Source: Williamsia sp. 1135 (GTDB taxonomy: Bacteria > Actinomycetota > Actinomycetes > Mycobacteriales > Mycobacteriaceae). From it: a stretch of DNA of 54,498 bases. The DNA lies in contig NZ_MJEI01000070.1 of assembly GCF_002095395.1 (NCBI RefSeq), positions 567 to 55,064 of the forward strand, given 5' to 3'. The translations under genes and the position numbers were made by a program. The notes beneath the pieces are model-generated. The model was not told where the DNA came from and made no database searches. It saw only the letters and a list, made by a program, of their open reading frames with translations. Within the stretch, counting starts at the first letter, position 1. Every line of letters begins with the position of its first letter. Positions 1 to 54,498 of the stretch are shown here, in pieces.

Positions 1-117
1 ATTATCGCCCACAAACCACCACAAACCGGCTAGACAAGCCGACGCCGAACCGGCCAACTATGTACAAATTGCAACAGCCCGCATTCCCCTCGACGCCCCT
101 ACCAGAGGACGAATCTG

Positions 118-516
118 GTGACGAGATGTGTAACGCCGCGACCACGTGGCGCTATCGTCGGCCTCGTGGCACCGGACCCGGAAGAGAATGAGGAGCCGAA
201 GACTGTCGTCGAGACGTCGACCACCACGAAGACACCGACCTCGACGACTGTCGTGACGTCAGTGGTCACGTCGATCGTCGAGGTTCCGCCCACCCGCGAC
301 GTACCGGATACCGCGACCCAAACACCTGTCCCACTGGTTCCGCAGACTTCCACACCCGTTTACGTTCCGCCGGCGCCTGAGCCTGATCTCCCGTCGGCGT
401 CTTTCTCGAACTGCACTGAGGCAAAGGCGGCGGGGGTAGCACCGATCTACAAAGGCGAACCTGGTTACAGCACGAGCCTTGACCGGGACCGCGATGGCAT
501 CGCCTGCGGCAAATAG
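118..516 (+). CDS. Excalibur calcium-binding domain protein, possibly 5'-incomplete
   Basis: 132 aa from a GTG. Residues about 30-90 are a Thr/Ser/Val/Pro-rich linker. The last ~37 residues match the Excalibur domain: FSNCTEAKAAG near its start and the EF-hand-like DRDRDGIAC near the end, with two conserved Cys. Members are usually exported or membrane-anchored and bind Ca2+, as in extracellular nucleases. Here the N-terminus has no convincing signal peptide; only a short AIVGLVAP stretch precedes the linker. The frame stays open back to a TAG at 31-33 but contains no better ATG/GTG/TTG. Either a non-standard start is used or the membrane anchor has been lost by frameshift. Function is unknown beyond the domain. 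Confidence 0.7.
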   Translation: MTRCVTPRPRGAIVGLVAPDPEENEEPKTVVETSTTTKTPTSTTVVTSVVTSIVEVPPTRDVPDTATQTPVPLVPQTSTPVYVPPAPEPDLPSASFSNCTEAKAAGVAPIYKGEPGYSTSLDRDRDGIACGK

Positions 517-601
517 TCCCTGGGATCGTCCCCGTGAGCACCCACCGAGGGCATAATGCCATCCGACCCCCCAGAATCGGACGATCTCAGGGCGATTTCG
601 G

Positions 602-1294
602 TCAGCGTCGCCATTGATAGCGGATTTTGGGCCGTCCGGCATTGCCGTAGTCGGTGTGGCGCAGCAATGTTCCGTCGTCGGCGAGGCGCTCGAGGTAGCG
701 CCAGGCCGTCACGCGTGACACACCGACGATCTTGGCTGCGTCGGCGGCGGTGATGCCGTCGACGGCGTCGCGCACGACACGCGCGATTTCGTCGGTGGTT
801 CCGGGTGCAGCGCCTTTTGGTGCAACGGATCGATCTGTACCGGTGCGTAATTCGGCGAACGCGCGGTCGACTTCGGCCTGGCTGGCGGCATCTGTTCCGG
901 CAGGCAGGGCCTCGCGGTATCGCTGGTAGCGCTCGAGCCGATCGCGGAACGCGGCAAACGTGAAGGGCTTGAGCAGGTACGCCAGTGCTCCGTTGGAGAC
1001 CGCGGCGCGGACCACTTCGAGGTCGCGTTCGGAGGTGATGGCGATGATGTCCGGCGCCGGCCGAAGTCCCGACAGCGCGGACGCGAGGTCGATGCCGCTC
1101 GCGTCGGGCAACCCGATGTCGAGAAGGACGAGGTCGACGGGGGCGTCGCTCGCAGCTGCGTTGGCTGCGACGCGCATCGCTTCCTGAGCTGTGTTGACCG
1201 TTGCAACAGCGTTGAACCCGGCAACTCTGCCGAGATAGGTGCGGTGTGCCTCGGCGATCAGGGGTTCGTCTTCGACGATGAGGACGTTGATCAC
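602..1294 (-). CDS. CitB/DcuR-family response regulator
   Basis: 230 aa. Receiver domain about residues 1-120 with the acidic pair at the N-terminus (VEDEP), phosphoacceptor Asp59 in LLDIGLPD and the conserved Lys in LLKPF. The C-terminal third carries a helix-turn-helix (ITAADAAKIVGVSRVTAWRYLE), as in DpiA/CitB/DctR regulators of C4-dicarboxylate and citrate uptake. The GTG start overlaps the kinase stop (GTGA), so kinase and regulator are translationally coupled. The dicarboxylate symporter gene across the divergent promoter is the obvious target. Assignment to the CitB family is firm; the ligand is inferred from context. Confidence 0.92.
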   Translation of the reverse strand: MINVLIVEDEPLIAEAHRTYLGRVAGFNAVATVNTAQEAMRVAANAAASDAPVDLVLLDIGLPDASGIDLASALSGLRPAPDIIAITSERDLEVVRAAVSNGALAYLLKPFTFAAFRDRLERYQRYREALPAGTDAASQAEVDRAFAELRTGTDRSVAPKGAAPGTTDEIARVVRDAVDGITAADAAKIVGVSRVTAWRYLERLADDGTLLRHTDYGNAGRPKIRYQWRR

Positions 1295-2856
1295 CGCTGC
1301 TCCTTACCAACTCTCACAGTCACGACCGAACCGTAGGTCATCTCGGCGGTGAGCGTGCCCTGATGGCGATTTACCACCTGCGCGACCAGCGCCAGGCCCA
1401 AGCCTCGCCGGCCCTGTTCACCTCCGGACTTCGTCGAGTACCCGCGTTGTACGGCTCGGGTGAACTCGTCGGGGTCCATCCCGTGGCCGCTGTCGGCGAC
1501 CTGGATCAGGAGGTCGTCATCGTCCTGTCGCACAGTGACTTCCACCCAGGGATCGTCGCGGTCGCAGGCGTCGAGCGCGTTGTCGATCAGGTTCCCGACC
1601 ACGGTGATCAGCTCCTGTCCGGTCAGCGGCACATCCTCTGCGTCTGCGGACAGTTCGGTGTCGTCGGTGATGGTCAGATTGATCCCACGCTCATCGGCCT
1701 GGGAACTCTTACCGAGCAGCAGCGCGGCCAGGGCGGGTTCGCGAACTGCTTCCGACATGCGGTCGACGAGACGTTGGGACAGTTCGAGTTCGGTGGTCGC
1801 GAACTTGACGGCCTCGTCGCCGCGGCCCATCTCGACGAGCGTGACGATCGTGTGCAGGCGGTTGGCGGATTCATGCGCCTGCGAGCGCAGTGATTCCGCG
1901 AACACCTTCATCGAATCCAGCTCACCGAGAGCACCCTGCAACTCGGTTCGGTCGCGGATGGTGACGACCTCGGTGTCGGGGGATCGCTCGCCGGGGACGT
2001 GTGACCGGTTGACCACCAGAACGCGGTCGCCGGTCACGTGCACCTCGTCGCGCGCGCCGGGGGAGTACGAGCGCAAGAACGGCGGCAGCTCACTTTTGTC
2101 GATGTCGCCGTCGGGCAAGGACAGCAGTCTGCGAGCTTCGTCGTTCGCCAACGCGACGCCGCGGCGGTCGAGCACGATCAGACCTTCGGACACCGAGTGC
2201 AAAACTGCGTCGTGATGCTCGTACATCACCTGTAGTTCCGTCGGTCCGAGGCCGTGGGTCTGCCGGAGCAACCTGCGCCGGATCGCCCAGATGCCGACCA
2301 ACGAGACCCCCAGCGCGGCAAGGGCGATGAGGATGATCTGCGGCAGCTCCTGCCGCCAGCGCTGGGCGAGGGTCTGCTGGGTGATGCCGGCCGACACCAG
2401 ACCGATGACCTCCCCGGATGATGAGCGGACCGGGGCGACGGCGCGGACGGATGGTCCGAGGGTTCCCGTGTAGACCTCGGTGAACGTCCTGCCCTGCAAC
2501 GCCGGTGCGATGGTGCCGAGGTAGTCCTGCCCGATGAGAGCGGGGTTGGTGTGTGTGAAGCGGGTGCGGTCGGGCGCCATGATCGTGATGAAGGCGACGC
2601 CGGTGTCTTCCCGGACACGTTCGGTGATGGGTTGAAGTATCTGCGGTGCGGTGCCGTCCTCGATGGCGGCGGCCGTCGCGGGCGACTGCGCCAGCGCACT
2701 CGCGATCCCGATGACCTGCTGCCGGGCGGCGGAATCGCCGTCGCGACGCGCATCGAGCAGGGCCAGCGTGCTGCCCGCGATCACGATGACGGCGACCACC
2801 ACGAGCTGCAGCACGAAGGCCTGACCGGCCAGCGAGCGGGGCACGAACTTCGTCAT
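1291..2856 (-). CDS. CitA/DcuS-family sensor histidine kinase
   Basis: 521 aa. Topology: TM helix about residues 13-33, extracytoplasmic ligand-sensing PAS/Cache domain about 34-170, second TM about 173-193, cytoplasmic PAS about 210-310, then kinase core. The His box reads SQAHESANRLHTI, the N-box VGNLIDNALDA, the G boxes DSGHGMD and GRRGLGLALV. The ATG at 2856 is preferred over an upstream TTG because GGAGTT lies about 6 nt before it. It probably senses an external dicarboxylate or citrate and phosphorylates Asp59 of the coupled regulator. It is divergently transcribed from the dctA-like gene with about 105 bp between the starts. Confidence 0.92.
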   Translation of the reverse strand: MTKFVPRSLAGQAFVLQLVVVAVIVIAGSTLALLDARRDGDSAARQQVIGIASALAQSPATAAAIEDGTAPQILQPITERVREDTGVAFITIMAPDRTRFTHTNPALIGQDYLGTIAPALQGRTFTEVYTGTLGPSVRAVAPVRSSSGEVIGLVSAGITQQTLAQRWRQELPQIILIALAALGVSLVGIWAIRRRLLRQTHGLGPTELQVMYEHHDAVLHSVSEGLIVLDRRGVALANDEARRLLSLPDGDIDKSELPPFLRSYSPGARDEVHVTGDRVLVVNRSHVPGERSPDTEVVTIRDRTELQGALGELDSMKVFAESLRSQAHESANRLHTIVTLVEMGRGDEAVKFATTELELSQRLVDRMSEAVREPALAALLLGKSSQADERGINLTITDDTELSADAEDVPLTGQELITVVGNLIDNALDACDRDDPWVEVTVRQDDDDLLIQVADSGHGMDPDEFTRAVQRGYSTKSGGEQGRRGLGLALVAQVVNRHQGTLTAEMTYGSVVTVRVGKEQR

Positions 2857-2889
2857 GAACAACTCCGTCTGAACGAAATGAACTAAAGC

Positions 2890-2903
2890 GTGACCTGGCT
2901 CAC
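2890..2903. promoter_or_regulatory. CRP/GlxR-type palindrome upstream of dctA
   Basis: GTGACCTGGCTCAC is a perfect GTGA-N6-TCAC inverted repeat, the core of the CRP/GlxR consensus. It sits 59 nt before the dctA start and 33 nt before the kinase start on the other strand. Placement between divergent genes suits catabolite control of dicarboxylate uptake. Inferred from the sequence only. Confidence 0.45.
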
Positions 2904-2961
2904 TTTGGGGAACACCATTCTTTCAGACCCGTTCCTTCCGCATTCACAAAGGAAGTCGATC

Positions 2962-4356
2962 ATGACAACAGCAGAAGATCGTTCGACAGCCGCGCAGCCG
3001 CCGGCTCCCAAGAAGCGAGACCGTACGCACTGGCTCTACATAGCGGTGATCGTTGCGGTCGTCGCCGGTGTGATCGTCGGGCTGGTGGCTCCGGGGGTGG
3101 GCGAAGACCTCGGCGTCCTCGGCACCATGTTCGTGAGCTTGATCAAGATGATGATCAGCCCCGTGATCTTCTGCACGATCGTGCTCGGTATCGGGTCGGT
3201 TCGAGCGGCCGCAACGGTGGGCAAGGTGGGCGGACTCGCCTTCGGCTACTTCCTGCTGATGTCGACCGTCGCCCTGGCAATCGGACTGGTGGTGGGCAAC
3301 CTGCTCAGCCCGGGCAGTGGACTCACGATCGACCCGTCCAAGATGGGCACCGGCGAAGAGCTGGCAGACAAGGCCCATGAGGCCGGCGGCACCCTCGACT
3401 TCCTTCAGGGGATCATCCCCACCTCGATGCTGTCCGCATTGACCGAGGGCAGCGTGCTGCAGACCCTGTTCATCGCGCTGCTCGTCGGGTTCGCCATCCA
3501 GGCCCTGCCGACCAAGAGTGGCGACCCCATCCTGCGAGCGATCGAGCTGATCCAGAAGGTCGTGTTCAAGGTCCTCGGCATGATCCTGTGGCTCGCGCCG
3601 ATCGGTGCCTTCGGTGCCATCGCCAACGTCGTCGGGCAGACCGGTTGGAGCGCGATCACCGAGCTGCTGACGCTGATGCTCGGCTTCTATGTGACCTGCG
3701 CGATCTTCGTCTTCGTGATCCTCGGCCTGTTGCTGCGCTTCGTGTCGGGCGTCTCGATCTTCAAGCTCGTCCGGTACCTGGCCCGCGAGTATCTGCTGAT
3801 CTTCGCCACCTCGTCGTCCGAGTCGGCCCTGCCACGACTGATCGCGAAGATGGAGCACCTCGGTGTCGAGCGCACCACTGTCGGTGTCGTCGTGCCGACC
3901 GGATATTCGTTCAACCTCGACGGCACGGCGATCTACCTGACCATGGCCTCGCTGTTCGTCGCGGAGGCGATGGGCGACCCGCTCTCGCTGAGTGAGCAGA
4001 TCTCGCTGCTGGTGTTCATGATCGTCGCCTCCAAGGGAGCGGCCGGCGTCAGCGGTGCCGGACTGGCCACCCTGGCAGGCGGTCTGCAGAGCCACCGTCC
4101 GGAACTGCTCGACGGCGTCGGACTGATCGTCGGCATCGACCGGTTCATGTCCGAGGCCCGCGCGGTCACCAACTTCTCGGGCAACGCTGTTGCCACCGTT
4201 CTGGTCGGCTCGTGGACCAAGACCGTCGACATGGACAAGGTCAACGGCGTTCTGGCCGGCAAGGATCCGTTCGACGAGCTGTCCATGGTCGACGACGGAG
4301 ACGACCGGTGGGACAAGGTCGAGACCGACGACAGAAAGCCAGTCGCCGCTTCCTAG
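2962..4356 (+). CDS. dctA: C4-dicarboxylate/cation symporter (DctA-like, DAACS family)
   Basis: 464 aa, the usual length for DctA. Multiple hydrophobic segments and the family signatures are present: the Ser-rich re-entrant loop SSSESALPRLIAK and the transport motif PTGYSFNLDGTAIYLT with its substrate-contacting Asn/Asp, plus SKGAAGVSGAG further on. It imports succinate, fumarate, malate or aspartate with cations across the inner membrane. The ATG at 2962 has AAAGGAAG about 7 nt upstream; an in-frame upstream start at 2890 lies inside the probable promoter and was rejected. It is divergent from the CitA/CitB-type system, a classic transporter-sensor arrangement, and is followed by a strong terminator. 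Confidence 0.93.
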   Translation: MTTAEDRSTAAQPPAPKKRDRTHWLYIAVIVAVVAGVIVGLVAPGVGEDLGVLGTMFVSLIKMMISPVIFCTIVLGIGSVRAAATVGKVGGLAFGYFLLMSTVALAIGLVVGNLLSPGSGLTIDPSKMGTGEELADKAHEAGGTLDFLQGIIPTSMLSALTEGSVLQTLFIALLVGFAIQALPTKSGDPILRAIELIQKVVFKVLGMILWLAPIGAFGAIANVVGQTGWSAITELLTLMLGFYVTCAIFVFVILGLLLRFVSGVSIFKLVRYLAREYLLIFATSSSESALPRLIAKMEHLGVERTTVGVVVPTGYSFNLDGTAIYLTMASLFVAEAMGDPLSLSEQISLLVFMIVASKGAAGVSGAGLATLAGGLQSHRPELLDGVGLIVGIDRFMSEARAVTNFSGNAVATVLVGSWTKTVDMDKVNGVLAGKDPFDELSMVDDGDDRWDKVETDDRKPVAAS

Positions 4357-4366
4357 TCGAACCATC

Positions 4367-4410
4367 CACTGTGCCGCGGATTCCTTTCGGGTCCGCGGCA
4401 CAGTGCTGTT
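4367..4410 (+). terminator. Rho-independent-like terminator after dctA
   Basis: A 14-bp perfect inverted repeat (arms 4367-4380 and 4392-4405, CACTGTGCCGCGGA) with an 11-nt loop, followed by CTGTTT. It lies 10 nt after the dctA stop and separates dctA from the downstream channel gene. Confidence 0.8.
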
Positions 4411-4491
4411 TCGGTATGCGAGTTCCTCGATCACCGCCAGATGAGGTCTGAGCTGCGGTTTACTGACCTTCTGGCAACCGAGGGGAAGACG

Positions 4492-5298
4492 ATGAGCACC
4501 GACACCGATCGTGTCTCGCACACGCGGCCGGCGATGACGCAGGAACGGTGGATCGCGCTCACCGAGTGGCCGCTGGCCGTCGTGGGGGTCGTGTTCATCA
4601 CGGCGTACGCCGTCGAGGTGCTGGACGAACCGGCCGGTGTCTACGGCCGACTTCTCGAACTCACCATCTGGGTGTCCTGGGCGACCTTTGTGGTCGACTA
4701 CTTGGTCCGATTGATCCTGTCGGACAACAGAAGCCGGTGGTTCGCTCGTCATCTGCCGGAACTGCTGATCGTCGCTCTGCCGGTGCTGCGCCCGCTTCGG
4801 CTGCTGAGACTGCTCGCGGTACTGGCGGTGTTGCATCGGGTGACCGGACGCGCCATTCGCGGCCGAGTCCTGATGTTCACGGTGGTGACTGTCCTGGTCC
4901 TGATCTTCGTCGCATCGCTCGCGATCCTCGACACCGAACGCGACCGGGCCGACGCGACCATTCGGACGTTCGGGGATGCGCTGTGGTGGTCGATCACGAC
5001 GATCACCACGATCGGATATGGCGACTATTCCCCGACGACCCTCACCGGTCGAGTCATCGCCGTCGGGTTGATGATCGGCGGGATCAGCCTCATCGGTGTG
5101 GTCACCGCGACGATCGCAACCTGGATCGTCGAGCGGGTGAACGAAGACGACGAGGCCAACATGGTGGCGACCCGCAAGCAGATCAACGCATTGCATGCGG
5201 AGATCAGGGAACTGCGCGCCGACCTCGCTCGCGCGCCGGGCGCCGACACGGCGACGGACGGATCCGCTGTGCCGGTCGCCGACGGTCCCGCACCATAG
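4492..5298 (+). CDS. Voltage-gated-like potassium channel
   Basis: 268 aa. About residues 20-140 hold several hydrophobic helices, including an Arg/Leu-rich voltage-sensor-like stretch ([13 protein letters not shown]). A pore helix follows with the K+ selectivity filter TIGYGDYS at residues 173-180, then a last TM helix and a short coiled C-terminus ([17 protein letters not shown]). There is no cytoplasmic RCK/TrkA domain. ATG 4492 with AGGGGAAG upstream is preferred over the in-frame 4441 start. It probably carries K+ across the inner membrane. It is monocistronic, between a terminator and the catalase promoter region. Confidence 0.88.
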
Positions 5299-5458
5299 CG
5301 CTCCGGCGCGGTTTCGACCGGGACGTCTCCGGGTAAGGCTCCTTGGAGCGGCGGCTGTGCCTGGCTTTTCGATGCGCACGGCCGGTGCGCCCGCGGGGAC
5401 GTCGGCCTACAGCCCTAGGACCGGCGGTTCTACCGAACAACGACGGTCGGAGGCCGAT

Positions 5459-6976
5459 ATGCCAGACGAGCAGATTTACACCACCACGGATGCCGGAGCG
5501 CCTGTATCGAGCGATGAGCATTCATTGACCGTGGGTGCCGGTGGACCCATCGTGCTGCACGACCACTATCTGATCGAGCAGATGGCACAGTTCAACCGCG
5601 AGCGGATCCCGGAGCGCCAACCACACGCCAAGGGCAGCGGTGCCTTCGGTTCGTTCGAGGTGACCGGCGACGTATCGGGTTACACCAGTGCCGCCGTGTT
5701 CCAGCCGGGGACCACCACAGAGATGGCGGCGAGATTCTCCACGGTCGCGGGCGAGCGGGGCAGCCCCGACACCTGGCGTGACCCGCGTGGTTTCGCGCTG
5801 AAGTTCTACACCAGCGAGGGTGTGTACGACATGGTCGGCAACAACACGCCGGTCTTCTTCATCAAGGATCCGCTGAAGTTCCAGCACTTCATCCGATCCC
5901 AGAAGCGTCGCGCCGACAACAACCTTCGCGACCACGACATGCAATGGGACTTCTGGAGCCTGTCGCCGGAGTCGGCGCACCAGGTCACCTGGTTGATGGG
6001 TGATCGCGGTATTCCGCGCACGTGGCGGCACATGAACGGCTACAGCTCGCACACGTATCTCTGGGTCAATGCCGAAGGCATCAAGCACTGGGTGAAGTAC
6101 CACTTCATCACTGATCAGGGTCATCAGTTCTTCACGCAGGACGAGGCGGATCAGATGGCCTCGGCCGACACCGACTACCACACGCGGGACCTGTACGAGC
6201 ACATCGACAAGGGCGAGTTCCCGTCATGGACGTTGAAGGTGCAACTCATGCCGTTTGACGACGCCGCCTCGTACCGATTCAATCCCTTCGACCTGACGAA
6301 GGTCTGGCCGCACGGCGATTACCCGCTGGTGGAGGTCGGGAAGATGACGCTCAATCAAAACCCGACCGATCACCACACCCAGATCGAGCAGCTCGCCTTC
6401 GAGCCGAACAATCTGGTCCCGGGAATCGGGCTGAGCCCCGACCGGATGCTGTTGGCGCGCGGATTCGCCTACGCGGACGCCCACCGGTACCGCATCGGTG
6501 TCAACTACAAGCAGATCCCGGTCAACGCCTCCAAGTCTCCGGTGCACTCGTACTCCAAAGATGGTGCGATGCGGGTTCAGAACGTCTCTGACCCCGTGTA
6601 CGCACCGAACTCGAAGGGTGGCCCTGCAGCCACACAGGCGTTCCAGGTCGATCCCGGCTGGGCTGCCGACGGTCAGATCGTCCGTAGCGCATACGTGGAC
6701 CACCCTGAGGACGACGACTTCGGCCAGGCGGGCACCATGGTGCGGGAAGTGCTCGACGACGGCGAGCGAGAGAGGCTGGCCGACAACATCATCGGCCACC
6801 TCCTGAACGCTGTCAGCGAGCCGGTGCTCGAGCGGGCCTTCGAGTACTGGAACCGCGTCGACCCCGATCTGGGCAAGACCGTTCAAGAAGGCGTCCGGGC
6901 CAAGGCCGACGAGACCGACCCGAAGGCAGCGGACCAGGGGAACTCGGCGCGGAGCAGCATGCAAGAGAAGGCGTAG
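5459..6976 (+). CDS. katA: Monofunctional haem catalase, small-subunit clade 3
   Basis: 505 aa, the length of clade-3 catalases. It disproportionates H2O2 to water and O2 in the cytosol. Visible hallmarks: catalytic His56 in [13 protein letters not shown], distal Asn128/129 in [11 protein letters not shown], the proximal haem-ligand signature [12 protein letters not shown] with Tyr338, and the [12 protein letters not shown] region. ATG 5459 with GGAGG about 6 nt upstream was chosen; the frame continues far upstream without a start signal. Only 2 nt separate it from the HAD phosphatase gene, so it may be the first gene of the following operon. No OxyR or Fur box could be identified in the 160-nt upstream region. 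Confidence 0.95.
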
Positions 6977-6978
6977 AC

Positions 6979-7692
6979 GTGGGCGAGCAGGTCGCGATTC
7001 TCTTCGATGTCGATGGCACACTGGTTGATTCGGTGTACGCGCACGTGATCGCGTGGCGTGATGCCCTGTCCGACGTCGGCCTGACCGTACCCCTGTGGGA
7101 GGTCCATCGGCGGATCGGTATGGACGGGTCGCTGCTGATCGATGAACTGCTGCAGATCGCCGGGGTGAACGACGAAGCCCCCGGGCGTTCGGACATCGCG
7201 GATGCGGCGTCGTCGAAGCACAAGGAGATCTATCTGGCACGAGGGGACACGCTCGCGCTCCTACCCGGCGCGCGAGAGGTGGTGCGGCGTTCCAAAGAAC
7301 TCGGATTCGTCACGGTGCTCGCTACCTCTGCACCGGAAGATGAGCTAAAGCTGCTCCGGGACCTGCTCGATGTCGAAGAACACGTCGACGCAGTGACTTC
7401 GGGCGAGGATGTCGATACCGCGAAACCCGATGCAACGGTCGTGAAGATCGCCATCGAGCGTGCGGGCGTCTCACCCGCCAATGCCGTCATGGTGGGCGAC
7501 GCGACATGGGACTCGATCGCCGCCACGAAGGCGGGGGCGCGGTCGGTCGCGGTGCTGACCGGTGGGATCAGCGGCGACGCACTGCGCGGCGCCGGAGCCA
7601 AGCGGGTGTTTCAGGACAGCCTGCATCTCGCGCATGATCTCGACGCGACCGTGGAGAGCCTGACCGGTCAGCCCGGACGAAGTTCACGCTGA
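6979..7692 (+). CDS. HAD-superfamily phosphatase (phosphoglycolate-phosphatase-like)
   Basis: 237 aa from GTG 6979. HAD motif I is FDVDGTLVDS near the N-terminus, followed by a helical cap (about residues 20-85). Motif II lies around VLATSAPEDE, motif III is a Lys in TAKPD, and motif IV is MVGDATWDS. The Asp nucleophile predicts hydrolysis of a small phosphate ester; the substrate is not predictable. It starts 2 nt after katA and its stop overlaps the ATG of the glycosyltransferase gene by one base. It therefore either belongs to the five-gene cluster or links the catalase to it. Confidence 0.88.
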   Translation: MGEQVAILFDVDGTLVDSVYAHVIAWRDALSDVGLTVPLWEVHRRIGMDGSLLIDELLQIAGVNDEAPGRSDIADAASSKHKEIYLARGDTLALLPGAREVVRRSKELGFVTVLATSAPEDELKLLRDLLDVEEHVDAVTSGEDVDTAKPDATVVKIAIERAGVSPANAVMVGDATWDSIAATKAGARSVAVLTGGISGDALRGAGAKRVFQDSLHLAHDLDATVESLTGQPGRSSR

Positions 7693-8378
7693 TGGACAAG
7701 GGTCGAAGACCTGAGCAGATCGTCGTCGTGGTGCCTGCTCATAATGAGCAGGCACTACTGCCCTTCTGCCTGGAGTCGATCACCGCCTCCTCCGCCGAGA
7801 TCAGCTGTCCTGTCGAGGTGATCGTCGTGCTCGACGACTGCACCGACGGCACTGCGGCGTGCGTATCACCGCCGATCACGGCGGTCACGGTGTCGGGGCG
7901 ATCAGTGGGTCGAGCCCGGAAGGTCGGCTTCGAGACGAGCACGTGGGACGAGTCGACGTGGTTCGCGACCACCGATGCGGATTCGGTTGTTCCGGCCGAT
8001 TGGCTCGCCACACAGATCGACGCGGCGATCGGCGGTGCTGACGTGTTCGCCGGCACCGTCGTAGGCGATGACTGGGCACAGTGGCCCACCGAAGTGGCAG
8101 AACGTTTCTCTGCGGAATACCAGGCGAGTGACGGACACCGCCATGTTCACGGTGCCAACCTCGCAATGTGGGCGACGGTGTACTTCGGCGTCGGCGGTTT
8201 CGCACTTGTCGACCGCGACGAAGACGTGGACCTCGTGAACCGGTTACGCATTGCCGGGATGTCGATCGAGTGGAGCGCCCGGGCGCCGGTGATCACCTCG
8301 ACACGTCCGTACGGGCGCCTGGCCGGTGGTTTCGCCGACCATCTGCGCGGTCTGGAGAGCGCAGGTGAGGCGTCGTGA
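7692..8378 (+). CDS. Family-2 glycosyltransferase
   Basis: 228 aa. The GT-A fold is recognisable: nucleotide-sugar-binding start VVVVPAHNEQALLPFCL, a VIVVLDDCTDGT strand-loop, and the metal-binding DxD equivalent TTDADSVVP around residue 95. There is no membrane anchor, so it is a cytosolic enzyme. The donor and acceptor are unknown. It is translationally coupled on both sides: the ATG overlaps the preceding TGA by one base and its stop is inside the GTGA start of the acyl-CoA-dehydrogenase-like gene. Its neighbours suggest that it glycosylates a small intermediate that is then deacetylated and methylated. Confidence 0.88.
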   Translation: MDKGRRPEQIVVVVPAHNEQALLPFCLESITASSAEISCPVEVIVVLDDCTDGTAACVSPPITAVTVSGRSVGRARKVGFETSTWDESTWFATTDADSVVPADWLATQIDAAIGGADVFAGTVVGDDWAQWPTEVAERFSAEYQASDGHRHVHGANLAMWATVYFGVGGFALVDRDEDVDLVNRLRIAGMSIEWSARAPVITSTRPYGRLAGGFADHLRGLESAGEAS

Positions 8379-9340
8379 CACCATCGGCGGCCTACCGGGC
8401 CCTGCAGATCGTCGATTCGGGCGAACTCGCGGCACCCCTGCCGGGTCATGGTGACACCGCGACCCGCTTCCGAACCCTGGCAGAACTCACCCGATCGGAC
8501 ATCAGCGTCGGGCGGATGGTCGAAGCCCACCTCGATGCCGACGCCATCCTCGCGGAGATCGCCGGGTCCAGGACCGGCAACGGCGAATTGTGGGGTGTGT
8601 GGGCCGCAGAGCCGCCGTCTCACGTGCTCACGGCCCGTCGATTCGGCGACCGGTGGCAGCTGTCGGGAACCAAGCCGTGGTGTTCTGGAGCTGTCGGCTG
8701 TACACACGCGCTGGTGACCGCCCGCGACGGTGAGCGACGTCGACTGTTCGCCGTGGACTTGGCCCAGCACGGCGTCCATCCGCAATCCGACGGCTGGCAG
8801 AACGTCGGTATGGCCGCAACCGACACCGAGGCAGTCGAATTCGAGAACGCGGCTGCACAGGCCATCGGTGAGCCGGGCGACTACCTCGAGCGCGCAGGGT
8901 TCTGGCACGGCGGAGTAGGGGTCGCGTCGTGTTGGCTCGGCGGCGCGGCAAAGGTGGCGGAGGCCCTCTATGACAAGGCCCATGCCGACAGCGACGACAT
9001 CCTGATGATGCACCTCGGTGCGGTCGACGCGCTGCTCGCCGACGGCTGGGCACAGTTGCTGTGCGCCGCTGATGCCATCGACAAGGCCCCGACCGACGCC
9101 GCCTCGGCGCAGCGTCGGGCCTTCCGCGTGCGGTGGGGCATCGAGCAGATCGCAACGGCGGTGATCGATCGGGTGAACAGGGCGCTGGGACCGGCGCCGC
9201 TGGTGCGCTCTCGTGACCACGCGCAAGCGGTCGCCGATCTCGCTGTGTACATCAGGCAATCGCACGCGGACCACGACCTCGCCGCGCTGGGTCGACTCGT
9301 CGCAGGCCGTACGCCAGACGTCTTCGGAGACCGATCATGA
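8375..9340 (+). CDS. Short acyl-CoA-dehydrogenase-like protein
   Basis: 321 aa from a GTG overlapping the previous stop (GTGA). The middle region resembles the acyl-CoA dehydrogenase beta domain (LWGVWAAEPP; RWQLSGTKPWCSGA; FAVDL) and the C-terminal ~130 residues are helical as in the family. The protein is clearly shorter than the usual 380-400 aa, and I could not locate the usual catalytic Glu. It may oxidise a non-standard substrate or be catalytically altered. It lies between the glycosyltransferase and PIG-L deacetylase genes with 4-nt overlaps on both sides, so it acts in the same pathway rather than in ordinary beta-oxidation. Confidence 0.82.
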   Translation: MTPSAAYRALQIVDSGELAAPLPGHGDTATRFRTLAELTRSDISVGRMVEAHLDADAILAEIAGSRTGNGELWGVWAAEPPSHVLTARRFGDRWQLSGTKPWCSGAVGCTHALVTARDGERRRLFAVDLAQHGVHPQSDGWQNVGMAATDTEAVEFENAAAQAIGEPGDYLERAGFWHGGVGVASCWLGGAAKVAEALYDKAHADSDDILMMHLGAVDALLADGWAQLLCAADAIDKAPTDAASAQRRAFRVRWGIEQIATAVIDRVNRALGPAPLVRSRDHAQAVADLAVYIRQSHADHDLAALGRLVAGRTPDVFGDRS

Positions 9341-10107
9341 CGAGTACAGAGCGATTCGGGGTTGCCCCCGTCACCGACGTCGGCACGACAGAATCGGACT
9401 GGCAGCAATGGTTCTCGAAGCGCGCTGAGATCCCGAGGCTCGAGGCCGACCTGGAACGCCTCGTGGTGCTCGCCGCGCACCCGGACGACGAGATCCTGGG
9501 TGCGGGCGGCATCATGATCGCCGCTGCCGCAGCCGGTATCGAGGTGGTCACCGTGTGCCTGTCTGATGGCTCGGGATCGCACCCGGGGTCGCCTACCCAC
9601 TCTCCTGAGGATCTGGCGACCATCCGGCGCGGCGAATTGGACGCGGCCACAGACATCCTGGGGTTGGAGCATTCGGTCTGGGGCGGGCTGCCCGACGGCG
9701 CGCTCACCACCGCAGATGCCGCGATGACGCGCATCGTCGAATCGGTTCTCGACGAACGCCCGGACATGATCAGCGGGGTGCTGTCGGTCTGGGAGCACGA
9801 CGGCCATCCCGATCACGAGGCCGTGGGCCGGTGTGCCACCCGGATCTGCGGGGAACGTGGTCTGCCGCTGTGGCAATACCCAATCTGGATGTGGCACTGG
9901 GCGATTCCCGGCGAGGATACGATCGAATGGGACGCACTGCGGTCGCATCGCCTCGACGACGGCGCGATGGCGACCAAAACCGCAGCGGTGGAAGCCTTCA
10001 CATCGCAGATCCACCCGCTGTCCGACGCGGAGGCCGATCAGGTGGTGCTGCCCTCGCACATACTCGAACGGCTGCTTCGCCGCAACGAATACGTGTTCTC
10101 ACGGTGA
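9337..10107 (+). CDS. PIG-L family (GlcNAc-type) deacetylase
   Basis: 256 aa; ATG overlaps the preceding TGA (ATGA). PIG-L/LmbE proteins are Zn-dependent amidases that remove acetyl groups from GlcNAc conjugates, such as MshB, Mca and PIG-L. The metal-binding motif AAHPDDEILGAGG is at about residues 50-62, with the second motif DGHPDHEAVGR at about 150-160. About 45 residues precede the fold. It is not in a mycothiol locus, and its neighbours point to a different, unidentified glycoconjugate. The stop overlaps the GTG start of the methyltransferase gene. Confidence 0.92.
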   Translation: MTSTERFGVAPVTDVGTTESDWQQWFSKRAEIPRLEADLERLVVLAAHPDDEILGAGGIMIAAAAAGIEVVTVCLSDGSGSHPGSPTHSPEDLATIRRGELDAATDILGLEHSVWGGLPDGALTTADAAMTRIVESVLDERPDMISGVLSVWEHDGHPDHEAVGRCATRICGERGLPLWQYPIWMWHWAIPGEDTIEWDALRSHRLDDGAMATKTAAVEAFTSQIHPLSDAEADQVVLPSHILERLLRRNEYVFSR

Positions 10108-10709
10108 CGCACATGGAGGAGAGCTACTTTCACGAGATGTATCGCGACAGCGACGATCCGTGGGGTTTCACCAGTCGCTGGTACGAGCAGCGCAAATATC
10201 AGATGACATTGGCGGCCTTGTCGGCCCCGCGATACGGCAGGGCGTTCGAAGCAGGTTGTTCCATCGGCGTGCTCAGTGAGCATTTGGCGGCTCGATGCGA
10301 CCAGTTGCTCGCGGTGGACCTCAGCGACAAGGCAGTGCAGATCGCCGCTGGGCGTCTGGAGCCGCTCGGCGGGCGAGTAGTTGTCGAGACGCGCGATTTC
10401 GTCGTCGACTGGCCGACAGGAACGTTCGACCTCATCGTTCTCAGCGAAGTCCTCTACTATCTCGACCCCGCACAACTCGACAGCGTCATCGCGAATGCGG
10501 CGGCAGCGCTGTCCGATGACGGTGAGTTGATCGCGGTGCACTGGCGCTGGCCGGTCGAGGAATATCCGCAGACCGGCGATCAGGTGCATGATCGGTTGAG
10601 AGACTCGGAGTTGGCCCATACGGCCGGATATCTCGACACCGACTTCCGTCTCGACGTCTTCTCGCGGGTGGACCGGCAGTCCGTGGCGCAGCGAGAGGGA
10701 TTGGTCTGA
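10104..10709 (+). CDS. NodS-like SAM-dependent methyltransferase
   Basis: 201 aa from GTG 10104, overlapping the deacetylase stop (GTGA). Class I fold: SAM-binding motif I FEAGCSIGVLSEHLA, acidic motif II (LLAVDLS), and FDLIVLSEVLYYL for motif IV. It most resembles NodS, the N-methyltransferase that acts on the amino group freed by deacetylation of a chito-oligosaccharide. The preceding PIG-L deacetylase fits the same chemistry: free an amine, then methylate it. It is the last gene of the coupled cluster; the WYL regulator gene follows on the other strand. Confidence 0.88.
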   Translation: MTHMEESYFHEMYRDSDDPWGFTSRWYEQRKYQMTLAALSAPRYGRAFEAGCSIGVLSEHLAARCDQLLAVDLSDKAVQIAAGRLEPLGGRVVVETRDFVVDWPTGTFDLIVLSEVLYYLDPAQLDSVIANAAAALSDDGELIAVHWRWPVEEYPQTGDQVHDRLRDSELAHTAGYLDTDFRLDVFSRVDRQSVAQREGLV

Positions 10710-10743
10710 CCCGGTCAGCGAAGGCGGCGGACGGGGCGAGGTC

Positions 10744-11712
10744 TCAGGCGTTGCGGTAGCGGTCTGCGATCTTGAGGTGATGGTCAGCCAAACCGGCGCA
10801 TTCCTCGCGGAGTTCGGCGGGCCCGATCACGGTGAAGTCGGCGTCGAAAGCGTGAAGCCACCGCGCTATCGAGCTGACGGATTGTCCGAAAAGTGCTACC
10901 TCGCAACTGTTCACATCACCCGACTCGACCACACCCCACTCTGCGTCGACCATCTCGGCCACCTGCTCGAGCGGGCTGTGGATCTCGACGCGCGCCGTGG
11001 CCTGCCGATACACCGAACCCAGGCTCCGGGCGACGTACGCAGCGGCACCACCTTCCGGTAGCTCCCGTGGAACGAAGCGGGGTCCGGTCGGAATCTTCGG
11101 CGTGAGCCGGTCGACCCGGAATGATCGCCAGTCGTCGCGGCCGAGATCCCATGCCAAGAGATACCACCGTAAACCGCTGCGCACCAGTCGATATGGTTCG
11201 ACCTCCCGGCGACTCTCCGCGCCACCGCGAGCCCGATAGTCGAAGCGAAGTCGCTCGTGCCGGTGGCAGACCGCAGCGACGTCGGACAGCACCGCGGCCT
11301 CGACTTGGGAGACCGGCGCCCGCGTCGGGGTGGCGTCGACCTGCAGCGAGTCGAGCCGGTGCCGCAGTCGCGACGGCATCACCTGGCGGAGTTTGGACAT
11401 GGCCCGCACCGATGCCTCGTCGAGTCCGGCCACTGAACCGGTGGCTCCCGCACCCAGCCCGAGGGCCACGGCCAGCACCTCCTGGTCGTCGAGCAGTAGC
11501 GGTGGCATCTCGGCGCCGGCGCCCAGTTGATACCCGCCGCCGACTCCGACGCTCGCCTCTACCGGGTACCCGAGCTCGCGTAACCGGTCGACATCGCGGC
11601 GCACCGTTCGCGTCGTGATGTCCAATCGTTCCGCCAGATCTGCTCCTGACCAGTCCTTGCGTGTTTGCAACAGGCTCAGTAGGCGGAGCAGTCGCGCTGA
11701 GGTGTCCAACAT
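10744..11712 (-). CDS. WYL-domain transcriptional regulator (DeoR-type HTH)
   Basis: 322 aa. An N-terminal winged helix (about residues 1-60: RLLRLLSLLQTRKDWSGADL, then TTRTVRRDVDRLRELGY) is followed by a linker and a WYL ligand-binding region (LRFDYRARGG; YRLVRSGLRWYLLAWD) and a C-terminal extension. ATG 11712 has GGA 5 nt upstream; a GTG at 11721 is an alternative. WYL regulators bind an unknown ligand, often a nucleotide, and commonly repress a divergent operon. Here the divergent partner is a DrrAB-like exporter, and a perfect 9-bp palindrome lies 20 nt upstream of this start. Confidence 0.9.
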   Translation of the reverse strand: MLDTSARLLRLLSLLQTRKDWSGADLAERLDITTRTVRRDVDRLRELGYPVEASVGVGGGYQLGAGAEMPPLLLDDQEVLAVALGLGAGATGSVAGLDEASVRAMSKLRQVMPSRLRHRLDSLQVDATPTRAPVSQVEAAVLSDVAAVCHRHERLRFDYRARGGAESRREVEPYRLVRSGLRWYLLAWDLGRDDWRSFRVDRLTPKIPTGPRFVPRELPEGGAAAYVARSLGSVYRQATARVEIHSPLEQVAEMVDAEWGVVESGDVNSCEVALFGQSVSSIARWLHAFDADFTVIGPAELREECAGLADHHLKIADRYRNA

Positions 11713-11731
11713 GTTTTCCACAATGCCAGAG

Positions 11732-11756
11732 ATTGAGGACGGTATCTGTCCTCAAT
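11732..11756. promoter_or_regulatory. Probable WYL-regulator operator
   Basis: ATTGAGGAC - 7 nt - GTCCTCAAT: a perfect 9-bp inverted repeat in the divergent promoter region between the WYL gene (start 11712) and the ABC exporter (start 11809). Position and symmetry fit an operator serving both transcripts. Confidence 0.65.
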
Positions 11757-11808
11757 GGGTCATAGCTTGATGTCAATGCATTTCACGGGCACTCAACGGA
11801 GGGAAATC

Positions 11809-12798
11809 ATGACAATCACATCCAGCACCACCACGCCGGCCATCGAGGTTGCCGGTCTGACGAAGACGTTCAAGCAGGGCAAGAACACTGTGGAGGCCGT
11901 CAAGGGCATCGACCTGGCGGTGGCGGAGGGGGAGTTGGTGGCATTCCTCGGCCCCAACGGCGCCGGCAAGTCGACAACACTTCGGATGATCACCACGCTG
12001 CTCCGTCCCACCTCGGGGTCAGCGTGGTTGGCCGGCCACAACATTGCCGAGGACCCCGATGCCGTCCGCCGCAAGATCGGTTACGTCGGTCAGGGCAACG
12101 GCGGCGGAAACAATCAGCGCGTTCGCGAAGAGTTAGTGACCCAGGGGCTGTGCTACGGCATCAAGAAGTCCGAAAGTGCTTCGCGTGCGGACGAACTCAT
12201 CGCGGCACTGGATCTGACGGGGATGGAGAGCCGCAAGGTGAGCACGTTGTCGGGCGGTCAACGTCGCCGCCTCGACATCGCGCTCGGCATCGTGCACCGG
12301 CCACCGGTGATCTTTCTCGACGAACCGACCACTGGAATGGACCCGCAGAGTCGGGCAAACCTGTGGACCCACATACAGCGACTGCGTGCCGAGACGGGCG
12401 CGACGATCGTCCTCACCACTCACTACCTCGATGAGGCGGACGCGATGGCCGAGCGGGTGGTGGTCATCGACAAGGGCACGGTGATCGCCGACGACTCCGC
12501 GGCAGCGCTGAAGGACAACCTGGCGGGCGACCGCGTCGAATTGTCCGTCGGCTCGGTCTCCGACGCTGACGAACTGGTGCGTCTCACCGCCGGTTTCGAC
12601 AATGTCCATGGAGCGGACATCACCGGAACCTCGGTGGATCTGCAGGTGGCAGGCGCCGACATCATGCTGCCGATCCTGATCACCGCGGCTGCGGAGCGGG
12701 GCATCACCATCTGCGCCGCCCGGTCCTCGCGGCCGACTCTCGACGATGTCTTCCTCACCCTCACCGGTCGCAGTCTGCGTGAAACCGCAGCGGCCTGA
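11809..12798 (+). CDS. DrrA-type ABC exporter ATP-binding subunit
   Basis: 329 aa. Walker A GPNGAGKST at residues 48-56, ABC signature LSGGQRRRLDIAL, Walker B VIFLDEPTTGMDP and switch His in TTHYLDEAD. The C-terminal ~90 residues are the DrrA-like extension, ending in LDDVFLTLTGRSLR. It powers the adjacent permease for efflux of a hydrophobic drug or lipid. ATG 11809 follows GGAGGG at about 8 nt; the in-frame start at 11755 would overlap the operator. The permease gene follows after 41 nt. Confidence 0.92.
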   Translation: MTITSSTTTPAIEVAGLTKTFKQGKNTVEAVKGIDLAVAEGELVAFLGPNGAGKSTTLRMITTLLRPTSGSAWLAGHNIAEDPDAVRRKIGYVGQGNGGGNNQRVREELVTQGLCYGIKKSESASRADELIAALDLTGMESRKVSTLSGGQRRRLDIALGIVHRPPVIFLDEPTTGMDPQSRANLWTHIQRLRAETGATIVLTTHYLDEADAMAERVVVIDKGTVIADDSAAALKDNLAGDRVELSVGSVSDADELVRLTAGFDNVHGADITGTSVDLQVAGADIMLPILITAAAERGITICAARSSRPTLDDVFLTLTGRSLRETAAA

Positions 12799-12839
12799 CC
12801 ACCACCCCAACTCGATCACGAAGACTCAGGAGAACCCCC

Positions 12840-13607
12840 ATGGCAACCACCCTCGTTCGAGACAGCTCCATCGTCCTGGTCCGCGAACTGCGGCCCACCA
12901 TCCGCGACCCGTTCACCGTCATCTTTTCGCTGATACAACCGCTGATCCTGTTGGCACTGTTCGGCCCACTACTCAAAGATGTTCCCGGCGCCGGTCATTC
13001 AGGGAACGTCTGGAATTGGTTCATTCCCGGGGTGCTCGCCATGATCGCGATCTTCGGAACCTCGATGACGGGCGCGAATCTGTTGGACGAGATGCACACC
13101 GGGTCGCACGAGCGAATGTTGGTCACTCCGCTCAGTCGTAGTTCCTTGCTGCTCGGCCGGGCACTGAAGGAAATGGTGCCGCTGGCCGCCCAGGCGATGA
13201 TCATCCTGCTCATCGGACTACCGCTGGGCTTCGACATCAATCTCGGCGGCGCGGTAATCGGCATCATCATCCTCGGAGTGTTCGGCGTCGGCCTCGGCGC
13301 GCTGTCGTACAGCCTCGCACTGGCTGTCCGCGAACAGGACTGGGTGTTCTGGACCGTCCAGCAGACCCTGATGTTCCCGCTGCTCATCCTCTCGGGCACG
13401 ATGTTGCCGCTCGATGACGCGCCGCGGTGGATGCAGTTCCTGGTCGACATCAATCCACTCCACTACGTCGTGGAAGCCGAACGAGTCCTGTTCGTCGGAG
13501 ACTTCGACACCCAGACGATCATGAGCGGTGTACTCGCCGCGGTGCTGATGGCGTGTGGCGGCCTCGCGGTCGGTGTCCGGGCGATGGGCAAGGCCTCCCG
13601 CGCCTGA
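12840..13607 (+). CDS. DrrB-type ABC-2 exporter permease
   Basis: 255 aa with about six hydrophobic segments and the ABC-2 permease pattern (FSLIQPLILLALFGPLL near the N-terminus; GTMLPLDDAPRWMQFLVDINPLHYVV before the last helix). It forms the membrane channel for the DrrA-like ATPase. The start is preceded by AGGAG 6 nt upstream. Together they form a two-gene exporter, probably controlled by the divergent WYL regulator. The substrate is unknown. It ends in a bidirectional terminator shared with the convergent TerD-vWA gene. Confidence 0.9.
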   Translation: MATTLVRDSSIVLVRELRPTIRDPFTVIFSLIQPLILLALFGPLLKDVPGAGHSGNVWNWFIPGVLAMIAIFGTSMTGANLLDEMHTGSHERMLVTPLSRSSLLLGRALKEMVPLAAQAMIILLIGLPLGFDINLGGAVIGIIILGVFGVGLGALSYSLALAVREQDWVFWTVQQTLMFPLLILSGTMLPLDDAPRWMQFLVDINPLHYVVEAERVLFVGDFDTQTIMSGVLAAVLMACGGLAVGVRAMGKASRA

Positions 13608-13618
13608 CCCCATCCCCC

Positions 13619-13679
13619 GATAGTGGGGCCTTTTGGCGAACAAATGCCCAGGTGGGCGTCGCCAAAAGGCCCCATCATC
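13619..13679. terminator. Bidirectional terminator hairpin
   Basis: A 16-bp perfect inverted repeat (13624-13639 with 13659-13674) containing GGCCTTTTGG/CCAAAAGGCC. The 19-nt loop itself carries GCCCA-GG-TGGGC. It lies between the convergent ABC permease and TerD-vWA genes. Confidence 0.8.
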
Positions 13680-13683
13680 GGTG

Positions 13684-14946
13684 TCAGGGGAGGATGTTCG
13701 CGCGTTTGGCTGCGGTGAGCCAATCGGGGAACTCGGACAGCAGGCGTTTGTAGAGTTCGTCATCGGACACCTGATCGATGTCGTCGAGGGCAAAAAAGCC
13801 GGCGTTGTCGACGGTGCGGCCCTCCATCTCGTCGAGTTGTTCGAGCACACCGTAATTGGCTCTGCCGATGCCGACGAACTGCCAGAACACCGGGGCTGTC
13901 GACGCCGCACGCATCAACTGGCTGATCGGCCCCTTCTTGCGGAAACCGCCATCGGTGAAGAACAGGACCAGCACGGGTCGACCGGGAACCGCCGAGTTCA
14001 AGATCTCGTTCATGATCGGCAGTTCGTCGTTGGAGAGGCCGATCGAGTCATAGTCGAAACGCCCATGAGTGCCGGACAGGTGCAGATATTCCTCGGTCCA
14101 CGACTCCACGTTCTCCACGCTGATGTCGGGCACCTTCGCGAATCCGCGGGCATACATGTACGGCTCGAGTTGACCGTCGTCGTCGATCTGCGTCGCGACG
14201 GCCAACATGCGCTCGACCACCCGGTGCACCACCTTGCGGGAGTACTGCTGGGTCATGCTGCCGGTCTTGTCGATGACGATGATCACCCGGGCACGCACTC
14301 CGGTCGCGTTCTTGCTCAGCAGGACCTTGTGGACCTCGCGCTTTCGCATGTCGAGGCGCTGACGCTTCTCGAGGGAGAGCTTCTCTTCTCCGGCAACACT
14401 TCTCACCGCCGATTCAGATGCCGACGAAGCTGCCGCGGCAGGCGCTGGGTCATCGTCGACGCTGACACCGTGCTCACGGACCAGATCGGCGAACCCCCGA
14501 TCCCACCCGGCGCTGACGTTGCGGACCTTCCACTCGCCGCCGCGCCGGTAGATCTCACCCAGCACCGCCGCCCGCTCGGTGGTGAGACCTCCGGCCGGCA
14601 ACTCGATCTCGACGCCGCCGCCGCTGAGCGATGCCCCCAGGCCCGGGAGCGCTGCCAACGTCGAGCTGAAGCCCTCATCGCACGCGACCGCGAACGCGAT
14701 GGTGTCGACGTCCGCCGGTACTCGCGCGAGATCGACCGACAGTGTGGTGCCCGAAGTCAGCACCACACCACCCTCCGGCGACTGCGGCTGATTGAAGAAG
14801 ATGAAGTCGGCGTCGGTGCGGGTCTTGCGGTTGCCTGCCAACTGGAACGCCATCACGTCCACGGAGCCAGGCACAGCGCCCGACACCGCGACACTGAGGA
14901 GACCGGTGGGAATGCCGGCGTTGGCGCCGCGCGTCAGAGAGACCAT
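13684..14946 (-). CDS. TerD domain - von Willebrand factor A fusion protein
   Basis: 420 aa. Residues about 1-165 resemble TerD, the Ca2+-binding tellurite/stress-resistance fold (MVSLTRGANAGI; DFIFFNQPQSPEGGV; VACDEGF; EIYRRGGEWKVRNVSAGW). After an Ala/Ser linker, residues about 215-410 form a vWA domain with a MIDAS-like IDKTGSMTQQYS and the later metal-contact region FFTDGGF. Such TerD/TerF-type proteins occur in ter stress gene sets. No other ter genes (terC, terB, terZ) are visible here. The single gene is convergent with the exporter. Its role is probably scaffolding or chemical-stress response. Confidence 0.85.
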   Translation of the reverse strand: MVSLTRGANAGIPTGLLSVAVSGAVPGSVDVMAFQLAGNRKTRTDADFIFFNQPQSPEGGVVLTSGTTLSVDLARVPADVDTIAFAVACDEGFSSTLAALPGLGASLSGGGVEIELPAGGLTTERAAVLGEIYRRGGEWKVRNVSAGWDRGFADLVREHGVSVDDDPAPAAAASSASESAVRSVAGEEKLSLEKRQRLDMRKREVHKVLLSKNATGVRARVIIVIDKTGSMTQQYSRKVVHRVVERMLAVATQIDDDGQLEPYMYARGFAKVPDISVENVESWTEEYLHLSGTHGRFDYDSIGLSNDELPIMNEILNSAVPGRPVLVLFFTDGGFRKKGPISQLMRAASTAPVFWQFVGIGRANYGVLEQLDEMEGRTVDNAGFFALDDIDQVSDDELYKRLLSEFPDWLTAAKRANILP

Positions 14947-14992
14947 CGCCCCATTATCTATCGGTCATCGGCCGTGGCACCGGCGATGTCAT

Positions 14993-15445
14993 TCAGGCGG
15001 CAGGCAGACCCGCGAGCGGTTGCACCGTCTTCGCGATGCCGTAGCCGGCGCTCCACGGATACTGGCCCGCAGCATCCGGCCACACCAACTGCAACGCAGA
15101 CACCGACCCGTACACGGAATTGGCGACCCGTAGATCGGAGGTGGTCAGGGCTTCGATGACCATCAGATCCCGCTCACCGTCGATGAACCCGGAGAGCCGC
15201 TCACCGACCATGAGACGCCCGCCGGCGCGGGCGATCCGATGCCCGACCGTGTTGAGGATCGACCCGGCGACGCCGGGCTCGAGACCATAGATGATCAGCT
15301 CGGGATGACCGAGTGAGGTCAGCCCGGTGGTGTAGGCAAACGACGGGAACCCGACCCGCTGAGCTGCGCGGACAGCGGTGACGGTCCAGTAGCGCTTGGC
15401 GATCGCCCGATGAGCGAACTCGACCGGATCGGACTGTGTGCGCAT
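14993..15445 (-). CDS. DUF4262 domain protein
   Basis: 150 aa. Matches the DUF4262 pattern: FAYTTGLTSLGHPELIIYGL near residue 37, an HRIARAGGRLMVGE segment and a C-terminal LQLVWPDAAGQYPW motif. No biochemical function is known for the family. It is followed by the TerD-vWA gene on the same strand after 46 nt and may be co-transcribed with it. Confidence 0.72.
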   Translation of the reverse strand: MRTQSDPVEFAHRAIAKRYWTVTAVRAAQRVGFPSFAYTTGLTSLGHPELIIYGLEPGVAGSILNTVGHRIARAGGRLMVGERLSGFIDGERDLMVIEALTTSDLRVANSVYGSVSALQLVWPDAAGQYPWSAGYGIAKTVQPLAGLPAA

Positions 15446-15583
15446 GATGCCCCCTTGTGGCTGGTGGTGCAGAAATCGACTGTGGCGAGAGGCTAGCGCG
15501 AGCCACCGACAGGGTTGATTGTTCGCTTCGTCGTGGGCCTTATTGCGCGTTCTTCACTCGTCTCTCAGTCGCTGCGCTCCCTC

Positions 15584-15677
15584 GTTCCTCGCTGCATCAC
15601 GCGCGGCCCACCCCTGCGCTCACGGGCGCTGCGCGCTCGCGTTCCTCGCTGCATCACGCGCGGCCCACCCCTGCGCT
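15584..15677. repeat. Two 37-bp identical direct repeats, 57-bp period
   Basis: The copies 15584-15620 and 15641-15677 are identical (GTTCCTCGCTGCATCACGCG...). They are separated by 20 nt and each is preceded by a similar GCTGCGC-containing segment. They lie in the 247-nt gap between the divergent DUF4262 and CPBP genes. Two copies are too few for a CRISPR, and no cas genes are present. They look like a dispersed intergenic repeat with a local duplication. Confidence 0.8.
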
Positions 15678-15692
15678 GGATAAAGTCTGTGG

Positions 15693-16379
15693 ATGCGCGA
15701 TGTGGCGGTGGTGGTCGGGCTGTTGGCACTGATCAACGTGCTCGCGCACTTCACCGTCGAGCATGCGATCTCGGTCGTGGTGCCTCTTGGTGCACTCGTA
15801 GCTGTGCTCTACGCACGCCGGCGCGGGTTCTCCTGGGCGGAACTCGGTCTCGCACGGAGTCAGCACCGCCGAGGACTGAGATACGCGGCGGTGATCCTGG
15901 GCCCGGTGGTAGTCATCGCGATCGGTGGTGCGCTGCTGCCGCTGACCAGATCGCTGTTCCTCTCCGAGCGGTACGACAGCGTGTCAGTCGCACTGTGGGG
16001 CGCCCTGGTGATCATCCCGCTGCAAACGGTGATCCCGGAGGAACTGCTCTTCCGCGGCGTCCTCAACGCGACGCTCACCCGCGTGGCTTCGGTGCGGGTG
16101 GTCTACCTCGTCGGCGCCGGCCTGTTCGGGCTATGGCACGTTGCGTCCTCCACCGGGCTCACGGCGGGAAACGGTGGTCTGACCGATCTGCTGGGCTCGG
16201 GGATCGCTGCCCAAACCGCTGGAATCGTAGGGGCGGTGGTGCTGACCGGCGCGTCCGGACTGCTGTTCATCTGGCTCCGGCGGCGCAGTGACAGCCTGCT
16301 CGCCCCGATGGCACTGCACTGGGCAGTCAACGCAAGCGGGGCGTTTGCCGCGGCGCTCGCCTGGCAACTGTCAGGCTGA
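15693..16379 (+). CDS. CPBP-family intramembrane metalloprotease (Abi/CAAX-like)
   Basis: 228 aa with about six to seven TM helices. The conserved CPBP motifs are present: PEELLFRG with Glu116/Glu117/Arg121, a His in LFGLWHVAS and a C-terminal LHWAVN. Members cleave within membranes (Rce1-like) or protect against bacteriocins. The gene has a short spacer to the duplicated repeat upstream and overlaps the convergent epimerase gene by 9 nt. The substrate is unknown. Confidence 0.88.
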   Translation: MRDVAVVVGLLALINVLAHFTVEHAISVVVPLGALVAVLYARRRGFSWAELGLARSQHRRGLRYAAVILGPVVVIAIGGALLPLTRSLFLSERYDSVSVALWGALVIIPLQTVIPEELLFRGVLNATLTRVASVRVVYLVGAGLFGLWHVASSTGLTAGNGGLTDLLGSGIAAQTAGIVGAVVLTGASGLLFIWLRRRSDSLLAPMALHWAVNASGAFAAALAWQLSG

Positions 16380-17303
16380 CCCAGTTCGCGAGCCGGCCAA
16401 CACCCGGGCAGTCGCGGCCCAGCCTTCGCGAGCACTCGGGTACGCGGGACGCCAGCCGCTCTCTTCGCGGAATCGGGTGTTCGCGGCCCGCACCGACCTG
16501 GTCAGCGAGGTGAGCCGGTCGCCGGCCAACAATCCTGCGCGTCCCGGTCCCCGGACCCACATCGCCGCGTCTGCGGCATCAGCGCAGGCCTGAGCGTGGT
16601 CGAGCTTCGTCAGTGGCTCGTCGTCGACGATGTTGTAGGTGCCCGCGCGGGCACCGACCGCGGCGGCGACCGCATCGGCGCCATCGGAGACGTGGATGCA
16701 CGACAGGTACGAGTCCGGCCGTCCGGACACGAGTCCGATGTGCCGGCGGGCGAGGGCGAAGATCTGCTCGCTGTGTGCTGCGCCCGGGCCATAGAACAAC
16801 CCGAACCGCAGGATGATCGGCGTCCCACCGGTTCGCGCGAAGCCACGGGCATTGGCCTCTGCCGCGAGATTGGTACGGGCAATCGGGTAGGCCTCGACGG
16901 GAGCGTCCTCGTCGATCCAGTCCGCGCCGTTGTCGCGATAGATCATCGTGACCGATTCCTGGATGATCCGCTCGACCCCGGCTATCGCTGCGGCCGCCGC
17001 GACAGTCGCCGAACCCTCACCCCGGATTCGGGTGCAGTCGCGCCATGCCCTCGAACTCGCGAAGCGCGTGGTGCTGGGTAGTGCGGAGGCGAGATTCGCC
17101 ACGGTGTCATGACCGTCGAAGGCGCGGGCGAGAGCTTCGCGGTCGAAGAGGGAGACGGCGATGGGTGTAGCGCCTTGGCGGTTGAGCCAATCGGCTTTCT
17201 CAGCTGAACGTGCCAACGCGGTCACCGCATGCCCATCACGGATCAACGCCGGGACGGTGTATCGCCCGATGGCCCCGGTGCCGCCGGTGACGAATACGCG
17301 CAT
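16371..17303 (-). CDS. NAD(P)-dependent epimerase/dehydratase family protein
   Basis: 310 aa extended/atypical SDR: Rossmann start MRVFVTGGTGAIGRYTVPAL at residues 1-20, TVANLASALPS, and SFM-like YPIARTNLAAEANARGFA in place of the usual YxxxK active site. The Lys is missing in this stretch, suggesting an altered activity. ATG 17303 was chosen because it overlaps the preceding oxygenase stop by one base (TGATG); the frame extends further 5' without a better start. It is the last gene of a four-gene minus-strand operon. Confidence 0.83.
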   Translation of the reverse strand: MRVFVTGGTGAIGRYTVPALIRDGHAVTALARSAEKADWLNRQGATPIAVSLFDREALARAFDGHDTVANLASALPSTTRFASSRAWRDCTRIRGEGSATVAAAAAIAGVERIIQESVTMIYRDNGADWIDEDAPVEAYPIARTNLAAEANARGFARTGGTPIILRFGLFYGPGAAHSEQIFALARRHIGLVSGRPDSYLSCIHVSDGADAVAAAVGARAGTYNIVDDEPLTKLDHAQACADAADAAMWVRGPGRAGLLAGDRLTSLTRSVRAANTRFREESGWRPAYPSAREGWAATARVLAGSRTGSA

Positions 17304-18316
17304 CAGGTGTTCGAGATCGCCGTGCGGGCGGCGGCCTCTGCCGGATACCACTTCGCGAAGACGTCGGGGTGGGCGCGGGTCCGGCTCTTCCAAGTGTTTT
17401 CGCCGTACGTGGTGAACAGAGGATTGGCCGGATCCTGTTCGACGCCACGGGCTTTGTCTGCCAACGTCTTCGGCAATCGGATGGTGGGGATCACAGCGTC
17501 GAGGGCCGGGCTGTAGAAGTAAGGGATCGACAGACGTTCGGCCGCACCCGGCGGGGTGAGTACCCGGTGTTTGGTCGCCCGGAGGTAACCGCCGGTGGCC
17601 ACTTCGAGCATCTCGCCGACGTTCACCACAAACGCTCCTTCCCGCGGCGGTGCGTCGATCCAGCTGCCGTCGGTGGCCTCCACCTGTAGTCCTGCCGACC
17701 CTGGTTCGAGGAGCAGGAGTGTCAGCACGCCCGAGTCCTTGTGCGCGCCCACCCCCTGATCGCCTGCCACCGCTGCTTCCGCCCGCGCGGGGTAACGAAC
17801 GAGTTTGATCAGGGTCGCGGGGAGCTCGGCGAACGCGCTGTCGAATACATGCGGGTCAGCGCCCAGACCTGCTGCCCAGTTCTGCAGCAGCCGCAGAGCG
17901 ACGCCGGCGAGCGCATCGTTGTATTCGCTGACCGCACTGCGTAATTCGGGCAGTGCAGCAGGCCACTGATTGGGGCCCTGCAGGCGCATGTACCCGTCGG
18001 CGTCGGGGACGGGCTCGCGTTCGGGACCGATGTCTATCTGCTCTCGCCAGTCGATCTCGCCATTGGTGAACTCTCCACCAAGCCGGTTGTATCCACGGAA
18101 GTGCGGACTGTTGATCATCGCGATCGAGAGCTTGTCGTGCTCGGGCAGCGCGAAGAATGCCCGGGCGGCGGCGCGCACCCGTGAGATCAACTCTTCGTCG
18201 ACGCCATGGCCGACCAGATAGAAGAAGCCGACCTCGTGCGTCACATCACGAAGGAGTGCCCGGCCCTCAGCGGTGGCCAGCTCATCGAGTTCTATCACTG
18301 GAAGCACGGTTTCCAC
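17303..18316 (-). CDS. 2-oxoglutarate/Fe(II)-dependent oxygenase (isopenicillin N synthase family)
   Basis: 337 aa. N-terminal DIOX_N (PVIELDELATAEG, FFYLVGHGVD) and the 2OG-FeII domain with iron ligands His192/Asp194 (GAHKDSG) and His250 (TKHRV), and the 2-oxoglutarate-binding R-x-S at 261-263 (RLSIPYF). All catalytic residues are present, so an active hydroxylase or related oxidase is expected; the substrate cannot be read from sequence. It begins 17 nt after the spermidine-synthase-like gene and its stop overlaps the epimerase start, so it belongs to a small-molecule pathway operon. Confidence 0.9.
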   Translation of the reverse strand: METVLPVIELDELATAEGRALLRDVTHEVGFFYLVGHGVDEELISRVRAAARAFFALPEHDKLSIAMINSPHFRGYNRLGGEFTNGEIDWREQIDIGPEREPVPDADGYMRLQGPNQWPAALPELRSAVSEYNDALAGVALRLLQNWAAGLGADPHVFDSAFAELPATLIKLVRYPARAEAAVAGDQGVGAHKDSGVLTLLLLEPGSAGLQVEATDGSWIDAPPREGAFVVNVGEMLEVATGGYLRATKHRVLTPPGAAERLSIPYFYSPALDAVIPTIRLPKTLADKARGVEQDPANPLFTTYGENTWKSRTRAHPDVFAKWYPAEAAARTAISNT

Positions 18317-18333
18317 CGTAGCCCCACGGCCGG

Positions 18334-19179
18334 TCAGTCCCGCAGGACCTTGCCTGCCGCGGCGAAGCTGCGCACCTTGGGATCGAGCCAGACCTGGGCG
18401 GGGACACCACCGAGGAGATTGCGCGTCAGCGCGGGGGAGTCGCCGAACGGAACGTCGCTGCCTGCGATGACGATGTTGCCGTAGCGACGGCCCTTGAGCA
18501 TGGCGGGATCGGCGATGACGGTCAGCTGTTCGAAAACAGCGCCGAGGGTCGCAGCTTCGGAGCGGGCAAGCGAGAGATCTCGCGTGTCACCGCAATTGAT
18601 CACATAGATGCCGCCGGGTGCGAGGACCCTGCGAACCTGCTGGGTGAACTCGAGAGTGGTCAGAGCCGGTGGGGTCCGGGTGCCGGCGAAGACGTCGCGG
18701 ATGATCAGGTCGCGGGTGGACTCGGTCAGCGACTCCGTGACGGCGCGGGCGTCGCCGACGCGGAGCCGCAGCAGTGGGGCACGTGGGAGGTCGAACCACT
18801 CGCGGACGAGTTCGGTCAGCCGCTGATCGATGTCGACTGCCACCTGCCGTGCAGCAGGGTACGTCGCAGCGAAGTACCGGGCCAGCGTGCATGCTCCGGC
18901 GCCGAGGTGCAGGACCCGCAACCGGGCGTCGGACTCCCAGTGTTCCTTGGCGATTTCGGCGATCCACTGCATGTATTCGAAATCGAGCTGGGCCGGGTCG
19001 GTGAGGTTGATGTGTGAACTCTGCGCCCCGTTGACGGTGATGATCCAGCCGTCGGTGAGGTGGTCGCGGATCAGCTCACAGGTACCGGTGTCGATCGGAT
19101 AGATGCCGGCTTCGGGCCCCGCAGCGGCCTCGCTGCCAGAGGCGTTCCGCGATCGCGTGTTCCTGCGTCCTTTTGCCAC
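18334..19179 (-). CDS. Spermidine-synthase-like (fused-type) protein
   Basis: 281 aa. About 45 basic and linker residues are followed by a spermidine synthase/methyltransferase-like Rossmann fold: VLHLGAGACTLARYFA, AVDIDQRLTELVREWF and RVGDARAV, then RDLIIRDVFAGTRTP. Actinobacterial members are often annotated spermidine synthase, but most lack proof of aminopropyl transfer; a methyltransferase is an alternative. It lies 7 nt after the CysJ-like reductase gene and 17 nt before the oxygenase. Confidence 0.8.
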   Translation of the reverse strand: MAKGRRNTRSRNASGSEAAAGPEAGIYPIDTGTCELIRDHLTDGWIITVNGAQSSHINLTDPAQLDFEYMQWIAEIAKEHWESDARLRVLHLGAGACTLARYFAATYPAARQVAVDIDQRLTELVREWFDLPRAPLLRLRVGDARAVTESLTESTRDLIIRDVFAGTRTPPALTTLEFTQQVRRVLAPGGIYVINCGDTRDLSLARSEAATLGAVFEQLTVIADPAMLKGRRYGNIVIAGSDVPFGDSPALTRNLLGGVPAQVWLDPKVRSFAAAGKVLRD

Positions 19180-19186
19180 CGGGGAC

Positions 19187-20530
19187 TCAGTACACGTCGC
19201 GCAGGTAACGCTTTTCGCGTTTGAGGGTGTTCACGTAGTCTTCTGCGGCTTCCTCGTCGAGGCCGCCGTACTCGGCGATCACGTCGTGGAGGGCGGTGTC
19301 GACGTCCCGCGCCATCTGCGCGGCGTCCCCGCACACGTAGAAGTAGGCGCCGACGTCAAGCCAGCGGAACAACTCCTGCCCGTGCTCGCGCATCCTGTCC
19401 TGCACGTAGATCTTTTGTTCCTGATCGCGCGAGAACGCAAGGTCCAGACGGTGCAGGACACCGTCGCGCTGAAACTGCACGAGCTCATCTTCGTACATGA
19501 AATCTGTTGCGCGGTACTGGTCTCCGAAGAACAGCCAATTGGTTCCGGTGGCTCCCCGGGCTTTCCGCTCGTAGAGGAACGAGCGGAAAGGCGCGACGCC
19601 GGTCCCGGGGCCGACCATGATCACCGGCGCCGCATCGTCCGCGGGCAGGCGGAACGAGCGGTTCCTGGACAAGAACACACCGGCGGTGTTGCCTGCGCCC
19701 ACCCGATCAGCGAGATACGTCGAACACTGGCCGCGTCTGTCGCGCTGCGCGGATCGATGCCGCACCGCGGCCACCGTCAGATGCACCATGCCCTTGTGGG
19801 TGAGTGGGGACGACGAGATCGAGTACACGCGATGTGCCAGTGGCCGCAGCAACTCGAGGAGTTGGGTCGCGGTGATCTCCAGGTTCGGATCCAGGTCCAG
19901 CAGGTCGAGGACATCCTTGCCCCACAGCCAGCCTTCGAGGGCTTCGCGTTCTTCGGTGGAGAGCACGTGCACCAACTCGGCGTCGCCGGTCCGGTCGGCC
20001 ACGTGGTCGATGAGCTCGCGGGTCGGTAGCGAGATCTCGTACTCGTAGGTCAGCAGCTCGAGCAGTGTCGACTCGCCTGTGCGAGTGGTGATCGACTCGC
20101 CGGGATCGGCGCCGATGCGCTCGATCAGCGCGGCGACCAGCTCGGGATCGTTGACCGGCCGAACACCGAGCCCATCACCGGCCTCGTAGTCGATGTCGCT
20201 GTCGCCGAGGTCGAACACCACATGCCGCACGTCTTTGCCGGATTCGGAACCACGCAATGGCCGGTTGGCGACGAGCTTGGCGCTGTACGGATTCTTTCGA
20301 GTCCAGGGTGATCGTTTCGGTTTGTCCGACTTGCCCGGAGCTTCCTGGGCAGGACGTACCTCGGGAGCGGTGACGGTGTCGAGTTCGCGGAGTGCCTCCA
20401 ACGCGGTGGCCAGCACGTCGTCACGCGTGGTCCCGGCGACGGCTGAGTCGAAACCTGCCAGGAATCCCGACAGCCACAACCGCTGGTCCCCGGTGTACTG
20501 GGCATCGCCGGGCAGATTGGAAGTTTTCAT
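19187..20530 (-). CDS. CysJ-like flavoprotein reductase lacking an FMN domain
   Basis: 447 aa. It has the FAD-binding and NADPH-binding modules of sulfite reductase flavoprotein/cytochrome P450 reductase: RVYSISSSPL (FAD), RGQCSTYLAD, VGPGTGVAPFRSFLYERKA (NADPH pyrophosphate) and CGDAAQMARDVDTAL, ending in REKRYLRDVY. The flavodoxin domain of full-length CysJ (~600 aa) is absent. It therefore must pass electrons to a separate flavodoxin or directly to an acceptor. ATG 20530 begins MKTSNLPGDAQYTGDQRLW; the frame extends upstream without a convincing start. First gene of the minus-strand operon; divergent from cobD. Confidence 0.88.
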   Translation of the reverse strand: MKTSNLPGDAQYTGDQRLWLSGFLAGFDSAVAGTTRDDVLATALEALRELDTVTAPEVRPAQEAPGKSDKPKRSPWTRKNPYSAKLVANRPLRGSESGKDVRHVVFDLGDSDIDYEAGDGLGVRPVNDPELVAALIERIGADPGESITTRTGESTLLELLTYEYEISLPTRELIDHVADRTGDAELVHVLSTEEREALEGWLWGKDVLDLLDLDPNLEITATQLLELLRPLAHRVYSISSSPLTHKGMVHLTVAAVRHRSAQRDRRGQCSTYLADRVGAGNTAGVFLSRNRSFRLPADDAAPVIMVGPGTGVAPFRSFLYERKARGATGTNWLFFGDQYRATDFMYEDELVQFQRDGVLHRLDLAFSRDQEQKIYVQDRMREHGQELFRWLDVGAYFYVCGDAAQMARDVDTALHDVIAEYGGLDEEAAEDYVNTLKREKRYLRDVY

Positions 20531-20698
20531 ATGCCTGTCATTGTTCTCGATGTGCTTGCCCGCATGTGCAGTGGGCCGGGCACCGCTGCGACGTTGAAGC
20601 GGCACCTGGCGAGGATGAGGGTACCCTCACCAGCTGCCGGTGCCGTTCGCACCCGTGGCGGTCGTAGCAGGTGGTGGGTGTCTGAGATATTGACCTAC

Positions 20699-21628
20699 AT
20701 GGCATCAGATGTGTGGACGCGGGCCGCGGGCCTGAGCGCCGGTTACCTGCTGGACCGCGTGTTCGGTGATCCCGTGCGCCTGCATCCCGTAGCCGGCATG
20801 GGAAACGTCGCCGGCTCCCTCGAAAAACTGCTCTACCGCGATTCGCGCTGGGCTGGTGCGGCTTTCACCACGATCTGCGTAGGCGGGGCAGTCGGCACCG
20901 GCTACCTGTGCCGACGCGGAGGAGCCGTGTCGGTGGCTGTGGCGACGTGGATCGCCCTGGGCGGGACCTCACTGACTGCGGTTGGCGAGCGCCTCGGTGG
21001 GGCGCTCGCGGCCGACGAGGTGGAATCTGCGCGTGCACTCATCCCGAGCCTGTGCGGGCGCGACCCGGCCAGTCTGGACAGCGCGGGAATGGCGCGGGCG
21101 ACCATCGAGTCCGTCGCAGAGAACACCTCCGACGCTGCTGTCGCACCCTTGTTCTGGGGTGCGGTCGCCGGCGTGCCGGGACTGCTGGGGTACCGGATGG
21201 CCAACACCCTCGACGCGATGGTCGGCTACCGAAGTGACCGGTACCTCCGATTCGGATGGGCCAGTGCCCGACTCGACGACGTTGCCAACTACCTGCCGGC
21301 CCGGTTGACCGCGGTCCTGGTGCTCGCGATCGGACCCGACCGCCGGTCCGGGACGGCAGCCGTACGACGTGATGCCGCGGCCCATCCGAGCCCCAACGCC
21401 GGGGTGGTGGAGGCGTCGTTCGCCGGTGTCCTCGGGGTGAGTCTGGGAGGGATCACCGTCTACCGGCACGGCACGGATTCGCGACCCGTTCTGGGCCGGG
21501 GTACGCCGCCGACCGTCCACGATGTGCAGCGGGCGACGACGCTGTCGCGCCAGGTGCAGCTAGGTGCGCTCGCGGCCGTAGCGGTCGGTCAGCTTCTGGT
21601 TCGAACCGTTGTCGCCCGTCGGGCCTGA
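20699..21628 (+). CDS. cobD: Adenosylcobinamide-phosphate synthase CobD/CbiB
   Basis: 309 aa membrane protein attaching aminopropanol (phosphate) to adenosylcobyric acid in cobalamin biosynthesis. Family features: GYLLDRVFGDPVRLHPVAGMG near the N-terminus, RATIESVAENTSDAAVAPLFWG and YRMANTLDAMVGYRS in the middle, and a C-terminal GVSLGG. ATG 20699 fits the family start; no cobalamin riboswitch was seen in the ~170 nt before it. The 3' end overlaps the convergent SURF1 gene by 69 nt. The neighbourhood matches Rv2236c-Rv2235 of M. tuberculosis. Confidence 0.93.
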   Translation: MASDVWTRAAGLSAGYLLDRVFGDPVRLHPVAGMGNVAGSLEKLLYRDSRWAGAAFTTICVGGAVGTGYLCRRGGAVSVAVATWIALGGTSLTAVGERLGGALAADEVESARALIPSLCGRDPASLDSAGMARATIESVAENTSDAAVAPLFWGAVAGVPGLLGYRMANTLDAMVGYRSDRYLRFGWASARLDDVANYLPARLTAVLVLAIGPDRRSGTAAVRRDAAAHPSPNAGVVEASFAGVLGVSLGGITVYRHGTDSRPVLGRGTPPTVHDVQRATTLSRQVQLGALAAVAVGQLLVRTVVARRA

Positions 21629-22486
21629 ACCGATGACCCCCCGCGCGGACGCACTCTCGCGGTGCGTCGACGAGGCCGCGAGCGCCTCTCTGGTCTGCTT
21701 GCCCCGTTCGCGCGGCTTGCGGGGCGGCACGTCGGTACCGCTTGCGTTCGCCCGCCGTTGCTTGATCTCCGACCACGCGAAGTAGCCCAGCCCGAGGGGG
21801 GCCATCAAACCGAAGGCCAGCCACTGCAATCCGTAGGACAGATAGGGGCCGGTCTCGAGCTGCGGCAGCGAGATCACTCCGAGCGCGCCGGGCTGCCCAT
21901 CGGTCAACTGCAGATAACCGGCGGCCAGCGGTACGCCCACAGTGCGGCTGATCAATACGGGATCGATCGAGTAGACCTGTATCGCCCCTGCTTCGGTGCG
22001 GGGTTCGCGACCGGGCATGGTGCTCTCCGACGCCCGGATCCGGGCCTGGACGGTCACCTGTCCGGTCGGTGCCGGGGTAATGGGTGGCAGCGCAGTGCCC
22101 TGTTCCGGGGTCACGTATCCCCGGTTGACCAGATACGTGCTGCCAGCGGTCTCGACGAACGGCGTGAGCACCTCGTAGGCGGGGGAGCCTTCCACCGAAC
22201 GCAGCCGGACGACGACTTCCTTGTCCGGCAGATACGAACCGGTGAGCTGGACCCGGCTCCACTCGGCGTCGGTGATCGGCCGGCCATCTCGGTACAGCTC
22301 GGCCACCGGTACCGGCTCCGCCGATTCGGCCCGCTTGATCAGATCGTTCTGGTGCTCGTTCTGCGAGTTCTTACCGAGTTGCCAGGGCGCCAGCACCCAG
22401 AAGCACGCGGCAGCGAAGCCCACGACCACCAGCGCGAGCGAAATCCAGCCCGGACGTAGGAAGTTCCGCAGGATTCGCACACCCAT
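21560..22486 (-). CDS. SURF1 family membrane protein
   Basis: 308 aa. SURF1-type topology: an N-terminal TM helix (WISLALVVVGFAAACFWVLAPWQ), a large extracytoplasmic domain (about residues 35-215) with VQLTGSYLPDKEVVVR and FVETAGSTYLVNRGYV, and a second TM (LQWLAFGLMAPLGLGYFAW). SURF1 proteins assist haem insertion and assembly of cytochrome c oxidase. About 60 hydrophilic residues follow the last TM; their coding sequence overlaps the cobD 3' end. ATG 22486 gives a correct N-terminus; the frame continues far upstream as non-coding shadow. Confidence 0.9.
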   Translation of the reverse strand: MGVRILRNFLRPGWISLALVVVGFAAACFWVLAPWQLGKNSQNEHQNDLIKRAESAEPVPVAELYRDGRPITDAEWSRVQLTGSYLPDKEVVVRLRSVEGSPAYEVLTPFVETAGSTYLVNRGYVTPEQGTALPPITPAPTGQVTVQARIRASESTMPGREPRTEAGAIQVYSIDPVLISRTVGVPLAAGYLQLTDGQPGALGVISLPQLETGPYLSYGLQWLAFGLMAPLGLGYFAWSEIKQRRANASGTDVPPRKPRERGKQTREALAASSTHRESASARGVIGSGPTGDNGSNQKLTDRYGRERT

Positions 22487-22655
22487 ACGGTACCGAGCGC
22501 ACCGAGACGAAGTTCTGGGGTGGCCGCCGCAGCGACGTCGGATGCGCGGGAGAGCATGGTTATTGTTGACCGCAGAGGGGCGGTCGAGAAATTGCGGTCC
22601 CCAGGCGGCGGGCCTTCGCCGCGCCGCCCCATCATCATCTGATCGGAGAGTCCTC

Positions 22656-23699
22656 ATGCGCGATCTGGTCTGCCGCAAATGTGGCCAGAAGTTGTCGTTC
22701 GAAAACACCCTGTGCCTCAATTGCAAGAGTCCGCTCGGGTTCCACCTTCCCGCCCGGACCATGTACGTGCTCGACGAGAACGCCACCACCGAAGTCGACG
22801 GCGAGACGCTGGTGCGGTGCGCCAACTTCGACCTCATCGCCTGCAACTGGCTGATCCCTCCGGTCGAACCGGGCGCGAGTACCCCTGCCGGAGAACCGGA
22901 TCCGTCGGCGCTGTGCGAGTCGTGCCGGTTGACCCGGACCCGTCCGGCCGACACCGATGTCGATGCGATCTCCGTCTTCGGAGACGCCGAGACCAACAAG
23001 CGCAGGGTGATCCTCGAACTCGACGAGCTGGGCCTGCCGATCCGGGGACGGGACGTCGACCCGCAGACCGGCCTGGCGTTCGACCTGCTCTCGAGTGCGA
23101 ACAACCCGGTGATCACCGGCCACGCCGACGGGGTCGTCACACTCGACCTCGCGGAAGGCGACGACGTCCACCGGGAACAGCTGCGGGTGTCGATGGATGA
23201 GCCCTATCGCACCCTCATCGGGCACTTCCGCCACGAGATCGGGCACTACTACCAGATGGTGCTGGTCGGAACCGGCGAACACCGGCCGCGTTTCGAGGAA
23301 CTGTTCGGGAACCCTGACGACGACTATCAGGCCGCGCTCGATCGTCACTACAGCGAAGGGCCGCCCGACAACTGGAAGAGCGATTTCGTCTCTTCGTACG
23401 CCACGATGCATCCGGCGGAAGACTGGGCCGAGACCTTCGCGCACTACCTGCACATCCGCGACACCCTCGACACCGCCGCGGCGTTCGCCATGGCGCCCAG
23501 CGGGGCGACGCTCGACAGTGTGCTTCTGGGCGACGTGGGCTTCGACCAGATCATCGATCTCTGGCTACCGCTGACCTGGGCGTTGAACCAGATCAACCGC
23601 TCGATGGGTCATCAGGACCTGTACCCGTTCGTGCTGCCCGCGAAGGTGCTCGACAAGATGCGGTTCATACACGGCCTCATCTCACCGGCGATTCTCTGA
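22656..23699 (+). CDS. Zinc-binding metallopeptidase with N-terminal zinc ribbon
   Basis: 347 aa. Residues 1-40 form a CxxC...CxxC zinc ribbon (CRKC, CLNC); another Cys pair is in CESCR at about residue 90. The peptidase signature HEIGHYYQ (HExxH) is near residue 193, with downstream DWAETFAHYLH supplying the further ligand Glu/His. Length and motifs match the putative zinc-binding metallopeptidase family found in actinobacteria and proteobacteria. It has no signal peptide. ATG 22656 has GGAGAG upstream. Substrate unknown; single gene, divergent from SURF1. Confidence 0.85.
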   Translation: MRDLVCRKCGQKLSFENTLCLNCKSPLGFHLPARTMYVLDENATTEVDGETLVRCANFDLIACNWLIPPVEPGASTPAGEPDPSALCESCRLTRTRPADTDVDAISVFGDAETNKRRVILELDELGLPIRGRDVDPQTGLAFDLLSSANNPVITGHADGVVTLDLAEGDDVHREQLRVSMDEPYRTLIGHFRHEIGHYYQMVLVGTGEHRPRFEELFGNPDDDYQAALDRHYSEGPPDNWKSDFVSSYATMHPAEDWAETFAHYLHIRDTLDTAAAFAMAPSGATLDSVLLGDVGFDQIIDLWLPLTWALNQINRSMGHQDLYPFVLPAKVLDKMRFIHGLISPAIL

Positions 23700-23703
23700 C
23701 CGA

Positions 23704-23775
23704 CCACACACCCACTCGTTCCAGGTACAGCCGGGTGCTTCAGCAGCCGGGTGTACCGCGGCCGGGTGGGTGTGG
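23704..23775. terminator. Probable terminator between convergent metallopeptidase and ptpA
   Basis: Outer arms ACACCCA/TGGGTGT and inner GGTACA/TGTACC flank two copies of CAGCCGGGTG, giving a nested hairpin between two convergent stops. No T-tract is apparent. Confidence 0.5.
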
Positions 23776-23783
23776 CGGTGGGT

Positions 23784-24248
23784 CTACAGGCGGGTACGGA
23801 CCCACTCGATCAGACCGGGCATCGCGGCTTCGATCTGCATGCGGACGTCGGTGAAGTCGGCGTCCGACCCGAAATAGGGGTCGGCGACGTCGTCGCTGTC
23901 GGCACCGGGATCGAAGCTGCGCAGGAGTGCGGAACGGTCGGCGACCCCGGCGTCGCGTAGCGCGGCGAAGTGACCGGTGTCCATGGCGAGCAACAGATCC
24001 GCGGACAGATGCTCGCTGCCGAGCTGGGCCGCGACGTGTTCGTCGTCGCATCCGGCGGAGGTCAGTTCGGTGCGGGCACGGACATCGGCGGCCTCGCCGA
24101 CGTGCCAGTCACCCGTCCCGCAGCTGCTCACGCGGACCTGCTCCGCGAGGCCCGCGTCGTCGAGGGCGTGCCGGAAGATGTTCTGGCCCATCGGTGATCG
24201 GCAGATGTTGCCGGTGCAGACGAAGGTGACGTGTAGACGTTCAGGCAT
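23784..24248 (-). CDS. ptpA: Low-molecular-weight protein tyrosine phosphatase (PtpA-like)
   Basis: 154 aa, typical LMW-PTP size. The P-loop C11-TGNIC-R17 (CTGNICRS) contains nucleophile Cys11 and Arg17; the general-acid loop is SFDPGADSDDVADPYFG. It dephosphorylates tyrosine in proteins; the M. tuberculosis orthologue is secreted and is the substrate of PtkA. Its start overlaps the stop of the HAD gene by 8 nt, so the kinase/phosphatase pair is co-translated. Any role in an environmental actinomycete would differ from the macrophage effector role. Confidence 0.92.
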   Translation of the reverse strand: MPERLHVTFVCTGNICRSPMGQNIFRHALDDAGLAEQVRVSSCGTGDWHVGEAADVRARTELTSAGCDDEHVAAQLGSEHLSADLLLAMDTGHFAALRDAGVADRSALLRSFDPGADSDDVADPYFGSDADFTDVRMQIEAAMPGLIEWVRTRL

Positions 24249-24936
24249 GGATGAGCTCCCGCAGCGCCGACACGGACTCGACGGTCCAGGCCGCGTCGGA
24301 GTCCTCGTTGTCCAGTGCGTATCCCCAGGTGACGAAGACCGCCGGGATGCCGAACTCGGCGGAGCCGTGCACGTCGTGGTGGCGATCACCGATCATGACG
24401 ACCGGTCGCTTCGCCACATCGGTGATCCCGAGCGAACTCAGTGCGTGTTCGATCACGTCGGATTTCGTCCGTCGGCTTCCGTCGTCGGAGGCGCCCGCGA
24501 TGTACTGGAAGTGACCGTCGAGCCCGAAATGCTCGAGGATCCGGCGGGCTGTCGTCTGGTTCTTGGACGTGGCCACGGCCATCGGCCGGCCGGAGTCGGA
24601 CAGGTCGGCCAACAGCGCCGCCATCCCGTCGAACACCGAGTTCTCGAGCCATCCGGTCGCGACATACCGTTCGCGGTAGGCGAGCATCGCCGCTTCCACG
24701 TCGGCGTCGGAGAGCTGCATGCCGCGCAGGCTGTCGACCATCGGCGGGCCTGCGATACCCGCAACCAGGGCACGGTCGGGCTCCGGTGCCCCGACTGCGG
24801 CCAGCGCGTGACGGAAGCTGTTCTCGATGCCTGCGAACGAATCGGTGATGGTGCCATCGAGATCGAACAACAGGACGGTGGCAGGGTCGGCGGGGTCGGG
24901 TCGGGGAGAAACGTTGGGCGAACTCACCTCGTCCAT
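24241..24936 (-). CDS. ptkA: HAD-fold protein, PtkA (protein tyrosine kinase) orthologue
   Basis: 231 aa HAD protein: motif I LLFDLDGTITDSF about residues 21-33, a helical cap, motif II AVATSKNQ, motif III Lys in RRTKSD and motif IV MIGDRHHDVHG. All phosphatase motifs are intact, and general annotation would be phosphoglycolate phosphatase. Its position immediately upstream of ptpA with overlapping ends is that of M. tuberculosis Rv2232, reported as an unusual HAD-derived protein tyrosine kinase. Its N-terminal extension (about 17 residues, Pro/Asp/Ser-rich) is shorter than that protein's. Orthology is inferred from synteny. Confidence 0.8.
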   Translation of the reverse strand: MDEVSSPNVSPRPDPADPATVLLFDLDGTITDSFAGIENSFRHALAAVGAPEPDRALVAGIAGPPMVDSLRGMQLSDADVEAAMLAYRERYVATGWLENSVFDGMAALLADLSDSGRPMAVATSKNQTTARRILEHFGLDGHFQYIAGASDDGSRRTKSDVIEHALSSLGITDVAKRPVVMIGDRHHDVHGSAEFGIPAVFVTWGYALDNEDSDAAWTVESVSALRELIHA

Positions 24937-24958
24937 CCTGCCCGTAGGCTCGACAAGT

Positions 24959-26017
24959 GTGAAATCAGGAATCCGAACCGTGGGATCGGAATGGACGCAG
25001 GCTTCGCTGGCGGACCTCGGGCGGCACGGCGATGTCGACGCAGAGCCCGGGTTGGTCGACTTCGCGGTGAACGTGCGTGGTTCGACGCCCCGTTTCGTGC
25101 GGGAGGTACTCGCCGGCCGTCTCGATGACCTGGCCGGCTATCCCTCCGCCGACGACGAACGCAGAGCGGTTGCGGCCATCGCACACCGCCACGGGCGCGA
25201 CCCCGCAGAAGTGTTGCTGCTGTCCGGTGCAGCGGAGGGGTTCGCGTTGCTGCCACAGCTGGCACCCCGGCGGGCCGCCCTCGTCCAGCCGTCGTTCACC
25301 GAGCCCGAACGCGCGCTGCGGGCGGCCGGGATCGAGATCGATCACGTTGTTCTCCCCGAGCCGTGGGAACTCGATCCGCATCTGGTGCCCGACATCGCGG
25401 ACCTGGTGGTGCTGGGGAATCCGACGAATCCGACGTCGGTGCTGCATCCGCGTGTGGCCATCGAGTCACTCGTGCGGCCCGGTCGGGTCGTGGTGGTCGA
25501 CGAGGCATTCGCGGACATCGTTCCCGGCGAACCGGAGAGCTTCTCCGGCGTCCGACACAGCGGAGTGCTGGTGTTGCGCAGCATCACCAAGACCTTCGCG
25601 CTGGCCGGGCTGCGTGCCGGATACCTGCTCGGGGATCCCGCTGTGCTGCAACAGTTGTCGGCCCGCCGACCGCATTGGCCACTGGGGACCCTGCAGCTGG
25701 CCGCCCTGGAGGTCTGTGCGGGCGCCCAGGCGTCACGCTACGCCCACGAACAGGCAGTATCGGTTGCCACGCAACGAACCTCGATGATCGACGCGCTGCG
25801 ATCGGTCGGTCTCCACGTGATCGGGTCACCGCGGGGTTCCTTTGTGATCGTCGCCGTTGCCGACGGCACCGTCATCAAGAACAGGCTGCGTGAACACGGT
25901 TACGCGGTGCGCAGTTGCGCCAACTTCGTCGGATTGGGTCCCGACCACCTACGGCTCGCCGTTCGAGACGAGGCCACCGTCGCCGGATTGATCGCAGCAC
26001 TGAGGAAGGTGCTCTGA
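24959..26017 (+). CDS. cobC: CobC-like PLP-dependent aminotransferase/decarboxylase
   Basis: 352 aa fold-type I PLP enzyme from GTG 24959. Motifs: LVDFAVNVRG, LLLSGAAEGF, VVLGNPTNPTS (Asn contacting PLP), VVVDEAFADI (Asp) and RSITKTFALAGLRAGY with the PLP Lys, then a C-terminal SCANFVGLG-DHLRLAVR with the carboxylate Arg. Homologues are named L-threonine-O-3-phosphate decarboxylase or histidinol-phosphate aminotransferase-like; synteny with Rv2231c and the nearby cobD favour a cobalamin role. The start lies 22 nt from the divergent ptkA start. Its stop overlaps the NIF3 start (TGATG). Confidence 0.85.
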   Translation: MKSGIRTVGSEWTQASLADLGRHGDVDAEPGLVDFAVNVRGSTPRFVREVLAGRLDDLAGYPSADDERRAVAAIAHRHGRDPAEVLLLSGAAEGFALLPQLAPRRAALVQPSFTEPERALRAAGIEIDHVVLPEPWELDPHLVPDIADLVVLGNPTNPTSVLHPRVAIESLVRPGRVVVVDEAFADIVPGEPESFSGVRHSGVLVLRSITKTFALAGLRAGYLLGDPAVLQQLSARRPHWPLGTLQLAALEVCAGAQASRYAHEQAVSVATQRTSMIDALRSVGLHVIGSPRGSFVIVAVADGTVIKNRLREHGYAVRSCANFVGLGPDHLRLAVRDEATVAGLIAALRKVL

Positions 26018-27144
26018 TGACCACACTCACCGACGTGATCGATGTTCTCGAACGCGCCTACCCGGCTCGGCTCGCCGAGAGTTGGGATTCCATCGGCCTG
26101 GTCTGCGGCGATCCGGCCGAATCGGTCGATTCGGTGCTCTGCTGCGTCGACGTCACCGATGAGGTGGTCGACCGCGCGATCGCCGACAGCGTGAAACTCA
26201 TCGTGGCGCATCATCCGCTGCTGCTGCGAGGTGTGGACACCGTGGGCGTCCACACCTCCAAAGGGCGCCTCGTGCATCGCCTGATCCGCAGCGGATGTGC
26301 CCTGTACACGGCGCACACCAACGCGGACTCGGCGAATCCGGGAGTGTCCGACGCGTTGGCCGACCTGCTCGGACTCACCGCGCTGCGGCCACTCGACCCC
26401 AAACCCGCTGTCCCGACGGATAAGTGGGCGGTGTTCGTACCGACCGCCGATGCCCGGACGGTGCGCGAGGCGATGTTCGAGGCCGGGGCCGGTCGGATCG
26501 GGGACTACAGCCACTGCTGTTGGAGTACGACAGGCACCGGGCAGTTCTTGCCGGGAACGAGCGCGAACCCGGCAGTGGGATCGACCGGGGAGCTGACCCA
26601 GGTCGCCGAGAACCGCGTCGAGATGGTGGCTCACCGTGCGGTTCGCGACGACGTTCTCGCCGCTCTGCGCGCCGCGCATCCCTATGAGGAGCCCGCCTTC
26701 GACCTCGTGGAGATGGCCGCGGCCGACAGCGATGAGGGATTGGGCCGGATCGGCCAACTCGCCGAGCCGATGACGCTCGCCGAGTTCACCCACCTCGTGT
26801 CCCGCTCACTGCCGGCAGCGCCGGTCGGGATCCGCGCGGCGGGTGATCCGCAGCAGATCGTCCGGACGGTGGCGGTGTGCGGTGGGGCCGGCGATTCGCT
26901 GCTCGACACTGCGCGCGGCAGTGGCGCGGATGTCTATGTCACCGGCGATCTCCGGCATCACCCGGTGGACGAACACCTGCGCGGCGGTCCGCCCGCGCTG
27001 ATCGACGCCGGGCACTGGGCCACGGAGTTCCCCTGGTGTTCGCAGGTGAGCCGGTTGCTGGCGGCAACCCTGCCCGGACTGCGCACCGATGTGTTCGGCG
27101 TCCCGACAGACCCGTGGACGATCCATGCCCAACGGGGATCCTGA
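26017..27144 (+). CDS. NIF3-like dinuclear metal-centre protein
   Basis: 375 aa. N-terminal half: AESWDSIGLVCGD, VDVTDEVVDRAI, IVAHHPLLLRG and YTAHTNADSANPGVSDALA, which hold the metal-binding His/Asp/Glu residues. The C-terminal half has VAVCGGAGDSLLDTA, YVTGDLRHHPVDE and IDAGHWATE. Between them (about residues 130-230) is the PII-like inserted domain found in longer members, with AHPYEEPAFDLV. The biochemical role of NIF3 proteins is unsettled; GTP cyclohydrolase I type 2 is a common but weakly supported label. Coupled to cobC by a one-base overlap; corresponds to Rv2230c. Confidence 0.9.
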   Translation: MTTLTDVIDVLERAYPARLAESWDSIGLVCGDPAESVDSVLCCVDVTDEVVDRAIADSVKLIVAHHPLLLRGVDTVGVHTSKGRLVHRLIRSGCALYTAHTNADSANPGVSDALADLLGLTALRPLDPKPAVPTDKWAVFVPTADARTVREAMFEAGAGRIGDYSHCCWSTTGTGQFLPGTSANPAVGSTGELTQVAENRVEMVAHRAVRDDVLAALRAAHPYEEPAFDLVEMAAADSDEGLGRIGQLAEPMTLAEFTHLVSRSLPAAPVGIRAAGDPQQIVRTVAVCGGAGDSLLDTARGSGADVYVTGDLRHHPVDEHLRGGPPALIDAGHWATEFPWCSQVSRLLAATLPGLRTDVFGVPTDPWTIHAQRGS

Positions 27145-27281
27145 CGTGCGCCGCAAGCGCCGCGGTGACGGGACGGGGGCGCAGACCGCGTACCGTTGCA
27201 CAATGTCATCCTGGCGATAGATGTCGGACTTGGCGACGATCCGGCCGCGGGGCCGGACAGCAGAGGAATGAAGAGACACTG

Positions 27282-28028
27282 GTGAAAGCAGACCCGGCCG
27301 CCCAACGATTGATGTTGGACATCGCCGACATCGATTCCGAACTCCTGCGTATTGATCACCGGCGGGCGATGTTGCCCGAGAACGCCGAATTGGCGGCGCT
27401 CGGTGAGCAACTGCAGACGCAGCGCGACGAAGCGGTGCGCGCGCAGATCGCGGCCGAGGACCTGCTTCGCGAGTCACGCCGGCTCGACAACGAGATCACG
27501 TCGATGTCGTTGCGAGAGCAGAAAGACAATCAGCAACTCGCAGCGGGCAACTTGCCTGCGAAAGCACTGAGCGAGTTGGAACATGAGGTTGTCGGTCTGA
27601 TCCGGCGGCGCTCCATGCTCGAAGACGAGATGCTCGAGGTGATGGAGCAGCAGGAGGCGGTGTCGGCCGACGAGCAACGTGCTTCCGCGATGACCAACCA
27701 TTCGGAGCGCCAGATCGAAGAGGCCACCGCGCGACGCGACGTCGCGCTCGAGAAGATCGCCCAGGACGAGGCCGACGCGAAGGCCAAGCGTGCGGCCCTG
27801 ATCGCGAACGTCGATGAGGCGCTGCTGGCGATCTACGAACGCCAGGTGAGGAATGGACACGTCGGGGCCGGACTGCTGCGCGCCGGGCGCTGCGGCGCCT
27901 GCCGGATGGAACTGGACCGCGGGCTGATCGGTCGTATCACCGCGACTGCGAGCGACGAGGTCGTCCGGTGCGACGAGTGCGGCGCCATCCTGGTCCGGAC
28001 CCACGAATCCGGTCTGTCGGCGAAATGA
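27282..28028 (+). CDS. Coiled-coil C4 zinc-ribbon protein
   Basis: 248 aa from GTG 27282. Residues about 8-190 are a long charged coiled coil (many Glu/Arg/Ala heptads). The C-terminal ~45 residues are a zinc ribbon with CGACRMEL and CDECGAILVR. It corresponds to Rv2229c and to a family next to NIF3 and RNase H genes in actinobacteria; no enzymatic function is established. A role as a nucleic-acid or replication-associated scaffold is guesswork. Its stop overlaps the next ATG (ATGA). Confidence 0.88.
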   Translation: MKADPAAQRLMLDIADIDSELLRIDHRRAMLPENAELAALGEQLQTQRDEAVRAQIAAEDLLRESRRLDNEITSMSLREQKDNQQLAAGNLPAKALSELEHEVVGLIRRRSMLEDEMLEVMEQQEAVSADEQRASAMTNHSERQIEEATARRDVALEKIAQDEADAKAKRAALIANVDEALLAIYERQVRNGHVGAGLLRAGRCGACRMELDRGLIGRITATASDEVVRCDECGAILVRTHESGLSAK

Positions 28029-29149
28029 GAGTCGTGGTCGAGGCCGATGGCGGCTCGCGGGGCAACCCCGGCCCGGCCGGGTACGGCGCGGTGGTCTTCT
28101 CCGACGATCGTTCAGCCGTGCTGGCCGAACGCAAGGAAGCCCTGGGGATCGCGACGAACAACGTCGCCGAGTACCGCGGACTGATCGCCGGCCTGGCTGC
28201 CGCCGCCGAGGTCGGGGCCGACGAGGTGCAGGTCCGCATGGACTCCAAACTCGTGGTCGAACAGATGTCGGGACGATGGAAGATCAAGCATCCGGACATG
28301 ATTCCGCTCGCGGAGCAGGCCAAGCAGTTGGTCGGCAGATTCGCGAGCGTCGACTTCCATTGGATCCCCCGAGCTCAGAACTCGCACGCCGATCGGCTGG
28401 CGAACGAGGCCATGGATGCGGCGGCCGGGTTGGGCGTGAGTCCGGCATCCGAAGCTCCGCAACCGGATGAGAAGCTCAAGCCCTCACCGGGGTGGACCGG
28501 GGCGCGCGGCGAGCCCACGCGACTGCTCCTGCTGCGGCACGGTCAGACACCGCTGTCGATCGAACGACGCTATTCCGGCCGCGGCAACCCGGAGCTGACG
28601 GAGCTGGGTCGCGATCAGGTCGCTCGCGCAGCGAAGCGATTGGCCGCACGCGCGCAGCGCGACGCCGGTGGCGCGGGTATCGCCGCGGTCGTGTCCTCGC
28701 CGCTGTCCCGCGCGCTCGCGACGGCTGAAGCCGCCGCTGCCGAACTGGGACTGCCGGTGCAGATCCACGAGGGTCTCACCGAGACCGACTTCGGCGCCTG
28801 GGAGGGTCTGACGTTCGGCGAGGCGGCGCAGCGCGATCGTGAGCTGCACACCACGTGGATGGGTGACACCTCTGTGGCGCCGCCGGGTGGCGAGAGCTTC
28901 GACGCCGTCACGCAGCGCGTACTGGACGCGCGAACCGAACTCGTCGATCGCTACGCCGGTGGCGAGGTGCTCGTCGTCTCGCACGTCACGCCGATCAAGG
29001 TGACGCTGCGTGATGCATTGGGTGTCGGTTCATCGTTCCTGTACCGCATGCATCTGGACCTGGCGTCGCTGAGTGTTGCCGAGTTCTATCCCGACGGTGG
29101 TGCGTCGGTCCGCCTCGTGAACGACACCAGCCACCTCGGCGAGTTCTGA
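28025..29149 (+). CDS. Bifunctional RNase H / histidine (acid) phosphatase
   Basis: 374 aa fusion. Residues 1-140 are type I RNase H: VVEADGGSRGNPGPAGYG with catalytic Asp8, a Glu in NNVAEYRGLIAG, Asp in VRMDSKLVVEQMSG, and ADRLANEAMD. A ~25-residue linker follows. Residues about 165-374 are a phosphoglycerate-mutase-like phosphatase with nucleophile His172 (LLRHGQT) and catalytic VVSHVTPIKV. In M. tuberculosis (Rv2228c) both RNase H and alpha-ribazole phosphatase-type activities have been described; with cobC and cobD nearby, the phosphatase could act in cobalamin assembly. It ends in a strong terminator. Confidence 0.93.
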   Translation: MRVVVEADGGSRGNPGPAGYGAVVFSDDRSAVLAERKEALGIATNNVAEYRGLIAGLAAAAEVGADEVQVRMDSKLVVEQMSGRWKIKHPDMIPLAEQAKQLVGRFASVDFHWIPRAQNSHADRLANEAMDAAAGLGVSPASEAPQPDEKLKPSPGWTGARGEPTRLLLLRHGQTPLSIERRYSGRGNPELTELGRDQVARAAKRLAARAQRDAGGAGIAAVVSSPLSRALATAEAAAAELGLPVQIHEGLTETDFGAWEGLTFGEAAQRDRELHTTWMGDTSVAPPGGESFDAVTQRVLDARTELVDRYAGGEVLVVSHVTPIKVTLRDALGVGSSFLYRMHLDLASLSVAEFYPDGGASVRLVNDTSHLGEF

Positions 29150-29156
29150 CCTCACA

Positions 29157-29217
29157 CGCCAACGCGCCCGCACCCGAGGGAAACTCGAGTGCGGGCGCGG
29201 CGATTGAGCGTTGGCGT
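29157..29217. terminator. Bidirectional terminator between RNase H and ndh
   Basis: Near-perfect 16-bp stem (29163-29178 with 29184-29199, one mismatch) with a 5-nt loop GGAAA. Longer-range CGCCAACG/CGTTGGCG arms flank it. It lies between convergent genes. Confidence 0.75.
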
Positions 29218-30527
29218 CAGCTCGCCTTGGGCTGGCGTCTGGCCTCAGAATCCACCTTGTCGGCCTGCGCGAAGCCTGGCCGGTTACTGCCGATGAAAGC
29301 AAACAGCCACGAGGCGATGGCCGCGAACCGGTTGCGGAAACCCACCAGGTAGAACAGGTGCACGGCCAGCCAGGTCAGCCACGCGATGAAGCCACCGAAG
29401 CGGACCCGTTCGTTGAGTGCGACGACCGCGCTGAACCGGTTGATCACCGACATGCTGCCCTTGTCGAAATACTCGAAGGCGGTGCCCGGTAGCTTCTTTC
29501 GGCTGATCACATCTGCTGCATGACGGGCCTGCTGCATCGCCACCGGGCTCTGTCCCGGGTATCCGTTCAGCGAGGTCATGTCGCCGATCGCGTAGACGTT
29601 GGCGTATCCGCCCACGGTCAGATCCTGGTTGATCAGGAGTCTGCCCGCCCGGTCGGTCTCGCTGCCGGTCGCCTTCGCGAGTACCGCTGCGAACGGGCTG
29701 GCCTGCACGCCGGCCGACCAGACCACGGTGTCCGCGGCGATACGTCGAGTGGCTGCGCCACCGACCTTGATGGTGACGCCGTCTGAATCCATCTCTGTCA
29801 CCAGCGAATCGAGCAGTACCTCGACGCCGCCGCGTTCGAGGGCCTTCTTCGCATAAGCGGAGAGCGAGCCGCCGTAGACGGGCAGCGCGTTGCCTGCGCC
29901 CTCGACGAGATACACCGACACATCGTCGAGCTTGTAGTAGCGGGTGGCGAGTTCGCGGATCTGGCCTGCGACCTCGACGCCGGTCGGGCCCGCCCCGACG
30001 ACGACGAAGCTGAGTAGGCGTCGACGCAGGTCGGCGTCGTCGGTCCTGGCTGCTTCCTCGAAGCATCGGCGAATCTGCGTGCGCAGGTTCGTGGCGTCGT
30101 CGATCGTCTTGAGCGAATAGGAGTAGTGCGCGAACTCGTCACGTCCGAAGTACGACTGCGTGGCACCGGTCGAGGCGATCAGGTAGCGGAACGAGATGGT
30201 CTGCGTCGGTCCGTCGTGGCGGTAACGCAGAACCCCGGCATCAGGGTCCACTTCGGTCACGGTGCCCAGGATGACCTCGACGTTGCGGTGCTTGCGCAGG
30301 ATCCCGGCAACGTCCGGTGCGATCTCTTCACTGTTCAGTACACCGGTCGCCACCTGGTAGAGCAGCGGCTGGAACAGATGCTCGGGAGTGCTGGAGATCA
30401 ACGCGACGCGCAGGCCGGTCTTGGCCAGCTTCTGAGCAGCAGTCAACCCGCCGAATCCCGATCCGACGATGGCGACGTCGACGTCCAGATGAGTGGGCAC
30501 GCGGTGAGGTGCGGGCATTGTGTTCAT
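29217..30527 (-). CDS. ndh: Type II NADH:quinone oxidoreductase (NDH-2)
   Basis: 436 aa. FAD-binding GSGFGGLTAAQKLAKTG at residues about 22-38, NADH-binding VVVGAGPTGVEVAGQIRELA in the middle, the second FAD motif YAIGDMT, quinone-site-like PVAMQQARHAADVI, and a C-terminal membrane-associated hydrophobic segment (FIAWLTWLAVHLFYLVGF). It oxidises NADH and reduces menaquinone without proton pumping at the inner face of the membrane. ATG 30527 has AGGAGATAAAAGGATC upstream. Divergent from a LysR-type regulator that may control it. Confidence 0.93.
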   Translation of the reverse strand: MNTMPAPHRVPTHLDVDVAIVGSGFGGLTAAQKLAKTGLRVALISSTPEHLFQPLLYQVATGVLNSEEIAPDVAGILRKHRNVEVILGTVTEVDPDAGVLRYRHDGPTQTISFRYLIASTGATQSYFGRDEFAHYSYSLKTIDDATNLRTQIRRCFEEAARTDDADLRRRLLSFVVVGAGPTGVEVAGQIRELATRYYKLDDVSVYLVEGAGNALPVYGGSLSAYAKKALERGGVEVLLDSLVTEMDSDGVTIKVGGAATRRIAADTVVWSAGVQASPFAAVLAKATGSETDRAGRLLINQDLTVGGYANVYAIGDMTSLNGYPGQSPVAMQQARHAADVISRKKLPGTAFEYFDKGSMSVINRFSAVVALNERVRFGGFIAWLTWLAVHLFYLVGFRNRFAAIASWLFAFIGSNRPGFAQADKVDSEARRQPKAS

Positions 30528-30621
30528 GATCCTTTTATCTCCTGTTGGCGACTACTGCCTAGTACAGCGCGCACCTAACAAGAAGTAATCCCTTATCAGC
30601 GCCTGATCAAACACAATGTTT

Positions 30622-30636
30622 AGATAGAACTTATCT
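30622..30636. promoter_or_regulatory. Short palindrome in ndh/LysR divergent promoter
   Basis: AGATA-GAACT-TATCT, an inverted repeat in a noticeably A+T-rich 130-nt divergent region, 25 nt before the LysR start. LysR proteins usually bind such interrupted dyads (T-N11-A type) near their own promoters. Arms are only 5 bp, so this is a candidate. Confidence 0.4.
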
Positions 30637-30660
30637 GCATCGCTCATATATCCTGGTCGT

Positions 30661-31545
30661 GTGGAACTACGCCAGCTGACCTACTTCGTCACCGTCGCCG
30701 AGGAGCTGAGCTTCAGCAGGGCTGCGGCGCGCTGCTTCATCTCGCAATCGGCGATCAGCCATCAGGTGGCGCGCCTCGAGCACGAACTCGGCGCAAAACT
30801 GATCGAGCGTTCGACCAGGCTCGTGCGGCTCACCGACCTGGGCGCCCAGGTGCTGCCGTTGGCGCAGCAGATGCTGCAGATCGAGTCGATGATCACCGCC
30901 ACCGCCCGTACCCCCAGCGGCCGCGTCCGGATGGCGGCGAACATGTCGTTCGCCCAGCAGTCGCTCGCGGCCATCGCGCAGTTGCGGAACGAGCACCTCG
31001 ACGTCGAGATCGAGTTCATCATCAAGAGCTTCGATCAACGTATCGAAGCAGTCCTGGGCGGCGACGTCGACCTCGCACTCATCCGTGGCGGCCTCGATCG
31101 GCCTGGGCTGGCGGTCCAGGAGCTCTGGGTCGACGACCTCGTGGTCGCGATGTCGCAGAGTCATCCCCTGGCGGGTGCCGACGAGGTGGGGCTGGCCGAG
31201 CTCGGTGGCTACCCGTTGCTGTTGCCCTCTGCCCGCGATCAGGTGTTGTTACACAACGTGATCCGCGACGCTTTTGATCGGCATGGGCTGGAACGGCCGC
31301 GGCAGGCGCCGCCGTTGCCGGTCGATCACACGGCGACCATGGAGCTGCTCAATCACCCCGAGGAGTGGACGGTCCTCTACGAGCGCACTCCGTTGGCGGG
31401 AATCGCATTCACGCGCGATCGGGAGCGAGCGCTGCGGGTGTCGGTGTCGGCGGTCGTGAGATCGCCCGCCGCGCACTCGGAGATCGTCGGCGACCTCATC
31501 GCGGCGCTGCAGTCGGTCCGAAGCGCGATGCCGGGTCACGACTGA
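30661..31545 (+). CDS. LysR-family transcriptional regulator
   Basis: 294 aa from GTG. Typical LysR HTH at residues 1-60 (MELRQLTYFVTVAEELSFSR, AISHQVARLEHELGAKL) and a periplasmic-binding-like effector domain about 90-290. It is divergent from ndh, with a 133-nt intergenic region holding a short dyad, so ndh is the likely target along with its own gene. The effector cannot be predicted; redox or respiratory state would fit the context. Confidence 0.92.
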   Translation: MELRQLTYFVTVAEELSFSRAAARCFISQSAISHQVARLEHELGAKLIERSTRLVRLTDLGAQVLPLAQQMLQIESMITATARTPSGRVRMAANMSFAQQSLAAIAQLRNEHLDVEIEFIIKSFDQRIEAVLGGDVDLALIRGGLDRPGLAVQELWVDDLVVAMSQSHPLAGADEVGLAELGGYPLLLPSARDQVLLHNVIRDAFDRHGLERPRQAPPLPVDHTATMELLNHPEEWTVLYERTPLAGIAFTRDRERALRVSVSAVVRSPAAHSEIVGDLIAALQSVRSAMPGHD

Positions 31546-31551
31546 TCCGCC

Positions 31552-32817
31552 TCAGGTCACGGCCCACAACGCGATCACCGACATCACCAAGGTGACCGGC
31601 ACGGTGGCCAGCCCGACCAGCGTGAACTCCCGCACGGTGACCTGTTGTCCGTCGTGTTGAACCAGCTTGAGCCACAGCAGATTTGCCAGCGAGCCCAGGT
31701 AAGTCAGGGTGGGTCCGATGTTGACCCCGAGGAGCATGGCCAGCACCAGCGGTGCCGGGGCGCCCGACCCCAACGCGGCCAGCATCAGCAGTGCCGCGGG
31801 GATGTTGTTGATCAGGTTCGCGATCACTGCCGAGATCGCGGCGACGACGAGGAGATCGGCCAACCCGGTGCCGCCCGGCAGGATGTCGGCGAGGCCGGTG
31901 CCGATCCCGCCGTCGGAGATGCCCGCGACCAGGACGCCGAGCGCGAACACGAACAGCAGGAAGCCGGGTTTTGCCGACAGCGCCAGTGTCAGCGGTGAAC
32001 TGGACCCTGCACGCAGCGCCAGGGCGGACATCACGACGGCTCCGACAACCGCGCACCACACCGGCTCGATGCCGACCACCGAGCTGAGTCCGAAAGAGAC
32101 GAGGGTGATCGCCAGCAGCGCCAGTGGTAGCCGGGGCGCGGGACCGGGATCCTCGATGTGGTCGGGGTGCGGGCGCTCACGGAGATCGCCGCGGAAGAAA
32201 ATGCAGAACACCACGAACTCGACGACGAGGGTGATCAGCCACGGCAGTGCCATCAACAGGGTGAACTCGACGAAGCCGAGTCCGGTCGCCGCGAACGCGA
32301 GCAGATTGGTGAGGTTGGAGACGGGCATCAACGTCGACGCCGAGTTGGCCAGTGTCACCGTGGCATAGCTGTATGGCCGCGCTGACACCCGCAGGGTCCG
32401 GGTCATCGACAACAGCACCGGGGTCAGCAGCAGCACGGTCGCGTCGAGACTCAGCGCAGCGGTGGTCAGCGCCGCGGCACCGAACACCAGGGCCAGCAGC
32501 CGATGACGGTTCGGCCGCGTGTCGCCGGCTGACGGCGAGGCCCGCCGAGCGATCACCGCTGCGAGCCAGGTGAACACGCCCAGGACCGAACAGGCATAGG
32601 ACAGCACCAGGAGCGCCGCGAGGAACAGCACCGTCGACGAGAGCGCGGTCACCTCGGACCAGGCCCGATCGACCTCCACGACCCCCGCAGCGACGACCGT
32701 CAGGGCCGCCGGGACGGCGACGGTGGCTTCGGGGAGGCCTCGTGGACGCCATACGGCAAATCCCAGGGCCGCCATCAGCAGCACCAATGACACGACATCC
32801 ACGCGTTGATTGTTCAC
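31552..32817 (-). CDS. ArsB/NhaD-superfamily ion transporter
   Basis: 421 aa with about 11 hydrophobic helices. Recognisable pieces: LNAST-like ANSASTLMPVSNLTNLLA in the middle and INNIPAALLMLAAL with NIGPTLTYLGSLANLLWLK near the C-terminus, which mark ArsB and related (CitMHS/NhaD) permeases. Substrate could be arsenite/antimonite or an anion. No arsR or arsC lies nearby, so arsenic efflux is not supported by context. The GTG at 32817 (VNNQRVDVVS) was chosen; upstream coding frame overlaps the RNase P RNA and is spurious. Confidence 0.8.
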   Translation of the reverse strand: MNNQRVDVVSLVLLMAALGFAVWRPRGLPEATVAVPAALTVVAAGVVEVDRAWSEVTALSSTVLFLAALLVLSYACSVLGVFTWLAAVIARRASPSAGDTRPNRHRLLALVFGAAALTTAALSLDATVLLLTPVLLSMTRTLRVSARPYSYATVTLANSASTLMPVSNLTNLLAFAATGLGFVEFTLLMALPWLITLVVEFVVFCIFFRGDLRERPHPDHIEDPGPAPRLPLALLAITLVSFGLSSVVGIEPVWCAVVGAVVMSALALRAGSSSPLTLALSAKPGFLLFVFALGVLVAGISDGGIGTGLADILPGGTGLADLLVVAAISAVIANLINNIPAALLMLAALGSGAPAPLVLAMLLGVNIGPTLTYLGSLANLLWLKLVQHDGQQVTVREFTLVGLATVPVTLVMSVIALWAVT

Positions 32818-32870
32818 TGCGGCGGGTCGCGGGTGCGAACCGCAGTCGGCGAGAACGTAGAGTGATGGAG

Positions 32871-33284
<414 letters not shown>

Positions 33285-33320
33285 CCCGGGGCAGATTCTG
33301 CGCCCGATAGTCTGGGGCTT

Positions 33321-34739
33321 GTGCAACGCAGACTCCGTGCCGCAGACATAGATTTCGGCGCCATTCGGACCGACCTGGGGCTGTCCGAGGAGTTCGGTGC
33401 CGCGGCCCAGCACGAGGCCGAGACCGCGGTCGACCGCCTCGCCGACGCTCGGATCGATCGCACCGACCTCGCGTTGGTGACCATCGATCCGCCTGGTTCG
33501 GTGGATCTCGATCAAGCCGTGCACATCGCCCGGGACGGCGACGGTTTCATCGTGCACTACGCGATCGCAGACGTTGCGGCTCTGGTCGTGCCGCAGGGCG
33601 CACTCGACCAGGAGACCCGGCGACGCGGACAGACCATCTACTTCCCGGACGGCAACGTTCCCCTGCACCCGCGGGCGTTGTCGGAGAACACCGGTTCGTT
33701 GCTCCCCGAACAGATCCGGCCCGCGGTGCTCTGGCGCATCGTCGTCGACGCCGAGGCGATCCCGGTGTCGGTGGAGCTGACCAGGGCGCGGGTGAAGTCC
33801 GTGGCGCGCCTGGACTATGCGGGCGTCATGGCCGACCACGCTGCCGGCACCCTGCACCCCTCGATCGCGGCTCTGCCCGATTTCGGTGAGGTGCGGCAGA
33901 GGTTGTCGATCAGTCGGGGAGCCATCGAGCTCGGTCTGCCCGAGCAGGATGTGATTCGCGACGCCGACGGTAATTGGGAGCTGTCGGTGCAGCCGAGAAC
34001 CCGTGCAGACATGTGGAACTCGCAGGTCTCACTGCTGACAGGTATGTGTGCGGGTGAACTCATGCTCGACCACGCGGTCGGCCTGCTGCGAACGCTGCCC
34101 GATGCGCAGGACGGCGAGGTCGCGGCTCTGCGCAAATCGGCGGTCGCCCTGGGGGTGTCGTGGCCCGAATCGCTCTCTCCGGGGGCATTCCTGGCCGGGC
34201 TCGATCCCCAGGCCCCCACCACGCTCGCGCTGATGTCCGACGCCACCACGTTGCTCCGCGGCAGTGACTATCTCGCTTTGCTGGGGGAGGTCCCGGCCGA
34301 CGCGGTGACCACCCACGGCGGAATCGCCGGGGTCTATGCCCACGTCACCGCACCGCTGCGTCGGTTGGCGGACCGCTTCGCCACAGAGGTGTGCCTGGCG
34401 TTGCACACGGGCGAACCGGTGCCCGAGTGGGTACTCGCGGCACTGCCGACCCTGCCCGAGATCATGCGCAGTTCGGGCTCCGTTGCGGGGCGGGCGGACC
34501 GGGCGGGACTCGACCTCGCCGAGGCCATCCTGCTCGCAGACCGGGTGGGCGAGATCTTCTCGGCCACCGTCCTGCACCCGAAACGGGGTAAGCGCCCCGC
34601 CCAGATCTTCATCGCCGAACCCGCCGTCTTCGCGACCTGTATCGGAGACCCGGCCGAGGGCAGTCAGATCTCGGTGCGCCTGACCAGTGCCGACACGCAT
34701 GGCCCGAATCTGGTGTTCACAGCCGAGACTTCGCCTTGA
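33321..34739 (+). CDS. RNB-domain 3'-5' exoribonuclease
   Basis: 472 aa from GTG 33321. The RNB (RNase II/R) catalytic core begins with the Asp cluster DPPGSVDLDQAVHI (about residues 60-73) and continues with FIVHYAIADVAALV, YFPDGNVPLHPRALSE and SLLTGMCAGELML. It lacks the N-terminal cold-shock and C-terminal S1 domains of full RNase II/R, which fits a known short actinobacterial group. It degrades single-stranded RNA processively from the 3' end. Only 36 nt separate it from rnpB, so read-through is likely. The 3' end overlaps the convergent CYTH-CHAD gene by 23 nt. Confidence 0.9.
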   Translation: MQRRLRAADIDFGAIRTDLGLSEEFGAAAQHEAETAVDRLADARIDRTDLALVTIDPPGSVDLDQAVHIARDGDGFIVHYAIADVAALVVPQGALDQETRRRGQTIYFPDGNVPLHPRALSENTGSLLPEQIRPAVLWRIVVDAEAIPVSVELTRARVKSVARLDYAGVMADHAAGTLHPSIAALPDFGEVRQRLSISRGAIELGLPEQDVIRDADGNWELSVQPRTRADMWNSQVSLLTGMCAGELMLDHAVGLLRTLPDAQDGEVAALRKSAVALGVSWPESLSPGAFLAGLDPQAPTTLALMSDATTLLRGSDYLALLGEVPADAVTTHGGIAGVYAHVTAPLRRLADRFATEVCLALHTGEPVPEWVLAALPTLPEIMRSSGSVAGRADRAGLDLAEAILLADRVGEIFSATVLHPKRGKRPAQIFIAEPAVFATCIGDPAEGSQISVRLTSADTHGPNLVFTAETSP

Positions 34740-36240
34740 GGTACTCACGCATCGCGATCTGGGCGGCCGCCTGCTCGCGGGCATCCAGGCGGCCGTAGAC
34801 GAAGGCGTCGGCGACCGAGATGCCGGAACCCCCGGCCAACTGAGCGAGGTGTTCGCGACTGACCTCGGCATCGTGGAAGTCGCCCAGTGCGGCCTGCTCC
34901 TGCTTGGCCTGCTTCGCGATCTTCCTGTACTTGTCGGTGCCCAGCCGGTCAGCCGAATCTGTGGTGTAACGCAACTGTTTTGCCCGTTTGCGAATGGTGT
35001 GCAACTGCTCGATCCACTCCGCGGACTCGACGGTGAGTCCTTCGAGCTTGCGCTGGGCCTTCCGAACCCGCTTGGCGCTGCGTGCCACCGCCTCGTCGAG
35101 GGCCTTCGTCGCAGTGAGATCGGAGTCGGGTCCGGGCTGTGGTTCGGCCACGGTGCTGTCGAGTTCGTTGAGCAAGTTGTAGTACCTGGTGGACCTGAGG
35201 TAATCGAGCACCACCTCGACCGTGGATCCACAGGTCCTGATCTGGTCGTCGACCAACGCCGCGATGATGGTCGCGGGCGCGGACTCACCTTCGAGCAGGT
35301 GGCGGTTGCGTTCGAGTTGCACCTCGGCGTCGCGCGCATCACCGAGAATGCCCGCCAAGTGCTTCAGCTCGCCTTCGAGGTGTCCGATCACGTCGCCGTG
35401 CAGAACTTCTGGGAACGACCGCAGGACGCTGCGAGCGCGCCGGGTCGCGACCCGCATCTGGTGCACCGAGTCAGGTGCGTCGACCCGCACCAGCGGGTCC
35501 TGGGCGATGAGATGGTCACGGTGTTCGGCGAGTTCTGCGATCACCAACTCGAGCGCAGACAACTTCTTCGCCGCCGACTTCTTGCCTCCGTGCCTCGTCG
35601 AGTCGCTGCCGGTCGGGGTCGGTCCGATGGCGCGAGCGAGTTTCGACGCACTCGACGCGGTACGGGCGCCGCTGCTGCGCAGCACCTTGTCCGCTGCCTT
35701 CAGCAACTTCTCGTCGCCTGCCACGAGTTCGAGTTCCCACTCGTTCCATGTCTGCGCGTGACCACCCGGCAACAGCGACTGGGTGGCGACGCTGTCCTCG
35801 CAGAGAACGGCGAGAACCTGGCCTGCCGAATCGTGCAGTTCGGTGATGCGGCGAACGGTCGAGATCGTGGCGATAGGGGACAGCCGTCGACCGCGTACAT
35901 GGACCTGGACATGGTCGGTGAGTTCGGTCGGGACCAATACCTCGGAGAAGGGATCGGCGGCCGTTTCCAATCCGACCTGCATCTCTCGGCGTCCGGGCCC
36001 TGCGGACGTCGCCGGGCGTTTGAGATGCCACCCCTCGTCGTGGCCGCCCTCGCGGCGTCGGAGGGTGATCTTGTTGCCCGCCAGATCGAGGGCGTCGGTG
36101 TCGTAGTAGGTGGCATCGAGATGCTCGACGACCGGACCGGTCACCGACTGCACCGCGTCGAGCACGGTGAGGTCCGGCACCGACGCGCCGGCGTTCAAGT
36201 CGTACTTGAGCTCGATCTCCAGGGCCTCGTGCGCGGTCAA
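34717..36240 (-). CDS. CYTH and CHAD domain protein
   Basis: 507 aa. Residues about 5-200 are a CYTH triphosphate tunnel domain (ExExK as EIELKY; RRREGGHDEGWHLKRP; EWELELVAG); residues about 225-500 are a helical, Arg/His-rich CHAD domain (VHQMRVATRRARSVLRSF; ARDAEVQLERN; LHTIRKRAKQLRY; DFHDAEVSREHLAQL). CYTH enzymes hydrolyse triphosphates and CHAD domains bind polyphosphate. TTG 36240 is preferred (AAAGGAC 7 nt before; starts right after the pip stop); TTG 36276 is an alternative. Corresponds to Rv2226. Confidence 0.88.
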   Translation of the reverse strand: MTAHEALEIELKYDLNAGASVPDLTVLDAVQSVTGPVVEHLDATYYDTDALDLAGNKITLRRREGGHDEGWHLKRPATSAGPGRREMQVGLETAADPFSEVLVPTELTDHVQVHVRGRRLSPIATISTVRRITELHDSAGQVLAVLCEDSVATQSLLPGGHAQTWNEWELELVAGDEKLLKAADKVLRSSGARTASSASKLARAIGPTPTGSDSTRHGGKKSAAKKLSALELVIAELAEHRDHLIAQDPLVRVDAPDSVHQMRVATRRARSVLRSFPEVLHGDVIGHLEGELKHLAGILGDARDAEVQLERNRHLLEGESAPATIIAALVDDQIRTCGSTVEVVLDYLRSTRYYNLLNELDSTVAEPQPGPDSDLTATKALDEAVARSAKRVRKAQRKLEGLTVESAEWIEQLHTIRKRAKQLRYTTDSADRLGTDKYRKIAKQAKQEQAALGDFHDAEVSREHLAQLAGGSGISVADAFVYGRLDAREQAAAQIAMREYLKAKSRL

Positions 36241-36241
36241 C

Positions 36242-37222
36242 TCAGTGTCCTTTCTCAGCGGCGGCAAGACCTGCAAAGCGGTCCGTCGCCTCGATCAGAT
36301 GATGGCGGATCCCGATCTCGAACGACGCATGACCGGCGTCGTCCACGATGTGCAGGTCGGCGATGGGCCACGCGCGGTGCAGGTCCCACGCGCTGCGTGC
36401 GGGGCACACCACGTCGTAGCGTCCCTGCACGATGACGCCGGGAATGTCTTTGATCAGAGGCGCATCGGCGAGTAGTTGTCCTTCGTCGAGGAAGCCGCGA
36501 TTGTAGAAGTAGTGGTTCTCGATTCCGGCGAACGCCAATGCGTACCGATCGGAGTCGGATCCGTCGTCGTCATCGGCCTGTGGCAGAAGGTAACTCGTCG
36601 ACTTCTCCCAGGTCGTCCAGGCCACTGCAGCACGGGTTGCCGCAACCGGGTCGCTGCCGGTGAGAAGTCGGTGGTACACCTCGACGAGATCACCCTCACG
36701 CTCGCCGGCCGGGATGGGTTCGAGATAGCCCTCCCAGAGGTCGGGGTAGATGTTGGCAGCGCCTCCGTTGTAATACCAGTCGATTTCGCTGCGGCGAAGC
36801 AGGAAGATCCCGCGTAGCACCAGCTCGGTGACCCGCTCGGGATGGCGTTGAGCGTAGGCGAGACCGAGGGTCGAGCCCCACGACCCGCCGAAGACCTGCC
36901 AGCGATCGATGGAGAACTCCGCGCGGAGCTTTTCCATGTCGGAGATCAGGTGGTCGGTGGTGTTGACCGAGAGGTCGGCACCGTCGGCGATGTGGGGCGT
37001 GGACTTACCGCAGCCGCGCTGGTCGAACAGAATGATCCGATACGCGTCGGGGTTGAAGAATCGCCGTTGGGCCGGCGCAGTGCCGCCGCCTGGTCCGCCG
37101 TGCACGAAGATCGCAGGCTTGCCGGCAGGGTTGCCGCTCTGTTCCCAGTAGATCTGTTGTCCGTCACCGACATCGAGGTGGCCGGCGGCAAAGGGCTCGA
37201 TCGGTGGATAGAAGTCACGCAT
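36242..37222 (-). CDS. pip: Proline iminopeptidase
   Basis: 326 aa alpha/beta hydrolase of the S33 family, releasing N-terminal proline from peptides. Oxyanion motif HGGPGGG at residues 41-47, DQRGCGKSTPH, nucleophile Ser114 in GGSWGS, and late Asp (GRYDVVCPA) and His (DDAGHASFE). The ATG at 37222 yields the standard MRDFYPPIEPF start; the frame runs on upstream only as shadow. It probably shares a transcript with the CYTH-CHAD gene (1 nt between stop and TTG). A hairpin separates it from panB upstream. Confidence 0.93.
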   Translation of the reverse strand: MRDFYPPIEPFAAGHLDVGDGQQIYWEQSGNPAGKPAIFVHGGPGGGTAPAQRRFFNPDAYRIILFDQRGCGKSTPHIADGADLSVNTTDHLISDMEKLRAEFSIDRWQVFGGSWGSTLGLAYAQRHPERVTELVLRGIFLLRRSEIDWYYNGGAANIYPDLWEGYLEPIPAGEREGDLVEVYHRLLTGSDPVAATRAAVAWTTWEKSTSYLLPQADDDDGSDSDRYALAFAGIENHYFYNRGFLDEGQLLADAPLIKDIPGVIVQGRYDVVCPARSAWDLHRAWPIADLHIVDDAGHASFEIGIRHHLIEATDRFAGLAAAEKGH

Positions 37223-37263
37223 GTGTCCACTATGCCCGTCCCGTGGCCCACGGACCCGAAAGT

Positions 37264-37314
37264 GGTGGGTTCCGGCGACGTCGAGCAGGGTGAATGCTCG
37301 CCAGAACCCACCAA
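37264..37314 (-). terminator. Hairpin after panB
   Basis: Perfect 10-bp arms TGGTGGGTTC (37264-37273) and GAACCCACCA (37305-37314) with an internal GAGCA/TGCTC stem, 15 nt beyond the panB stop on the minus strand. Confidence 0.6.
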
Positions 37315-37328
37315 GATCGGGCGTCGGA

Positions 37329-38195
37329 TCAGTAGCTGTGCTCGGGTCCCGGGAAGGTCCCGCGACGCACCTCGTCGTTGTATTGTTCTGCCGCGCGGCG
37401 CAACTCGCCGCCGACGTCGGCATACCGCTTGACGAATCTGGCGGTCTTGCCGTGGGTGAAACCGGCCATGTCCTGCCAGACGAGAACCTGGGCATCGGTT
37501 TCGTTGCCCGCGCCGATGCCGACCGTCGGGATGGTGAGCTTGCGGCTGATCTGGCCTGCGAGATCGGCGGGGACCATCTCCATGACAACGGCGAAGGCGC
37601 CCGCTTCCTGCACGGCGATCGCGTCGTTGATCAGCTGGTCACCGGCGTCGCCGCGGCCTTGCACCCGGAAGCCGCCGAGGCCGTTGACGCTCTGCGGGGT
37701 GAAGCCGATGTGGGCCATGACGGGGATACCGGCAGCGGTGAGGGTCGCGATCTGGTCGGCGACCCGTTCGCCACCTTCGAGCTTGACGGCGTGGGCGCCG
37801 CCTTCCTTGAAGAATCGGATGGAGGATTCGAGGGCCTGCTGCGGGCCCGCTTCGTAGCTGCCGAAGGGCAGGTCGGCGACGACCAGCGCGTGAGGGGCGC
37901 CCTTGACGACGCCACGGACGAGCGGAAGGAGTTCATCGATGCTGACGGGGATGGTGGTGTCGTACCCGTAGACGACGTTGGCGGCGGAGTCTCCGACGAG
38001 AAGGACCGGGATCTGTGCCTCGTCGAAGATCCGGGCACTGGAAAAATCGTAGGCGGTGAGCATGGACCACTTTTCGCCCTCGGCCTTCATCTGGGCGAGA
38101 TGGTGCACGCGGGTCACGCGGCGTCGGGGGGAATCGGCTGCGCCGGCCGAATCGTTTGCCGAATGCGCAGCACCATAAACCGAATTCTCAGACAT
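37329..38195 (-). CDS. panB: 3-methyl-2-oxobutanoate hydroxymethyltransferase
   Basis: 288 aa. First committed enzyme of pantothenate/CoA synthesis: transfers a hydroxymethyl group from 5,10-CH2-THF to alpha-ketoisovalerate. Motifs: [36 protein letters not shown] (Mg-binding Asp), [22 protein letters not shown] and [20 protein letters not shown]. About 25 hydrophilic residues precede the conserved start, as in mycobacterial PanB. It is divergent from the Hip1-like protease gene, the same arrangement as Rv2225/Rv2224c. Confidence 0.96.
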
Positions 38196-38361
38196 CGTTG
38201 TCTCTTTCGTGCCTCGAGTCCTGCGTCAGCAGGTACCCGGGTGGGTGGATGACCCCACCAGTGTGGCACCGGTATGGCTGCCGGGAAACAGCAGGTAGCT
38301 GTCGAATTTGTCACATCGGGGGACGTGTTCCGTGGACTGCGCCGGCGGGCCCCGTGGCACG

Positions 38362-39951
38362 ATGTGCCTGGTGAGCAGGCGAAGGCGACCGCGGGTGCGG
38401 CGATGGTTCGGCGTGATCGGTGCGGTGCTGGTGGTGATGGCGGGGACGGCCTGCACCGAGAGCGTCGACGGGCAGGCCGAGGATGCCACGTTCAGTGTCG
38501 GCGCCGGGCCGGCGCCGAACCTCGACCGATTCTACGGCCAGACGATCCGCTGGGAATCGTGTGCCGACTACGCCGACCAGGAGACGACCGGCTACCCGGA
38601 GGACCGCAGCGACTGCGCGACGATCACGGTGCCCGTCGACTACGAGAACCCCGACGGCGACGCCGCGGAGATCGCGATCTTCCGGGTCCGCGCGTCCGGT
38701 GACAAGGTGGGCTCGCTGCTGATGAATCCCGGTGGTCCCGGCGCGTCAGGAGTCGAGTTCATGGCCGGGCAGGCGCAGACTTTCGGCGCTCTCGATCTCG
38801 GGGAACGATTCGACCTGATCGGCTTCGATCCGCGAGGGATCGGCAAGTCGACGCCGCAGATCCGTTGTTTCACAGCGCAAGAGCGTGATGACGAGCGAGC
38901 CGAGACGTTGGTCGACATGAGCCCGGCCGGCATCGCGAAGATCGAGGCGGAGAACAAGGCAGACGCCGACAAGTGCGCGGAGCGGGTCGGTACGGACTTT
39001 CTCGCGCACGTCGGAACCGTCGACGTGGCGAAGGACCTGGACGTGCTGAGGGCGGCGCTCGGCGACGACCAGCTCAACTACCTCGGTTATTCCTATGGCA
39101 CCAGGATCGGATCTGCGTACGCCGAGCAGTTCCCGACCAAGGTCCGGGCGATGGTCAACGACGGTGCGGTCGATCCCTCGGCGAACCCGGTCGACGAGAA
39201 CATCCGGCAACTCGCCGGGTTCCAGTCGACGTTCGACGCGTTCGCGGCCGACTGCATCACGCGCGGCGGCTGTGCCCTCGGTGACGACCCAGCGACTGCG
39301 ACTACCCGGTTCCAGGAACTGACCAGACCACTGATCGACAAACCCGCGCCGACGTCGGACGGCCGTCCCCTGACCTACGACGACGCGATGACCGGTGTCG
39401 CACAGGCCATGTATTCGGGCGTGCTGTGGGAGCCCCTGCGGGAAGCGCTGACCGAACTCGCAGGCGGTCGCGGAGACACCCTGCTGCGATTGGCCGACCT
39501 CTACGAGGGACGCGACGCGGCCGGCGAATACAGCAACAGCTCGGACGCATTCACGGCGATCCGTTGCGTCGACGACCAGCGATTGACCGATCAGGCCGAG
39601 ATCGACCGGCTCGAGGTCGAGGGACGGCGCGCCGCGCCGTTCACCGATGACGGGCGCGGCACCGGCACGGGCGCGCGCGACGTATGCGCATTCTGGGCCG
39701 TACCGCCCACCAGCACGCCGCACGATCTGAACATCCCGAATCTGCCCACGACTGTTGTCATCTCGACAACCAACGACCCCGCGACCCCGTATCAGGCCGG
39801 TGTCGATCTCGCGGCGCAGTTGGGGGCCCGGCTCATCACATACGAGGGTGCTCAGCACACGGCGTCTCTGGAGGGTCACGAATGCGTCGACGACGCCGTC
39901 ACTGATTACTTCGTAAATCTCACCCTGCCGGACGAAGGCCTCAAATGCTGA
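38362..39951 (+). CDS. Secreted alpha/beta-hydrolase protease, Hip1/CaeA (TAP) type
   Basis: 529 aa. The N-terminus is Arg-rich and followed by a hydrophobic h-region and VMAGTAC, an imperfect lipobox, so a lipoprotein or exported protein is likely. TAP-family catalytic residues: Ser244 in GYSYGTRIG, Asp in NDPATPYQAG and His in GAQHTAS; the middle insertion forms the lid. Family members are tripeptidyl aminopeptidase-like; M. tuberculosis Hip1 (Rv2224c) cleaves GroEL2 at the envelope. ATG 38362 was chosen; GTG 38371 is an alternative. No clear RBS. Confidence 0.87.
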   Translation: MCLVSRRRRPRVRRWFGVIGAVLVVMAGTACTESVDGQAEDATFSVGAGPAPNLDRFYGQTIRWESCADYADQETTGYPEDRSDCATITVPVDYENPDGDAAEIAIFRVRASGDKVGSLLMNPGGPGASGVEFMAGQAQTFGALDLGERFDLIGFDPRGIGKSTPQIRCFTAQERDDERAETLVDMSPAGIAKIEAENKADADKCAERVGTDFLAHVGTVDVAKDLDVLRAALGDDQLNYLGYSYGTRIGSAYAEQFPTKVRAMVNDGAVDPSANPVDENIRQLAGFQSTFDAFAADCITRGGCALGDDPATATTRFQELTRPLIDKPAPTSDGRPLTYDDAMTGVAQAMYSGVLWEPLREALTELAGGRGDTLLRLADLYEGRDAAGEYSNSSDAFTAIRCVDDQRLTDQAEIDRLEVEGRRAAPFTDDGRGTGTGARDVCAFWAVPPTSTPHDLNIPNLPTTVVISTTNDPATPYQAGVDLAAQLGARLITYEGAQHTASLEGHECVDDAVTDYFVNLTLPDEGLKC

Positions 39952-39996
39952 GATTCTTGCCAGAAATGCCCTGGATATTCTGGTTGAAGCGCGCCC

Positions 39997-40012
39997 GTAA
40001 CATGCATTTAAC
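39997..40012 (+). promoter_or_regulatory. Possible GlnR-type half-site upstream of glnA2
   Basis: GTAAC-ATGCAT-TTAAC, 25 nt before the glnA2 ATG, partly fits the GlnR a-site/b-site spacing (GTnAC-N6-GaAAC). Only one a/b pair is visible and the b-site deviates, so it is a weak candidate for nitrogen control. Confidence 0.3.
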
Positions 40013-40036
40013 AGGGCGCTCCTAGGCTCCGATGTC

Positions 40037-41380
40037 ATGGATCGCCAAAAAGAATTCGTGCTCCGGACGCTCGAAGAGCGCGACATTCGTTTTGTTCGTC
40101 TGTGGTTCACCGACGTACTCGGATATCTGAAGTCGGTTGCCATCGCGCCGGCCGAGCTCGAAGGCGCTTTCGCCGAGGGCATCGGCTTCGACGGATCCGC
40201 CATCGAGGGCTTCTCGCGGGTCTCGGAGGCAGACACCATCGCCAAGCCCGACCCCTCGACCTTCCAGATCCTGCCGTGGACGACGAGCACGGGTCGGCAC
40301 CACTCCGCCAGGATGTTCTGCGACATCGTGATGCCCGACGGGGAACCGTCGTGGGCGGACTCGCGGCACGTGCTCCGCCGCCAGCTCAACAAGGCCGCCG
40401 ATCAGGGCTTCAGCTGCTACGTCCATCCCGAGATCGAGTTCTTCCTGCTCAAGAATCCGCCGACCACCGACGGTTCGATCCCGATCCCCGCCGACAACGG
40501 CGGTTACTTCGATCAGGCCGTCCACGACTCGGCACCGAACTTCCGTCGGCACGCCATCGAGGCCCTCGAGTCGATGGGCATCTCCGTCGAGTTCTCACAT
40601 CACGAGGGAGCGCCCGGCCAGCAGGAGATCGACCTCCGCTACGCCGACGCGCTGTCGATGGCCGACAACGTGATGACCTTCCGCTACGTGGTCAAAGAGG
40701 TCGCGATCGCGGAAAACGTCTGGGCGACGTTCATGCCGAAGCCTTTCAGTGAATACGCCGGATCGGCAATGCACACCCACATGAGCCTGTTCGAAGGCGA
40801 CACCAACGCGTTCCACAACCCGGACGATCCGATGGCGCTGTCGGACACCGGCAAGCAGTTCATCGCGGGCATCCTGCACCACGCCGACGAACTGAGCGCC
40901 ATCACCAACCAGTGGGTCAACAGCTACAAGCGCCTGATCCACGGTGGAGAGGCCCCGACAGCGGCCAGCTGGGGCGCGGCGAATCGTTCCGCGCTGATCC
41001 GGTTGCCGCTGTACACCCCGAACAAGGCGTCGTCGCGGCGTATCGAGGTCCGCAGCCCCGACTCGGCCTGCAACCCCTACCTGACCTTCGCGGTCCTGCT
41101 CGCTGCCGGCCTCAAGGGCATCAAAGAAGGGTACGAACTCCCCGAGCACGCCGAGGACGACGTCTTCTCGCTCACCTCGGCCGAGCGTCGGGCGATGGGC
41201 TACAAGGAACTACCGGGCTCTCTGGCTGAGGCGCTGACCAAGATGGAGAAGTCCGAACTGGTCGCCGAGGCGGTGGGCGAGCACGTCTTCGAGTACTTCC
41301 TGCGGAACAAGTGGGCGGAGTGGACCGAATACCGTAGCCACGTGACACCGTTCGAGCTGAAGAACTACCTCTCCCTGTAG
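40037..41380 (+). CDS. glnA2: Glutamine synthetase type I, GlnA2 group
   Basis: 447 aa. Beta-grasp domain about residues 15-100 (GIGFDGSAIEGF), catalytic domain with EIEFFLL, HHEGAPGQQEIDLRYADAL, GSAMHTHMSL and NKASSRRIEVRSPD. It makes glutamine from glutamate, ammonia and ATP. The segment that carries the adenylylated Tyr in GlnA1 (NLYDLPPEE) reads DDVFSLTSAE here, with Phe in place of Tyr, so GlnE control is not expected for this enzyme. It lies 102 nt upstream of glnE, as in M. tuberculosis (Rv2222c-Rv2221c). Confidence 0.95.
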   Translation: MDRQKEFVLRTLEERDIRFVRLWFTDVLGYLKSVAIAPAELEGAFAEGIGFDGSAIEGFSRVSEADTIAKPDPSTFQILPWTTSTGRHHSARMFCDIVMPDGEPSWADSRHVLRRQLNKAADQGFSCYVHPEIEFFLLKNPPTTDGSIPIPADNGGYFDQAVHDSAPNFRRHAIEALESMGISVEFSHHEGAPGQQEIDLRYADALSMADNVMTFRYVVKEVAIAENVWATFMPKPFSEYAGSAMHTHMSLFEGDTNAFHNPDDPMALSDTGKQFIAGILHHADELSAITNQWVNSYKRLIHGGEAPTAASWGAANRSALIRLPLYTPNKASSRRIEVRSPDSACNPYLTFAVLLAAGLKGIKEGYELPEHAEDDVFSLTSAERRAMGYKELPGSLAEALTKMEKSELVAEAVGEHVFEYFLRNKWAEWTEYRSHVTPFELKNYLSL

Positions 41381-41482
41381 TCGGTGCCTCCCATCTGATC
41401 TCTGCCTCCCGAGGCGGAATCAGTCCGGCCGGGTTGGTGGGTTGTTGGTGCTCGTCAGAACCAGCCCAGTACCTTTACAGCT

Positions 41483-44400
41483 GTGACACCACCTGCGTCC
41501 CGATCTCGCGTACCCGGCGTCGGCCGGTTGGGTCTTCTCGAGTCGACCGCTGCGAATGACCTGGCCACACTCGGCTGGAACGAAGAGAAGTGCGTAGACC
41601 TGCTGTGGTCGCTGTCGCGGGCACCCAGCGCGGACATCGCGTTGCGCGCGCTGGTCCGGTTGCGCTCGGCCGTGGGGCCCGACTGGAACGACATCGACGA
41701 CCTCCTGCGCACCGATCGACGGTTCCGCGGGCGGCTGTTCGCGGTGCTGGGATCCTCTACCGCACTGGGTGATCATCTGGTCGCCGAAACCCACGCGTGG
41801 CGGTTGCTGACCCGGGAAGACCTACTCGACGTCGCCGAAGTGCGGAGCACGATGCTGGGCGCGGTGTCGGCGCAGCCCGAAGCGGGCCACGAGGACAACG
41901 ACAATTTGATCTACCGGGCAGAACTGACCGGCCCCAAAGCCGTCATCGCGCTGCGACTGGCCTACCGCGACCTGCTCCTGCAGGTCGCTGCCCGGGATCT
42001 CGCACCCACCGTCGAGGACGAGCCCGTGCTGCGGTTCGGCGAGGTCAGCAACTTCTTGGCCGAGCTCGCCGACGCCGCACTCACCGCGGCGCTGGCGGTG
42101 GCGATCGCCGAGGTCTGCGGCGACAAACCGTTGACGGCCAGGCTTGCCGTCATCGCGATGGGCAAATGCGGTGCACGCGAACTCAATTACGTCAGCGACG
42201 TCGACGTCATCTTCGTCAGCGAACCGGCCGATGGCCAGACCAGCCGCATCGCGGGCGAGATGATGCGAGTCGGATCGATGGCGTTCTTCGAGGTCGACGC
42301 GGCGTTGCGACCGGAGGGCAAGGCCGGCGCGCTGACCCGCACCCTCGAGTCGCACCTGACCTACTACCGGCGCTGGGCCAAGACCTGGGAATTCCAGGCG
42401 TTGCTGAAGGCCCGCCCGATGACCGGCGACATGGAACTCGGACGCGCCTACGTCGATGCGGTGAGCCCGATGGTCTGGGAGGCCTCCGAGCGCGAGGACT
42501 TCGTCATCGACGTCCAGGCGATGCGTCGTCGCGTCGAGGAGATGCTGCCCGAAGACCTGCGCGAGCGCGAGATCAAGCTCGGCAGGGGCGGCCTGCGCGA
42601 TGTCGAGTTCGCGGTACAGCTCCTGCAGATGGTGCATGGCCGCGTGGACGAGACGCTTCGGGTGAAGAGCACGGTCGAGGCGCTGACGGTCTTACGTGAC
42701 GGCGGGTACATCGGTCGCGACGACGGTGCCAATCTTGTGGCCTCGTATGAGTTCTTACGCCTGCTCGAGCACTGCCTACAGCTCCAGCGGCTCAAACGGA
42801 CTCACACCCTGCCCGAGTTCGACGACATCGAGGCGATGCGGTGGCTCGCTCGTGCGGCACACATCCGGCCCACCGGCGACCTCGATGCGGGCGGCGTCCT
42901 ACGGGAAGAGATCCGCAGGCAATCCCACCGGGTCCGCCGCCTGCACGAGAAGTTGTTCTATCGGCCCCTGCTCGAGGCGGTGACCCGTTTCGACAAAGAC
43001 GAACTGCGACTGTCCGACACCTCGGCGATTCGCCGGCTGGGGGCCCTCGGTTACGGCAAACCGGACAACGCGCTCGGTCACCTCAAGGCACTCGTCTCCG
43101 AAGCGGGCCGAAAAGGTCAGATCCAGGAGCTGTTGCTCCCAACCTTGCTCGAATGGCTCAGCCGCACACCCGATCCCGACGCGGGGCTGCTGAACTACCG
43201 CAGGCTCTGTGATGCCGCGGCCGACCGGGACTGGTTCCTGCGACTGCTGCGCGACGAAGGCGTGGTCGCCGAACGGCTCATGACCGTACTCGGTACGTCG
43301 GCGTATGCGGCCGAGCTCCTCATGCGTTCGCCGGATGTGATCCGGCTGTACGCCGACGGGGCAAGGGGACCGAAGCTCGTCGAGGTCGATCCGCAGGACG
43401 TCGTGGGCGGCATGGTCGCCTCGGCCATCCGCCAGCGCGACCTCAAGGCGTCCATCTCGGTCGCGCGTTCACATCGGCGTTTCGAACTCGCCAGAGTCGC
43501 CTCCGCGGACATCCTCGGCATGCTCGACGTACCCGAGGTCTGCCGGGCCCTGTCGCTGGTCTGGGCCGGTGTGCTCAATGCTGCCCTGACGGTCGTCACG
43601 AACGCTTCTGTCGCCGAACGCGAATCGCCCGCGCCGGCCACGATGGCCGTGATCGGGATGGGTCGTCTCGGCGGCGGTGAACTCGGCTACGGTTCCGACG
43701 CCGACGTGCTCTTCGTCTGCGATCCCGTCGAGGGCGCCGATGAGGCCGAAGCCGTTCGCTGGGCCAACACCATCGCCGAGCGGGTGCGGTCGCTGCTCGG
43801 AACACCCAGCTCCGATCCGCCCCTCGAGGTCGACACCGGCCTGCGGCCGGAAGGGCGCAACGGACCGGTGGTGCGCACGTTGGCCGCCTACGCGGCGTAC
43901 TACCAGCAGTGGGCGCAGGCGTGGGAGATCCAGGCATTGTTGCGGGCACACCAGGTCGCGGGCGACGAAGACCTCGGAGTTGCGTTCCTGCACATGGCCG
44001 ACCAGATTCGGTACCCGGCTGGGGGAGTGTCCGCGGACGCGGTGCGCGAGATCCGCCGGATCAAGGCCAGGGTCGACTCGGAACGTTTGCCGCGCGGCGC
44101 CGATCCGGCCACCCACACCAAACTGGGTCGCGGCGGTCTGGCCGACGTCGAATGGACCGTGCAGTTGCTCCAATTGCGGCACGCGCACAGGTTGCAGTCG
44201 CTGCACAACACGTCGACGCTCCAATGCCTCGACGCGATCGGTTCGGCCGAGCTGCTGGCCCAGGACGACGTCCTCTTGCTGAAGGAGGCGTGGCTGACCG
44301 CAACCAAGGCGCGCAATGCGCTGGTTCTGGTGCGGGGCAAGCCGGTCGACCAACTACCTGCGCCCGGCAAGACCTTGCGAGCGGTGGCATTTGTCGCCGG

Positions 44401-44494
44401 CTGGCATGACGACGACTCGGGGGAGTTCCTGGACAACTACCTGCGGGTCACCCGCAGAGCCAAGGCAGTGGTCCTCAAGGTATTCGGCGGGTGA
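41483..44494 (+). CDS. glnE: Bifunctional glutamine synthetase adenylyltransferase/deadenylase
   Basis: 1003 aa from GTG 41483. Two homologous nucleotidyltransferase halves. The N-terminal (deadenylylating) one has [20 protein letters not shown] and the C-terminal (adenylylating) one [21 protein letters not shown], both with the GxDxD catalytic pair; each is followed by a GLRPEG/LRPEG and GRGGL segment. It adds or removes AMP on the regulatory Tyr of glutamine synthetase according to nitrogen supply. Full length and intact. Its stop overlaps the next gene's GTG (GTGA). Confidence 0.96.
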
Positions 44495-45471
44495 AGCAGC
44501 GTCTCGCTCAGCGCGGAGCTGCCTTCAAAGTCTTCTACTTCATCGCGGTCGTGCTGGGGTGGGCGTTGCTCGCCGCGGTCATCGTCGCGATCTGGTTGCA
44601 CTACTACCCCGGCAAAGGTCGCGCGTCGACGGCATTCGCCAGCGCGGTGCCATGGCTACTGCTGGCCGCGATCCCGGCGGTGATCATCCTGGCCGTCACC
44701 CGGCGCTGGATCTCCACCGTGCTGGCGGTGATCCTCCTCGGCGTCGGGATCTGGACGCAGGCACCACTGCTCAAGGCCACCGACGCGCCCGCCGGCGAGC
44801 GGATCACCGTGGTCACATCGAACGTCACTCTGGGGGAGGGCAACGTCGATGATGTCGTCGCCGAAGTCGCATCGAGTGGTGCCGACCTGCTCACGGTGCA
44901 GGAGATCACTCCGGCGGCATTGGCCAGATTCGAGCAGACCGAACTCCGGAGCATGCTTCCCTATGAGTTCGTGGTGCCGGACGACGGGGGCGTGGGCACC
45001 GGCATCTTCAGTCGCTTCCCGCTGCGTAATACCGCGGAGCTCAACGGTTTCGGTCTGAACAACCTGCGAGCGGAGGTCGACTTGCCCGGTGCGTCGTCGA
45101 CCACCGTGTACGCGGTGCATCCCATTCCGCCGTACCCATACGACCCTGATCGATGGGTGGGGGAGATGAAGCGGCTGCGCCAGACCGTCCACTCCACGAC
45201 GACCGACCGGGTGATCGTCAGCGGCGATTTCAATTCGACTTGGGACCACGCCCAGTATCGAGCGTTGTTGGAGAACGGCTTTCGGGATGCCACCGAACAG
45301 TCCGGAGGCATGTGGAAGATGACCTACCCGGCCGATCGCACCTTTCCGCCGGTCATCGCGATCGACCACGTGATCTCCCGCGGTTTCGTCGCAGCAGACC
45401 TGAGGACCTTCGGCATAGGCGGTTCAGATCACCGCGGGCTGGTTGTCAGCCTTGCGCCGACAGGATCTTGA
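44491..45471 (+). CDS. Membrane-anchored endonuclease/exonuclease/phosphatase family protein
   Basis: 326 aa. Three TM helices within the first ~95 residues are followed by an EEP domain outside the membrane (about 105-326). The catalytic motifs are TVQEIT (Glu), SGDFNSTW (Asp/Asn) and GSDHRGLVV (His), all present. EEP proteins cleave phosphodiester bonds in nucleic acids, phospholipids or inositol phosphates; the membrane location favours a lipid or extracytoplasmic substrate. GTG start overlaps the glnE stop. The 3' end overlaps the convergent FKBP gene by 26 nt. Confidence 0.87.
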
Positions 45472-46036
45472 TCGCGAAGATCAGGCTGTCGCCCGCTTCG
45501 ATGCCCGCGGCGGGGTTACCGGAGGCATACCCATCTGCCGACGTCATCGCCACCCCGACTGTGGAGCCGACCTTCTGTCCGGCGATGGCCTTCTGGAAGC
45601 CGGGAATGACGCCCGTCAGTGGGAAGTCGACGGGCGAGCCGGTCTCGTAGCTGCTGTCGAAGGTCGAACCGTCGCGACCGTTGACACCCATGTAGCAGAC
45701 GGAGACCTCGGCTGTCTCGGGCACAACCGCGCCGGTGCCCTCGGTCAGCGTCTGTACCTGGGTGGCGTCGACCGTGAACGGAGAGGACACGGTGACCTTG
45801 GGCGCGGCGGAGTCGGTGGAACCGGTGACCTCGACCGAACCAGTGGTGCCCTGAAGCGTCCATTCCGGCGCGACGTCGCCCGCGGGAGCTGCGGTCGGGC
45901 AGGTCGCCGCTGCGGCGGTGCCGGAGGCACCTGCGGTGGTCGACTCGGCGGTGTCCGAGGAATCGTCGGATCCGCAGGCGGCGAGAAAGAGCGCCGAGGA
46001 GGCGACGATGGTCAGGGACAGGCGCTTGAGAGTCAT
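45446..46036 (-). CDS. FKBP-type peptidyl-prolyl isomerase lipoprotein
   Basis: 196 aa. Signal peptide with lipobox LAAC at about residues 18-21 is followed by an Ala/Thr/Ser-rich linker; the FKBP domain occupies about residues 100-190 (VSVCYMGVNGRDGSTFDSSYETGSP; VIPGFQKAIAGQKVGSTVGVAM). It should accelerate proline isomerisation in exported proteins from the outer face of the membrane. The last motif IFAIKIL fits the family end. Active-site aromatic residues are only partly conserved by eye. Confidence 0.9.
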   Translation of the reverse strand: MTLKRLSLTIVASSALFLAACGSDDSSDTAESTTAGASGTAAAATCPTAAPAGDVAPEWTLQGTTGSVEVTGSTDSAAPKVTVSSPFTVDATQVQTLTEGTGAVVPETAEVSVCYMGVNGRDGSTFDSSYETGSPVDFPLTGVIPGFQKAIAGQKVGSTVGVAMTSADGYASGNPAAGIEAGDSLIFAIKILSAQG

Positions 46037-46143
46037 GATCGCAACTTACTTGAGCGTCCGTTGCCCAAACCAATCGCAGTCCTCGGCGATATTGTTCTCG
46101 CAGATGGCTGTCGTCGATGTGGTCCGGTACGCGAGAGGTGAGC

Positions 46144-48336
46144 ATGTACGAGTGGTTTGACCGCACCATCGTCGATACTGGCCGCCTGCCGTTGTTCTTC
46201 CTGTTGGTCGCGTTCGTCCTGACGTTTCTGTTCATCCGGTTCAGCGTGCGGATGATCCGCGCCCAGGTGTCGTGGTGGCCGGGCAACGTGACACCCGGCG
46301 GCGTGCACATGCATCACGAGTTCTTCGGTGTGATCATGATGATGATCTCGGGGTTCTGCTTTGTCGCGCTCGCCAGCTTTCACACCCCGATCGCCAACTG
46401 CCTTCTCGCCTCGATCTTCGGTATCGGAGCAGCATTGGTTCTCGACGAGTTCGCGCTGGTGCTGCATCTGAGGGATGTGTACTGGGAGGAAGAGGGCCGG
46501 TCTTCGATCGATGCGGTCTTCGTCGCGATCGCAGTCATCACCCTGTTCCTGATGGGTCTGCGGCCCTTCGGGTTCGGTGGCGAACTCAACGACTACGAGA
46601 ATGCGCCGGATACCGCCGCCAGAGTGGCGGTGATCGTGGTGCTGGCCTTGTCGGCGGTATTGGCGATCATCACGCTGCTCAAAGGCAAGCTGTGGACCGG
46701 TCTGATCGGTCTGTTCGTCCTGCCCTTGCTGATCGTCGGTTCCATCCGGATCGGCCGACCGGCGTCACCGTGGGCCCGGTGGCGATACAGCACCCGGCCA
46801 GGGAAGCGAGAGAAGGCCATCCGCCGCGAGCAGCGCTATCGGGAGCCGATCGTACGATGGAAGATCGTCGTGCAGGAGGCGGTCGCCGGTCGGTTCGGAA
46901 TCCCCGATCACCCTGCGCCGATTCCGATCGACGTGGTGGTGGCCGAACCGGGTGCTCGGGCCCCGAACCGAGTGGCCACCGCGATCCGGTGGCGGCGCAC
47001 CCGACACCGACTGGGCATGATCCCGGTCTGGCGACTTCCCGCGGTGTTGGTCTCCTTGTCGATCCTGACTGCGCTGGTCGTCACGACCGTCGACGACACG
47101 TTTGTGATCGAGGGGATGGATGCCAGTTCGACATCGACACTTCTCGGTGTGATCGCCGGCGCGATGGCCACCCTGACGGGTCTGGTCTTCACCGCAATCA
47201 CGTTGGCCATGCAATTCGGTGCCTCGCAGATCTCTGTCCGGGTGATCCCGGTGTTGCAGCAGGATCCCATCATGCGGTGGTCGATCGGAACGTTCTTGGC
47301 TACGTTCGTCTTCACCCTCATCACCGCCCTCGACATCGCCGAAGACAGCAAGGACGTGCCGGCGCCCGGTCTTTCGACACTCTTGGCGCTCCTTGTCACG
47401 ATCCTGAGTGTCTTCATGTTCATCGCACTCGTCGTCAAGGTGGGCAGTGTTCTGAATTCGTCGCAATTGTTGCGATGGATCGCCAACGAGGGACGCGGCG
47501 CGATCCGGCGGGTGTATCCCGTCGAGGCAACAGGCGATCCGGGCGACGAACCACCGGTGGCGGTCGAACCTGCACCCGGTTCGCAGACAACCGTGATTCA
47601 GCTTCGTGAGATACCCAGTCAGGGAAGGGTGTTGATGGCGGTCGATCTGCCGAGGCTGCAACGGCTCGCCACCGATTGGAATGTTCGCGTCGATCTGTTG
47701 ATCGGTATCGGAGATTTTGTGGCGCACAATGCCGATGTGTTCGAGGTGCACGGTCCTGGCGATGGAGTGAGACCACACCAGCTGTTGGCCACCCTGCTCT
47801 TCGGGGACACACACAGGCCTTCCGTGAGTCCAGCGGCTGCGCTGCAGTCGATCTCGGATATTGCGCTCAAGGCGCTGTCGCCGGCCATCAATGACCCCGG
47901 TCGTGCGGTGCAGGCACTCGATCACATCGAAGATCTCCTGCTGATGCTCGCTCCGCGGATGCGCGTCGACCAGCAGTACGCGTCGTTGACGCTCATCGGG
48001 GGCTACCGACGGACGTGGGACGACTTCGTCGCCGTGGGCACCGACGAGATCCGTCACTACTCGTCGAATGCAGCGCAGGTACAGCGTCGGCTTCGTGCCC
48101 TTCTGCAGACTCTGCGGGAGCAATGTCCACCCGACCAGCACGAACCCATCGACAACAGACTCCAGGCACTCGATGAGCAGGTCGAACGTGATTGGGCATC
48201 CCCGTTCGATCGATGGTTGGCCGATGCTGCCGATCGGCAGGGGTACGGCTCCGAGGCGGGATCGTCGTCGACGCGGAAGAGATTGATCATCAATACCGGA
48301 AAGCCTTCGCAGGCCCTGACCCATCGGATCGAGTGA
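46144..48336 (+). CDS. Large membrane protein with C-terminal DUF2254 domain
   Basis: 730 aa. Residues 1-215 form an N-terminal membrane module with about six hydrophobic helices and an HMHHEFFGVIMMM motif. A basic segment (about 215-300, rich in Arg) is cytosolic. From about residue 300 the sequence follows DUF2254 (TM pair, GAMATLTGLVFTAITLAMQFG; RVIPVLQQDPIMRWSIGTFLATF; SDIALKALSPAINDPGRAVQALD). DUF2254 proteins alone are about 400-450 aa, so this is a fusion of two membrane modules. Function unknown. ATG 46144 is preceded by GAGAGGTGAG. Confidence 0.82.
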   Translation: MYEWFDRTIVDTGRLPLFFLLVAFVLTFLFIRFSVRMIRAQVSWWPGNVTPGGVHMHHEFFGVIMMMISGFCFVALASFHTPIANCLLASIFGIGAALVLDEFALVLHLRDVYWEEEGRSSIDAVFVAIAVITLFLMGLRPFGFGGELNDYENAPDTAARVAVIVVLALSAVLAIITLLKGKLWTGLIGLFVLPLLIVGSIRIGRPASPWARWRYSTRPGKREKAIRREQRYREPIVRWKIVVQEAVAGRFGIPDHPAPIPIDVVVAEPGARAPNRVATAIRWRRTRHRLGMIPVWRLPAVLVSLSILTALVVTTVDDTFVIEGMDASSTSTLLGVIAGAMATLTGLVFTAITLAMQFGASQISVRVIPVLQQDPIMRWSIGTFLATFVFTLITALDIAEDSKDVPAPGLSTLLALLVTILSVFMFIALVVKVGSVLNSSQLLRWIANEGRGAIRRVYPVEATGDPGDEPPVAVEPAPGSQTTVIQLREIPSQGRVLMAVDLPRLQRLATDWNVRVDLLIGIGDFVAHNADVFEVHGPGDGVRPHQLLATLLFGDTHRPSVSPAAALQSISDIALKALSPAINDPGRAVQALDHIEDLLLMLAPRMRVDQQYASLTLIGGYRRTWDDFVAVGTDEIRHYSSNAAQVQRRLRALLQTLREQCPPDQHEPIDNRLQALDEQVERDWASPFDRWLADAADRQGYGSEAGSSSTRKRLIINTGKPSQALTHRIE

Positions 48337-48515
48337 AGACTGTAGACGTCGAATCGTGTCCGAAGGTGACTCTCGCCAGCGCACTTTGAACAGCCGATAT
48401 AGAAATCCGCCGCGCAATTGGCGCTGCGTCTTGTGTGCGTGACAACTATCTTCGCTACTGTGTATCTGCACGCCCGAAAAGCCGGGTATATCCCTTTTCA
48501 AGGAATGGAGATCGT

Positions 48516-49550
48516 GTGCCGCTGCTCAAGCGAGCCCTGTCGTTCGTGGTGGTTTCCGGTTTACTGGCCGTTGCGATGGCCTGCGGTGCCCCAGGCGGCG
48601 ATTCGGACGTCGAGGGCCGAGGATCGATCCTCGTGTATTCGGGACGGGACGAAGGTCTGGTCGCCCCGATGATCGAGTTGTTCAGCGGCGAACTGGATTT
48701 CACGGTGGACGTCGATTACGCGGGCAACACCCATGCACAGGTGGGAAGAATGCTTGCCGAAGGTGACGACACACCCGCCGAGGTTTTCTTCGGTCAAGAC
48801 GCGGCCGCCCTCGGAATGCTGGACGAAAACGACATGCTCGAGACGTTGCCCGATGACATCCTCGGCCTGGTCCCAGCGCGATATCGATCAAGTAAAGGAA
48901 CCTGGATCGCGACCTCAGCGCGTGAGCGGGTCCTCATCTTCAATTCCGCGCGGGTGACCGACGCCCAGTTACCTGCCGGGATCGATGGCCTGCTCGATCC
49001 GCGCTGGCGGGGCCAGATCACCTACGCCCCGACGAACCCATCGTTCCAGTCGTTCGTCACGGCGCTGCGGGTCACGCGAGGCGATGATGCGGCTCGCCGG
49101 TGGCTGACAAACTTCCTGGCCAACGACCCGATTGCTCTGCCCGACAACGGGTCCGTGGTGCAGGCCGTGACCTCTGGACAGGCGACCTTGGGGCTCACGA
49201 ACCACTATTACTGGTACCCGCTCGTCCTCGCCGGTGGCGCCTCGTCGGTCGGCCTGCACCGCTTCGCCGCCGGAGATCCTGGCGCCCTCGTCAACGTCGC
49301 CGGTGCCGGAGTCGTCAAATATTCCGACAACAAACCCCAGGCAATCGAGTTTCTGCGAGAGTTGCTGTCCGAGGGCGCGCAAGCCTACTTCGCGGACGAG
49401 GCGGCCGAATACCCGGTGGTGTCGGGCGTGACCTCGACGACCTACGAGCTGCCCCCGCTGGCAGAGGTTGCCGGACTCGACATCGATCTGGACGAGCTGG
49501 CGTCTGTGGCGCAGACCCGGACCATGTTGTCCGAGGTGGGAATGGTGTGA
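48516..49550 (+). CDS. Fe3+-type ABC transporter substrate-binding lipoprotein
   Basis: 344 aa from GTG 48516 with GGAATGGAG before it. Lipoprotein signal peptide ending in VAMAC (about residue 22). The body is a FutA/FbpA-like binding protein: ILVYSGRDEGLVAPMIELF, EVFFGQDAAALGML, TNPSFQSFVTALRVT, LGLTNHYYWYPLV and the YSDNKPQAIEFLRELLS tail. Tyr residues in the HYYWYP segment could ligate ferric iron. No permease or ATPase genes are adjacent, so it must pair with a transporter elsewhere. No IdeR/DtxR box was recognised upstream. Confidence 0.88.
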   Translation: MPLLKRALSFVVVSGLLAVAMACGAPGGDSDVEGRGSILVYSGRDEGLVAPMIELFSGELDFTVDVDYAGNTHAQVGRMLAEGDDTPAEVFFGQDAAALGMLDENDMLETLPDDILGLVPARYRSSKGTWIATSARERVLIFNSARVTDAQLPAGIDGLLDPRWRGQITYAPTNPSFQSFVTALRVTRGDDAARRWLTNFLANDPIALPDNGSVVQAVTSGQATLGLTNHYYWYPLVLAGGASSVGLHRFAAGDPGALVNVAGAGVVKYSDNKPQAIEFLRELLSEGAQAYFADEAAEYPVVSGVTSTTYELPPLAEVAGLDIDLDELASVAQTRTMLSEVGMV

Positions 49551-49572
49551 CCTCGGCCGAGCCACGCTGTGC

Positions 49573-50088
49573 TCAGTAGAGCTGCCGGGCCTGCAGAACG
49601 AGCCAGGGGCTGAAAGCCCATGGCGCTGCATCGATTGCCGTGCGAAGGGCCGCCGTGTGCACCCACCGGGTTTCCACGACTTCGTCCGGGTTGGGCCGGA
49701 GGTCGCCCACCAGATCGGATCGATAGACAGGACAGATCTCGTTCTCGACGATTCCGGATCCGTCGACCGCGCGATACCGAAAGTCGGGAAGTGTCAGTGC
49801 GATCCGGTCTGTGCGAATACCCAATTCGAACGAGGCTCGACGCATGACCGCGTCTTCCATCGCTTCTCCCGGACCGGGATGTCCGCAGAAGGAATTCGTC
49901 CAGACCCCGGGCCAGGTGGTCTTGGCCAGAGCCCGCCGCGTGACGAGGACCCGGCCTTCCCCGTCGAATACATGACACGAGAACGCAAGGTGCAAGGGAG
50001 TAGCGCCGTCGTGGACTGTTGCCTTGGGGGCGACACCGATCGGCGTGCCGTCATCGGACACCAGGACGACCTGTTCGGCGGCCTGCAT
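49573..50088 (-). CDS. idi: Isopentenyl-diphosphate delta-isomerase type 1
   Basis: 171 aa Nudix-fold enzyme interconverting isopentenyl and dimethylallyl diphosphate for isoprenoid synthesis. Catalytic Cys in WTNSFCGHPGPGE and the Glu in VENEICPVY are present, plus LHLAFSCHVF and RRASFELGI (Nudix helix). Length matches E. coli-type Idi. It is convergent with the binding-protein gene, only 22 nt away and without a terminator, and stands alone on its strand. Confidence 0.95.
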   Translation of the reverse strand: MQAAEQVVLVSDDGTPIGVAPKATVHDGATPLHLAFSCHVFDGEGRVLVTRRALAKTTWPGVWTNSFCGHPGPGEAMEDAVMRRASFELGIRTDRIALTLPDFRYRAVDGSGIVENEICPVYRSDLVGDLRPNPDEVVETRWVHTAALRTAIDAAPWAFSPWLVLQARQLY

Positions 50089-50490
50089 ACGGTTGCACCT
50101 CTATCCGTTCGGTGATCGGTCCGGCCGTCCCATCCGGTGATCGCCCCCCTGGATACCCACCGTAGCGATGTCGGCACTCTCGTGCTCCGGGCGACTCCTC
50201 GAACAAGTCGGTTGGCGATGTCGCCGCGAGTTCTGGACAAAACAAATCCGCCCGCCTGGCCGAGGCCAAGCGGGCGGATCGTGTTCGGTCTACTGCAGAT
50301 CACACGTCCTTTGCCGGAGGCAGATCACACATCGTAGTAGAGCGAGAACGACTACTCGAGCGATGGTGAGCGTGAGCTGTTATGAACTGTGGCGATTATT
50401 GCAGGTCAGCTACGTTTGCTCGGTTTGCCGGATAGGGTGCGCTTCTGAGCTGCTGCGGGCCATCTGCGGGCTACGCCCTGGTCGCTCGAC
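50089..50490. other. Intergenic region upstream of idi
   Basis: 402 nt without a convincing gene. It contains a minus-strand terminator hairpin (separate entry) and two copies of GCAGATCACAC at 50295-50305 and 50320-50330 (25-bp period), possibly a binding site. Nothing tRNA-like is seen. Confidence 0.6.
50246..50279 (-). terminator. Rho-independent terminator (minus strand)
   Basis: Arms ATCCGCCCGC (50246-50255) and GCGGGCGGAT (50270-50279) with inner TGGCC/GGCCA. On the minus strand it is followed by TTGTTTTGTC. It should end transcription of the two-gene accessory unit 51876-50491 before idi. Confidence 0.75.
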
Positions 50491-51009
50491 TCATTTGTCG
50501 ATGGCGCCGCGGAGCACTGAATGCAACGCGTCGAGCTGCTCGCGCGCCGATTCGTCGTAATTGTTGGCGTGGCCTGGAATCTCGACCGAGTCACCGCCAA
50601 CGAACGTGACTTTCGCGGCGCCGACTGGGAAGAATTCTGACCTCGGGGTCGCGCGGCGCCCGATGCTAGAAAAGCTGATGCTGCTGATCGACGACATCGG
50701 CCGGACCCAGGCCTGCAGCAACTTCACCTCTGGCGGGTTGTGCCGGTAGAACTGTTCGTCCTCGAGCGCCGCATCAAATAGCTCGGCGTCAAAGGATGCG
50801 CTCACGTGCGCGAAAGCGCGATCGGTTGCGATGTACGAGGTCCAAACAGTCGGGCCGTTCATGTCGACCGTCGTAACTGCAGCAGCAATTCTCGTTGGAT
50901 CGGGAACTAGTGCCACAACTGGCAGGTAGAAGCCGAGCGGGGCGTAGTAGCTGCCCGTACCAACATGCTCCTGCAGCGCAGCCCACTGATCTTTGTCTGG
51001 AATTCTCAT
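50491..51009 (-). CDS. Hypothetical protein, possible bacterial-PH-like fold
   Basis: 172 aa, not recognised. Soluble with no signal peptide or TM helices. The middle reads VDMNGPTVWTSYIATDRAFAHV and later LQAWVRPMSSISSISF ... VTFVGGDSVEIPG, a pattern of alternating beta strands reminiscent of bacterial PH-like domains. This is a guess. The C-terminus is helical (SAREQLDALHSVLRGAI). It follows the AbiTii-like fragment after 51 nt on the same strand, and both lie in a region that seems lower in G+C than its neighbours, suggesting a two-gene accessory or defence unit. Confidence 0.6.
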   Translation of the reverse strand: MRIPDKDQWAALQEHVGTGSYYAPLGFYLPVVALVPDPTRIAAAVTTVDMNGPTVWTSYIATDRAFAHVSASFDAELFDAALEDEQFYRHNPPEVKLLQAWVRPMSSISSISFSSIGRRATPRSEFFPVGAAKVTFVGGDSVEIPGHANNYDESAREQLDALHSVLRGAIDK

Positions 51010-51060
51010 GCCGTGAATGTAGCCAGGACCTCCGACATTCCTGCTGCGTTGCCGGCCCGG

Positions 51061-51882
51061 TTACAACGCTGCGATCGCTAGAGGCACGAGGCCAGTCGCA
51101 GCTTCTACAAGTCCAGCCGAGGCGGCGGGCGTAAGGATCTTGACGAGGAAACGGCCGGCACGGCGGATCTTGCTCTCATCGGGATTCTCCTCCGTCACCG
51201 CCTCCTCGAACTCGGTGAGCGCGTGCTCTGCGTCGGCACGGTCGTCCTCGTCGCTGATGCCGGCGAGTTCGGTGCGAAGCGCGGTGATCGCCTGAGTGAC
51301 TTCGCTGAGCGCTGGATTCGTAGTCGTGTTGCCGATGTTCTGCGTCGCTCCAGTACCGACGTTCAGGGCGTTCGCATTCCCGCCCACCTCGACATGGTTG
51401 TGATCGCCATTTCCGTACACGTTCACGTTCACAGCAGCATCCACCGTTTCTTTCGTAGGAAGTGACGCCATCGGGAGGTCCGCGGTCAGGTCACCCACCA
51501 TATCGACGAGAACCGTTCGCACCGCCCCCACAACACCACGTAATTGCGCACCACTACAGGAGAAGTAGAGATTCTCGATCACCCGAAATGGAGCCTCGCC
51601 AAGATCGTGGGTCCAGCCGGACGACGCCATCAGCATTCCTGGTGTGGAGAAGGTGTAGGAGCTCGTCCCCTCCGCCATCTGCTCGATTTCGTCGATCGAC
51701 TGACGCAGATTGAGACTGTCCGGAACGTGCTCCCACAGGCGTTCGGGTACGTGAAGCTTCGAAATTAGCTGCTTGAACGAACTCGGTCCCGAGTGAACGG
51801 TCGCGTACAGCGGCGCCGATACGCAGCGGTACTTCGGTAGTGACTCACTATCGGGGTAGCCCTCCAGTTCGAGCTTTGTCAA
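51061..51882 (-). pseudogene. AbiTii-like abortive infection protein, 5'-truncated by IS21 insertion
   Basis: 273 codons are open, but only those from position 51876 downwards are native. The first readable motif ELEGYPDSESLPKYR equals the ELNGYPD...PxYR pattern that in AbiTii proteins follows about 40-50 residues (a helical ...LLRKxxxxAxxLGLxELxxWVxx segment), which is missing. The first two codons (TTG ACA) come from the IS end, preceded by an in-frame TGA two codons upstream. The rest includes LRQSIDEIEQMAEG, an NVNVYGNGDHNHVEVGGN linker, and a helical, hydrophobic C-terminus. AbiTii is a phage abortive-infection family; the family call comes from memory of its pattern. Confidence 0.6.
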
Positions 51883-51970
51883 CGGTCATCGGGAACTGCC
51901 CATGTGCGGACTTGAAAACTGCCCGTAGGTGGCCAATAAGAACTGCCCGGTGGCGGACATGAATCTGCCC
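51877..51970. repeat. IS21 left-end multiple terminal repeats
   Basis: AACTGCCC occurs at 51894, 51917 and 51941, with a variant ATCTGCCC at 51963, giving 22-24 bp spacing. Intervening GCGGACnTGAA blocks strengthen the repeat. These are expected transposase-binding sites. Confidence 0.8.
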
Positions 51971-52004
51971 ATGCGGCGGTGCCCGCCACCGGTTCCGAGG
52001 GTGG

Positions 52005-52769
52005 TCAGTTCAAGGCTTTGACCCCCTGTCCGTGCAGGGCTTGTGCGAGGCGGACTGAGTCTCCGCTGGTCTGGCAGAGGTGTGCGTGGTGGAGCAGTCG
52101 GTCCACGGTGGCGGTCGCCAACGTTTTGGGCATCAACTCATCGAACCCGCTGGGATGCAGGTTCGACGAGACCGCGACCGATCGGCGTTCGTAGGCTGCT
52201 TCCACGATCCGGTAGAGCCCCTCGGCAGCGTCGGCGCCGACCGGGAGGAGCCCGACGTCATCGACAATGATGAGCTCGGCGCGGACGATCTTGGCGACGG
52301 CTTTGCCCAAAGAATCATCAGCACGATGGGCACGTACGAGTACCCCGAGCTGTTCGAGGGTGAACCAAGCCACCGGCATACCTGCTTCAATAACATTGTG
52401 TCCCAATGCTTCGAGGAAAAATGTCTTCCCCGTCCCAGCTGGCCCGCACACGACCAGGTTCTCCCGCCGCCCCACCCATTCCAGGGTGCGCAGCGCGTGC
52501 TGGGTGGGCAGTGGGATCGAGGAGGCATTCTCGTCCCACACATCGAAGGTTTTGCCGGTCGGAAACCGTGCGGCTTTGCGGCGGGTGGTGAGCATCGACC
52601 GGGCTCGACCAGCGGCTTCTTCAGTCAGCAACGCTTTGATGACCTCGGCCGGATCCCAGCGTTGTGAGCGGGCGGTGGCCAACACGTCGCCGGCGACCGC
52701 CCGTGCGTGGGGAAGCCGCAGTTGGCGCATCAACTGCTCCACCTCGGCCGGCAGCGTCGGGGTACTCAT
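52005..52769 (-). CDS. istB: IS21 helper ATPase IstB
   Basis: 254 aa AAA+ protein, DnaA/DnaC-like. Walker A CGPAGTGKTFFLEALG, Walker B LIIVDDVGLLP, sensor SSNLHPSGFDELMPKTLATATVDRLLHHA, the IstB signature. The N-terminal ~80 residues are the helical target-interaction region. It stimulates IstA strand transfer and target choice using ATP. ATG 52769 overlaps the istA stop (ATGA), the usual translational coupling in the family. Intact. Confidence 0.93.
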   Translation of the reverse strand: MSTPTLPAEVEQLMRQLRLPHARAVAGDVLATARSQRWDPAEVIKALLTEEAAGRARSMLTTRRKAARFPTGKTFDVWDENASSIPLPTQHALRTLEWVGRRENLVVCGPAGTGKTFFLEALGHNVIEAGMPVAWFTLEQLGVLVRAHRADDSLGKAVAKIVRAELIIVDDVGLLPVGADAAEGLYRIVEAAYERRSVAVSSNLHPSGFDELMPKTLATATVDRLLHHAHLCQTSGDSVRLAQALHGQGVKALN

Positions 52770-54283
52770 GCGATGTCCTCGTCGTTTACGTGAGAATTGT
52801 TGAGGCCGAACGAGTTCCATCCGGTTGTTCCTTGAGCCAAGGAGGTGTCTTCGGAGGCTTGGTGGCGAGTCGGGTCCATTCCTTTGCTGGCGAGGATCGA
52901 GTCGAGGTCGCCGGTGGCGAACCGGCCGTGCACCGCGGCGTGACCCAATGCCCAATCCACATCCGGGCGGCTACTCAGGGTCGAAAGGTCCACGGCGTGG
53001 GTCATCTTCTGAAAGATCCGTTCGGTCCCGACGGCGGCGGCTTCTTTGAGCCACACCACCGCGCCCTCTCCGATCGCCAGGAAAGCGTGCTCAGCAGCGC
53101 TACGAGCGCGGATCCGGTAGTCACCGGGGATCTTGCCGGGCTGATCCGGGAAGTGGGCGTCATCGATTGCGGGGGTGCCGCGGGTGGTGCGGCGGTGCCG
53201 GGCCACTTCGACCGGGCCACCGCCGTCGAGGGCGCAGATGATGACCTCATCGGTACCCGGGTGGTGGCGCACCCACACACTGTGTCCCAATAATGTTGAC
53301 GGGATGGAATATTGGCCGTGCTCGAAAGTGATCATCGGAGTGTTGTCCGGTACTTTGCGGGTCACCCCCAGGCCCGCGGTGTGCGGCAGATCGGGCACCG
53401 CATGGAGCTGGGTGCGTTCGATCTCGAGCATCTCGGCCGGTACCCGGCCGGTGGCCCTGTGGACCCGGTTGTTGACAAGCGTCATGAACTCGCCGCACGC
53501 GGTCTCGACGTCGACGAAACTCGCGTACTCGCCTAGCAGGTTCGTCTCGGTCGGCACGATGTCGGCTTTAGCGAGTTTGACGGCGTTCTCCACCCCGCCT
53601 TTGGAGGCCGGGTCGGCCGGCTCACACGTCAGGACGGAGATGCCGTAGTAGCGGCCGAAGGTCACCGCATGACGGTTGCGGACCGGAACCCCCGCCACGT
53701 GCCCGGTCGTGACCGTTTTCTCGTTGTCGGTCAGCAGGTACGTCGGAGCGCCGCCGACGATGCGAAATACACGGTCGAGGCCGGCGAACACGCTCGGCCC
53801 GGTCCGGTCGTGCAGGGCGATGACGATCCGAAAGCGGCACCACGCCAACCACGCGACCAGCAGCACCACCTTTCGGCCGTTCACGATCGGGCCGTCACCG
53901 AAGTCGTACTGCAGCCACAATCCGGGTTCGGTGACCCACGGTCGGTGCACTCGCGTATTGCCCAGGCGCCATTGAGCTTTGATCTCCGCCAGTGCCCGGC
54001 GGGTGGTGCGTTCGTTGCCGGTGTACCCCAACGCGGCCAAGCGTTCGTGGGCTTTGTCGCCGCGGATCTTGCCGTGCGAATCCTGCACCCACTTCTCCAG
54101 GTTCGGGGTGAAGTCGTCGATCAGTCGGGCCCGGCGAACCTGCGGCGGCAGGCCGGCATCGCGGTCCTCGACCGCCTTCTTGACCGTGTGATGCGAGCAC
54201 CCGCAAAGTTCGGCTGCCGCGCGATACGACCCAGTCAGATCGTAGGCATTGAGTATTTCCATGAGTTCTCCGTCAGACTTCAA
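52766..54283 (-). CDS. istA: IS21 transposase IstA
   Basis: 505 aa. N-terminal HTH region (KSDGELMEILNAYDLTGS; CGCSHHTVKKAV), then the DDE integrase core with LQYDFGDG (first Asp), LLTDNEKT (second Asp) and KGGVENAVKLAK (Glu), a beta-barrel region and a C-terminal tail. It cuts and joins the IS ends. TTG 54283 matches the family N-terminus (KSDGELMEIL); ATG 54262 with GGAG is possible. All catalytic residues are intact, so the element looks active. Confidence 0.92.
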   Translation of the reverse strand: MKSDGELMEILNAYDLTGSYRAAAELCGCSHHTVKKAVEDRDAGLPPQVRRARLIDDFTPNLEKWVQDSHGKIRGDKAHERLAALGYTGNERTTRRALAEIKAQWRLGNTRVHRPWVTEPGLWLQYDFGDGPIVNGRKVVLLVAWLAWCRFRIVIALHDRTGPSVFAGLDRVFRIVGGAPTYLLTDNEKTVTTGHVAGVPVRNRHAVTFGRYYGISVLTCEPADPASKGGVENAVKLAKADIVPTETNLLGEYASFVDVETACGEFMTLVNNRVHRATGRVPAEMLEIERTQLHAVPDLPHTAGLGVTRKVPDNTPMITFEHGQYSIPSTLLGHSVWVRHHPGTDEVIICALDGGGPVEVARHRRTTRGTPAIDDAHFPDQPGKIPGDYRIRARSAAEHAFLAIGEGAVVWLKEAAAVGTERIFQKMTHAVDLSTLSSRPDVDWALGHAAVHGRFATGDLDSILASKGMDPTRHQASEDTSLAQGTTGWNSFGLNNSHVNDEDIA

Positions 54284-54383
54284 TGTGGTCTCTCCCGGGT
54301 GATTCGAATCGACTAGGCATCGACATCGAACCTCGGGAGAGGCCCCCACGGCGCAGACGCGCCGCACTGGGATCAACAGGACT

Positions 54384-54498
54384 GGGCAGATTCATGGCCG
54401 GCAACGGGCACATTCGTGCCCGCCAGTGAGCAGTTCTTATTGGCCGTCAGTGGGCACTTTCATGTCCGCCTACGGGCAGTTTTTCATGTCCGCCGACA
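54384..54498. repeat. IS21 right-end multiple terminal repeats
   Basis: GGGCAGAT at 54384, GGGCACAT at 54406, TGAGCAGTT near 54427, GGGCACTT at 54452 and GGGCAGTT at 54474 recur at about 22-25 bp, separated by CATGTCCGC-like blocks. They mirror the left end. The sequence ends in GCCGACA, complementary to the left terminal TGTC. Confidence 0.8.

Follow-up and report, generated by a model that had tools for sequence, protein, structure and literature searches.

Results

The window, by which we mean the whole stretch of 54,498 nucleotides that was analysed, contains five plus-strand open reading frames (ORFs) that follow one another with junction overlaps of 1, 4, 4 and 4 nt. The preliminary description had read them as a cluster of a HAD phosphatase, a GT2 glycosyltransferase (GT), a short acyl-CoA dehydrogenase (ACAD)-like protein, a PIG-L deacetylase and a NodS-like methyltransferase (MT). 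This reading holds, as the ORF check found the frames at the positions listed below and all five families (HAD_2, Glycos_transf_2, Acyl-CoA_dh_M, PIG-L and NodS) score above their Pfam cut-offs.

5311..5336, plus strand: candidate SigB/SigF-type promoter GTTT-N16-GGGTAA, in the 160-nt gap upstream of the catalase gene
5459..6976, plus strand: monofunctional haem catalase, which opens the putative operon (Pfam Catalase, 602 bits)
6979..7692, plus strand: HAD-family phosphatase-like protein, accessory (Pfam HAD_2, 90.8 bits)
7692..8378, plus strand: GT2 glycosyltransferase, core (Pfam Glycos_transf_2, 56.3 bits)
8375..9340, plus strand: ACAD-like flavoprotein, core (Pfam Acyl-CoA_dh_M, 35.8 bits)
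9337..10107, plus strand: PIG-L/LmbE-family N-deacetylase, core (Pfam PIG-L, 95.8 bits)
10104..10709, plus strand: NodS-family SAM-dependent methyltransferase, core, GTG start (Pfam NodS, 63.7 bits)

From the overlaps we infer that production of the five enzymes may be coupled. The catalase stop codon lies 2 nt upstream of the HAD start, and because of this spacing the catalase is probably part of the same operon as the HAD gene and the core. Two catalases were found in the host genome, including the window copy. The promoter-like element, by its consensus a candidate promoter for SigB/SigF, the general stress sigma factor, is the single match to the strict motif GTTTN14-17GGGTAW on both strands of the 54.5-kb window, and at the background rate about 0.002 matches would be expected in that gap.

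The conserved unit consists of four genes, those for the GT2, the ACAD, the PIG-L protein and the NodS-family MT, and the HAD gene is not part of it. Among 80 named actinobacterial loci found with an ACAD profile, 54 have the full core, in three gene orders. Of the rest, 6 are cut off by a contig end and 20 are incomplete in other ways; PIG-L and MT are fused in one ORF in loci L023, L025 and L032. The core is also present in Pseudomonadota, Deinococcus and Nostoc, and its conservation far exceeds chance. Both the ACAD and the MT were found in 30 of 296 Actinomycetota genomes, the ACAD only in 2, the MT only in 3 and neither in 261 (Fisher P 2e-35, uncorrected for kinship), and when their places were compared by hand the two genes lay on one contig, at most 2 kb apart, in all 30 genomes with both. 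The actinobacterial loci, these 30 genomes and the occurrences in other phyla rule out that the set is confined to one genus. ACAD-centred loci are blind to cassettes that have lost the ACAD and retained the rest, and the three genomes with an MT and no ACAD comprise one weak 73-bit match and two assemblies of 570 and 120 contigs.

The HAD gene is a local addition that is not conserved with the cassette. It is located upstream of the GT in all five cassettes of the window's own genus (the window and L008 to L011) and in two Williamsia loci, L068 and L105, and other HAD matches near cassettes are on the opposite strand (L029) or more distant. A role as a core step, as first proposed, was therefore rejected.

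One actinobacterial group has a NodB-like deacetylase, unrelated to PIG-L, upstream of the ACAD in 16 of 16 loci. Cassette-type PIG-L was found neither in these 16 genomes nor in 4 further MT-carrying genomes of that family; the best match in the whole set reached 57 bits, compared with 138 to 281 bits for cassette-type PIG-L elsewhere. Among NCBIfam models the replacement enzyme is closest to NodB, at 112 bits against an equivalog cut-off of 240. A Pyr_redox_2 (NAD(P)H) reductase gene is present in 15 of the 16 loci, with ferredoxin reductase as the nearest NCBIfam model, below its cut-off. As an unrelated enzyme takes the place of PIG-L in every one of these loci, sugar N-deacetylation is likely to be a required step, and the swap supports the scheme of glycosyl transfer, deacetylation and NodS-type methylation that had been proposed from the gene families.

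Incomplete cassettes were also found. Cassette-type GT, PIG-L and MT were not found in four slow mycobacterial genomes with an intact ACAD, suggesting that the ACAD can act without the other core enzymes. Ten further genomes keep the ACAD together with PIG-L and/or the MT, with no convincing GT. A strict order of loss from the end of the pathway was not upheld, as the mycobacterial loci L077, L083 and L093 have no GT and keep PIG-L and MT; their MTs are shorter (185, 185 and 195 aa), and the genome match for one of these shorter MTs is flagged with an in-frame stop. Median dN/dS of the ACAD was calculated by NG86 and is a rough value, since many pairs have a dS close to 1 or higher. It is 0.130 where the mycobacterial cassette is full (12 loci), 0.131 in GT-less loci (9), 0.082 where the ACAD is alone (5, including L086, whose locus starts 1.3 kb before the ACAD) and 0.344 where GT and ACAD are the only core genes (5 loci, a mixture from Gordonia and mycobacteria). 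Relaxed selection after loss of partners was thus not seen in the ACAD-alone or GT-less loci and, as judged from these rough values, the ACAD survives alone under purifying selection in some slow mycobacteria.

The GT2 (228 residues) has D-x-D and E-D motifs (D95, D97, E177 and D178) that are invariant in 44 sequences. Its AlphaFold model (pLDDT 94.4) has a GT-A fold, the best Foldseek matches are glycosyltransferases with WrtF first, and NodC is absent from its five NCBIfam matches. The metal-site motifs of PIG-L, HPDDE (48-52) and HPDH (157-160), are invariant in 20 sequences; the nearest solved structures are TT1542 and diacetylchitobiose deacetylase, and the best NCBIfam model is BshB1, at 67 bits against a cut-off of 182.5. 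The MT scores well above the Pfam NodS cut-off of 24 bits and far below that of the NCBIfam NodS equivalog (66.5 bits, cut-off 300), which speaks for a member of the family and against NodS proper, and its profile finds 4isc (214 bits) first in the PDB and then NodS itself, 3ofj (95 bits).

For the ACAD-like protein, 72 of 81 sequences were kept after excluding proteins at contig ends or out of the length range, and the near alignment has 48 rows, in which the window sequence is joined by 47 of the remaining 71. The AlphaFold model (pLDDT 93.7) has the ACAD fold, with TM-scores by query of 0.66 to 0.81 and 14-21% identity to ACADs and their relatives among the top 50 Foldseek matches, of which DszC and MsuC are the best and KijD3 and DnmZ also appear. 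The catalytic glutamate near the C terminus of ACADs is absent. When the profile is aligned with 13 ACADs from the host genome, Ile293 falls opposite it, and although a 3-column gap nearby makes the exact column uncertain, residues 293 to 297 of the window protein include no acidic residue. The neighbouring R294, Q295 and H297 are invariant in the 48 sequences. H297, which is also found in 23 of 25 wider rows, is placed by the model in the loop that joins its final two helices and may correspond to the C-terminal active-site histidine of DszC, a residue that our profile alignments do not reach. When DszC is aligned with the family, the two share the flavin-site motif CSGA (GTKHFCSGA in DszC). 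C103, S104 and G105 are invariant in the 48 near rows, and the 25 wider rows have CSGA in 15, CSLA in 5 and another form in 5, always with the serine. Retention of the catalytic base, and a role on the acyl or backbone part of the product, had been considered in the preliminary description. The missing glutamate, the CSGA motif and the profile alignment point away from acyl-CoA dehydrogenation and disfavour a lipid or acyl-CoA role. Based on sequence and model, the protein is probably a flavin monooxygenase or oxidase, most like the DszC-type monooxygenases. It resembles DszC/TdsC/MsuC and KijD3/DnmZ in its fold and in its top Foldseek and profile matches, and the reductase gene of the NodB-type operons may be a further likeness to these flavin-dependent monooxygenases; at 321 residues, however, it is shorter than such enzymes, which have about 400.

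The neighbourhood of the cassette was viewed in 16 plasmid loci, a set from which L041 and L162 (an ACAD relative with no adjoining cassette), the partial or fused forms L152 to L156 and Nostoc L169, which lacks a gene table, were excluded. Catalase or trehalose genes are near 9 of these and neither is near the other 7. Catalase is found near the cassette in Sulfitobacter, Novosphingobium, Cupriavidus, Sphingomonas and Acinetobacter. It is present in 11 of the 80 named actinobacterial loci and was not found in 69 (16 of the 80 are shorter than 16 kb). These catalases are not all of one type, being short in the window and long in a mycobacterium, and their placement varies: in Cupriavidus the gene shares a divergent unit with PIG-L, and in Acinetobacter it is about 5 kb away. 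As for trehalose genes, two Comamonas records have otsA on one side of the cassette and otsB on the other, and in Legionella lytica the cassette forms a row with otsB and GH65. Two Acinetobacter have otsA/otsB in its vicinity, and Cupriavidus basilensis has glgE there. No match to OtsA, OtsB or GlgE was found in the actinobacterial loci tested, and the sole GH65 match there, in L116, is weak. Of 79 named loci, 11 have a relaxed SigB/SigF motif upstream, compared with 1.7 expected, and the other 68 do not; the strict motif is found at 1 of 79, compared with 0.35 expected, which is no clear enrichment. In Acinetobacter baumannii, ACICU_02432-02435 (operon 'e' in Table 2 of PMC5660220) comprise a GT, a SAM-dependent MT, LmbE and an ACAD-related protein, as in the cassette, a likeness that concerns annotation and order. 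They are down 31-62-fold together with otsA, otsB and catalase in colistin-dependent mutants, which is not a stress experiment, and in the part of PMC5660220 that deals with this operon they are listed as down-regulated with no function proposed.

Discussion

Gene order, conservation, the catalytic motifs of the GT and PIG-L, the NodB-like swap, in part of the loci the catalase and trehalose neighbours and, from a published study, the shared expression of a similarly annotated operon and such genes in Acinetobacter suggest to us, with a probability of about two in three, that the core encodes a general-stress biosynthetic pathway to an N-methyl-glucosaminyl-type conjugate. The GT2 would add an N-acetyl-amino sugar, most likely GlcNAc, onto a cytoplasmic acceptor. 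PIG-L, or the NodB-like enzyme in one lineage, would strip the acetyl group, and the NodS-family enzyme would then methylate the freed amine. The flavoprotein, probably a monooxygenase using reduced flavin, would oxidise the conjugate or, more likely, the acceptor. These reactions, the donor, the acceptor, the order of the steps, the product and the protective role are what we infer from the evidence above. Among the matches listed in open full texts we found no description of such a pathway, its product or a phenotype, in agreement with the earlier remark that no described pathway with this set was known.

Several other readings can be considered. The acceptor could be trehalose or a trehalose-derived glycoside, so that an N-methylaminosugar-trehalose oligosaccharide is made from the stress trehalose pool. 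The trehalose genes near the cassette in Comamonas, L. lytica, Acinetobacter and C. basilensis fit this, as does the joint expression with otsA and otsB in A. baumannii (PMC5660220), but OtsA, OtsB and GlgE were not matched in the actinobacterial loci tested, and catalase is an equally common neighbour, so that shared regulation would account for these neighbours just as well; we consider this acceptor unlikely. The catalase itself had led to the suggestion that the pathway makes H2O2, in which case the ACAD-like protein would be an oxidase whose by-product is cleared by the neighbouring enzyme. The position of the window catalase, 2 nt before the HAD gene, and the catalases close to the cassettes of several lineages are what this would predict, yet catalases of such varied type, orientation and place, not found at most named loci, make it very unlikely. 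Together with the trehalose neighbours elsewhere and the joint fall in Acinetobacter (PMC5660220), they favour shared stress regulation.

The remaining alternatives start from known pathways. In a Nod-factor-like reading the GT2 product would be a short chitin-like chain whose end is tailored by the deacetylase and NodS, and the ACAD-like protein would act on an acyl chain. The adjoining GT2, sugar N-deacetylase and NodS-family MT do parallel NodC, NodB and NodS in kind, one cassette type even has a NodB-like deacetylase with NodB as its best model, and diacetylchitobiose deacetylase is among the structures close to PIG-L. However, the window contains neither a NodC-type synthase, its GT being about half the size of the 452-residue NodC of Rhizobium tropici, nor a NodB; like most cassettes it has PIG-L. 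NodA was not found among the window genes tested and is not annotated in the 16 plasmid loci, whose gene tables are incomplete. A flavoprotein lacking the dehydrogenase glutamate stands in its place, and the setting is one of stress neighbours and not of symbiosis. We therefore regard a lipo-oligosaccharide product as quite improbable. The mycothiol and bacillithiol pathways also proceed by glycosylation followed by PIG-L deacetylation, and BshB1 is the best model for PIG-L; a low-molecular-weight thiol or redox cofactor might be made in a similar way. Their glycosyltransferases MshA and BshA are, however, of GT4 type and not GT2, the cassette adds a flavoprotein and an MT that belongs to the core, and no cysteine ligase is annotated in the plasmid loci viewed (gene tables incomplete). 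A thiol product thus seems highly improbable.

Within the preferred pathway to an N-methyl-glucosaminyl-type conjugate, the relation to NodS deserves attention. Fusion proteins of GT2, NodS and polysaccharide deacetylase are found in Gloeothece, Sulfitobacter and Sinorhizobium. They have the NCBI name trifunctional glycosyltransferase/class I SAM-dependent methyltransferase/polysaccharide deacetylase and join the same three kinds of enzyme in one protein, with a polysaccharide deacetylase where the cassette has PIG-L; no ACAD is annotated beside the fusion in the three loci viewed. The MT tree, which is midpoint-rooted and has a long branch, unites rhizobial NodS with these fusions (91/94) and places both inside a clade with the cassette MTs (99/97). 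A bolder proposal, which we offer as doubtful, is that in four phyla the cassette gives rise, under general stress, to a metabolite of a new class, an N-methyl-glucosaminyl conjugate that is also oxidised, and that NodS is derived from an older and widespread family of cassette MTs. In this reading the flavoprotein might, by analogy with KijD3 and DnmZ, even act on the freed sugar amine by N-oxygenation. If the proposal is true, rhizobia took part of their symbiosis signal from a pathway of stress protection, and the cassette MT family offers a testable origin for NodS. The recurrence in Actinomycetota, Pseudomonadota, Deinococcota and Cyanobacteriota, in some cases beside catalase and trehalose genes, suggests that the compound should matter for survival. 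From the swap between PIG-L and the NodB-like enzyme one can make a definite prediction for the chemistry, namely that the amino sugar is N-deacetylated, and with so few genes the pathway is small enough to be rebuilt in vitro. The analysis also marks out as one group a set of genes that are now, probably wrongly, annotated as acyl-CoA dehydrogenases.

Results and discussion

Conserved core of the operon

The genes around the acyl-CoA-dehydrogenase-like flavoprotein (ACAD) form a conserved cassette for a putative, unnamed amino-sugar pathway, in which Nod-like chemistry would be combined with this unusual protein. The preliminary description claimed a coupled cluster of five genes, for a HAD phosphatase, a GT2 glycosyltransferase (GT), ACAD, a PIG-L deacetylase and a NodS-like methyltransferase (MT). 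All five are present, with junction overlaps of 1, 4, 4 and 4 nt, and that observation was right; a sequence-only view could not reveal how large and old the system is. The catalase stop codon lies 2 nt ahead of HAD. The operon genes all fall in their named Pfam families, and none of them reaches an NCBIfam equivalog cut-off, so that library yields no pathway. The flanks hold two further genes:

4441-5298, predicted ion-channel gene, upstream
10744-11721, other strand, WYL-type regulator, downstream

The true conserved unit is four genes: GT, ACAD, PIG-L and MT. Among 28 strong ACAD loci (L007-L034) from 61 genomes, our own and 60 relatives, with flanks of only 1.5 kb, the full core is present in 17, PIG-L in 24 and MT in 24. 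HAD, counted as a member in the preliminary description, is upstream in only five of these loci, those of our own genus, and one further HAD match (L029) is on the opposite strand. PIG-L and MT form a single ORF in L023, L025 and L032. One TGA within the aligned stretch was flagged in each of L017 and L027 (same-family match in G036, same-order match in G038).

An ACAD profile gave 80 named actinobacterial loci (the best 80 of 577 relatives). In 54 of them the complete core shares a strand and lies no more than 3.5 kb from ACAD, in the order GT-ACAD-PIGL-MT (40), ACAD-PIGL-MT-GT (13) or PIGL-GT-ACAD-MT (1); a contig end accounts for 6 of the incomplete loci, and 20 are incomplete for other reasons. 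Across 296 genomes of the phylum (E ≤1e-18), ACAD and MT occur together in 30, ACAD only in 2, MT only in 3 and neither in 261 (Fisher P = 2.3e-35, uncorrected for relatedness). In 30/30 genomes with both, the two lie on one contig, at most 2 kb apart when positions were compared by hand.

Plasmid-borne cassettes occur outside the phylum, in Acinetobacter, Pandoraea, Comamonas, Cupriavidus, Legionella lytica, Sulfitobacter, Paracoccus, Novosphingobium, Sphingomonas, Komagataeibacter, Bradyrhizobium, Jiella, Deinococcus NW-56 and Nostoc UHCC 0926. GT is on the opposite strand in those of Komagataeibacter, Bradyrhizobium, Jiella, Deinococcus and Nostoc, PIG-L is divergent in Cupriavidus, and the Pandoraea GT is split into two unannotated pieces. 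Deinococcus radiodurans has ACAD-PIGL, with MT beyond a helicase gene; its ACAD relative (L152, 1187-3526) carries an N-terminal extension of ~420 aa with no Pfam match.

Replacement of the deacetylase and predicted enzyme functions

At 16 loci from 16 genomes (L136-L151; 15 of family f32, one of f23), ACAD adjoins MT, and the 1.5-kb flanks show no PIG-L. A polysaccharide deacetylase lies directly upstream of ACAD in 16/16; its best model is NodB (112 bits against a cut-off of 240). Cassette-type PIG-L was not found in these 16 genomes or in four further f32 genomes with MT (best score 57 bits, compared to 138-281 bits for PIG-L in genomes with PIG-L cassettes). That two unrelated deacetylases occupy one position argues for deacetylation of an amino sugar as the required step. 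In 15 of these loci MT is followed by an NAD(P)H-FAD oxidoreductase gene, the sixteenth being truncated by a contig end, and GT follows the oxidoreductase in the three loci taken with longer flanks. This HcaD-like protein is a candidate electron donor for ACAD:

L208 4700-5884, L209 4710-5723, L210 7379-8329, HcaD-like NAD(P)H-FAD oxidoreductase in NodB-type operons
L062 8954-10084, 44% identical oxidoreductase beside ACAD in a mycobacterial MAG

GT keeps D95, D97, E177 and D178 in 44/44 sequences and is modelled as a GT2-type enzyme, and PIG-L keeps HPDDE and HPDH in 20/20. The nearest structures to MT are the unnamed methyltransferase 4isc (214 bits) and then NodS (95 bits). For ACAD (model pLDDT 93.7), Foldseek ranks DszC and MsuC at the top; acyl-CoA dehydrogenases, ColB1, KijD3 and DnmZ score close behind, so the ranking by itself is indecisive. 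ACAD shares a CSGA motif with DszC (C, S and G kept in 48/48 near rows; among wider rows, CSGA in 15/25 and S in 25/25). Unlike acyl-CoA dehydrogenases, it has Ile293 opposite their catalytic Glu, followed by a conserved R294-Q295-x-H297. Taken with the reductase encoded in NodB-type operons, these residues and the motif make ACAD a putative monooxygenase or oxidase.

GT2, NodS and deacetylase domains are fused in single proteins of Gloeothece, Sulfitobacter and Sinorhizobium. A midpoint-rooted tree with 44 MTs joins three rhizobial NodS rows to these three fusions (91/94), and the group nests in a 99/97 clade with cassette MTs of alphaproteobacteria, Legionella, Deinococcus, Nostoc and the NodB-type loci. 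The position of NodS is not firm, because its branch is long (2.5) and the tree has no outgroup.

ACAD without its partners

Mycobacterium simulans, angelicum, simiae and asiaticum have an intact ACAD, but genome-wide searches recovered no GT, PIG-L or MT of the cassette type:

~7974-8920 in L055, L056, L065 and L081, lone ACAD-like gene of slow-growing mycobacteria, under strong purifying selection

Median dN/dS is 0.08 for lone ACAD (these four species and L086; 10 pairs), 0.13 in full mycobacterial cassettes and 0.34 in five GT+ACAD-only loci. Ten other mycobacterial genomes yielded no GT beyond two weak 80-bit paralogues, and 6 of the 10 yielded no MT; GT remnants persist at some of these loci. 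Gordonia sputi and otitidis retain GT-ACAD, with PIG-L on a separate contig and no MT found in their genomes. ACAD thus seems useful to the cell in the absence of the sugar steps. Its retention favors a reaction on the acceptor instead of the completed sugar, or else a second role. Near ACAD these mycobacteria retain an exonuclease/endonuclease/phosphatase-family gene, and in many mycobacteria one of ~254 aa comes after the cassette or what is left of it:

L054-L056, L060, L063-L065, L070, L072, L073, L076-L078, L080, L081, L083, L086, L093, L097, L101-L103, L119, gene of ~254 aa

Association with stress genes

The amino-sugar pathway is probably under stress control. One SigB/SigF-type promoter-like site precedes the catalase gene:

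5311-5336, GTTT-N16-GGGTAA, in the 160-nt gap ahead of catalase; sole strict match on either strand of the window

Upstream of 79 actinobacterial loci, the strict motif occurs once (0.35 expected), a relaxed one 11 times (1.7 expected; Poisson P = 2e-6, ignoring relatedness) and a looser one 16 times (4.2 expected). Catalase is present in 11 of the 80 named actinobacterial loci (best 80 of 577 relatives), 9 of them mycobacterial; at the density of our genome (2 per 5.98 Mb), the chance expectation is ~0.6%. The actinobacterial loci tested gave no ots or GlgE match. Among 16 plasmid cassettes (L037-L040, L157-L161, L163, L164, L168, L170, L171, L216, L217; 6- to 8-kb flanks requested), catalase is near five (L039, L040, L157, L160, L163), a trehalose or GlgE gene near six (L039, L158, L160, L161, L216, L217), and one or both near nine, two from Comamonas and two from Acinetobacter among them. 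In both Comamonas loci, otsA and otsB flank the cassette.

A BLUF-domain gene (L168, 601-1032) lies near the Bradyrhizobium cassette; blsA encodes a BLUF photoreceptor. According to PMC6240043, GT, methyltransferase, LmbE-like and acyl-CoA dehydrogenase genes adjoin blsA in Acinetobacter baumannii. Table 2 of PMC5660220 marks A. baumannii ACICU_02432-02435, with GT, MT, LmbE and ACAD-related annotations, as one operon, and lists them as down 31- to 62-fold in two colistin-dependent mutants, alongside otsA, otsB and catalase.
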